From an uncultured SAR86 cluster bacterium (GTDB lineage: Bacteria; Pseudomonadota; Gammaproteobacteria; Magnimaribacterales; D2472): DNA of 38,173 bases. A model generated the notes under the pieces. That model did not search any database. It saw only the letters and a list, made by a program, of their open reading frames with translations, and was not told the origin of the DNA. A program made the translations under genes and the position numbers. Where the stretch lies: contig CACJBC010000011.1 of the NCBI GenBank assembly GCA_902591565.1, positions 1-38,173 on the forward strand. Direction: 5' to 3'. Below are positions 1 through 38,173 of the stretch, piece after piece; positions within the stretch are counted from its first letter, which is position 1, and each line of letters begins with the position of its first letter.

Positions 1-354
1 TGGAAAACTGTTGTTTCTTATGAAAGCAAGTCTGGTACATACGGAACCAACTCTGATGGAAGTTTCCATAAACCAGTAGTAATTCAAACGGCTCAAGATT
101 GGGAAAATTCCAATCAAGGCGGTGTAATTAATGTTCATTATCCAGAAGCTATTCAATTATCCGATGATGTTGTTTTTGTTCGATTTTATTACGAGGGAGT
201 TACTAACGTCGATGGTGTTAGTAAACCATATAGAACAAGGGTAACAATGAACTGGGTTAAAGAAAGTGGAAAATGGGTGGCAAAGACCCAGCATTATTCG
301 TCAGCCTCATATGGTGGCGTGCACGTTACTCAATCAAGTGATTTTGAGGATTAG
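1..354 (+). CDS. NTF2-like (SnoaL-type) domain protein, 5' end missing
   Basis: An open frame runs from the first base of the window to TAG at 352-354, giving the last 117 residues of a protein whose start lies outside the window. The end of the product alternates short beta-strand-like stretches (VVFVRFYYEG, then RVTMNWVKESGKWVAKTQHY) in the way the C-terminal sheet of NTF2/SnoaL-like alpha+beta cone proteins does. These domains serve as small-ligand pockets or dimerisation modules, so fold similarity alone does not give the substrate. It ends in an acidic SSDFED tail. The next gene starts 4 bases downstream in the same direction, so the two are probably cotranscribed. The reading frame is certain; the fold call is moderate and rests on pattern only. 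Confidence 0.6.
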   Translation, partial: WKTVVSYESKSGTYGTNSDGSFHKPVVIQTAQDWENSNQGGVINVHYPEAIQLSDDVVFVRFYYEGVTNVDGVSKPYRTRVTMNWVKESGKWVAKTQHYSSASYGGVHVTQSSDFED

Positions 355-358
355 AATC

Positions 359-1045
359 GTGAAAAAACTTTTATTAATTAACATATTCTTTTTGAATGCC
401 ATTTGTATTTCTGCTCAAGATGTTGACATTGTTAACTCTGACTCTTCGGGCTATGTTCTGTTATCAACATATGAAATGGCCTATGGCAGTAAGTATAAAG
501 ATCTTGAGAAGAGCTTAATCAAAGAAACAAAGGCCGGAGTTAAAGATGGCTATGATACCTGTTCCTTGTATAGACATGTTCAGGGTTCTCAACGAGCTTT
601 TTATATGATTTGTAGTTTTAAAACCATGGATCAATTTGCAAAAATTATGGATGTTGAGCGAGACTATAGTAATGATAAGCAACTATTTGCTTCTCATACT
701 GATCACATTCTTGCTAGAGTTACAACTGAATTAGACAGCCCTCCGCCATTCGTAATGTTTGCAAAATGGAGACCGGGACCAAATCTTTCTATGTCAGGAT
801 TTTCTGAGAGAATGACCGCATTTCAAAAAGCTTTTTCAAAAAGTTTTGGAGCGTGTAATGAATATATTCATTCATGGGGACCAGAGTATGCAGGTTATCT
901 TGCCTGTGGTTTTAATAACTGGTCAGATTTTGCTAAAGCTACAGCTGCTGCAGATGAAAATGTTGTTGAGGCAATTTCATCTTTTCCTGTAACAGGAATA
1001 GTTAGTCATTCTGATGAACTTTTAGTTAGGGTATACCCTGAGTAA
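359..1045 (+). CDS. Secreted protein with two related repeats, function unknown
   Basis: I place the start at GTG 359 rather than the longer frame opening at 266. The GTG start gives a standard signal peptide (KKLLLINIFFLNAICISAQD), whereas the upstream extension overlaps the preceding gene by 89 bases. The 228-residue product is predicted to be exported to the periplasm. Its two halves look alike: each has a Cys-containing strand (YMICSFKTMDQFAKIMD versus YLACGFNNWSDFAKATA), and each ends in a similar block (SHTDHILARV versus SHSDELLVRV). This suggests an internally duplicated alpha/beta domain, perhaps ferredoxin-like. I recognise no catalytic motif and no named family. It follows the NTF2-like gene by 4 bases and is closed by a hairpin terminator. 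Confidence 0.7.
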   Translation: MKKLLLINIFFLNAICISAQDVDIVNSDSSGYVLLSTYEMAYGSKYKDLEKSLIKETKAGVKDGYDTCSLYRHVQGSQRAFYMICSFKTMDQFAKIMDVERDYSNDKQLFASHTDHILARVTTELDSPPPFVMFAKWRPGPNLSMSGFSERMTAFQKAFSKSFGACNEYIHSWGPEYAGYLACGFNNWSDFAKATAAADENVVEAISSFPVTGIVSHSDELLVRVYPE

Positions 1046-1052
1046 TCATTAA

Positions 1053-1080
1053 AATAAAGCCAGCAATAGCTGGCTTTATT
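1053..1080. terminator. Hairpin terminator, probably bidirectional
   Basis: A perfect 12-bp inverted repeat (AATAAAGCCAGC, loop AATA, GCTGGCTTTATT) begins 7 bases after the stop codon of the secreted-protein gene. The U-rich part lies inside the 3' arm, and the A-rich 5' arm gives the same feature on the other strand. It separates the first transcription unit from thrS. Confidence 0.8.
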
Positions 1081-1088
1081 AAACTCTG

Positions 1089-1116
1089 TTTAGATTTAAG
1101 TATTTATCTATATAAT
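1089..1116 (+). promoter_or_regulatory. thrS promoter with consensus -10 close to the ATG
   Basis: A perfect TATAAT lies at 1111-1116, only 7 bases before the thrS ATG at 1124. A weak -35-like TTTAGA (1089-1094, spacer 16) precedes it. A start site about 7 bases past the -10 would fall on or next to the ATG, and no Shine-Dalgarno sequence is present in the short spacer ACTTCCT. The mRNA may therefore be leaderless. The -10 is clear; the -35 is weak. Confidence 0.55.
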
Positions 1117-1123
1117 ACTTCCT

Positions 1124-3049
1124 ATGAATATTAAGTTACCGGATGGAAGTGTTAGAGAACTTAAGATTGGTTCAAATGGCTTTGATTTAGCCAACGAAAT
1201 TGGACCAGGTTTAGCCAAAGCTGCTATAGCTGTTTCTGTAAATGGTATTCAAAAAGATTTATGTGATCCTATAAATGAAGACTCTGAGGTGTCAATAATT
1301 ACAATTGATTCTGATGAGGGTCTTGAAATTATGCGACATACTCTCACGGCTCAAGTGCTTGCTAGAGCTGTTAAAAATATTTATCCAGACACAAAACTAG
1401 CTATTGGACCAACAATTAAAGATGGTTTTTATTACGATTTTGAATTTTCAAAGCCAATTTCTCCAGATGATCTGGAAAAAATTGAAAAAGAAATGCATAA
1501 AATTATTAATTCAAAGTCATCAATTACAAAAAAGTTTTATTCAAAGAAAGATGCATTAAAAGTTTTTAAGACTGTTGGTGAATCATATAAGCAATCCATT
1601 ATTGAAGAGTCAGATCAGGAAGATAATTTCCAACTTTATTATCAAGACGATGATGTATTCGTAGACCTGTGTAGAGGACCGCATCTACCATCTTTAAAAC
1701 ACATTGGCGCTTTTAAACTAACTAAACTTGCTGGCGCATACTGGAAGGGGGATTCAAAAAACAAAATGTTGACTAGAATCTATGGCACTGCATGGAAAAA
1801 CGAAAAGGACTTAAAAGCATATCTTGAATCCATTGAGGAGGCTGAAAAAAGAGATCATAGAAAAATTGGAAAGGAAATGAATCTATTTCATTTTCAAGAA
1901 GAAGCTCCTGGAATGGTTTTTTGGCATCCAGATGGTTGGACAATTTATAGAATTTTGCAGGATTTTATTAGAACTAAACTTGAACAATATGACTATAAAG
2001 AGATTAATACTCCTCAAGTAGTTGATAGAAAGTTATGGGAGGCATCAGGCCATTGGGATAAATATAGAGAAAATATGTTTATAACTGAAATAGATGAGGA
2101 ACATGCAAATGAAAAAAGGACTAATGCTTTAAAGCCAATGAATTGTCCGTGTCATGTCCAAGTTTATAATCAAGGACTAAAATCATATAGAGATCTACCC
2201 ATAAGATATGCTGAATTTGGCTCATGTCACCGATATGAAGCATCAGGAACTATGCATGGCTTAATGAGAGTTAGAGGTTTTACACAAGATGATGGCCATA
2301 TTTTTTGTACTGAAGAGCAAATAGAATCAGAAACAAAATTATTTATCGAGCTTTTATCAGATGTATACCAAGATTTAGGCTTCGAATCATTTGATATAAA
2401 ACTTTCAACAAGACCAGAGACAAGAGTAGGATCTGATGAAACATGGGATAAGGCGGAGCATGCTCTTGAAAATGCTATAAAAAAATTAGATATCCCTTAT
2501 GAAGTTCAAGAAGGTGATGGTGCTTTTTATGGTCCTAAATTAGATTTTGTTTTAACAGATGCTATTGGAAGAGAGTGGCAATGCGGAACTTTCCAGGCTG
2601 ACTTTAATTTACCAGATAGACTTGATGCTGAATTTGTAGCTGATGATGGAGCAAAACATAGACCAGTTTTAATACATAGAGCAGTGCTTGGTTCTTTTGA
2701 AAGATTTATTGGTGTCTTGATAGAAAACTATGCAGGCAAACTTCCATTGTGGCTAGCTCCTAATCAAGCAGTCGTATGCTCAATAACATCTGATGTTAAT
2801 AGTTATGCTGAAGAGATCAATAAGAAGCTACTAGATCACGGAATTAGATCAAAGATAGACATTAGAAATGAGAAGATTAGTTATAAAATTAGAGAACATA
2901 GTAATAAAAAGATACCCAATATCGTGATACTTGGAAAACAAGAAGCTGAATCTAAAACCGTAACTATTCGAAAACTTGGTAGCCAAGAAAAATACTCATA
3001 TCCACTTAAAGATTATTTGGATGAGATTGTTAAAGCAGCCAAGAAATAA
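1124..3049 (+). CDS. thrS: Threonyl-tRNA synthetase
   Basis: Charges tRNA-Thr with threonine in the cytoplasm. The 641-residue length matches bacterial ThrRS (E. coli 642). Order of domains: TGS (about 1-62), N-terminal editing domain (about 66-225), class II catalytic core (about 245-535) and anticodon-binding domain (about 545-641). The zinc ligands of the active site are visible as Cys in NCPCH, His in DDGHIFC and His in LIHRAVLGS, and the motif 2 segment FGSCHRYEASG is intact. Odd point: the editing-domain motif that reads RHSCAH in E. coli reads RHTLTAQ here, so position 77 is Gln instead of His, while the partner CRGPH motif (C183, H187) is kept. The gene stands apart from infC-rpmI-rplT and is followed directly by yidD. 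Confidence 0.97.
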   Translation: MNIKLPDGSVRELKIGSNGFDLANEIGPGLAKAAIAVSVNGIQKDLCDPINEDSEVSIITIDSDEGLEIMRHTLTAQVLARAVKNIYPDTKLAIGPTIKDGFYYDFEFSKPISPDDLEKIEKEMHKIINSKSSITKKFYSKKDALKVFKTVGESYKQSIIEESDQEDNFQLYYQDDDVFVDLCRGPHLPSLKHIGAFKLTKLAGAYWKGDSKNKMLTRIYGTAWKNEKDLKAYLESIEEAEKRDHRKIGKEMNLFHFQEEAPGMVFWHPDGWTIYRILQDFIRTKLEQYDYKEINTPQVVDRKLWEASGHWDKYRENMFITEIDEEHANEKRTNALKPMNCPCHVQVYNQGLKSYRDLPIRYAEFGSCHRYEASGTMHGLMRVRGFTQDDGHIFCTEEQIESETKLFIELLSDVYQDLGFESFDIKLSTRPETRVGSDETWDKAEHALENAIKKLDIPYEVQEGDGAFYGPKLDFVLTDAIGREWQCGTFQADFNLPDRLDAEFVADDGAKHRPVLIHRAVLGSFERFIGVLIENYAGKLPLWLAPNQAVVCSITSDVNSYAEEINKKLLDHGIRSKIDIRNEKISYKIREHSNKKIPNIVILGKQEAESKTVTIRKLGSQEKYSYPLKDYLDEIVKAAKK

Positions 3050-3262
3050 ATGAATTCAATATTTATTTTTTTTATAAAACTTTATCAAAGGTTTATATCG
3101 CCTCTAATTGGAAGTTCATGCAGGTTTAATCCAACGTGCTCAAGTTATGCAATTGAAGCTTTTCAAAGACATAATTTTTTTTATGCATTCTATTTATCCG
3201 TTAAAAGAATTTTAAAATGTAATCCTTGGGGCCCATCAGGTGATGATTTTGTCCCAAAATAA
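3050..3262 (+). CDS. yidD: Membrane protein insertion efficiency factor YidD
   Basis: A 70-residue protein with the full YidD signature: an amphipathic N-terminus (FIKLYQRFISPLIG), the motif SCRFNPTCSSYAIEAF and the C-terminal block KCNPWGPSGDD. YidD assists YidC/Sec-dependent insertion of inner membrane proteins and sits at the cytoplasmic face of the membrane. Its ATG follows the thrS TAA with no gap, so translation probably depends on reinitiation by ribosomes finishing thrS. In most bacteria yidD lies between rnpA and yidC; here it has been moved next to thrS. Confidence 0.95.
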   Translation: MNSIFIFFIKLYQRFISPLIGSSCRFNPTCSSYAIEAFQRHNFFYAFYLSVKRILKCNPWGPSGDDFVPK

Positions 3263-3326
3263 ATCATTCAAAATATTTGTATTTATTGTTTAATTGCCTT
3301 AACCTAAGCATATATATTTAAAACCT

Positions 3327-3334
3327 AAGGGGGG
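3327..3334 (+). promoter_or_regulatory. Strong Shine-Dalgarno of the TonB receptor gene
   Basis: AAGGGGGG lies 7 bases before the ATG at 3342. It is one of the few strong, well-spaced ribosome binding sites in the window and fits a highly translated outer-membrane receptor. The 79-base gap before the gene is AT-rich; a TTGCCT at 3294-3299 followed 17 bases later by TTTAAA could be the promoter, but this is weak. Confidence 0.6.
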
Positions 3335-3341
3335 TTTACGT

Positions 3342-6300
3342 ATGTTTTTTCGTTTAAATAAGTCATTACTATTATTACCTTTAATAGTTTCTTTTTTCGG
3401 ATTTAACCTTGTTGCACAAGAAATAGAAGAGGTAGTTGTTACCTCAACTAAAAAAGCTGCATCAATTCAAGACCTAGCTTTATCTGTACAAGCTTTAACA
3501 TCAGATGATTTGGCTGAAGCACAAATTACTGAAACAGAGGATATGGTTGAGTTAATTCCAGGAATTATTCAATCACCTGGTGTTGGTTCTGGTACTAACA
3601 TGGGTATTAGAGGCATGATCAGTACTACTGTTGGTGCAAACTCTACGGCAGCGGTTCAAGCTCATATCAATGGTATGCAAGTTAACCAATCTGTCTTTAC
3701 AACTATTGGTTTTTTTGATGTATCACAAATTGATATATTAGCAGGCCCTCAAGGTACATTATTTGGTAGAAACGCAACAGGCGGTGTTATTAATGCTATT
3801 ACAACACCTGCAGAGCATAATTTTGATGGTTCCATGAGATTTGAATTAGGCCAAGACGGTCAGCAAAGAGTTGGTTATGCTCAAAACTTTGATCTCACTG
3901 ATAGATTAGCAATGCGTATTGCTGCTCAAGCATATGAGAAAGATGGCCAAATTGAAAATCTTAAAACTGGCAATATGGTAGATAATCGTGATACAAGTGA
4001 TTATAGAATTACTCTTAATTACGAAATTAACGATACTACTGAACTTACTCTGATGCATCAATCTCATGCTGCTGATGATAAAAGATCGCATTTTAATGCT
4101 AACTATTGTGACAGAAACCCATTTTATGGATGTTTGCCATGGTCAAAAGGTGCCTTAAATGCTCCAGGTATGACAAGTGGTACTATTGACGGACTATTTG
4201 GTGTAATTGCTCAAACAAATAACTTTAATGATGAGTATAAAAACTACGTAGCACCTCCTACCATAGATCACATCAATAGAGATTTTGATCCTCATACAAA
4301 ACAAGATTTTGATTTCAGTCAGATAACATTAGTAAAACAATTTGATAATTATGAATTAAAGATCAATGCATCAAGAGGTGAAAGAGACTATACCAGAACA
4401 GGTGATGTTGACGGCGCTACAGCATCAGAGGGCTTAACTTCTGGAATTATGCAAGCTATTAAAAACCTAGGAGTAATGGGTGCTTATGGAGTTCAACTTA
4501 CAACAGATGCTCTTACAGCTGGAGAAGCTGCACCCACTGAAGCAGAAATAATGGCAGCATACGGTGCAGCTGTTGCTGCAGGACAATTGCCGTTCTATGA
4601 TAATGATACTGATCAATTTTCAGTAATGCTTGATTTACCATGTTTAGATGCTCCGCATAATTGGACTGGTGACGGTTCCTATGAATGTTCAACAGCACCT
4701 TCAACTGTTGATCAAATTGATATTAACTTAGTTTCTGATCTTGACGGTCCTTTTAACTTTGTTTTGGGTGCATTTGCTTGGGAGTCTGATGGACATAATA
4801 AGTTCTATACTCATACTGCAAGTTATAACATTTTAAGAAGCTTTGATTTACATCCAATATCACAATACTTTGATGGGACTTCTCTTCCATTATTAGCTGG
4901 TCAAGGATATGGTGGTACAGGATTCTACAATCAATTTTTACAATGGGGCTTGAGCGGATTTGAAGCTACTTTTGATATTGCAAACCCTTTTGCTGATGAT
5001 GATGATGGTGTTTCAGGAGCAGCTCCTGCCGGAACAGCATTCTCTTGTGCAGAATTAGAAGCTGCACAACAGAATCCAGTTGGTTGTGATGAGTACTTAT
5101 ATCAGGACCTAGATTTTGTAACGTATTTAACAACTACAGATGCATTAATGGCCCAGCTTGGAAAACCACCTGCATTTAAGAGAACGCTTCCAATTGAGCT
5201 AGGTGGTCTAGTTCAAGATAATCCTGTTTTACAACAAACATTATCTTTATACGGTAACTTTTTCTATGACATAAATGATGATACTAAATTAACTTTAGGT
5301 TATAGATATAACGAAGATAGTTATGAGGATTTTGCTTTCAATACTCTAGGTGACACAACTAACGCAGATTATGTTTACTCACCAGTTTATGACATCAATA
5401 CTTTAGGTGGAACCGAAGCAGAAACAAGAGCTGCTTTTTACCAAGAGGGAGAAGATTCAAACTCAACATATAAACTTGCTATTCAGCATAATTTAAGTGA
5501 TGACGTTATGGTCTATGGAAGTATGGCTACTGGTAACAAACCAGGTGGCGCAACTCCAGATCAATATGGTAATCCATCTATATATGCTCCTGAGACTGTT
5601 GATGCCTTTGAACTTGGTCTAAGATCAATTCTTATGGATGGTAGGTTCTTAATGAACTTAACCGCTTTCTCTTATGACTTTAAAGATGCTCATTACTCAC
5701 AAGTTGTTGGTTCAGCAGCTATTACAAATAGTATTGACTATACGCATGAAGGTCTTGAAGGTCAGATGAAGTTTTTCTTAACTGAAGATACTTCAGTTGA
5801 TTTCAATTTCTTATCTTTAGACTCACAAATTGGTGCAGGAGAGGCATTATTCAATCCTCTAAACCCTAATGGCGCAACTGAAATTCTTGATATTTATAAT
5901 CTAACTGTTGATGAAGATGTTGCAAGACTTGCTGCAGCAATGGATGCAGCAATTGCAGCTGGCACTATTACAGCACAAGATCTATTACTTCCTAATCCTA
6001 TCGCAGGTGGTGTACCTGGTGTTGCCACATGTGCTGAACTTGCTGCTATGGGAGCTAACGCTCCTGCAGCATTAGCTGTAGCTGCAGGAACTGCGGCAAC
6101 TTTAGGCTGTGAATTAGCTATTGGTGGTACTGGCGCCTCATATCTTGCATTACTTACTGGTAGTGATGATGCAGCAGGATTATTACCATTTGCCTTGTTT
6201 GCTAATACCGATGCCGGCTTCATAGCTACATTCCAAGGTTTTAAATTAACAGAGGAAAGATGGGCAAATAATGCAACACTTGGTAGTTTACCATTACCAT

Positions 6301-6686
6301 GGTTGGCTCCTTCTTACTTAGTTGATTTAGAGGGTAAAAGAACTCCATTCACATCTGAACTTGATTGGAACATGGCTGTTAATCATTCAATGGCAGTAAT
6401 GAATGGAACTTTAGATCTTAAACTTACATATACTCATAAAGGAGATAGTAACGGTGACTTGTTTGAATCAATGAACACTTATGTTCCTGAAGCAGAGTAT
6501 ATTGATATATATGGAAATTGGACGCCTGCTAGTGGTGATTATAATGTTGGCTTCTATGTTAAAAACTTAGATGACAATAGACAATTAGCAGCTGCTAGAA
6601 CTACATCTGAACTAGTTGGTGGTCCTGTGAATGTTTACTTTACTCAGCCAAGAACAGCTGGGGTAACTTTCACATATAATTTTTAA
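3342..6686 (+). CDS. TonB-dependent outer-membrane receptor
   Basis: A 1114-residue TonB-dependent transporter for active uptake of an unidentified substrate across the outer membrane. A signal peptide (about 1-25) precedes a TonB-box-like EIEEVVVTSTKKA, the plug domain follows (DLALSVQALTSDDL ... GPQGTLFGRNATGGVIN, to about residue 160), and the rest is a 22-strand barrel ending in aromatic VTFTYNF, as outer-membrane barrels do. At over 1100 residues it is longer than the usual 700-900, with large predicted extracellular loops. Four of these carry spaced cysteine pairs (for example YCDRNPFYGC and SCAELEAAQQNPVGC), and one near residues 850-960 is very rich in Ala and Gly. No siderophore or vitamin B12 genes are adjacent, so the substrate cannot be named. 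Confidence 0.95.
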   Translation: MFFRLNKSLLLLPLIVSFFGFNLVAQEIEEVVVTSTKKAASIQDLALSVQALTSDDLAEAQITETEDMVELIPGIIQSPGVGSGTNMGIRGMISTTVGANSTAAVQAHINGMQVNQSVFTTIGFFDVSQIDILAGPQGTLFGRNATGGVINAITTPAEHNFDGSMRFELGQDGQQRVGYAQNFDLTDRLAMRIAAQAYEKDGQIENLKTGNMVDNRDTSDYRITLNYEINDTTELTLMHQSHAADDKRSHFNANYCDRNPFYGCLPWSKGALNAPGMTSGTIDGLFGVIAQTNNFNDEYKNYVAPPTIDHINRDFDPHTKQDFDFSQITLVKQFDNYELKINASRGERDYTRTGDVDGATASEGLTSGIMQAIKNLGVMGAYGVQLTTDALTAGEAAPTEAEIMAAYGAAVAAGQLPFYDNDTDQFSVMLDLPCLDAPHNWTGDGSYECSTAPSTVDQIDINLVSDLDGPFNFVLGAFAWESDGHNKFYTHTASYNILRSFDLHPISQYFDGTSLPLLAGQGYGGTGFYNQFLQWGLSGFEATFDIANPFADDDDGVSGAAPAGTAFSCAELEAAQQNPVGCDEYLYQDLDFVTYLTTTDALMAQLGKPPAFKRTLPIELGGLVQDNPVLQQTLSLYGNFFYDINDDTKLTLGYRYNEDSYEDFAFNTLGDTTNADYVYSPVYDINTLGGTEAETRAAFYQEGEDSNSTYKLAIQHNLSDDVMVYGSMATGNKPGGATPDQYGNPSIYAPETVDAFELGLRSILMDGRFLMNLTAFSYDFKDAHYSQVVGSAAITNSIDYTHEGLEGQMKFFLTEDTSVDFNFLSLDSQIGAGEALFNPLNPNGATEILDIYNLTVDEDVARLAAAMDAAIAAGTITAQDLLLPNPIAGGVPGVATCAELAAMGANAPAALAVAAGTAATLGCELAIGGTGASYLALLTGSDDAAGLLPFALFANTDAGFIATFQGFKLTEERWANNATLGSLPLPWLAPSYLVDLEGKRTPFTSELDWNMAVNHSMAVMNGTLDLKLTYTHKGDSNGDLFESMNTYVPEAEYIDIYGNWTPASGDYNVGFYVKNLDDNRQLAAARTTSELVGGPVNVYFTQPRTAGVTFTYNF

Positions 6687-6702
6687 GTAAATAAAAATTG
6701 AT

Positions 6703-6732
6703 AAAAAGCCCAGTTTTACTGGGCTTTTTTTT
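6703..6732 (+). terminator. Rho-independent terminator after the TonB receptor
   Basis: An 11-bp stem (AAAAAGCCCAG, loop TTTTA, CTGGGCTTTTT) followed by further Ts begins 16 bases after the receptor stop codon. It is a classic intrinsic terminator, and because the 5' arm is A-rich it may work on both strands. Confidence 0.9.
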
Positions 6733-6733
6733 G

Positions 6734-6739
6734 TAAAAT
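6734..6739 (+). promoter_or_regulatory. Possible -10 box of the thioesterase gene
   Basis: TAAAAT (5 of 6 matches to TATAAT) directly follows the terminator and ends 6 bases before the ATG at 6746. No good -35 is visible because the upstream bases belong to the terminator stem. The spacing would again give a leaderless transcript. Confidence 0.35.
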
Positions 6740-6745
6740 GAAAAC

Positions 6746-7219
6746 ATGAAAAACCTGCCATATTCAACTGATCCAGTTATCGTTTCGCAAGAAATGTGTG
6801 ATCACAACGGCCATATGAACGTTAAATACTACTATCAATTATTCGATGATGTTTATACCAAAATGTATATAGAAAATTTAGGCTTTGATGACGATTATCT
6901 AGCTAGTGGGTTCTCAACTTTTACTCTGGAAGATAGTATTAGGTATCTTAAAGAATTTAAATTGAACGATAATATATATCCATCTTTTTATTTGTATAAA
7001 GTAAATAAAAAGTTACTTCATTTTGTGGGTATTTTGCTCAATGAGAAAATGGAGTTATCTGCTATATTTGAAACTGTATTAGCCCATGTAAATTTAAATA
7101 CACGAAAAGTTACTGAATTTAGTGAAACTAGACTTGATAATATGCTTGAATATAAAAATAACAATCAATTAACCGAAGAGTTACCTTTTGCTATTAGACT
7201 TCATATAAATGACTTATAA
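6746..7219 (+). CDS. Hotdog-fold acyl-CoA thioesterase-like protein
   Basis: A 157-residue protein with the N-terminal motif DHNGHMNVKYYYQLFDD (about residues 19-35). This is the conserved active-site helix region of 4HBT/FadM-like hotdog thioesterases, in which an Asp and the GHMN segment sit at the thioester. The length and the single-domain layout fit a cytosolic acyl-CoA thioesterase or an acyl-CoA binding relative. The substrate cannot be told. The next gene begins right after its stop codon, so the two are translationally coupled. The ATG is chosen because the upstream bases are a terminator. Confidence 0.75.
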   Translation: MKNLPYSTDPVIVSQEMCDHNGHMNVKYYYQLFDDVYTKMYIENLGFDDDYLASGFSTFTLEDSIRYLKEFKLNDNIYPSFYLYKVNKKLLHFVGILLNEKMELSAIFETVLAHVNLNTRKVTEFSETRLDNMLEYKNNNQLTEELPFAIRLHINDL

Positions 7220-8218
7220 ATGAGAATTCATTTAAAGTTATTTATAGTAATTTTATGTTTATCTACTGCTACTTCTGCTAATTCATTTAGCGTTATGACG
7301 CTAAATACCCAGAATCTTTTTGATACGCATGATGATGCTGGTAAAGATGATAAAGCATACCTGCCACTTGAAAAAAAACAAAGCCCTGATCATAAAAAAT
7401 CATGTAATAGAATAAAAGTTCAATCATGGAGAAATGAATGTCTTTTTTTAGATTGGAACGAGGAAACTAAAGATGCTAAATTAACAAATCTTGTATCCTT
7501 AATAACTTCTTACAATAAAACTGGTCCTGATATCCTGGCCTTACAAGAAGTAGAAAATATAAAGATTTTAGAGCAATTATTTAATTTATTAGAACCGTTT
7601 GGTTATATTGATTATAAGTTACTTGAGAGTAGGGATAGGCGAGGAATAGATACAGCATATATATCAAAATATTTTTTAAATCATACTAAGTTACATTATG
7701 TAAAGTTTTCCTCAGAATTCTCCAAAAGAAAAACAAGACCTATTTTTGAAGCTAGTTTAAATATCAATAATCAAATAATTAAACTTTATAATATTCATTT
7801 TCCTTCAAATTTTTTACCTACAGAAATGAGAATTGAGTCTTTTGAAGCACTAAACAGTTTATTAAATCAACATGATTATCCGTCAATTGCTTTAGGAGAC
7901 TTCAACTTAACTAATATTGATGATAAACGTTATAAGGTATATACAAAACAAATGAATCAATGGGACACCGCTCATTATGTTGGTTGTCACGGTTGTAAAG
8001 GCACCTATTATTATCAACCAAAAAAATCATGGGATTTTTTGGACACGATTCTTGTTTCCAAAGGACGAGGAATAGAATTTGAAAAGAAATCAATAGATGT
8101 ATTCAAAAATAAATTTAATTTATATAGAGATACAGATAAGCCATATAGATTTGATTTTTCAACAAAAAAGGGAGTATCAGATCACTTTCCCATGGTTGCA
8201 AAAATAAGGTTAAATTAA
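7220..8218 (+). CDS. Secreted endonuclease/exonuclease/phosphatase-family protein
   Basis: A 332-residue protein with a signal peptide (about 1-20, ending TATSANS), followed by the EEP fold: MTLNTQNLFD near the start of the mature protein, the metal-binding LALQEVEN, the catalytic GDFNL and the C-terminal SDHFPM. These are the conserved metal and phosphate-activating residues of the DNase I/exonuclease III/phosphatase superfamily. Export plus this fold suggests an extracellular or periplasmic nuclease that scavenges nucleic acid phosphate, but a phosphodiesterase acting on lipids or nucleotides is equally compatible. Its ATG abuts the thioesterase TAA. It ends 3 bases from the convergent cupin gene. 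Confidence 0.85.
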   Translation: MRIHLKLFIVILCLSTATSANSFSVMTLNTQNLFDTHDDAGKDDKAYLPLEKKQSPDHKKSCNRIKVQSWRNECLFLDWNEETKDAKLTNLVSLITSYNKTGPDILALQEVENIKILEQLFNLLEPFGYIDYKLLESRDRRGIDTAYISKYFLNHTKLHYVKFSSEFSKRKTRPIFEASLNINNQIIKLYNIHFPSNFLPTEMRIESFEALNSLLNQHDYPSIALGDFNLTNIDDKRYKVYTKQMNQWDTAHYVGCHGCKGTYYYQPKKSWDFLDTILVSKGRGIEFEKKSIDVFKNKFNLYRDTDKPYRFDFSTKKGVSDHFPMVAKIRLN

Positions 8219-8221
8219 AGC

Positions 8222-8620
8222 TTATTTTCTCCAACCGCCACGGTCGAATATTCTAAGGTAAGTAAGTTGATCATGTTCAGAGAGATTAATAACTTTACAG
8301 TAATCGCCAGATTGAACTAGAACAACATCTCCAGCTGTAAGATCATATGAATCTTTATGTTCTACTCCGTATGAGGGATCTGATCCATGACCTTCATCTG
8401 AATTCATGTACTCAACTATCTCCATTGAGCCTCTGCCGTTTGTAATGACGTATACAACATCAGAATCAATTAATTTATGCCCTTGAGTTGATTTGCCCGG
8501 CTGGATCACAGTTTTACTTGCAATAACTCTCTCGAGTAAGTCATTTGTCCAAACAGCATAATCTTCATTTACATTATGAGGAGATCCGCCAACTCTGAAA
8601 TTATTATATTTTTTTGCCAT
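8222..8620 (-). CDS. Small cupin-fold protein
   Basis: A 132-residue single-domain protein with cupin-like strand spacing: the first half has QPGKSTQGHKLIDSDVVYVITNGRG (split around a conserved turn), and the second has DLTAGDVVLVQSGDYCKVINLSEHDQLTYLRIF. These resemble cupin motifs 1 and 2, though the metal-binding histidine set is incomplete (a clear His after TQG, weaker elsewhere). It may be a ligand-binding or isomerase-type cupin rather than a dioxygenase. It is transcribed away from metY, shares the upstream 215-base region with it, and converges on the secreted nuclease gene. Confidence 0.65.
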   Translation of the reverse strand: MAKKYNNFRVGGSPHNVNEDYAVWTNDLLERVIASKTVIQPGKSTQGHKLIDSDVVYVITNGRGSMEIVEYMNSDEGHGSDPSYGVEHKDSYDLTAGDVVLVQSGDYCKVINLSEHDQLTYLRIFDRGGWRK

Positions 8621-8713
8621 ATTATTCTTCGAATTTTATATCTAATTATAATTAATTAAGATAAACATGCTAGTAAATAATAATTAAGTCTGTTGTTCTA
8701 TTTATTTATAAAA

Positions 8714-8719
8714 TATAAT
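8714..8719 (+). promoter_or_regulatory. -10 box of the metY transcript
   Basis: A perfect TATAAT. Transcription starting 7 bases downstream would begin at about 8726, exactly the first base of the predicted P1 stem of the riboswitch candidate. The upstream -35 is weak (TTGTTC at 8693-8698 or TGTTGT at 8691-8696). Confidence 0.6.
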
Positions 8720-8725
8720 TGCATT

Positions 8726-8770
8726 GCGCTTTTTGATATCAGCTTGCCGGCGTTTTTAAATAGGCTAAAG
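8726..8770 (+). promoter_or_regulatory. Candidate SAM-II/SAM-V-type riboswitch upstream of metY
   Basis: The order of elements matches the compact H-type pseudoknot of SAM-II/SAM-V aptamers: a short P1 5' arm (GCGC 8726-8729), a U-rich loop containing TGAT, the GCTTGC segment (8742-8747), the P1 3' arm (GCGT 8750-8753), a TTTTTAAA linker, and the conserved GCTAAAG (8764-8770). AGCTTG (8741-8746) can pair with TAGGCT (8761-8766) to form the pseudoknot. These riboswitches are known upstream of metY/metX-type genes in marine and alphaproteobacteria and bind S-adenosylmethionine. It lies 65 bases before the metY start, which leaves room for control of termination or translation. The assignment is from remembered consensus and pairing by eye; P1 is short (4 bp including a G-U). 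Confidence 0.55.
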
Positions 8771-8835
8771 AGATTTTAATTTTTTTTATCTTCTCTCAGT
8801 TGATGTTTTAATTTTTATTTTATTAGGGAAACATT

Positions 8836-10128
8836 ATGAGTAAAACATACACAAATCCAGAAACAATCGGTCTCCATGCTGGGTGGAGAAAAGACGACAA
8901 TACTAATTCAGTAGCTGTTCCTATTCATCAAACTACTAGTTATCAGTTTGACAACACTGATCATGCTGCAAATTTATTTGCTTTATCTGAACTTGGAAAC
9001 ATCTATTCAAGAATTATGAATCCAACATGTGCTGTTTTAGAAGATAGAATAGCAGCCTTAGAGGGCGGAGTAGGAGCTTTAGCAGTAGCATCTGGTCAGG
9101 CTGCCTCTGCATACGCAATTCAAAATATAGCAAAAAATGGAGACAATATTGTAGCTTCATCTCATTTATACGGGGGTACTTACAATCAATTTAAAAATGT
9201 CTTCTCAGATATGGGTATTGAGGTAAGATTTGTTGATCCATCTGATCCGCAGAATTTTGCTGACGCTACCGACGATAAAACAAGAGCATACTATGGTGAG
9301 GTTTTACCTAATCCAAGTTTTGAAGTATTTCCAATATCTGAAGTTGCTGATATTGGAAGACCTTTAGGCATTCCGCTAATTGTTGATAATACTGCTGCTC
9401 CTGTAATATGTAAGCCTTTTGATCATGGGGCTGCTGTTGTAATTCACTCAACAACTAAATTTATTGGTGGTCATGGTACCTCTATTGGAGGAATTATTGT
9501 TGATAGTGGCAATTTTGATTGGGAAGCATTTCCTGAAAGACAACCTGCATTAAATAATCCTGATCCTTCATATGCTGGAGCTGTATGGACTGAAGCAGTA
9601 AAACCATTAGGACCAATTGCTTATATCTTAAAGGCTAGAACAACCATATTAAGAGATATGGGAGCTGCTATGAGTCCATTTAATGCTTTTATGTTTATTC
9701 AGGGTTTAGAAACACTAGCTCTTAGAATGCGCGAGCACTCAAGCAATGCACAAAAAGTTTCAGAATATTTATCAAGCCACGACTCTGTTGAAAGAGTTGC
9801 CTATCCATCACAAATGGATGGATATGCCAAAGATAGAGCAGATAAATACCTTTCAAAAGGTAATGGTGCACTTATGGGTTTTGAAATCAAAGGAGGAGTT
9901 GAGGCTGGTAAAAAGTTTATTGATGCTCTTGAAATGTTATACCATGTTGCCAATATTGGTGACTCAAGAAGTTTAGCAATTCATCCTGCTAGTACAACTC
10001 ATAGTCAGTTAAATGAAGAAGAATTACTATCAGCTGGTGTAACACCAGGCTACGTAAGACTTTCAATCGGTCTTGAGCATGTTGATGATATTATTGCCGA
10101 TATCGATCAGGCTCTAGCAAAGATATAA
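8836..10128 (+). CDS. metY: O-acetylhomoserine sulfhydrylase (PLP-dependent)
   Basis: Catalyses O-acetylhomoserine + sulfide (or methanethiol) to homocysteine (or methionine), a direct-sulfhydrylation step of methionine synthesis in the cytoplasm. The 430-residue length is typical of MetY and longer than the about 390 of cystathionine gamma-synthase. Visible features are YSRIMNPT (cofactor phosphate contact region), the SGQAA turn, the PLP-ring Asp in VDNT (D184) and the Schiff-base lysine in [11 protein letters not shown] (K208). A GGGAAAC sequence about 10 bases before the ATG can serve as ribosome binding site. It is preceded by the SAM-riboswitch candidate, which fits feedback by the pathway end product. 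Confidence 0.95.
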
Positions 10129-10135
10129 TTTTATC

Positions 10136-10648
10136 TTGAGCCAAGAATTAGTTACTTATATAGTTCTTGGCTCAAAATCTAGACTTCAAGGAGTTAAACT
10201 CCCCAGTAACAGTAAATTTGAAGAGTATCTGTCTTTAAGTTTCGATACAAAAGAAAATATTCTAAAAAAATTAGATGAATTAATTACTTCTTCGCAAGGA
10301 GAATTAATAGTTCTATTGCCACCTTCATGTTACCCAAATAATTTTGCTAAAGAAAAGCTAAAAAAGATAGCTTTAATTGGTTTATCCTCTTGGGGATGGT
10401 TTCAATACAACTCGAAAAGAAAAAACTTAGTCCAAAATATTAAAAAGGTTAGTTCATTAATAAGAAGTACTCCAAGCTTAGAACAGGGTATTTACTTCTC
10501 AAAAAGATTATATTTTTCAATCGGAGGTTTTGGTTCTATAGAACCAATGATCTTCTCAGAAATATCAAAAAGACTATATTCTAGAATTGATCCACAAAAA
10601 CCCTTGCCAGCACTTATAATAAGAACAAAGAACCTTCAACTTGATTAG
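10136..10648 (+). CDS. Glycosyltransferase-2-like orphan protein
   Basis: A 170-residue protein that probably starts at TTG 10136: no ATG or GTG occurs near the start of the frame, and the only internal Met is close to the C-terminus. The C-terminal part (QGIYFSKRLYFSIGGF, then SEISKRLYSRI) resembles the end of small GT2 transferases of the TIGR04283 type, where a DQGLFVRR...GGFP...EDVELSRRL pattern is usual. The N-terminal nucleotide-binding DxD is not evident, so it could be a degenerate or non-catalytic relative. It sits 7 bases after metY and 3 bases before ccmA, so it is in the same operon. I do not know its role. Confidence 0.55.
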   Translation: MSQELVTYIVLGSKSRLQGVKLPSNSKFEEYLSLSFDTKENILKKLDELITSSQGELIVLLPPSCYPNNFAKEKLKKIALIGLSSWGWFQYNSKRKNLVQNIKKVSSLIRSTPSLEQGIYFSKRLYFSIGGFGSIEPMIFSEISKRLYSRIDPQKPLPALIIRTKNLQLD

Positions 10649-10651
10649 ATA

Positions 10652-11218
10652 ATGCAACCAATAATTAGAGCACATAATTTGAGCTACAAAATTAATGATA
10701 AAAAGTTATTTCAAGGTATTACTTTTGACCTTGTTAAAGGAAAAGCTCTGCATATTAAGGGTGAAAATGGTTCTGGAAAAACAACACTTTTAAAAATAGT
10801 TTGTGGGCTAACAAAACCCACAAAAGGTGATTTAACAACTAATACGAATAAAGAAATATGCTTTATCGGTCATAAGAATGCTTTAAAACAATATTTAAGC
10901 ATTGAAGATAACTTAACTTTAATGAATGTAGGTAATCATCAAGATATTCAAAAATATTTATCAATTTTTAATCTAGATAAGTCTCTTGATGTAAACATCG
11001 CTAACTTATCATTTGGCCAACAAAAAAAAATTGCGCTTTTGAGGTTGTTTCTTAATAATTCAGATCTTTTAATTCTTGATGAACCATGCGTTGGACTTGA
11101 TATGAATGCACAAAAAATATTAGTAGAGTTTCTTAATGAAGAATTGCTTAATGGAAAAGTTGTTCTATTTTCATCACATATATCACTTGATATTGTTTCA
11201 GATAGTTTAAGTATTTAG
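10652..11218 (+). CDS. ccmA: Haem exporter ATP-binding protein CcmA
   Basis: ATPase of the CcmABCD complex that releases haem-loaded CcmE during System I cytochrome c maturation; it acts at the cytoplasmic face of the inner membrane. The 188 residues contain Walker A GENGSGKTT (from residue 37), the signature LSFGQQKK, Walker B LLILDEP and the switch His in FSSHIS. The protein is slightly shorter than the 200-210 typical of CcmA and ends soon after the switch region. The assignment to CcmA rather than a general ABC ATPase is secured by ccmB and ccmC following at once. Confidence 0.95.
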   Translation: MQPIIRAHNLSYKINDKKLFQGITFDLVKGKALHIKGENGSGKTTLLKIVCGLTKPTKGDLTTNTNKEICFIGHKNALKQYLSIEDNLTLMNVGNHQDIQKYLSIFNLDKSLDVNIANLSFGQQKKIALLRLFLNNSDLLILDEPCVGLDMNAQKILVEFLNEELLNGKVVLFSSHISLDIVSDSLSI

Positions 11219-11221
11219 CTT

Positions 11222-11869
11222 ATGAATATAATAAGATTTGAATTTCTAAAATTATTAAAGAAATCCAGAGGTTGGCTTGGCCCAATTTTAGTTTTTACGT
11301 TGATAATGATTGCTTACCCTTTAACAGTTGAGCTAACTGACATTGAGTTAGGCCAATCATTCTTTTCAATATTATGGATTGCTGCATTGCTAGTGATGAT
11401 GCTAGCTACAGAGGATATTTTTTTAGAAGATTTTAATGATGGTTCGTTAGAGCAATATGCAATTTCTCAAAATAATCTTTCATTTGTTATAGGCTCAAAA
11501 ATTTTTATTTATTGGTTGGTAATTGGGCTCCCCATATCTGCTTTGGGTAGTATTTTTTGTTTTGGTATAATAAATCAACATAATTTTAGTTTTCAAATTT
11601 TTCCAGTTCTATTAATTTCAACTTATATATTTTTGAATGTTTTTAGTTTTGGAAATGCTTTAAGTTTAACGAAGGGTTCGATACTTGGTATCTTGGTAAC
11701 GTTACCTATGCTTTTACCTTTATTAATTATTTTAGGAAAAGTTGTTATTGCAATTAATTTTGATTTAAATTATTCAGGCTTTTTGTTTCTACTTTTAGGT
11801 ATCTTATCGATTATAATAGTCATAATTCCAATGATAACCTCATATATTATTAGAGCGCACTTAGAATAA
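11222..11869 (+). CDS. ccmB: Haem exporter permease CcmB
   Basis: Six-helix inner-membrane permease partner of CcmA. The 215-residue length is normal for CcmB, the N-terminus (FEFLKLLKKSRGW) precedes the first helix as in the family, and the ATEDIFLEDFNDGSLEQ segment between helices 2 and 3 matches the conserved CcmB cytoplasmic loop. It starts 3 bases after ccmA. Together with CcmA it drives release of holo-CcmE from CcmCD. Confidence 0.93.
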   Translation: MNIIRFEFLKLLKKSRGWLGPILVFTLIMIAYPLTVELTDIELGQSFFSILWIAALLVMMLATEDIFLEDFNDGSLEQYAISQNNLSFVIGSKIFIYWLVIGLPISALGSIFCFGIINQHNFSFQIFPVLLISTYIFLNVFSFGNALSLTKGSILGILVTLPMLLPLLIILGKVVIAINFDLNYSGFLFLLLGILSIIIVIIPMITSYIIRAHLE

Positions 11870-11896
11870 TTATTTATCATTGAGAATCTATTTATT

Positions 11897-12628
11897 GTGA
11901 TAAAAAAGTTTATACATCAATTTGCTTCGCCAAAAACATATATGTTTCAAGTAAACAGAGCCTATCCTTATATTTTTTATTTATCATTGGCAATATATCT
12001 TTTTTCACTTTTTTGGGGATTATTTTTAACACCTGAAGATTTTGTGCAAGGTAATTCTTATAGAATAATTTATCTTCACGTTCCTGCATCATTTATCTCT
12101 CAATCATTGTATCTGGCAATGGCAATTGCTAGCGCTGTTTACCTAATATGGAAAGTAAAGCTATCTGTCTATCTTGTAAGATCTATAGCGCCAATTGGAG
12201 CAATGACTACATTCATAGCTCTTATATCGGGTTCTATTTGGGGTATACCAACATGGGGCACTTGGTGGGTTTGGGATGCTAGAATTGTATCAACCTTGAT
12301 CTTATTTATTATGTATTTAGGTCTTATCTCTCTTCATGATTCTTTTAATAACTATGAAAAAGCTGATAAATTTTTATCAATTCTTGTTTTAGTGGGCTCA
12401 GTGAATATACCGATAATAAAAATGTCTGTTGAGTGGTGGAGCACTTTGCACCAACCAGCATCTATTACCTTATCTGAAAAACCAGCAATTGATCTGGTAA
12501 TGCTTTATCCTTTATTTGGTTCAATTATTGGTTTTACTGGTTTGATTGCTTGTTTAGTAATACTTTCATCTAAACTGCAAATTATAAAAAGAGAGAAAAA
12601 TAAGTCCTGGGTAAAAGATTATGTTTGA
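11897..12628 (+). CDS. ccmC: Haem handling protein CcmC
   Basis: Loads haem onto CcmE at the periplasmic side of the inner membrane. The 243-residue, six-helix protein carries the tryptophan-rich WWD motif (GIPTWGTWWVWDARI, residues 116-130) and the two flanking haem-ligand histidines, H61 in YLHVPAS and H185 in STLHQPAS. The GTG at 11897 is the best start: it gives the usual N-terminal cytoplasmic stretch before helix 1. A 27-base gap separates it from ccmB, and its 3' end overlaps ccmD by 8 bases. Confidence 0.95.
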   Translation: MIKKFIHQFASPKTYMFQVNRAYPYIFYLSLAIYLFSLFWGLFLTPEDFVQGNSYRIIYLHVPASFISQSLYLAMAIASAVYLIWKVKLSVYLVRSIAPIGAMTTFIALISGSIWGIPTWGTWWVWDARIVSTLILFIMYLGLISLHDSFNNYEKADKFLSILVLVGSVNIPIIKMSVEWWSTLHQPASITLSEKPAIDLVMLYPLFGSIIGFTGLIACLVILSSKLQIIKREKNKSWVKDYV

Positions 12629-12794
12629 TATTAAGTTTAATTCACTTTCAGAAGCGCTTTTAATGCAAAGCCAAAATGGTCAAAATCATGGCATATATGT
12701 TTGGTCCGTTGTCTTAATTGTTACATTATGCATTTCAATTTCTTTTGTCTTTTATAAATATAAAATAAAAGAAATTTCTAAAAAAATTAAATGA
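12621..12794 (+). CDS. ccmD: Haem exporter small subunit CcmD
   Basis: A 57-residue protein that overlaps the end of ccmC by 8 bases and ends in an ATGA overlap with ccmE. It has one membrane helix (YVWSVVLIVTLCISISFVFY) followed by a basic tail (KYKIKEISKKIK), the layout of CcmD, which joins CcmC and CcmE and helps release holo-CcmE. The identity rests on position, size and topology, because CcmD sequences are poorly conserved. Confidence 0.85.
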   Translation: MFDIKFNSLSEALLMQSQNGQNHGIYVWSVVLIVTLCISISFVFYKYKIKEISKKIK

Positions 12795-13195
12795 AACCAG
12801 TTCGAAAAAAAAGGCTACAAACAGTTTTATTAATTCTAGTTACATCTGCGCTTGGATCTTTTCTTATTATTCGAGCATTGGATTCAAATTTAGATTTTTT
12901 CTATACACCCTCAGAAATCTTCTTAGAGGAAATTCCAGAAAATAAAAGAATAAAAATTGGAGGCATGGTTTTAGAAAGCTCAGTAATAAGAGAGAAAACT
13001 AAAATATCTTTTATTGTTACAGACTATCAAGGCTCAATTAGTGTTGAATTTGATGGAATAGTGCCAGATTTGTTTAAAGAAGGCAGTGGTGTTGTTGTGT
13101 TGGGTTATTTAAAAGATAAAACCATAATTGCTGAGGAAGTGTTAGCAAAGCATGATGAAAACTATATGCCGCCAAGCATAGATATAGAAAAATAA
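12791..13195 (+). CDS. ccmE: Haem chaperone CcmE
   Basis: Periplasmic membrane-anchored chaperone that carries haem covalently from CcmC to CcmF. The 134 residues comprise an N-terminal anchor (about 9-28), an OB-fold core and the conserved C-terminal motif VLAKHDENYMPP, in which H121 is the haem-attachment histidine and Y125 the neighbouring axial ligand. The start overlaps ccmD (ATGA) and the stop overlaps the ccmF start by one base. Confidence 0.97.
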   Translation: MKPVRKKRLQTVLLILVTSALGSFLIIRALDSNLDFFYTPSEIFLEEIPENKRIKIGGMVLESSVIREKTKISFIVTDYQGSISVEFDGIVPDLFKEGSGVVVLGYLKDKTIIAEEVLAKHDENYMPPSIDIEK

Positions 13196-15090
13196 TGGTC
13201 ATAGAGGCAGCCCAATTTTTAACTATTCTTGCTACAGGATTATTTTTTTTATGTTTTGTATTTTCTATTTTTTTTGATGTTAACGATTTAAATATTATTA
13301 AACTTATATCTAGAATATATTCTCATAGTTTTTTTCTATTTTTGTCCTCTTTTTTGATATATGTTTGGCTGGCAATAAATGATAATTTTAGTGTTCTATA
13401 CATAGCTCAACACTCAAATACGAATCTGCCAGTTTTTTACAAAATATCTTCGATATGGAGTGCGCATGAGGGGTCGATGTTTCTCTGGATCATATTTCTT
13501 AGTTTGTGGGGAGCAATTTATAATTTTTCAGTTCATAACAACGAACCACTTAAAGCAAGAACCGTTGGAGTAATATCCATAACAACTGTTGGTTTTTTAT
13601 TGTTTTTACTATTAACGTCAAATCCATTTGAAACAACTCTTCCTCTGCCTCCAGAAAATGGAGCTGATATCAATCCTGTGCTTCAGGACCCGTTATTAGC
13701 AATTCATCCGCCAACACTTTATCTTGGTTATGTTGGTTTTGTAATCGCATTTGGACAAGCAATAGCTTTTTTGATTGAGGGCAATTCTAGTATTAATTGG
13801 GAAAAACAGGTTAGATTTTGGTCAATAATTGCTTGGTCATTTTTAACTTTAGGGATTACTTTAGGTAGCTGGTGGGCATATTATGAATTAGGATGGGGAG
13901 GGTATTGGTTTTGGGATCCAGTTGAAAACGTTGCCCTAATGCCTTGGTTAGCAGCAACAGCTTTTATTCATTCGCTAAGCGCATCATCAAAGTCATCAAT
14001 CTTAAGAATTTGGACTATTTTATTGTCTATTTTAGTTTTTTCATTAAGTCTGTTTGGAGCATTTATTGTAAGGTCAGGAATCATAGATAGTGTTCATTCT
14101 TTTGCAAACGATCCGGAGAGGGGACTTTATTTGCTGGCTTTTATCGGGATATTAGTAATGACGTCTCTTATTTTATTTTCTTATAGATTTACAATATTGA
14201 TTTCAAATAAAAGAATAGTTTCTTTATCAAAAGAATCTTTTATATCAATTAATAATATTTTTTTTGGAACATTAATTTTTTCAACAATGCTTGGAGTAAT
14301 TTATCCATTAATGTATGAGTTTATTTATGATCAAAAAATAAGTGTAGGCGCGCCATTTTACAATGCCATATTTGTTCCAATTACGCTTTTAGCATGCCTG
14401 TTTCTTCTTTTTTCTATTGAGTCTAAATGGCAAAGTAAACTTAAATTTGCTTTTTTGAATAACCCTCTAATAATTAGCTTTGTATTTTCTTTGTTTATTG
14501 CTTTTCTATCATTTAAATTTTATTCTGTATCCAGAGCTTGGACGCTAGCTTCATTATTCATTGGCTCACTAATAATTAGTAGATATATCTTAGTAATTTA
14601 TGTTTATATTTTTCATAGAAAATTTGTAAATATATATAGTGTCTTAGCCCATTTAGGACTTGGATTATTAATAATATCTATAGCCCTTAATAATGATTTT
14701 AGTTCAGAAAGAGCATTGAATATTAAAATTAATGAAACAGAAACTTATAAAAATCATGAGATTACATTTAACAATTTACAACTTACAGAAGGTCCAAACT
14801 ATGAATCTGTAAAAGCAGATTTCATAATTGAAAATAAAAACGGAAATAAATTTTCTTTAAATCCTGAAAAAAGAAAATACTTCGTTAGAGGTCAAATCAC
14901 AACTGAAACAGCAATACATGCCTCCTTATTAAAAGATATATATTTAACAATTGGTGATCAACTAGATGATGGAAGTTGGATTGTAAATGTTCAGTTTAAT
15001 TATTTTATAAGATGGATATGGTTTTCAGCCACATTAATGATTATTTCAGGTTTATTTTTAGCTAGGTCATTAAATAGAGTGCACTCATGA
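13195..15090 (+). CDS. ccmF: Haem lyase subunit CcmF
   Basis: Multi-pass inner-membrane protein that, with CcmH and CcmI, attaches haem to apocytochrome c. The 631-residue length is typical. The WWD domain is at residues 226-250 (GSWWAYYELGWGGYWFWDP then VENVALMPW), and conserved histidines stand in SAHEGS (H91) and AIHPPTLY (H171). A large periplasmic domain near the C-terminus (about 510-605) precedes the last helix. ATG overlaps the ccmE stop, and the ccmG start overlaps its 3' end by 4 bases. Confidence 0.97.
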   Translation: MVIEAAQFLTILATGLFFLCFVFSIFFDVNDLNIIKLISRIYSHSFFLFLSSFLIYVWLAINDNFSVLYIAQHSNTNLPVFYKISSIWSAHEGSMFLWIIFLSLWGAIYNFSVHNNEPLKARTVGVISITTVGFLLFLLLTSNPFETTLPLPPENGADINPVLQDPLLAIHPPTLYLGYVGFVIAFGQAIAFLIEGNSSINWEKQVRFWSIIAWSFLTLGITLGSWWAYYELGWGGYWFWDPVENVALMPWLAATAFIHSLSASSKSSILRIWTILLSILVFSLSLFGAFIVRSGIIDSVHSFANDPERGLYLLAFIGILVMTSLILFSYRFTILISNKRIVSLSKESFISINNIFFGTLIFSTMLGVIYPLMYEFIYDQKISVGAPFYNAIFVPITLLACLFLLFSIESKWQSKLKFAFLNNPLIISFVFSLFIAFLSFKFYSVSRAWTLASLFIGSLIISRYILVIYVYIFHRKFVNIYSVLAHLGLGLLIISIALNNDFSSERALNIKINETETYKNHEITFNNLQLTEGPNYESVKADFIIENKNGNKFSLNPEKRKYFVRGQITTETAIHASLLKDIYLTIGDQLDDGSWIVNVQFNYFIRWIWFSATLMIISGLFLARSLNRVHS

Positions 15091-15617
15091 CAGTTTTTTT
15101 AAGATTATTTATATTAAGCGTATCTCTGATGTTTTTTTACTTTTTTTATTTATATATTGAAGATGATAAATACTATCCAGGAGCAAGTTTTCAAACTTCA
15201 AATATGCCATTGTTTGAGCTTGAGGATTTATATTCAGATGACGTTATAACAAATTCAGATATAGAAGGCGCACACTTAATTAACGTCTGGGCAAGCTGGT
15301 GTATTACTTGCCGAATTGAGCATGGCTTTTTAGTAAAACTAAGCTCACAAGGTATTCCTATAATGGGGCTAAATTATAAAGACGAAAAAATTGATGCAAT
15401 AAATTGGATTACAAAGTTTGGTGACCCTTATAAATTTATTATTCATGATCTAAAAGGAGAATTAGCCTTAGATATGGGTGTCACTGGCGCACCTGAAACT
15501 TTTTTAATAAATAATGGAAAAATTATTGCTCATTACAGGGGTGAGGTAAATGAAATGATTTGGAGTGATGTTTTTTCTCCAATTATAAAAAAGGAGAACC
15601 TTTTTAATGATAATTAA
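15087..15617 (+). CDS. ccmG: Thiol:disulfide interchange protein CcmG (DsbE)
   Basis: Periplasmic membrane-anchored thioredoxin-fold protein that keeps apocytochrome c cysteines or CcmH reduced. One N-terminal helix (about 5-24) is followed by the thioredoxin core with the active site WASWCITC (C72, C75) and the cis-proline loop GAPETFLI. Length 176 is usual. It overlaps ccmF by 4 bases and ccmH by 11 bases. Confidence 0.95.
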   Translation: MTVFLRLFILSVSLMFFYFFYLYIEDDKYYPGASFQTSNMPLFELEDLYSDDVITNSDIEGAHLINVWASWCITCRIEHGFLVKLSSQGIPIMGLNYKDEKIDAINWITKFGDPYKFIIHDLKGELALDMGVTGAPETFLINNGKIIAHYRGEVNEMIWSDVFSPIIKKENLFNDN

Positions 15618-15984
15618 ATCGTTGTTATTTATATTTTTTATATCCTCAACAAATGTTTTGGGTGATGCATTATATAATTTTGAAAATATAAAAGATGAGG
15701 AAAGGTTTTATAGTTTAATAAAAGAAATTAGATGTCCAAAATGTACTAGTGGATCACTTGCAAGCTCTAATGCTCCGGTATCTGAAGATATCAAAAAGAA
15801 AATTATAGAATTAATTAAAGAAGGCAAAACTGATGATGAGATTAAGACTTTTCTGTCTGATAGGTTTGGAAATGAAGTCTTATATAATCCAGGATTGAAT
15901 AGCAGTACGTATATTCTTTGGATTGCACCAGTATTATTTTTATTTATTGCTTTTTTAATATTCTTTTTTAGAAGAAAGACATAA
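15607..15984 (+). CDS. ccmH: Cytochrome c maturation protein CcmH
   Basis: Holds apocytochrome c through a disulfide during haem ligation. The 125-residue protein has a signal sequence, the redox motif IRCPKC (C43, C46) followed by SGSLASSNAPVSEDIKKKI, which matches the CcmH three-helix domain, and a C-terminal membrane helix with a basic end (FFFRRKT). It lacks the CcmI part found in fused E. coli-type CcmH; a separate ccmI follows immediately (one-base overlap). Confidence 0.95.
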   Translation: MIIKSLLFIFFISSTNVLGDALYNFENIKDEERFYSLIKEIRCPKCTSGSLASSNAPVSEDIKKKIIELIKEGKTDDEIKTFLSDRFGNEVLYNPGLNSSTYILWIAPVLFLFIAFLIFFFRRKT

Positions 15985-16763
15985 TGTTTTTTATATACTT
16001 CTTAGCTTTCTTTGCATTCATTCCAATCTTGGCATATCTGTTATCGCAAAATACAAAAAATAAAGGGTATATTTTTGGAATCTCTTTTTTAGTTATTCTT
16101 ATTTGTTTATTTACTGTTGTTGGAAAATACTCATTCTTAGGCTCAATTAAAAATCAAAAGATCAATTCAGAAATTCTTATGAAGATTAACATTAATAATA
16201 AAATTTCTGAAAATATTGTAAGAGAATTTAATAACAATATTAGCAATGAAGATAAAGTGTATTGGCTGCAAAGTTATATTAATAAAGCCATTGAAGACAG
16301 TAAATTTATTGCTGCTGAAAGCTTAATTTCTTTTTCAGAGCAATACTTTCAAACTACAGATGAAAAATTTATTTTTTATACCTTATACACAAAACTTAGA
16401 GACGCAAAATTCCCTGATTTTGCAAAGTCTAAATTAATTATAAATCTTAATTCTCCACCAGAGTGCTCTAATTTTTTTGGTACAGCAGAAGTATTTATAA
16501 TGAATGGTCCTAATTTACCTTTAGCTTCAAAAAAATTTGCAGATACCTCTGAATTTATATTTGAAAATATTGATTCCTCCATCCCTGGTTTTGATTTAGC
16601 TTCTGCTTATCTAAATCAAGAAACTCTTGATTTAAAAGTATCATTAAATTGCCCTGAAATAGCTTCTATTTTTGACTCTGAAAACGCTTTGTTAATTGAT
16701 AACAATCAGCCCGTAAATTCCTATAATATTAAGGCAAATGAATGGTTTAAAAGGGAACAATAG
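15984..16763 (+). CDS. ccmI: CcmI-like cytochrome c biogenesis protein
   Basis: Identified by position (directly after ccmH) and layout. Two N-terminal helices (about 1-19 and 28-52) with a short cytoplasmic loop match the CcmI-1 membrane module. The C-terminal domain has the CcmI/CycH beta pattern (GTAEVFIMNGPNLPLASKKF, then LDLKVSLN). CcmI binds the C-terminus of apocytochrome c in the periplasm as part of the haem lyase. At 259 residues it is shorter than the 300-400 typical, and the TPR middle is reduced to perhaps one or two helical hairpins. Confidence 0.75.
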   Translation: MFFIYFLAFFAFIPILAYLLSQNTKNKGYIFGISFLVILICLFTVVGKYSFLGSIKNQKINSEILMKININNKISENIVREFNNNISNEDKVYWLQSYINKAIEDSKFIAAESLISFSEQYFQTTDEKFIFYTLYTKLRDAKFPDFAKSKLIINLNSPPECSNFFGTAEVFIMNGPNLPLASKKFADTSEFIFENIDSSIPGFDLASAYLNQETLDLKVSLNCPEIASIFDSENALLIDNNQPVNSYNIKANEWFKREQ

Positions 16764-16796
16764 TTTAATATATCTCTAAGAAAAATATTCTCAATA

Positions 16797-19784
16797 ATGC
16801 AGTTAAAACATATAAAACTATCAGGTTTTAAAAGTTTCGTAGATCCAACGAAGATATCTTTTCCTTCAAATTTAGTTGGCGTAGTTGGCCCTAATGGTTG
16901 CGGTAAATCAAATGTGATTGATGCCGTGAGATGGGTTTTGGGAGAGCTCTCTGCAAAGAATCTTCGTGGAGAGTCTATGGTAGACGTCATCTTCAATGGC
17001 TCAGAAAATAGAAAACCTTCAGGACAATGCAGTATTGAATTACTTTTTGATAATTCAAGTGGACAGATTGGCGGTGAATACGCATCCTTTAATGAAATTT
17101 CTATCAAAAGAGTTATGACAAGAGATGCACAGTCTACTTATTTCATTAATAGTACAAAGTGCAGGAGAAAAGATGTTCAAGATATATTTTTGGGAACAGG
17201 TTTAGGACCAAGCTCTTATGCAATTATTGAACAGGGAATGGTTAGCAGGCTTGTAAGCGCTAAGCCAGAAGAACTTAGAACACACATTGAAGAGGCTGCA
17301 GGTGTCTCTAAATATAGAGAAAGAAGAAGAGAAACTGAAAGTCGAATTAAGAAGACAAAAGAAAATTTATCAAGAGTTAAGGATATTAAAGATGAAATAG
17401 AAAGGCTAATTAAAAGGCTCGAAAATCAAGCTAAAGCTGCAGAGAAATATAATTCGTTAAAAGAAGAAGAGAATCAGAAACAAACTGATATAGCAATTCT
17501 GTATTCACTTGAAGCTAAAAATAATAAAGATCAACTTCAAAAGAACATAGAAGCCTTAAATAGAGATCTAAAAATAAAACAAGCCGAATCAGACTCAAAA
17601 CAAGCTCAAATCGATGATTATAGAACCCAGAATGAGTCTGTAATTAATGCTTATGAGGATGCTCAGAAAAATTTTTATACAATAGGTGCTGAAATAGCCA
17701 AGCATGAATCAGATCTTCATAATATCAATAAATCTGAAGCCGCTAATTTAGAAGCCCTTGAGAGAGCTCAAAAAAGTTACAAAGATGCTCTTCAAAAAGA
17801 GTCTGCATTTAAGGACTTAAGTCCAAAAGAAAAAGAATTAAAGCTAAATATTGCTATTGTTAAAGCTTTTGATGCTCTTGAGAAAAAAAATACTATCGGT
17901 GTATCAATTAAACCGCTCGAAGACCAAATAAACATTAAACAAAATGAATTAGATTCGAAGCAGGATATTTTTGACGGTATCAAAGCTAATAAAGACAAAA
18001 TCGCAAATGAGATAAAAGACATTCAAAAAAATCAATTTTCTGTTGATGCCGAAATTGCAAGAATCGAAGGCTCAATAAAAAATCTTAATAATTTAGCAGA
18101 AAATGCAAAATCAGATTTTGATGAGGCTTCACGTAATTATGCAAATGCTGTTGAAAAAGACTCAAATAATGAACATCTAAGCCCTAAAGAAAAAGCAATA
18201 CACTTACTAGATTCAATCACAAACTTACTTAAATCATTTGGATCAAGCGCAGATAAAGTGAATTCAAAATTATCTGAACTGAAAGAACTCCTAATGAGCA
18301 TATTAAAAATTGCTTCTGATCAATCAAAAACTTTTACTGCTGAATATTTAAATCAAAAAAATAGAGCAGAAGAGGCTATTAACAAAGCCAAGGAAGATAA
18401 AAAAATTGCTGAAACTAAGCTCGAAGACCTTAACAGTCAAAGAATCTCAATTGGTAATCAACTGGAATCACAGATTAGTATTCAGACTAATATAGATAAC
18501 CAATTGCAAGAAATGGATAGCAATAAATCTATTGTATCAAATGAACTTAGAAACCTTGAGAAAGAAATCAATGATTTAAGGCTTGAGCTACGAACTCACG
18601 AAATTAATTTAGAAAATGCTTCAATGGTTTTAGAGAAAGCAGAGGTAAGTATTTCAGACCTTGATTCAGCACAATACAAGGGGATGGATTTAAAAGGGCT
18701 TGAGGTCTCTTTAGATGAAATACAAAAAAACATTGCTCAATTAGGTTCAGTCAATTTAGCTGCTCCTGAGGAGTACTTGAGCAGAGAAAACGAATTAAAA
18801 AAATTAATTGAAGAAGCTGAAATAAGTAAGTCTGAAATTCAAGTAATTATGGATGGCTTGTTAGAAAAGAGCTCTCAAGCAGAATCTGAATTAACAGCCA
18901 TAAGGCAAAAACAATCTCAGTTTAATGAAAGCTTAAGAGACCTTGAAAATCAAAAAAATGTAGCTGAATTAGATCTTAAATCAATTACAGAGAAAGTTAC
19001 TAATCTGAGGTTGGATTTAAAAACCCATGAAATTAATTTAGATAACGCTAACACCAAAATTAAAGAGGCTGGTTTAAATATTGAAAATATAGATTATTCA
19101 GAATATGAAACTATGGAACTTAATGTTCTTCAGGATTCACTTGCTGACATACAGGCAAAAATCATACGTTTAGGAGCTATCAACCTGGCAGCTCCAGAAG
19201 AAATAGCTGCAGAATCAAAAAGAAAAGAAGAGCTTGATGTTCAATACAACGATCTTACTGAAGCTCTTGAAAAACTTACAGGTGCCATAAAAACAATTGA
19301 TCTTGAAACTAAAACAAGATTTCAGGATAGCTTTGATTCAATAAACAAAAGAATGAAAGAGGTATTTTCGAAATTATTTGGTGGCGGCTTTGCGGAGCTT
19401 GCTCTTACTGAAGATGATGCACTAAATGCCGGAGTGGTAATTATGGCTAGACCTCCAGGTAAGAAAAATTCATCAATCTCTCAACTCTCTGGTGGAGAGA
19501 AAGCTTTAACTGCTTTGGCTCTTGTGTTTGCAATTTTTGAGCTGAATCCAGCTCCGTTTTGTATTTTAGATGAAGTAGATGCACCATTAGATGATTTAAA
19601 TACAATGCGCTTTATAAATATGGTTGAGGAGATGTCAAAGACAGTTCAATTCATATTTATAACTCATAACAAAGTTTCTATGGAAAAAAGTGATCATTTA
19701 ATGGGAGTTACAATGCAAGAGGCTGGCGTTTCTAGAATGGTTTCTGTTGATGTTAATCAAGCTCTAAAATTTGCTGAAGTATAA
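16797..19784 (+). CDS. smc: Chromosome partition protein Smc, hinge-less variant
   Basis: ATPase that compacts and segregates the chromosome. The N-terminal head has Walker A GPNGCGKSN (31-39) and the C-terminal head has the signature LSGGEKAL (897-904) and Walker B FCILDEVDAPLDD (921-933), all clearly Smc. The protein is only 995 residues against about 1150-1190 for bacterial Smc. Between the heads (about 170-835) I see only coiled coil: no glycine-rich globular hinge and no CxxC zinc hook (Cys occurs only at 35, 78, 122 and 922). Residues 594-670 and 737-813 are a duplicated coil segment (34 of 77 identical). LSPKEK occurs twice, at 341-346 and 461-466. It follows ccmI by 33 bases and is coupled to zipA. 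Not MukB, which is about 1480 residues. Confidence 0.93.
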   Translation: MQLKHIKLSGFKSFVDPTKISFPSNLVGVVGPNGCGKSNVIDAVRWVLGELSAKNLRGESMVDVIFNGSENRKPSGQCSIELLFDNSSGQIGGEYASFNEISIKRVMTRDAQSTYFINSTKCRRKDVQDIFLGTGLGPSSYAIIEQGMVSRLVSAKPEELRTHIEEAAGVSKYRERRRETESRIKKTKENLSRVKDIKDEIERLIKRLENQAKAAEKYNSLKEEENQKQTDIAILYSLEAKNNKDQLQKNIEALNRDLKIKQAESDSKQAQIDDYRTQNESVINAYEDAQKNFYTIGAEIAKHESDLHNINKSEAANLEALERAQKSYKDALQKESAFKDLSPKEKELKLNIAIVKAFDALEKKNTIGVSIKPLEDQINIKQNELDSKQDIFDGIKANKDKIANEIKDIQKNQFSVDAEIARIEGSIKNLNNLAENAKSDFDEASRNYANAVEKDSNNEHLSPKEKAIHLLDSITNLLKSFGSSADKVNSKLSELKELLMSILKIASDQSKTFTAEYLNQKNRAEEAINKAKEDKKIAETKLEDLNSQRISIGNQLESQISIQTNIDNQLQEMDSNKSIVSNELRNLEKEINDLRLELRTHEINLENASMVLEKAEVSISDLDSAQYKGMDLKGLEVSLDEIQKNIAQLGSVNLAAPEEYLSRENELKKLIEEAEISKSEIQVIMDGLLEKSSQAESELTAIRQKQSQFNESLRDLENQKNVAELDLKSITEKVTNLRLDLKTHEINLDNANTKIKEAGLNIENIDYSEYETMELNVLQDSLADIQAKIIRLGAINLAAPEEIAAESKRKEELDVQYNDLTEALEKLTGAIKTIDLETKTRFQDSFDSINKRMKEVFSKLFGGGFAELALTEDDALNAGVVIMARPPGKKNSSISQLSGGEKALTALALVFAIFELNPAPFCILDEVDAPLDDLNTMRFINMVEEMSKTVQFIFITHNKVSMEKSDHLMGVTMQEAGVSRMVSVDVNQALKFAEV

Positions 19785-20419
19785 TGGATTCCAATATAGA
19801 TATATATTTAATTGGTTTTTCTGTTCTAGTATTCCTAATAATTACATTCCTTTTTATAAGAAAAATTTCTAACAAAGGACAACTCAAAGTAAAAATTGAG
19901 CCTGTTACAGATACTTTTGAAATAAAAGAGTTTGATGAAATTGATATAAAATCTCAAAAAGCTTTTGATTTTGAAGATAAAGATCATATTGACTATCAAG
20001 AACAAAAGCTTGTTGTCTTAAATTTAATATCCGTTGATAAGTCCATGTTCGAAATTGACCAAGTATATGGTTTTATGAATAATCTCGGAGCAACTTTATC
20101 TCATGGATTTTTTGTTATAAAAGATAGCAAAAATAAAGAGTCTTTCAGAATAGCCAATGCTTTAAACCCTGGAACATTTGAAGCGGAGACTAGCACTTTT
20201 GCAATTCTTATTGCAGCTGACCTGAATAATGTCATGGACCCAATTACAACAGTAAAAGATATGGTAAATTTTGCTTATGAATTTACTGAAAAATTCTATG
20301 CCAATATATGTGATCAAGAGAGAATGCCAATAACAAAACAAATGATTTCGCATATTGAGTCTCAAGCACAAGAGATAGCAAGACTAAAACAACTAGCAGT
20401 TGCTGAAAAATCAGATTAA
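19784..20419 (+). CDS. zipA: Cell division protein ZipA
   Basis: Anchors FtsZ to the inner membrane in gammaproteobacteria. The 211 residues contain an N-terminal helix (about 7-24), a short acidic linker much shorter than the Pro/Gln-rich linker of E. coli ZipA (328 residues), and a C-terminal FtsZ-binding domain (about 72-205) with recognisable blocks: FRIANALNPGTFEAE, TFAILIAADLNNVMDP and DQERMPITKQMISHIESQ. The smc-zipA-ligase order is the gammaproteobacterial norm. The start overlaps the smc stop (TAATG) and the end overlaps the ligase start in the same way. Confidence 0.88.
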   Translation: MDSNIDIYLIGFSVLVFLIITFLFIRKISNKGQLKVKIEPVTDTFEIKEFDEIDIKSQKAFDFEDKDHIDYQEQKLVVLNLISVDKSMFEIDQVYGFMNNLGATLSHGFFVIKDSKNKESFRIANALNPGTFEAETSTFAILIAADLNNVMDPITTVKDMVNFAYEFTEKFYANICDQERMPITKQMISHIESQAQEIARLKQLAVAEKSD

Positions 20420-21702
20420 TGAAACCTTGGAAAATAATTCAAAAACTAGAAAGTGATAATAGTAGATTATTTAAAGAGAGTGTTATTGAAGAAAATATTA
20501 ATGATTTAGATTTCCAGGAAGGCCTATCAATGTGCTTAGATGCATTGGTAACATTTGGTGTTAAACAAGTTCCTAAATCTGATAAAAATGGAAAAGGATT
20601 GGATTGGATTACTTTTAAGAATTCAACTTTACTTTTAATAGAAAGAGAAAAGACTGGTCATGCTGCTAGGGATGAAATTTTAGAGCTAATGGATAAAGCC
20701 ACCTCAGAAGAATGGAATGATTGGTATAGAAGAATCTTAATAAAGGATTTGAGGTGCGGCGTAAGTGAGAAGACAGTGAACAATGTCGCAAAAAAAATGA
20801 ATATTCAATTTAGGGTGCCTGTTTTTGCTTGCATGCTATCTCATGACGGAATGAAACATCCAAAAAAGATTAAAGGTAGCTGTTTAATTGAATATAAATA
20901 TGATGGGGTGAGGGTAGTAGCAATAACAAAGAAAAATAATACAACTCTCTACAGCAGAAATGGAAAAATATTTAGTAATTTCCCTCATATTGAAAAAGCT
21001 TTGAGTAAACCTGAATTTAATAATATGGTTTTTGATGGTGAAGTCATGAGCGATGACTTTCAATCATTAATGAAACAGGTTCATAGGAAAACTAATGCAA
21101 AGACAGAAGATGCATATTTAGCTTTGTTTGATATCTTACCTCTTAAAGAATTTAACGATGGTAAAAGCAAGCTTACCACCCTTGAAAGAAAGCACCATCT
21201 AGAGAAATTTTCTAAAAAATTTCCTTCATGCATCAAGATTGTTGATTATACAGTTGTAGATTTTGATAAAGAGCAAGGTGAAGAAACTTATTCTAAAATG
21301 AATAAAGAGGCTTTAGAGCGAGGTTATGAAGGATTGATGATTAAACCTGAGAATGATTTATATGAGTGCAAAAGAAGTCATGCTTGGCTAAAAATGAAAC
21401 CTTTTATTGAAGTTACATTAAAAGTAACTGAGGTTCATGAAGGCACTGGAAGACATGTTGGCAAACTAGGAGCATTTACAGTTGAGGGTACTGATGATGG
21501 AAAATTTTTTTCATTAAATGTGGGCAGTGGTTTGACAGATGAAAATAGAGCAAAATTTTGGCAATATAAAGATTCATTGATCGGACAATTAATAGAAATT
21601 AGAGCAGATGCAGTAACACAAAGTATGGAAGGTGAAAATTATAGTTTAAGGTTTCCTCGTTTTAAAACATTTAGAGGTTTTGAACCAGGAGAAAAGCTTT
21701 GA
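20419..21702 (+). CDS. ATP-dependent DNA ligase (T4-like) at the ligA locus
   Basis: Seals nicks in duplex DNA using ATP. The 427 residues include a DNA-binding domain (about 1-140, with KDLRCGVSEKTVN as in T4-type ligases), then nucleotidyltransferase motif I EYKYDGVR with the adenylated lysine K160 (T4 ligase uses K159), motif III FDGE (205-208), motif IV EGLMIK (304-309), motif V WLKMK (323-327) and a C-terminal OB fold. There is no zinc finger, HhH or BRCT, so it is not LigA. It occupies the place normally held by NAD-dependent ligA after zipA. Origin from a phage is likely but inferred; codon use looks like the neighbours. Confidence 0.93.
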   Translation: MKPWKIIQKLESDNSRLFKESVIEENINDLDFQEGLSMCLDALVTFGVKQVPKSDKNGKGLDWITFKNSTLLLIEREKTGHAARDEILELMDKATSEEWNDWYRRILIKDLRCGVSEKTVNNVAKKMNIQFRVPVFACMLSHDGMKHPKKIKGSCLIEYKYDGVRVVAITKKNNTTLYSRNGKIFSNFPHIEKALSKPEFNNMVFDGEVMSDDFQSLMKQVHRKTNAKTEDAYLALFDILPLKEFNDGKSKLTTLERKHHLEKFSKKFPSCIKIVDYTVVDFDKEQGEETYSKMNKEALERGYEGLMIKPENDLYECKRSHAWLKMKPFIEVTLKVTEVHEGTGRHVGKLGAFTVEGTDDGKFFSLNVGSGLTDENRAKFWQYKDSLIGQLIEIRADAVTQSMEGENYSLRFPRFKTFRGFEPGEKL

Positions 21703-21707
21703 TAAAT

Positions 21708-22313
21708 ATGAGATTTTTAAAAACTTCATTTTTTATAATTTTGATATTCTCTCTACAATCATGCATGACAACACCTCCCCAAAATCCAGATAACATATGT
21801 TTAATATTTAAAGAAAAGAAAAGTTGGTATAAGGCTGCAATGAAATCAGAAAAGAGGTGGAAGATTCCCCCATATGTTTTAATGTCGATTGTCTATCAAG
21901 AGTCTAGTTATAAAGCAGATGCTAAGCCTGAAAGAGAAAAATTTCTTTGGGTTTTACCTGGCAAAAGAAAATCAACTGCAGTAGGTTATTCTCAAGCTTT
22001 AAATATGACTTGGGATGATTATAAAGATGAGACTGGTAACAGCAGAGCAAATAGAAAAAACTTTGCTGATTCAGCTGATTTTATAGGCTGGTATGCCTCA
22101 AAAGGTTATTATCAAGGTTTCGATAGATTAGATGCTAGATCATTATATCTTGCTTATCATGAGGGGTATGGTGGTTTTAAGAAAAAAACTTATAGAAAAA
22201 AACCATGGCTAATAAAAGTTGCTGAAAGAGTTCAAACAAGGTCTACTAAATATCAACAGCAATATTGGGGATGTGCTAAAGAATTGAAGAAAAAGAGATT
22301 TTTCTTTTTTTAA
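21708..22313 (+). CDS. Lipoprotein with SLT-type transglycosylase-like domain
   Basis: I choose ATG 21708 rather than TTG 21699. It gives a clean lipoprotein signal peptide (RFLKTSFFIILIFSLQSC) with the lipidated Cys at residue 19. The rest resembles a lysozyme-like lytic transglycosylase: PPYVLMSIVYQESSYKAD with the likely catalytic Glu at residue 65, AVGYSQALNMTWDDY in the place of the usual GxxQ motif, and YLAYHEGYGG matching the N-A-Y-N region. It probably cleaves or binds peptidoglycan from a membrane anchor. It ends the long co-directional block and converges on the M16 gene with a 2-base gap. Confidence 0.8.
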   Translation: MRFLKTSFFIILIFSLQSCMTTPPQNPDNICLIFKEKKSWYKAAMKSEKRWKIPPYVLMSIVYQESSYKADAKPEREKFLWVLPGKRKSTAVGYSQALNMTWDDYKDETGNSRANRKNFADSADFIGWYASKGYYQGFDRLDARSLYLAYHEGYGGFKKKTYRKKPWLIKVAERVQTRSTKYQQQYWGCAKELKKKRFFFF

Positions 22314-22315
22314 AT

Positions 22316-25183
22316 TTATATATTTTTGATTTCAAACCCTAAATCTTTCAGCTCTGTTTCATAATTTTGACCAGCTATTGCAGAGCGCTTTGATTCATTA
22401 AATAAATATTTTTCTGAGACCATGGCGAGGTCAGCTAAGCTACATTCCTTAACTTTTGATCTGAAGCTCAAACGTTCATTTTGAGTTTTATGATCTAATG
22501 AGCTCATAAAGTCGCTCATTGCTTCGCCAAATGGAGATAATGGTTTATCTATGCTTGATATAACACCTAAAACTCCTTCTTCCAATTGTTCTTCTGTAAT
22601 ATTCTTAATTGACCACTCTCTAGATTTTTTAAATTCGTTAAATGTCTCAGTACATTTAGGGTCTCTGTAGGAAAAAAATTTAAAAACTTTGTTATTTGAG
22701 TCTTGAGAGGCTCCAGCACCATATGCACCTCCTTTCTCTCTAATAGCAGAGTGAAGATATCCGTTTCTTAAAACTGTTCCGAGTACCGTAAGGGCAGGGG
22801 CATCTTCGTGCCTAAAATCAACAGTTGGAAAAGCCTCAGCACAAAAGCATACCTGTGATCCAGTAATCCAACCAATAGGATTAGACTGAAGAGTAACAAG
22901 ATTTTGATTTTTATACTGATTAGTATTTGCTTTAATTGTGAAATTTAAGTTTAAATTTGCTTTATCTAATGTTGATGCTGTGAATAAATGACTTGGTGTA
23001 TTTGAAATTTTAGAATTTATAGATCTTAGCAATTCTAGATATTTTGAAAGCTCATTACGATTACCAATTAATTTTGAAAGATGATTGGTATTATGAATAA
23101 ATCTTAATCCTGATGTGAGGTCATTAGTCGATGCAATGCCACTGATTTGTGAAGCAGCATTACTCATAGAGAGAATATGACCATTCTGAATAACTGATTT
23201 TTCATTATCGGATGAGATAAATTCTAGAAGCTCTTCAATTCTCTTAGTTTCATCAAAGTTTGACTCTTTAACAGTTCTTAATATTAAATCTTGCATTAAA
23301 GACTCATTGCCCTCTAAGCTCTTTGAGCTAACTTTTAAAGCCAATTTAAAAGTATCATCTGTTTTATTGGGTAAAGTGATAAATGAAGCTGAAATTCCTC
23401 CAGTGATTGATGATTGATATTTTTGAATATTTTCATATCCATCTTTACCAAGGCCAATATCCGTTAGTGTATTAGAAAACAAACTAGCAATTTTTAATTC
23501 ATTTTCATCAAGAGCTTCGCAAGGAAAAATCATTGAATGATAAACAATGCCATTAGTACCACTTTTATAGAAGTAATTATTGGGTTCATTTTCTGCAAAA
23601 GCTATTGGAGATGCATAGTTTCTTTTTTCAGGAATATCTTCTTTTGTAACTTTTGGTAAAACCTCAGGATCATCAATAGAGTTTTGTCTATTTTCTAAAT
23701 CATTAGCTAGCTTTATAAGATTTTTTTTATCATCTAAAGAAAAGTTTTTTGTAATTTCAAGAACTTTATTTTGAATTTTTTCTTCATTTTTTTTATTTAA
23801 CTCAGTATCAGGAATCAGTGAATAGGTTAACCTATGATTGTTTTTTATTAGGCTTTTATCAATAAGATTTTCAATATAATTATCTGTTTTAAGGTTATTT
23901 TTTATAATATTAAAAGCATTATCTAGATCTAATACGTTTAATGGATTGTCATTATGAATACAAGCAGGTAAGCAAGTTAACATAATTTGTAAACCAAACG
24001 GCATGCCTGAACCAGTAATTTCTCTTTGTCTAATTTCTAGCTGATGAAGAGAGGAGTTTATAAGATCTTTGGGCACTCCATCTTTTACAAGTTTTTTGAG
24101 ACAGTCCATGATAAGCGTCTCAACTTCTTTAGATTTATTAGAATCAACACCTTCTAAACCTGCAGCAAATACAAGCTCTTTTTGATCTGCTTCAAGGCCA
24201 GTTAAAGGCGAAGGAGATTTTCCTAACTTTGTGCCCTCCAAAACTTTTCTAAGGGGAGAGGCAGAGTTATCTAAAAGAATATTAGACATTAAATATGTTT
24301 CCAGTAATTGGACTGGGTTATGACTTTCATTCAAAAGCCAACTTAAAACAATGTGATGATTATTTTCATCGCCTGGTTGAGGGTTATAAAAGTCTGATAC
24401 AACTTTTGGTGATTCTAACCTCTCTTCATTTTTAACGGCCACAACTTCATTTGAAGGTGAAAAATTATCTAAAACATTTTCTTTAATATACGACTGTATT
24501 TCCAGAGGATCTACGTTGCCAAAAGTAAAAAAAGTAGCATTTGATGGGTGATAATGTTTTTGATGAAAATTTACCAAATCTTCATGCGAGAGATCTATTA
24601 TGCTCTCAGGATCGCCGCCACTATTATGCTTATATGTTGAAGAAGAGTATAGGTGCTTCGACATTCCATGCCATAACTGACTTGTAATTGAACTCATTGC
24701 TCCTTTCATTTCATTATAAACAACCCCTTTTATTTCAATCTCACTTTCTGGATTATTTTTATCTTTGTGCTCTAATCTGTGTCCTTCTTGAGCAAAATCA
24801 AGATTGTCTAAATTTGGAAAAAAGGCTGAGTCGAGATATACACCTAAAAGATTATTAAAATCTTTTTTATTTAGTGTTGCAAACGGGTAAGCAGTCCAAT
24901 CACTGGATGTAAAGGCATTCATAAATGTATTTAGCGACCTTCTGATCATCATAAAGAATGGATCTCTTACTGGATATTTTTTTGAACCACATAAGGCTGT
25001 ATGTTCTAAAATATGGGCCACGCCAGTGGAATCTTCGGGAATAGTTCTAAAAGCAACCATGAATACTTTTTCATTGCTATCGCTCTCTAAGTGTATGTGC
25101 TTGCAATTAAATTCTGATTCGTTATATATTTGGGCATTGACATCCAGCAAAGGTATATTTTTTTGTTCTTGAAGGTTAAACAT
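22316..25183 (-). CDS. M16C metallopeptidase, presequence-protease-like
   Basis: A 955-residue zinc peptidase with the inverted motif HILEH (H57, E60, H61) followed by TALCGSKKYPVRDPF, the hallmark of the M16C/PreP (PITRM1) subfamily. The downstream zinc-ligand Glu is in VVYNEMKGAMSS. The C-terminal half carries the Arg/Tyr pair region (REKGGAYGAGA) that completes the chamber. PreP-type enzymes degrade short unfolded peptides; no signal peptide is seen, so it is probably cytosolic. Its start lies only 21 bases from the divergent lipoprotein gene. Confidence 0.93.
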   Translation of the reverse strand: MFNLQEQKNIPLLDVNAQIYNESEFNCKHIHLESDSNEKVFMVAFRTIPEDSTGVAHILEHTALCGSKKYPVRDPFFMMIRRSLNTFMNAFTSSDWTAYPFATLNKKDFNNLLGVYLDSAFFPNLDNLDFAQEGHRLEHKDKNNPESEIEIKGVVYNEMKGAMSSITSQLWHGMSKHLYSSSTYKHNSGGDPESIIDLSHEDLVNFHQKHYHPSNATFFTFGNVDPLEIQSYIKENVLDNFSPSNEVVAVKNEERLESPKVVSDFYNPQPGDENNHHIVLSWLLNESHNPVQLLETYLMSNILLDNSASPLRKVLEGTKLGKSPSPLTGLEADQKELVFAAGLEGVDSNKSKEVETLIMDCLKKLVKDGVPKDLINSSLHQLEIRQREITGSGMPFGLQIMLTCLPACIHNDNPLNVLDLDNAFNIIKNNLKTDNYIENLIDKSLIKNNHRLTYSLIPDTELNKKNEEKIQNKVLEITKNFSLDDKKNLIKLANDLENRQNSIDDPEVLPKVTKEDIPEKRNYASPIAFAENEPNNYFYKSGTNGIVYHSMIFPCEALDENELKIASLFSNTLTDIGLGKDGYENIQKYQSSITGGISASFITLPNKTDDTFKLALKVSSKSLEGNESLMQDLILRTVKESNFDETKRIEELLEFISSDNEKSVIQNGHILSMSNAASQISGIASTNDLTSGLRFIHNTNHLSKLIGNRNELSKYLELLRSINSKISNTPSHLFTASTLDKANLNLNFTIKANTNQYKNQNLVTLQSNPIGWITGSQVCFCAEAFPTVDFRHEDAPALTVLGTVLRNGYLHSAIREKGGAYGAGASQDSNNKVFKFFSYRDPKCTETFNEFKKSREWSIKNITEEQLEEGVLGVISSIDKPLSPFGEAMSDFMSSLDHKTQNERLSFRSKVKECSLADLAMVSEKYLFNESKRSAIAGQNYETELKDLGFEIKNI

Positions 25184-25198
25184 AATAAAATCTATAAT
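25169..25198 (+). promoter_or_regulatory. Promoter of the DUF4136-like lipoprotein gene
   Basis: TTGAAG (25169-25174), an 18-base spacer and a perfect TATAAT (25193-25198), which ends 6 bases before the ATG at 25205. On the opposite strand TATTAT (25199-25194) ends 10 bases before the M16 peptidase start, so two divergent -10 boxes overlap here. Confidence 0.55.
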
Positions 25199-25204
25199 AA
25201 ATAT

Positions 25205-25717
25205 ATGAAAAAAATAACTACATTAATCACTATACTGATACTGGTAGCTTGTAACAGTATGCAAACTAACATTGAAGTTGACTCAGTCGATACTTTCAAC
25301 TTAGATAATTATAGCGATTTTTCTATAAAGATAAATGAATCAAACATTAGTGCAGAAATAAATCCAATTAATCTTGAAAGATTTAAAGACAATTTAAAAA
25401 CTTCTTTGATAGAAACTGGATTATCTTATTCTGAAAATTCAGACCTAACCTTTGAGATTATTATTACTACAAAGGATAAAGTTCAGTCAGATAAAATGAA
25501 CCATTATTACAGTAGATATTACTGGGATAATTACTACTTCCGTGATGATATAAGAACAATAACTGAAAATATTTTAAGAGTTAATTTAAAAGACAATACT
25601 GCAGATAAAACCATATGGACAGTTGTAACCGTTTGGAGAGATGGATCGTCAAAAGCACCAACTTCTGAAGATGGATCAAATATAATCGTTGATGAAATTA
25701 TGCTCAGTTTCTTGTAG
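25205..25717 (+). CDS. Small lipoprotein, DUF4136-like
   Basis: The ATG at 25205 gives a 170-residue protein with a lipoprotein signal (KKITTLITILILVAC, Cys at residue 16); a longer frame opening at 25130 would run antisense through the M16 gene and is rejected. The mature part has the pattern of DUF4136 lipoproteins: DTFNLDNYSDFSI, then DLTFEIIITTKDKV, then a Tyr-rich SRYYWDNYYF and TENILRVNLKDNTADKTIWTV. The function of the family is unknown. Outer- or inner-membrane attachment is likely. Confidence 0.7.
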   Translation: MKKITTLITILILVACNSMQTNIEVDSVDTFNLDNYSDFSIKINESNISAEINPINLERFKDNLKTSLIETGLSYSENSDLTFEIIITTKDKVQSDKMNHYYSRYYWDNYYFRDDIRTITENILRVNLKDNTADKTIWTVVTVWRDGSSKAPTSEDGSNIIVDEIMLSFL

Positions 25718-25736
25718 TCTTAAAGAGCATATTTAA

Positions 25737-27464
25737 TTGAAATCAAACCTTAATAAAAATTATCTTATAAGCTTTTTTGCTTTAATTATATTTTTTTCAT
25801 GCAAGCCCGAAGAAGATAAACTTGATATCCCTAAAATTTCTTCAGTTGAAAAGCTTATAGAACACTCAAACGAATTTGAGCAGAATGTTTTAACATATGA
25901 AACCCCTGGTGGAAAAATTCATTTTGCAATAGGTTTTGGTATTGCTAATTCAATAATGGTTGAGGGAGAGGGAGGAAATATTATTATTGATGCCTCAGAT
26001 AGCACTTATGAAGCATCAGAAATTTATAAGAGATTTAAGAAGCTCAATGATAATCCAATCACTGCAATAATTTATACCCATAATCATGGTGATCATACCT
26101 TTGGAGCTGCTCATTATTTAACAACACAAAAAGAAAGACCTTTGGTTATAGCTCATGAATCAACCGACTATTACATGCAAAGGATTTTGGGAATAATAAA
26201 TCCAATTATTAGTGTTAGGAGCACTCGAATGTTTGGTACAGCATTGCCAGAAGATGAAGTTATAAATGTTGGCATTGGCAAGAGTTTAAATGTTTCTAAA
26301 TCTCCATTTGGATATATCAAACCAGATACAACCTTTAAAGAAGAATTAAAGATAAAAATTTCTGGTATTAATATTGAGCTTTATCATGCTCCTGGCGAGA
26401 CAAACGATCAATTATTTGTTTGGCTTCCAGAACATAGATCTTTGATGCCTGGAGATAATATATATAAAACATTTCCAAACCTTTATACAATTAGAGGAAC
26501 AACTCACAGAGACGTTATAGGCTGGGTTTCTAGTTTAGACAAGATGCGATCTCACGAACCAGAATATATATTCCCAAGTCATACAAAGCCAATTATAGGT
26601 TCAGAAGAGGCTATGAAAGTATTAACCATTTATAGAGATGCTATTCAATATGTTCATGACCAAACAATTCGACTAATGAATGAAGGCTATTATCCTGATC
26701 AAATTGTTCAAATGGTAGAATTACCAGACTCTATAAAAAGCTCACCTTATTTATCAGAATTTTATGGTACTGTTAGGTGGTCAGTTAAAAGCATTTTTAA
26801 CGGATACTTAGGTTGGTTTAATGGAAATCCTGCTGATCTTGACCCTCTATCACGAAAAGAAGAAGCTCAAAAGCTTGCTAAATTAGTCGGAGGTGAAGCA
26901 TCTTTACTTAATGCATTGGAAAAATCTGTCCTTGATGAAGATATGCAATGGGCACTTGAATTAAGTGATAAGCTCATAGCCTTAGATTTTGAGGTAGACA
27001 GGGTAAATAATCTAAGACAAAAAGCTCTACTTTATATTGGACTACGCTCATCTAATCCAAACAAAAGAAATTACTTTCTTTCATCAGCTATGGAATTAGA
27101 GAGTGATTTTGGTGGTTATCCAGTTGCAGAAAGAACAGAAGAGGGTGTAAAAGAAATTTCAATTGATACTATCTTTAGCATTTTATCTGTTAGGTTAAAT
27201 CCTGAAAGAGTCATTAATCAAAATATTAAAGCATGTTTCTTATTTTCATCTGGCTTAACAAGAACTATTACAATAAGAAATCAAGTTGCTTCAGTTTCAA
27301 ACAATGTTGATTTTCCTTGTGATATTACAGTTAAAACTTCTGAACTTAATTTTAAAATGGCATTATCAGGATTGTTAAATCCAGTAATGGCTTTAGCTTC
27401 GGGGGATATTGTTGTTGATGGTGGTAATACTAATTTTTTAAAGTTCTTATCTTACTTTAGATAA
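25737..27464 (+). CDS. Alkyl-sulfatase-like metallo-beta-lactamase lipoprotein
   Basis: A 575-residue protein starting at TTG 25737; this start gives a complete lipoprotein signal with Cys at residue 22 (IIFFSCKPEED). The metallo-beta-lactamase domain has the metal motif YTHNHGDHTFGA (H115, H117, D119, H120) and the later APGETNDQLFVWLPEHRSLM and GDNIYKTFPNLYTIRG blocks characteristic of SdsA1/BDS1-type alkyl sulfatases. A dimerisation domain and a C-terminal SCP2-like domain (about 475-575) follow. These enzymes release sulfate from alkyl sulfates; the exact substrate is unknown. Lipoprotein anchoring rather than simple export is notable. Confidence 0.88.
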   Translation: MKSNLNKNYLISFFALIIFFSCKPEEDKLDIPKISSVEKLIEHSNEFEQNVLTYETPGGKIHFAIGFGIANSIMVEGEGGNIIIDASDSTYEASEIYKRFKKLNDNPITAIIYTHNHGDHTFGAAHYLTTQKERPLVIAHESTDYYMQRILGIINPIISVRSTRMFGTALPEDEVINVGIGKSLNVSKSPFGYIKPDTTFKEELKIKISGINIELYHAPGETNDQLFVWLPEHRSLMPGDNIYKTFPNLYTIRGTTHRDVIGWVSSLDKMRSHEPEYIFPSHTKPIIGSEEAMKVLTIYRDAIQYVHDQTIRLMNEGYYPDQIVQMVELPDSIKSSPYLSEFYGTVRWSVKSIFNGYLGWFNGNPADLDPLSRKEEAQKLAKLVGGEASLLNALEKSVLDEDMQWALELSDKLIALDFEVDRVNNLRQKALLYIGLRSSNPNKRNYFLSSAMELESDFGGYPVAERTEEGVKEISIDTIFSILSVRLNPERVINQNIKACFLFSSGLTRTITIRNQVASVSNNVDFPCDITVKTSELNFKMALSGLLNPVMALASGDIVVDGGNTNFLKFLSYFR

Positions 27465-27466
27465 CA

Positions 27467-27922
27467 CTACCACCTATATTTATCAAAGTTTTCTGGATTT
27501 GCCCATCCTTCTGAATTGTTCCAAGATCTTTTATTGTTATAGGTCTTAAGGTTATATGAAAAACATAGCAATTTATTGGAGCTATCTTCAAGTTCAACCT
27601 GGAACCCAAGTTTAATCATGTTGGATTCTTTGATGCCATCTTTAGGGCGGGAAAAAATTATAATTTTTTGACTCAAAAGGTTCTTAATTGTTCCTATCTG
27701 ACTTTGAGATAAATCTATATCATCCAAAACAACGAATAAATCAACTGGATCTTTTATATACTCAAAATCTGGGTCAATGCTTAGATGCGCTATGTCAGAA
27801 TCTTCAAATTTTTTTACAAGCTTTGAGATATCTAGCTTTGTTACTATTTGAAGTTTTTTACATTCTTCATTATTTAGGGTGTCTAATATAAATTGATTTA
27901 ATATTTTTTCCCTTTGTTTCAT
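27467..27922 (-). CDS. Conserved small protein, possibly DUF6231
   Basis: A 151-residue acidic protein with no signal peptide. The middle (DPVDLFVVLDDIDLSQSQIGTI) resembles a Rossmann-like strand and helix. The C-terminus carries several Trp and Tyr residues in a pattern (TYNNKRSWNNSEGWANPENF, then KYRW) that I associate with the gammaproteobacterial DUF6231 family, whose function is unknown. It overlaps the 3' end of mdh by 4 bases, so it is translated from the same message. The family assignment is tentative. Confidence 0.55.
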   Translation of the reverse strand: MKQREKILNQFILDTLNNEECKKLQIVTKLDISKLVKKFEDSDIAHLSIDPDFEYIKDPVDLFVVLDDIDLSQSQIGTIKNLLSQKIIIFSRPKDGIKESNMIKLGFQVELEDSSNKLLCFSYNLKTYNNKRSWNNSEGWANPENFDKYRW

Positions 27923-28917
27923 TTAAGTAAATGTTTTACTGCCTCTCTTTCAGATTCTAACTCATCTATAGATATTTGAAACTTTTGCTTCGCAAATTCT
28001 GACATCGCCAGATCTCTTTTAATCTCTATTGTGCCATCAGGTAGAGTAAAGAGAGGGTATCCACACATCAAACCCTCAGGAACACCGTAGGCTCCATCGC
28101 TTGCTATGGCAGCACTAAATGAATCGCCTTCATCTGTTGGATTTTCGCATGCAACAATTGTATCTAGAGCTGCTTTTGCAGCTGATGTTGCTGATGAAGC
28201 TCCTCTAGAGTCAATTACAGCCTTGCCTCTTTGTTGAACAGTTGGAAGAAAAGAATTTTCAACCCACTCCATATCACTTATAACTTCACTACCAGGTCTT
28301 CCATCAATAAGAACATTTTCAACATCCGGGAACATCGTAGGACTATGATTGCCCCAGATAACCATATTTTTAACGTTATCAATATTTGTTCCAGTTTTTT
28401 TGCTTATCACAGACTTGGCCCTGCTTGAATCAAGCATTGTCATAGCCATCCATAGTTGGGAATCCTTATTAGCAGCATTTTTACCTATAAGCGCATTTGT
28501 ATTAGCAGGGTTGCCTACAACTAGAATTTTTGCATTATCTTTACCATATTTACCAATGGCCTCTCCCTGATTAACAAAAATTCCACCGTTAATTTTTAGT
28601 AAATCTGATCTTTCTTCAATTTTCTTTCCTTCATAAACAATTCCTCTTGGAATGCTTCCAACAAGAAGGAACCAATCTGCATCATGAGATGCTTCTTCAA
28701 AATTATCTGTATATTTGACTTCACCCATGTTTGGAAAATATGAATCTTCAAGCTCCATAACTAAACCTTCAAGCTTGTTGACAACTTGAGGAATTTCAAC
28801 AAGGTATAAATCAACTATCTTGTCACCAAATGTTCTTCCATCAACTAATCTTGGGATAAGAGAGTAGGCTATTTGTCCTGCTGCTCCGGTTACCACAACT
28901 TTTACTCTTGAACTCAT
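27919..28917 (-). CDS. mdh: Malate dehydrogenase (NAD)
   Basis: Oxidises malate to oxaloacetate in the TCA cycle. The 332 residues match the long, MDH2-type enzyme of many proteobacteria. The Rossmann motif is VVVTGAAGQIAYSLI at the N-terminus, VVGNPANTNA contacts NAD, and the catalytic His is in VIWGNHSPTMFPD. The region SIPRGIVYEGKK holds the mobile-loop arginine, but the usual R-x-x-x-M-x-R-x-D (RKPGMER) is altered to PRGIVYEGK, which is worth a check. It is the first gene of a two-gene unit with the small protein downstream. Confidence 0.93.
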   Translation of the reverse strand: MSSRVKVVVTGAAGQIAYSLIPRLVDGRTFGDKIVDLYLVEIPQVVNKLEGLVMELEDSYFPNMGEVKYTDNFEEASHDADWFLLVGSIPRGIVYEGKKIEERSDLLKINGGIFVNQGEAIGKYGKDNAKILVVGNPANTNALIGKNAANKDSQLWMAMTMLDSSRAKSVISKKTGTNIDNVKNMVIWGNHSPTMFPDVENVLIDGRPGSEVISDMEWVENSFLPTVQQRGKAVIDSRGASSATSAAKAALDTIVACENPTDEGDSFSAAIASDGAYGVPEGLMCGYPLFTLPDGTIEIKRDLAMSEFAKQKFQISIDELESEREAVKHLLK

Positions 28918-28940
28918 TTTTTTACCTTGTAATATGAAAT

Positions 28941-29546
28941 TTAATTCGTAATTATATTCCTAAAAGTCAGATTTATTCTTGGCTTTTTAATTTTTTTTGT
29001 TTTTTTTATTTCATGCTTCCAATATTCTTGAGTCTTGCCATGCATTACTATGAGTTGACCACTTACTTGAGGAATAATTAAGTTTAATTTTTTATTTTTA
29101 TGCTTAAAATATATTTCTCTTGTTTCTCCAAGCGATAAAGATGCTATCACAGGTTTTTTTCCAAGTTCTTTTTCATCATCAGAATGTAGCCCCATTGAAT
29201 CATTTCCATCTCTGTATAAATTGGCCAACACAGAATTAAATTTAAAAGATGTAATATTCTCAATTTTTTCTTTAATTTCTAGTAGTAAGTTATTCCAATT
29301 ATGTCTTTGAAGTTTTTTGCCAGAATATGTGTATTCAATTTCGTTGTCTGCATACCAAGCTTGAAGTCTTGGTATTTGATGAGTTTTACCAAAGATTTTT
29401 ATAAAACCTGTTTCCCAATTTAAATCATGCAGACATGACTCAAACCATAAATCTTTTTTTTCCTCTAATATTTTATCTTGATATAAGTCAATTTCTAAAT
29501 CTTCATATCCAGTTATTGCCTCTTTTTTAATCAAGGATGCTCCCAT
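28941..29546 (-). CDS. AlkB-like 2-oxoglutarate/Fe(II) dioxygenase
   Basis: A 201-residue protein resembling ALKBH2/3-type DNA repair dioxygenases, which remove methyl groups from 1-methyladenine and 3-methylcytosine. The Fe ligands are H121 and D123 in GLHSDDE and H178 in YWKHEI; the 2-oxoglutarate contact is R190 in PRINLTFR. The substrate region PRLQAWYAD and the YRDGNDSMG strand are typical. It lies 23 bases upstream of mdh on the same strand, so cotranscription is possible. No adaptive-response regulator is adjacent. Confidence 0.92.
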   Translation of the reverse strand: MGASLIKKEAITGYEDLEIDLYQDKILEEKKDLWFESCLHDLNWETGFIKIFGKTHQIPRLQAWYADNEIEYTYSGKKLQRHNWNNLLLEIKEKIENITSFKFNSVLANLYRDGNDSMGLHSDDEKELGKKPVIASLSLGETREIYFKHKNKKLNLIIPQVSGQLIVMHGKTQEYWKHEIKKTKKIKKPRINLTFRNIITN

Positions 29547-29630
29547 TTCAGTAATAGTAAATAAGACTAATTTTTATTAGAATAACTTTATCTTAAACGT
29601 AGAAGGACTTCTAAAAAAGGGGTGAAATAA

Positions 29631-30533
29631 ATGAATATTAGATTTGATGATCAGGTTGCAATTGTTACTGGAGCCGGCGGTGGATTAGGTAAAGAGCATG
29701 CATTAGGACTTGCAAGAAGAGGGGCTAAAGTAGTTGTTAACGATCTTGGTGGAGGTGTTGATGGAAGCGGTGCTAGTGATGCCGCAAAGGCCGTTGTTGA
29801 CCAAATTATCTCTGAGGGTGGTGAAGCAATTGCTAATGGAGCTAGTGTCACTGATTTAGAAGCAGTTAGAGCTATGGTTAATGAAGCTAAAGAAAAATGG
29901 GGAAGAATAGATATTCTTGTAAATAATGCTGGAATATTAAGGGATAAAAGCTTTCATAAAGATACTATTGAGAGCTTTAATACTGTTATGGATGTTCACT
30001 TTCAAGGAACTTTGAATTGTACTCATACTGTGTACCCAATTATGCGAGAACAAGAGTTTGGAAGAATTATTTTTACTAGTTCATCTAGTGGGGTTTTTGG
30101 TAATTTTGGTCAAGCAAACTATGGATCTGCAAAAATGGCAATGGTTGGATTAATGAATACACTTAAATTAGAGGGACAAAAATATAATGTATTCACTAAC
30201 TCCATTACTCCTGTAGCTTATACAAGAATGACAGAGGGCTTGATTCCTGAAGATTTTGGTAAAAATATGCAACCAGAGCATGTAACACCTGCTGTTCTAT
30301 ATCTTGCTAGCAAAGATGCTCCTAATGGAGTTGTTATGGCTGCTGGTGCTGGAGTTTTTGCTCGTATATTTATACATGAAACCATGGGTATCAACCTTGG
30401 TACTGGTGAGGACATGACTCCAGAGAACATAGCTGCAAATTGGGATAAGGTTTCAGATATGGATGATGCTAGGCCGTTACAAAATGGCGGTGAACAGACT
30501 CTAAAAATATTTGAATTAATTAATAAGGGCTAG
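29631..30533 (+). CDS. Short-chain dehydrogenase, HSD17B4/3-hydroxyacyl-CoA type
   Basis: A 300-residue SDR. The cofactor motif TGAGGGLGKEHAL (13-25) and the NDLGGGVDGSG block that follows are diagnostic of the (3R)-hydroxyacyl-CoA dehydrogenase part of peroxisomal multifunctional enzyme 2 and its bacterial relatives. NNAG is at 98-101 and the catalytic S-Y-K set is near S151-153, Y164 and K168 (YGSAK). A likely role is oxidation of a hydroxyacyl-CoA in fatty-acid or sterol-side-chain breakdown. A purine-rich AAAAAGGGGTGA precedes the ATG. The GST gene follows after 2 bases. Confidence 0.88.
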   Translation: MNIRFDDQVAIVTGAGGGLGKEHALGLARRGAKVVVNDLGGGVDGSGASDAAKAVVDQIISEGGEAIANGASVTDLEAVRAMVNEAKEKWGRIDILVNNAGILRDKSFHKDTIESFNTVMDVHFQGTLNCTHTVYPIMREQEFGRIIFTSSSSGVFGNFGQANYGSAKMAMVGLMNTLKLEGQKYNVFTNSITPVAYTRMTEGLIPEDFGKNMQPEHVTPAVLYLASKDAPNGVVMAAGAGVFARIFIHETMGINLGTGEDMTPENIAANWDKVSDMDDARPLQNGGEQTLKIFELINKG

Positions 30534-30535
30534 CA

Positions 30536-31150
30536 TTGAAGCTATATTCAAGCAAACTTGCTCCCAGTCCGCTCAAGGTTTTAATTTTCGTAAAAGAAAA
30601 GGGCATATTAGATCAAGTAGAGGTCATTGATCTTGATCTAGGAAAACTTGAACATAAAACTCCAGAGTATAAAGCTATAGCTCCTAATTCTAGAGTACCA
30701 GCCCTAAAGTTAGATGACGATACAATTATTTTAGAAACAACTGCTATATGTAGATATTTAGAATCTCTTTATCCTGAACCCAATTTGTTTGGAGAAAATC
30801 CTATCGAGATCGCTTCTATAGAGATGTGGTACTCAAGGGTGACTTATGAGTTAGTTGTGCCTTTAATGCATGGTTTTCGGCATACTCACCCGCATATGAG
30901 TCAAATGGAAAATCAAAATCAAGAATATGGCTTGGCACAAAGAGAACTTGCAGTTAGATCTTTAGATGTTTATAACAAAATTATTGCGAGTAGAGAATAT
31001 ATAGCAGGAGAAAGATTTACTTATGCAGATATTCAAATGGTAACCTCATTACAATTCTTGGTTAGATTAAATAGGCTTGATATAAAAGATTACGAAAACC
31101 TGAATGATTACATCAATCAGGTTTCCAGTAGATCTAGCTTTTCTATTTAG
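30536..31150 (+). CDS. Glutathione S-transferase family protein
   Basis: A 204-residue protein with a thioredoxin-like N-terminal domain (KLYSSKLAPSPLKVLIF; the cis-Pro is in NSRVPALKLDD and the glutathione contact in ETTAICRYLES) and an all-helical C-terminal domain with the N-capping motif AGERFTYADIQM. The TTG at 30536 is the start because it gives the normal beta-1 strand; no ATG is available nearby. It is coupled to the SDR gene, so the pair may act on the same metabolite, but the substrate is unknown. It converges on nrdB with one base between stops. Confidence 0.9.
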   Translation: MKLYSSKLAPSPLKVLIFVKEKGILDQVEVIDLDLGKLEHKTPEYKAIAPNSRVPALKLDDDTIILETTAICRYLESLYPEPNLFGENPIEIASIEMWYSRVTYELVVPLMHGFRHTHPHMSQMENQNQEYGLAQRELAVRSLDVYNKIIASREYIAGERFTYADIQMVTSLQFLVRLNRLDIKDYENLNDYINQVSSRSSFSI

Positions 31151-31151
31151 A

Positions 31152-32414
31152 TTATTCCCAGTTTAGAGCGCCACCAACTTGGTACTCAGTCACTCTAGTT
31201 TCAAAGAAGTTCTTTTCTTTTCTTAAATCTATTATTTCTGACATCCATGGGAATGGATTACCAACACCTTTAAATTCTTCTTCTAAACCAATTTGTGTCA
31301 GTCTTCTATTCGCAATAAACTTTAGATATTCTTCCATCATTGCGGCATTCATTCCAAGAACTCCCCTAGGCATAGTATCTCTTGCATACATAATTTCTAG
31401 CTCTGTTCCTTCAAGGATCATTTGAGCAGCTTCAGCCTTCATCTCTTCATCCCATAAATGAGGATTTTCAATCTTAATTTGATTTATTACGTCTATACCA
31501 AAGTTAACATGCATGGATTCATCTCTTAAAATATACTGGAACTGTTCTGACGTTCCAGTCATTTTATTTCTTCGACCCATAGATAATATTTGAGTAAAGC
31601 CACAATAGAAGAAGATTCCTTCAAGGACACAATAGAAGGCAATCAAGTTCTTAAGAAGCTGTTTATCTGTTTCCACAGTGCCTGTTTTAAATTCAGGATC
31701 TGATATTTCTTGTGTATATTTAAGACCCCATGCTGCTTTTCTCGAAACGCATGGTATTTCACGATACATATTGAATATTTCGCCTTCGTCCATACCAAGC
31801 GATTCAATACAGTATTGATAAGCATGTGTATGAATAGCTTCTTCTAAGCTTTGTCTTAAAATATATTGTCTACATTCAGGATTTGTTATTAATCTGTATA
31901 GTGCTAATACTAAGTTATTTGCAACAAGAGAGTCAGCTGTTGAGAAGAACCCTAAGTTTCTTTTTACGATTGTTCTTTCATCTTCTGTAAGACCATCTTC
32001 AGACTTCCATAATACAATATCGTTTGTCATATTAATTTCTTGTGGCATCCAATGGTTGGCACTTCCGTCTAAATATTTTTGCCATGCCCAGTCATATTTA
32101 AATGGTACTAGTTGATTAAGATCTGCTTTACAGTTAATCATCATTTTGTCATCAACCTGAACCCTGGATCCAGCCATTTCATCTAGTTCTTCAACGCCTG
32201 CGGCATCATCTAGATTTTTTATAGCCTCTCTTGCTAGTTGAGCACGAGATCCTTCTTCTATCTTGATTGTATTTTCTTTTATTGGAGCTGCTGTATCTAC
32301 AGCTGGAGCAGGTTGCTCTTTTGCAGCTTGAGGTGTTTCTACTACAGGAGCACTAGCAGTAACTGCTGCGCTTGTGTTTGTTTCCTCTTTTCCATAATCA
32401 TCCCAATTTAACAT
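31152..32414 (-). CDS. nrdB: Ribonucleotide reductase class Ia, beta subunit
   Basis: Generates the tyrosyl radical used by NrdA to make deoxyribonucleotides. The di-iron ligands are all present: D161, E192, H195 (EEAIHTHAY), E265, E299 and H302 (RDESMH); the radical tyrosine is Y199. The 420-residue length exceeds the about 375 of E. coli because of an Ala/Pro/Glu-rich N-terminal extension (about 12-55) that looks disordered. The C-terminal tail ([15 protein letters not shown]) would dock on NrdA. It lies 14 bases downstream of nrdA in the same unit. Confidence 0.97.
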
Positions 32415-32428
32415 TTCGTTCTCCTATA

Positions 32429-35305
32429 TTATTGACATGCCTCACAATCTGGATCATCCAGAGAGCATGCTGTAGGAACAGGGGCCGGTGCTCCTAGTTC
32501 CTGTGGTGCAGCTTGTGTTGCTTGCGCACTAACCGCGTTTAATTTTCCTTGTGCAACTGTTGATTTTTCAGTTGATGTTGCAGCTATTGATCTTAGGTAA
32601 TAGGTAGTTTTAAGACCTGAATACCATGCCATTCTATATGTGATATCAAGCTTTTTACCATCAGCATTTCCTATGTATAAATTTAATGACTGAGCTTGAT
32701 CTATCCATTTTTGCCTTCTGCTAGCTGATTCAACTATGTATCTTGGCTCAACTTCAAAAGCTGTTGAGTATATGGTTTTGATTTCATCAGGTATTCTTGA
32801 TATCTGTGAAAGACTACCCTCAAAATATTTGAGGTCATTAATCATGACGTCATCCCAAAGATTGAGCTCTTTTAACTTATTAACTAGATGAGGATTTACA
32901 ATAGTAAACTCGCCTGAAAGGTTAGATTTTACATATAAGTTTTGATAAGTTGGTTCAACCGACTGTGTAACACCAGTAATATTTGATATCGTAGCAGTAG
33001 GAGCTATAGCCATAACATTTGAATTTCTCATCCCATCGGTCATAACTTTTTTTCTTAAGGATTCCCAATCAAGAGTTTCAGATTTATCAACATTTAAATA
33101 TTCTGATCCTCTATTTTTTTCTAGTATCTCAAGCGAGTCTTTTGGCAATATGCCTTGACTCCATAGCGAACCTTCATAGGACTCATAACTTCCTCTTTCT
33201 TTTGCAAGTTCTGTTGAAGCATGAATAGCATAATAACTAATTAATTCCATACTTCTGTCTGCAAACTCAACAGCTTCATCACTGCAATATGCAATATCTT
33301 GCATGTATAAAGTGTCTTGAAAGCCCATCATTCCAAGACCAATCGGCCTATGTTTTAAATTGGAATTTTTTGCTGTATCCACAGAGTAATAATTTATATT
33401 AATTACGTTATCTAACATTCTTATTGCTGTTGAGACAGTTTGCTTTACTTTTTCTTCATCTAGTTTTCCGTCTTTCATATGTTGCGCTAAGTTAACAGAA
33501 CCTAGATTACATACGGCTATCTCATCTGCGCTCGTATTAAGAGTAATTTCAGTACAAAGGTTTGAAGAATGAACAACTCCTGCATGTTGTTGAGGTGATC
33601 TTAAATTACATGAATCTTTAAAAGTAATCCACGGATGACCTGTTTCAAAAAGCATTGTTAACATTTTTCTCCATAGCTCTTTTGCAGGCACGGACTTAAA
33701 TTGATCCATTTCTCCAGCTTGAGCTTTCCTTTCATACTCTTCATATTTTTCTTCAAATGCTTTACCTATTAAGTCATGAAGATCTGGTGTTTCACCTGGA
33801 GAAAAAAGAGTCCAGTTTTTATCTTCTTCAACTCTCTTCATAAATAAATCAGGAACCCAATTAGCAGTATTCATATCATGGGTTCTTCTTCTTTCATCAC
33901 CAGTGTTCTTTCTTAGTTCTAGGAATTCCTCAACATCTAAGTGCCATGTTTCAAGATAAGCACACATTGCTCCTTTTCTTTTTCCTCCTTGATTTACAGC
34001 TACAGCTGTATCATTAGCAACTTTTAAGAAGGGAACAACACCTTGACTTTTTCCATTCGTTCCCTTGATATAAGAGTTCATGGCTCTTACCGATGTCCAA
34101 TCGTTTCCGAGTCCGCCTGCCCATTTTGATAAAAGGGCATTGTCCTTCATGGCTCCAAAAATACCATCAAGATCATCTGGAATTGTTGTTAAGTAGCAAG
34201 AAGACAATTGAGGTCTTTTTGTTCCAGAGTTAAATAGGGTTGGAGTTGAGCTCATATAATCAAAGCTTGATAGAAGCTTGTAGAATTCAATAGCTCTTTC
34301 TTCTCTATTTTCTTCCTCTACTGCTAATCCCATTGCAACTCTCATAAAAAAGACCTGAGGAAGCTCGTACCTAACATCATCACAATGAATGAAGTATCTA
34401 TCATATAGTGTTTGCAACCCTAAATAAGTAAATTGATTATCTCTAGTATGATCAATTGCTTTACCTAATACATCTAAATCAAATGTTTTTAGTTCTGGGT
34501 CTAAGATATCTAGCTCAATACCTTTATCTATATAAGCTAAAAATGCTTTTGGATAGTTTTCCTTCATTTGATCATAAGTTGATTCTTCAGATACTTTTAA
34601 GAAGCCGAGTGCCTCACTTCTGATTTGATCCATAAGAATTCTTGCAGTGACATATGAGTAGTTTGGCTCTTTTTCCACTTTTGTTCTTGCAGACATAACT
34701 AAACTTGTTCTCATGTCTGATATTGAAACTCCGTCGTACAGGTTTTTTAATGCTTCTTCTAAAACTTCGTTCATTGAGACTTCTTCTAATCCGTCACACG
34801 CATCATTAATCAATGCTGCAAGCTTATCGATATCAAGTGGTACTAGCGATCCATCTGCTTTTGTAATGTTGATATCAGGCTTATTTGGTATATCAATTTC
34901 CGGTGTTTCTTTTTTTCTTTCTTGTGTTCGACCAGCCCTATATAAAATATAACTTTTTGCTACATCTAACTCTTCACTTCTCATTAACTGGAGCTCTACT
35001 TGATCTTGTATCTCTTCTATGTGTAAAGTTCCTCCAGACGGCATCCTTCTTTCAAATACTTCAATTACGCCTGATGTTATAGTGTTAACCTTTTTATGAA
35101 TTCTTTCGCTTGCTGCTGCATTTCCTGATTCAGTTGCTAGAAATGCTTTTGTGATCGCAACTTTAATTTTGTCTTCTTCAAAAGCAACAACTTTTCCATT
35201 CCTCTTTATAACTCTAAGTTTGCCCGGTGCTGTAGCTTCAATTTCATTTGTTTCAACCGGCTGTTGAACATTTAATGTTTTGCTTGTTTCTTGTTGTGTT
35301 TCCAT
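32429..35305 (-). CDS. nrdA: Ribonucleotide reductase class Ia, alpha subunit
   Basis: Reduces ribonucleoside diphosphates. The 958-residue length matches the Pseudomonas-type NrdA with two tandem ATP-cones (about 30-125 and 147-235), which sense ATP/dATP for activity control. Catalytic cysteines stand in LSSCYLTTI, NLCTEITL and VCNLGSVNL. The C-terminal DDPDCEACQ carries the shuttle CxxC that passes electrons from thioredoxin or glutaredoxin. Expression is probably controlled from the intergenic region to glpK, which holds NrdR-like and DnaA boxes. Confidence 0.97.
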   Translation of the reverse strand: METQQETSKTLNVQQPVETNEIEATAPGKLRVIKRNGKVVAFEEDKIKVAITKAFLATESGNAAASERIHKKVNTITSGVIEVFERRMPSGGTLHIEEIQDQVELQLMRSEELDVAKSYILYRAGRTQERKKETPEIDIPNKPDINITKADGSLVPLDIDKLAALINDACDGLEEVSMNEVLEEALKNLYDGVSISDMRTSLVMSARTKVEKEPNYSYVTARILMDQIRSEALGFLKVSEESTYDQMKENYPKAFLAYIDKGIELDILDPELKTFDLDVLGKAIDHTRDNQFTYLGLQTLYDRYFIHCDDVRYELPQVFFMRVAMGLAVEEENREERAIEFYKLLSSFDYMSSTPTLFNSGTKRPQLSSCYLTTIPDDLDGIFGAMKDNALLSKWAGGLGNDWTSVRAMNSYIKGTNGKSQGVVPFLKVANDTAVAVNQGGKRKGAMCAYLETWHLDVEEFLELRKNTGDERRRTHDMNTANWVPDLFMKRVEEDKNWTLFSPGETPDLHDLIGKAFEEKYEEYERKAQAGEMDQFKSVPAKELWRKMLTMLFETGHPWITFKDSCNLRSPQQHAGVVHSSNLCTEITLNTSADEIAVCNLGSVNLAQHMKDGKLDEEKVKQTVSTAIRMLDNVININYYSVDTAKNSNLKHRPIGLGMMGFQDTLYMQDIAYCSDEAVEFADRSMELISYYAIHASTELAKERGSYESYEGSLWSQGILPKDSLEILEKNRGSEYLNVDKSETLDWESLRKKVMTDGMRNSNVMAIAPTATISNITGVTQSVEPTYQNLYVKSNLSGEFTIVNPHLVNKLKELNLWDDVMINDLKYFEGSLSQISRIPDEIKTIYSTAFEVEPRYIVESASRRQKWIDQAQSLNLYIGNADGKKLDITYRMAWYSGLKTTYYLRSIAATSTEKSTVAQGKLNAVSAQATQAAPQELGAPAPVPTACSLDDPDCEACQ

Positions 35306-35439
35306 TCTTATTTCCGTTTCCCTATTTTGTTTGCCGTATCTTTCCCACTCATAAAGAGTTTAATTAAATTTTTCTGGAAGAAGTTTTGTGTGTCTGCAGT
35401 TACACTAACTTTTTGTTCTTCATCTCTAATATTACATGT

Positions 35440-35448
35440 TGTGGATAA
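35440..35448 (-). promoter_or_regulatory. DnaA box, consensus
   Basis: TGTGGATAA on the plus strand, i.e. the consensus TTATCCACA on the minus strand. It lies 135 bases upstream of nrdA, within the spacer of a weak minus-strand promoter candidate (TTGTTT 35456-35451, 16 bases, TAATAT). DnaA boxes upstream of nrdAB are known in E. coli, where DnaA couples dNTP supply to replication. Confidence 0.6.
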
Positions 35449-35463
35449 AGAAACAAGTAAAAA

Positions 35464-35479
35464 ACACTATATATTGTGA
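35464..35479. promoter_or_regulatory. NrdR box 1
   Basis: ACACTATATATTGTGA matches the NrdR-box consensus (acaCwAtATaTwGwgt) at all positions but the last. NrdR is the ATP-cone repressor of nrd genes. A second copy lies exactly 31 bases further from nrdA (three helical turns), the usual arrangement. Confidence 0.8.
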
Positions 35480-35494
35480 TAATTTCATTTTTTT

Positions 35495-35510
35495 TCACTA
35501 TATAGTGTAT
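35495..35510. promoter_or_regulatory. NrdR box 2
   Basis: TCACTATATAGTGTAT contains the perfect palindrome CACTATATAGTG and fits 12 of the 14 core positions of the NrdR consensus. The offset from box 1 (CAC at 35465 and at 35496) is 31 bases. Confidence 0.7.
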
Positions 35511-35529
35511 GTAAGCTGTTTTTTTGCTG

Positions 35530-35559
35530 TTGGCAATCAGTTAATAAATTGTGGATAAT
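35530..35559 (+). promoter_or_regulatory. glpK promoter with DnaA box over the -10
   Basis: TTGGCA (35530-35535), an 18-base spacer and GATAAT (35554-35559), each 5 of 6 to consensus. The second consensus DnaA box TGTGGATAA (35550-35558) overlaps the -10, so DnaA binding could compete with RNA polymerase. The ATG at 35580 is preceded by GGAGAT (35569-35574). Confidence 0.55.
35550..35558 (-). promoter_or_regulatory. Second DnaA box, consensus
   Basis: TGTGGATAA on the plus strand, identical to and in the same orientation as the box at 35440-35448, 110 bases away. The two boxes flank the NrdR box pair. Confidence 0.6.
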
Positions 35560-35579
35560 TATGGTTATGGAGATATTTT

Positions 35580-37040
35580 ATGAGTAATTTTTTAGCAATA
35601 GATCAAGGAACAACAAGTTCGAGAGCGATAGTCTTTAATTCAAAGCTGAATGCGGTTGTAGATTCTCAAGAAGAATATAAATTATCTTATCCAAAAGATG
35701 GTTGGGTAGAAGCTGATCCTGCCGATATATTAAGAACTGTTAATAATACTGTTAGTGATGTTCTAAAAAAAGAGAATGCTATAACAGCTTGCGGAATAAC
35801 CAATCAAAGAGAGTCTACTGTTGTTTGGTCTCGAGAAACAGATGAACCAATTTATCCAGCTATAATCTGGCAAGACAGGCGTACTCATGAGTTTTGCAAA
35901 AAACTAAAAGACAGTGGCCACGAAAAAATGGTAAGAGAAAAAACAGGGCTTGTCATAGATCCATATTTTTCTGCTACTAAAATTAAATGGATTCTTGATA
36001 ATGTGACTGGCGCAAGAGAGCTTGCTAATAGTGGTAAGTTAATGTTTGGTACGATTGACTGCTATTTGATATATAAGCTGACAAAAGAAAAAGAACATCA
36101 TACGGATGTAACCAATGCATCTAGAACCATGCTATTTAATATCAATGAGATGAAATGGGATAAAGATTTGTTAGATTTATTCGATATACCTATATCTATG
36201 ATGCCATCTGTTCAATCATGTGATGCAAATTTTGGTACTTTAGCTTTGGGTAATAAAAACATAAGTATTAAAGGTGTTATAGGTGATCAACAGGCAGCAC
36301 TAGTTGGACAAAATTGTTTTAAATACGGTGACATGAAGTCTACTTATGGGACGGGCTGTTTTTTAATGGTAAACACCAAAGAAAGTATAATAACTCTAGA
36401 TGAGGGACTATTAACAACCATTGGATACCAATTAAATAATGATATTAGTTATGCAATTGAAGGAAGTATTTATTCATGCGGAAATATTATTCAGTGGCTT
36501 AGAGATAAAATGAAATTTTTTACAAATGCTAAAGATAGCGAATCTTTTTTAAACAGTGATGGTAATTCTAAAAATGTTCACTTCTTACCTGCATTTAATG
36601 GATTGGGGGCCCCGTACTGGAATTCAGATATTAGAGGTGGCTTTTACGGTATCACTCAAGATTCTGATAATGGTGACTTGATAACTGCAGCGTTTAAATC
36701 TATTTGTTACCAAACTAGAGATATAACAGATTTACTGATGAAAAATAATATTAAAATAAACTCACTACTAGTTGATGGCGGCATGACAGCAAATAAAACT
36801 TTTTGTCAGTTATTATCTAATACACTTCAAAAGAATATCTCTAAACCAGAAAACATTGAATCAACAGCTCTTGGAGCATGTATTGTCTCTCAAATAGCTG
36901 AAGGTTTATCCATCGAAGACGTTAAGCCAAAACTTGAAAATTTATATAAACCTGATCGAAGCTCTGAAGATTTTTATAATAGCGACTATTCGTCTTGGAA
37001 AGAGTATATAGAAACAACAATATCTAATATTAAGCAATAA
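35580..37040 (+). CDS. glpK: Glycerol kinase
   Basis: Phosphorylates glycerol to glycerol 3-phosphate in the cytoplasm. The 486-residue FGGY kinase has the N-terminal phosphate loop AIDQGTTSSRAIVF, the substrate region WQDRRT, the domain-2 blocks GDQQAALVGQ and STYGTGCF, and LGAPYWNSDIRGG. This TSSR plus QDRR combination is typical of glycerol rather than xylulose or gluconate kinases. No glpF or glpD is nearby. It is divergent from nrdA and shares the control region with it. Confidence 0.95.
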   Translation: MSNFLAIDQGTTSSRAIVFNSKLNAVVDSQEEYKLSYPKDGWVEADPADILRTVNNTVSDVLKKENAITACGITNQRESTVVWSRETDEPIYPAIIWQDRRTHEFCKKLKDSGHEKMVREKTGLVIDPYFSATKIKWILDNVTGARELANSGKLMFGTIDCYLIYKLTKEKEHHTDVTNASRTMLFNINEMKWDKDLLDLFDIPISMMPSVQSCDANFGTLALGNKNISIKGVIGDQQAALVGQNCFKYGDMKSTYGTGCFLMVNTKESIITLDEGLLTTIGYQLNNDISYAIEGSIYSCGNIIQWLRDKMKFFTNAKDSESFLNSDGNSKNVHFLPAFNGLGAPYWNSDIRGGFYGITQDSDNGDLITAAFKSICYQTRDITDLLMKNNIKINSLLVDGGMTANKTFCQLLSNTLQKNISKPENIESTALGACIVSQIAEGLSIEDVKPKLENLYKPDRSSEDFYNSDYSSWKEYIETTISNIKQ

Positions 37041-37065
37041 ATTATCTTATAAAATAATTTTTTTT
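37039..37065 (+). terminator. Weak AT-only terminator after glpK
   Basis: A 7-bp stem (AAATTAT, 8-base loop, ATAATTT) overlaps the glpK stop and is followed by five Ts. It is stable only weakly because it has no GC pairs. Confidence 0.4.
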
Positions 37066-37068
37066 ATA

Positions 37069-37074
37069 TATAAT
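37069..37074 (+). promoter_or_regulatory. -10 box of serA
   Basis: A perfect TATAAT 34 bases before the serA ATG. The -35 region lies in the terminator and is poor. No Shine-Dalgarno is visible directly before the ATG (ACCTTTTTTTG). Confidence 0.45.
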
Positions 37075-37108
37075 CTATTGTGTTCTAAATACAACCTACC
37101 TTTTTTTG

Positions 37109-38173
37109 ATGTTTACATACAAAATATTAAATAATATTGCACGAGATGGTATCGATATCTTTGATGCTAATAATTTCCATATTGATGAAATTGATCCAGA
37201 TTCACTCATATTAAGAAGTCAGATTCTCGGTGATGCTGATTTAAATGAATCTTTAAAGTGTATTGGTAGAGCTGGAGCTGGAACTAACAATATTCCAGTA
37301 GAGAAGGCTACAGAGAAGGGTATAGTAGTTTTTAATACTCCAGGCGCTAATGCAAATGCAGTAAAAGAACTTGTAGTTTGTGGAATGCTTCTTTCATCAA
37401 GAGGAATAATACAAGGTAACTTATATTCAAAGACATTATCTGGCCAGGATTCATCAGAGCTTAATAAATCTATGGAATCTCAGAAGAAAAATTTCAAAGG
37501 TAATGAGCTTAAAGGCAAAACCCTAGGAATTATAGGACTTGGCGCCATTGGTTCATTGCTTGCACAAACAGCAGAAGTTATGGGCATGAAAATAATAGGA
37601 TATGATCCTTATATATCTATTGATGCTGCATGGAGACTGCCAAAGGATGTTGAGAAAGCAGATTCTATGGAATACCTCCTAAATAATTCTGACTATATTT
37701 CAATTCATGTCCCGCTTGTAGATGAAACTAGAGATTTAATTTCAAAAGAATCTTTAAAGCATTTTAAAAAAGGAGCAAAGTTAATAAATCTTTCGAGAGG
37801 TGGTATTGTTAACAATGAAGATATCATTAAGGCTCTTGATGCAAAAATTATTGATAAATTTGTAACAGATTTTCCTACCCCAGAGTTAGTAACAAGATCT
37901 AATGATTTTCATGACGTTATCCTATTACCTCATCTTGGAGCAAGCACTAAAGAAGCTGAAATTAATTGTGCTGTTATGGCTGCTGAACAAATATCTAATT
38001 TTTTAAAAGATGGTGTCATTATTAATTCAGTAAATTTCCCATCAATAAAGTTAGGAAGAAAGACGGAATATAGAATGGTCATTATTAACAAAAATGAGCC
38101 AGGGATGATTGGTAAAATTACTGATGAGATTGGTTACAAAAATATTAATATTGCTGACATGACCCATAAGAGC
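37109..38173 (+). CDS. serA: D-3-phosphoglycerate dehydrogenase, 3' end missing
   Basis: Catalyses the first step of serine synthesis from 3-phosphoglycerate. The frame is open from ATG 37109 to the window end (355 codons). The substrate-binding block is GRAGAGTNNIPV (53-64), the Rossmann motif is LGIIGLGAIGS (139-149), and the catalytic set is Arg in NLSRGGIVN, Glu in FPTPELVTR and His in LLPHLGAST. A C-terminal ACT domain begins at about residue 334 (MVIINKNEPGMIGKI), the usual serine-sensing module, and is cut by the window end. Confidence 0.93.
   Translation, partial: MFTYKILNNIARDGIDIFDANNFHIDEIDPDSLILRSQILGDADLNESLKCIGRAGAGTNNIPVEKATEKGIVVFNTPGANANAVKELVVCGMLLSSRGIIQGNLYSKTLSGQDSSELNKSMESQKKNFKGNELKGKTLGIIGLGAIGSLLAQTAEVMGMKIIGYDPYISIDAAWRLPKDVEKADSMEYLLNNSDYISIHVPLVDETRDLISKESLKHFKKGAKLINLSRGGIVNNEDIIKALDAKIIDKFVTDFPTPELVTRSNDFHDVILLPHLGASTKEAEINCAVMAAEQISNFLKDGVIINSVNFPSIKLGRKTEYRMVIINKNEPGMIGKITDEIGYKNINIADMTHKS

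Follow-up and report, generated by a model that had tools for sequence, protein, structure and literature searches.

A hingeless Smc with a predicted helical-hairpin arm tip across the SAR86 order

The window (the whole stretch of DNA that was analyzed, 38,173 nucleotides from an uncultured SAR86 cluster bacterium) codes on its plus strand for an Smc protein, whose gene is followed by zipA. The parts of this protein and its downstream neighbor map to the window as follows (residue numbers are those of the Smc protein):

16797..19784, plus strand: smc, hingeless long form, 995 aa (995-996 aa in 20 of the 20 complete long forms)
16797..17291, plus strand: N-terminal ATPase head half, residues 1-165, with Walker A GPNGCGKS
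17304..17837, plus strand: head-proximal N-terminal coiled-coil arm, residues 170-347, in the register of the short Smc
17838..18767, plus strand: inserted distal hairpin block (second N-arm, tip, second C-arm and second joint), residues ~348-657, in a single register (+120) to the short Smc
18177..18350, plus strand: tip in the place of the hinge, residues ~461-518 (helix 463-480, turn 481-485, helix from 486, as predicted by AlphaFold)
18639..18767, plus strand: copy of the Smc joint, residues 615-657, LGSVNLAAPEE (LGxxN at residue 649; the original LGxxN lies at 792)
18768..19196, plus strand: head-proximal C-terminal arm and original joint, residues 658-800
19197..19781, plus strand: C-terminal ATPase head half, residues 801-995, with the LSGGE signature and Walker B LDEVDAPLDD
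19784..20419, plus strand: zipA, the next gene after smc (PF04354, E 5.7e-13)

The head of the protein displays the full complement of ABC ATPase elements, namely Walker A, the LSGGE signature and Walker B. The NCBIfam Smc equivalog model TIGR02168 recovers it with 863 bits at a cut-off of 567, the Pfam SMC_N model matches it with an E value of 9.9e-55, and solved Smc head structures match its heads with values down to 1e-105, in agreement with an earlier note on this DNA that had called the heads canonical Smc. Rad50 models score the same protein far lower (61 bits). Among 20 long forms from the order, the N-terminal head half (residues 1-165) shows a mean pairwise identity of 94%.

The same note had claimed that no hinge domain is recognizable between the two arms, and had named in advance a match of the SMC_hinge model PF06470 within residues 170-835 or 335-520 as something that could refute the claim. 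Neither of these ranges, nor the whole protein, yields a PF06470 match in Pfam, even at E values up to 10. The absence of a Pfam hinge was not trusted by itself, because PF06470 misses some full-length Smc proteins, such as the 1161-aa Smc of genome G066. Hence, we also used a hinge profile of our own, trained on 36 full-length gammaproteobacterial Smc proteins, G066 among them, all of which it recovers with at least 69.9 bits (a self-recovery). Five proteins from outside the training set that we took as hinge-bearing (L147, L100, L103, L104 and L107) score 107, 102, 34.8, 33.9 and 15.8 bits, respectively. The window Smc scores -1.7 bits, with the best of 60 shuffled copies reaching 2.2, and the top score in the entire order is 1.8 bits, such that all 56 complete Smc proteins of the order resemble shuffled sequence. 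The zinc hook, whose absence had likewise been pointed out, is missing throughout: none of the 62 proteins shorter than 1000 aa (a set that includes the partial L025 and the hinge-bearing L100) has a CxxC motif in its arms. With the hinge absent by Pfam, by our own profile and in the AlphaFold model, the window Smc is confirmed as a hingeless variant and not a canonical Smc.

AlphaFold predictions were obtained for monomers of the window protein, using an alignment of 14 of the 20 long forms, and of a 728-residue relative from a closed chromosome, using 24 of the 36 short forms. The window model has a mean pLDDT of 65, with poor heads, arms mostly at 70-93 and ten-residue blocks of the tip at 62-78. 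It consists of long helices at 170-334 and 343-456, a tip helix at 463-480, a turn at 481-485—close to residue 490, around which a minimal tip had been suspected—and a helix at 486-614; beyond this come broken helices at 615-656, a helix at 657-757, again broken helices at 758-799 and a helix at 800-861. No strand is predicted in this model between residues 85 and 864. In the case of the 728-residue relative (pLDDT 77, tip blocks 52-71), a helix at 170-335 is followed by a tip helix at 343-357, a turn and a helix at 362-490; strands are absent from 145 to 597. A Foldseek search with the short model retrieves Smc heads carrying coils, the best being 5xei, and both SMC and Rad50 entries are among the 50 matches listed; by itself this result says nothing on the tip.

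The tip stands out from its surroundings by its conservation. Among the 20 long forms, residues 461-518 have a mean pairwise identity of 0.67, whereas the distal arms on either side have 0.46 and 0.48; the tip coincides exactly with the best-conserved 58-residue window within residues 361-614. Likewise, in 13 short relatives the best-conserved 50-residue window of residues 225-490 starts at the tip (residue 338), with an identity of 0.51 compared to a median of 0.42. The dN/dS ratio is below 1 in every computable region and pair (eight pairs; several dS values are saturated), and amounts to 0.03-0.42 for the inserted block and the tip. The tip is conserved and, as judged from these ratios, under purifying selection. 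Its sequence varies from family to family, and its hydrophobicity is mixed: the long forms usually peak elsewhere, and the signal is weak in family f4. The use of tip hydrophobicity as a proof of dimerization was set aside on account of this mixed pattern.

To place the window protein in its lineage, we surveyed 61 genomes of the order, comprising its own genome, 17 others of the genus, 19 more of the family and 24 from the other families. Smc matches are present in 59 of these 61 genomes and PF06470 in none, whereas across the class PF06470 is found in 213 of 275 genomes (4 of the 275 being from this order) and TIGR02168 in 269, of which 242 are over the cut-off. The 56 complete Smc proteins of the order, all without a hinge, fall into discrete size classes: 20 of 995-996 aa, 13 of 727-733, eight of 732-736, seven of 809-810 and eight of 821-827 (the partial proteins of G020, G022 and G056 were left out of the length and tree counts). 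Thus, 36 of the 56 have only 727-827 residues. One hingeless version is encoded on a closed chromosome: contig C1 of G023, with 1,325,892 bases, matches the complete genome CP097973.1 of the SAR86 isolate D2474-A1-1 both in length and in the location of smc. The window protein was also searched against named genomes, and 78 loci were kept. Of the first 25, 18 carry SAR86 cluster in their titles, CP097973.1 among them, and seven have less specific names (Legionellales in the case of L147); the remaining loci belong to other Gammaproteobacteria. The assignment of the order to SAR86 is based on these titles. A tree of the heads, restricted to gammaproteobacterial Smc proteins, unites those of the order in one clade (100/99); 11 long forms were left out of it, as were L025, L066, L074, L079, L083, L100, L103 and L104, on account of missing motifs or truncation. 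The hinge is missing order-wide and was not deleted in one assembly—the two outcomes between which a comparison with related genomes had been proposed to decide. None of the outcomes that the note had named as refuting its claim was obtained.

These observations bear directly on two ways in which the absence of the hinge could be misleading. Most of the genomes are drafts, and the titles of many mark them as metagenomic; an assembly error, a frameshift or a pseudogene might mimic the loss of a domain; yet the 56 complete proteins come from separate genomes, one of them closed, their lengths are constant within groups and they evolve under purifying selection, and we give an artefact next to no credence. 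That a strongly diverged hinge persists unrecognized is suggested by the hinges of full-length proteins that PF06470 does overlook, as in G066, but is highly improbable: the top hinge-profile score of the order does not reach that of the best shuffle (1.8 versus 2.2 bits), the models place just a turn of a few residues between the two tip helices, and the short forms have only 350-449 residues between the N-head and the C-joint.

The long form bears a distinctive relationship to the short ones. Segment profiles of the short Smc fall on it in three registers. By a column score, the breaks are best set behind residue 346 and behind residues 657-659, such that the long form corresponds to short[1-346] + short[227-537] + short[395-732]. 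Its middle block holds one gapless register (+120) over ~310 residues (348-657), the tip included. Hence, the long form reads as a short Smc in which the old tip of ~48 residues has been replaced by a whole arm-tip-arm hairpin of ~310 residues, apparently in a single insertion because the register is kept through the tip. This insertion adds 120 residues to the N arm and 143 to the C arm, in register, and brings with it a copy of the C-side joint. The earlier note had described a 143-residue duplication: the C arm is indeed longer by this amount, but the extra block measures ~310 residues and comprises both arms and the tip. Its estimate of ~850 residues for the protein without the duplication does not stand, as without the extra block the protein corresponds to ~730 residues. 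A blastp comparison of the window protein with itself returned the trivial match only.

In trees of the arms, from which 10 long forms were left out, the distal blocks of 10 long forms make up one clade (100/99), while their head-adjacent arms group with eight short relatives (99/99). Within one genus, the long form of G024 and the short form of G031 have sister heads and proximal arms. Two separate tandem duplications, one of 120 aa in the N arm and another of 143 aa in the C arm, were set aside in view of the single +120 register across the tip and the monophyly of the block. As to a recent duplication within the gene in the lineage of the window, a clade uniting the block and the proximal arms is rejected (p-AU 0.00024), and the block would therefore be older or come from another SAR86 lineage. 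Going by these trees, it could either be ancestral and have been lost in several short lineages or have spread by recombination. These results could be misleading if the distal arms have evolved fast. In ordinary Smc, as described in PMC5526789, the joint has an unbroken helix on the N side and short helices on the C side. The copied joint has the same predicted look as an ordinary joint, and one may speculate that it acts as an elbow.

The size classes translate into equally discrete arm lengths. The distance from the end of the N-head to the C-joint is 618 residues in all 20 long forms and 350-355, 356-360, 431-433 or 444-449 residues in the other groups of the order, with a spread of at most 5 within a family. 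By the same ruler, canonical Smc proteins (1155-1173 aa) measure 777-796 residues with a median of 792 (31 of 34 measured), of which the hinge takes ~153 and leaves ~639 for the arms. By subtraction, we estimate that each arm would be ~10 residues shorter than the canonical one in the long form, ~97-103 in the 809-827 aa forms and ~140-144 in the 727-736 aa forms; the total arm length of the long form would again be close to that of an ordinary Smc. The length modes reported for prokaryotic Smc by Burmann et al. lie at 238, 341 and 515 residues, with minor ones at 163 and 423, and functional B. subtilis constructs are given in the ranges 253-267, 321-344, 330-373 and 407-435 (PMC5344682). With the value of 344 residues from that work taken as the canonical arm, the long form (~334) and the 809-827 aa forms (~241-247) appear to be near reported modes, and the 727-736 aa forms (~200), together with the Smc proteins of two families outside the order, f39 and f135 (~300), appear to be off them.

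The genes for the usual partners of Smc are retained in the order. ScpA is found in 53 of the 61 genomes and all 18 genera, ScpB likewise in 53 genomes (52 over the curated cut-off) and 18 of 18 genera, and a ParB gene in 54 genomes and 17 of 18 genera. Some Gammaproteobacteria use MukB as an alternative condensin. It was covered by our search for such systems in the order, and its head domain PF04310 is present in none of the 61 genomes, nor is it among the Pfam matches of the window protein; this completes the check on scpA, scpB and mukB that had been called for. ScpA and ScpB were each missed in eight genomes, all but one of them at most 84% complete. The window's own genome, which is 83% complete, yielded neither gene, and ScpA is present in 13 of the 18 genomes of its genus. 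Neither was found in G045, a single contig of 1.0 Mb at 93% completeness, whose family relatives G042 and G054 show only partial ScpA matches.

Taken together, we favor, with a probability of roughly 0.6, the reading that the chromosomal Smc of SAR86 belongs to a ParB-loaded Smc-ScpAB condensin in which the hinge was lost in an ancestor of the order and a helical-hairpin tip serves instead. The short hairpin would have taken the place of the hinge at the end of the arms, and two such tips would hold two Smc molecules together, perhaps in the form of a four-helix bundle, with ScpA bridging the heads and thereby closing the ring. ParB would load the complex, and DNA would be handled by the heads, the joint and the kleisin in the absence of a hinge lumen or hinge gate. 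In the lineage of the window, the short tip would then have been exchanged for a complete second arm-tip hairpin. The modest confidence of the models at the tip (pLDDT blocks of 62-78 in the long and 52-71 in the short form) counts against the pairing of the tips, as do the differences in tip sequence between families and the uneven hydrophobicity, which give no sign of a single conserved interface. In B. subtilis, a Rad50 zinc hook can stand in for the Smc hinge with normal growth on rich medium; as it can replace the hinge, the fold of the dimerizer is reported not to be critical there (PMC5344682).

The main alternative is that the tips do not dimerize at all, and that ATP-engaged heads bridged by ScpAB alone hold two Smc molecules in an open V and not a ring. 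The tip sequences differ among families and are not uniformly hydrophobic, and both the intact heads and the retained kleisin genes would suit such an arrangement; we nevertheless regard it as less likely, as no other part of the distal arms is conserved as well as the tip and as arm length is kept nearly constant within each family, a constraint not evidently needed for a free end. A departure from chromosome organization altogether, towards a repair role like that of Rad50/SbcC or RecN, could be brought forward from the loss of the hinge, as in such families, and the authors of PMC12153180 weighed another function for the hinge-less SMC described there. For SAR86 we consider this shift quite improbable: the Smc score far exceeds that on Rad50 models (863 versus 61 bits), there is no zinc hook, and ScpAB and ParB are kept with no MukB present as a substitute.

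The hingeless Smc of SAR86 differs from each of the known systems to which it may be compared. The SAR86 protein shares with the canonical Smc of TIGR02168 the heads, neck, joint and coiled-coil arms, and its genomes encode ScpA, ScpB and ParB; it departs from it by the lack of the hinge, by the helical-hairpin tip, by its length (727-827 or 995-996 versus 1155-1173 aa) and, in the long form, by the second joint and nested hairpin. Rad50/SbcC also combines SMC-like heads and coiled-coil arms with the absence of a hinge, but has a zinc hook and a nuclease partner, and the SAR86 Smc scores far lower on Rad50 models. It is also distinct from MukB, being an Smc from genomes that lack PF04310 in 61 of 61 cases. 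The closest parallel is a hinge-less, ocean-abundant SMC clade assigned to Actinomycetes (Sussfeld et al. 2025, PMC12153180), which is likewise marine, is an SMC and not a Rad50 by structure comparison, has neither hinge nor zinc hook and is reported not to co-occur with a normal SMC. That clade belongs to another phylum, and we liken it to SAR86 by its published description and not by sequence. The main text of PMC12153180 contains no occurrence of SAR86, ScpA, kleisin or arm length, and its account of the hinge-less SMC includes neither an arm-length series nor a nested hairpin. The zinc-hook Smc of B. subtilis, as described in PMC5344682, resembles the SAR86 version in working without the hinge fold and in its tightly constrained arm length, but is artificial and dimerizes via a zinc hook, whereas the SAR86 Smc has no CxxC. 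In the open PMC literature (subscription papers and preprints being outside the scope) we found no report of hinge loss in SAR86. What is new is a second phylum with a hingeless SMC, together with the retention of the kleisin genes, the graded arm lengths and the nested hairpin.

The hinge is regarded as a general part of the SMC motor, acting as a dimerizer, as a DNA-binding surface and, in some models, as a gate. One paper of 2025, PMC12647877, bears the title 'The SMC Hinge is a Selective Gate for Obstacle Bypass'. A clade with heads, kleisin genes and ParB but no hinge is natural material for finding out in loading and loop extrusion which steps require this domain. It also offers natural variants in arm length (350 to 618 residues from N-head to C-joint), with long and short forms within one genus, and the arm-length rule derived from engineered B. 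subtilis Smc therefore becomes testable in nature. The nested hairpin, for its part, suggests how one genetic event could change the length of such a long, antiparallel coiled coil and still preserve its register.

The loss might extend beyond SAR86. This concerns two families with small genomes that do not belong to the order, f39 (G095 and G325; 934-938 aa) and f135 (G191 and G296; 927-944 aa). Their Smc proteins appear neither among the PF06470 matches nor among the top 30 hinge-profile scores, which go down to -0.9 bits; ScpA is present in all four genomes. In the head tree they stand apart from SAR86, but a grouping of all of them in one clade is not rejected (p-AU 0.396), and the loss may thus have happened once or several times. 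When profiles were compared, nothing convincing linked the distal arms of f39 or f135 to those of the short family f1; the comparisons of f2 and f3 with f135 extended over the whole arms and speak neither for nor against homology. We see an even chance that the whole order, and probably f39 and f135 with it, runs ParB-Smc-ScpAB without a hinge and with a hairpin tip as the dimerizer; that, with the actinobacterial case, the hinge has repeatedly been dispensable in small-genome marine bacteria; and that the arms can be lengthened in a single step by a stacked hairpin whose second joint may be an elbow. A further candidate for a hingeless Smc, the 988-aa protein of L147 from a Legionellales MAG, was rejected since it keeps its hinge, and short length is therefore not by itself a sign of hinge loss.

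The gene next after zipA in the window codes for a DNA ligase:

20419-21702, ATP-dependent DNA ligase (phrog_114, E = 4.4e-89)

Its relatives of solved structure are 6rar, 6ras and 6rau (E ~1e-130). The NAD-dependent ligase, LigA, searched for as PF01653 in 61 genomes of the order, is present in 39 of them. It is found in all 24 genomes from the order's other three families and in only 3 of the 18 from the window's genus, one of these being a partial match. Among five smc-flanking regions compared within the window's family, four carry the ATP-dependent ligase and the fifth, from a member of the window's genus (G003), has ligA. This distribution of the two enzymes beside smc suggests that an essential ligase gene was swapped in situ.

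Both forms of Smc, the long one with the inserted arm-tip-arm hairpin and the short one, occur in a single genus, the long at locus L020 (genome G024) and the short at L026 (G031). In trees, the heads and proximal arms of these two proteins are sisters; hence, the hairpin was gained or lost after their split.

Outside the order, hingeless Smc proteins of 927-944 aa are encoded at four loci (L092, L094, L098 and L099) in f135 and f39, two families of small-genome Gammaproteobacteria, in which ScpA is also present. At locus L090, in a 1.0 Mb genome (G222), the Smc match is interrupted by 30 stops and looks like an smc in decay. A Legionellales MAG codes for an Smc of 988 aa (L147, 1449-4415) that retains its hinge and is shorter than usual by nearly 200 residues.
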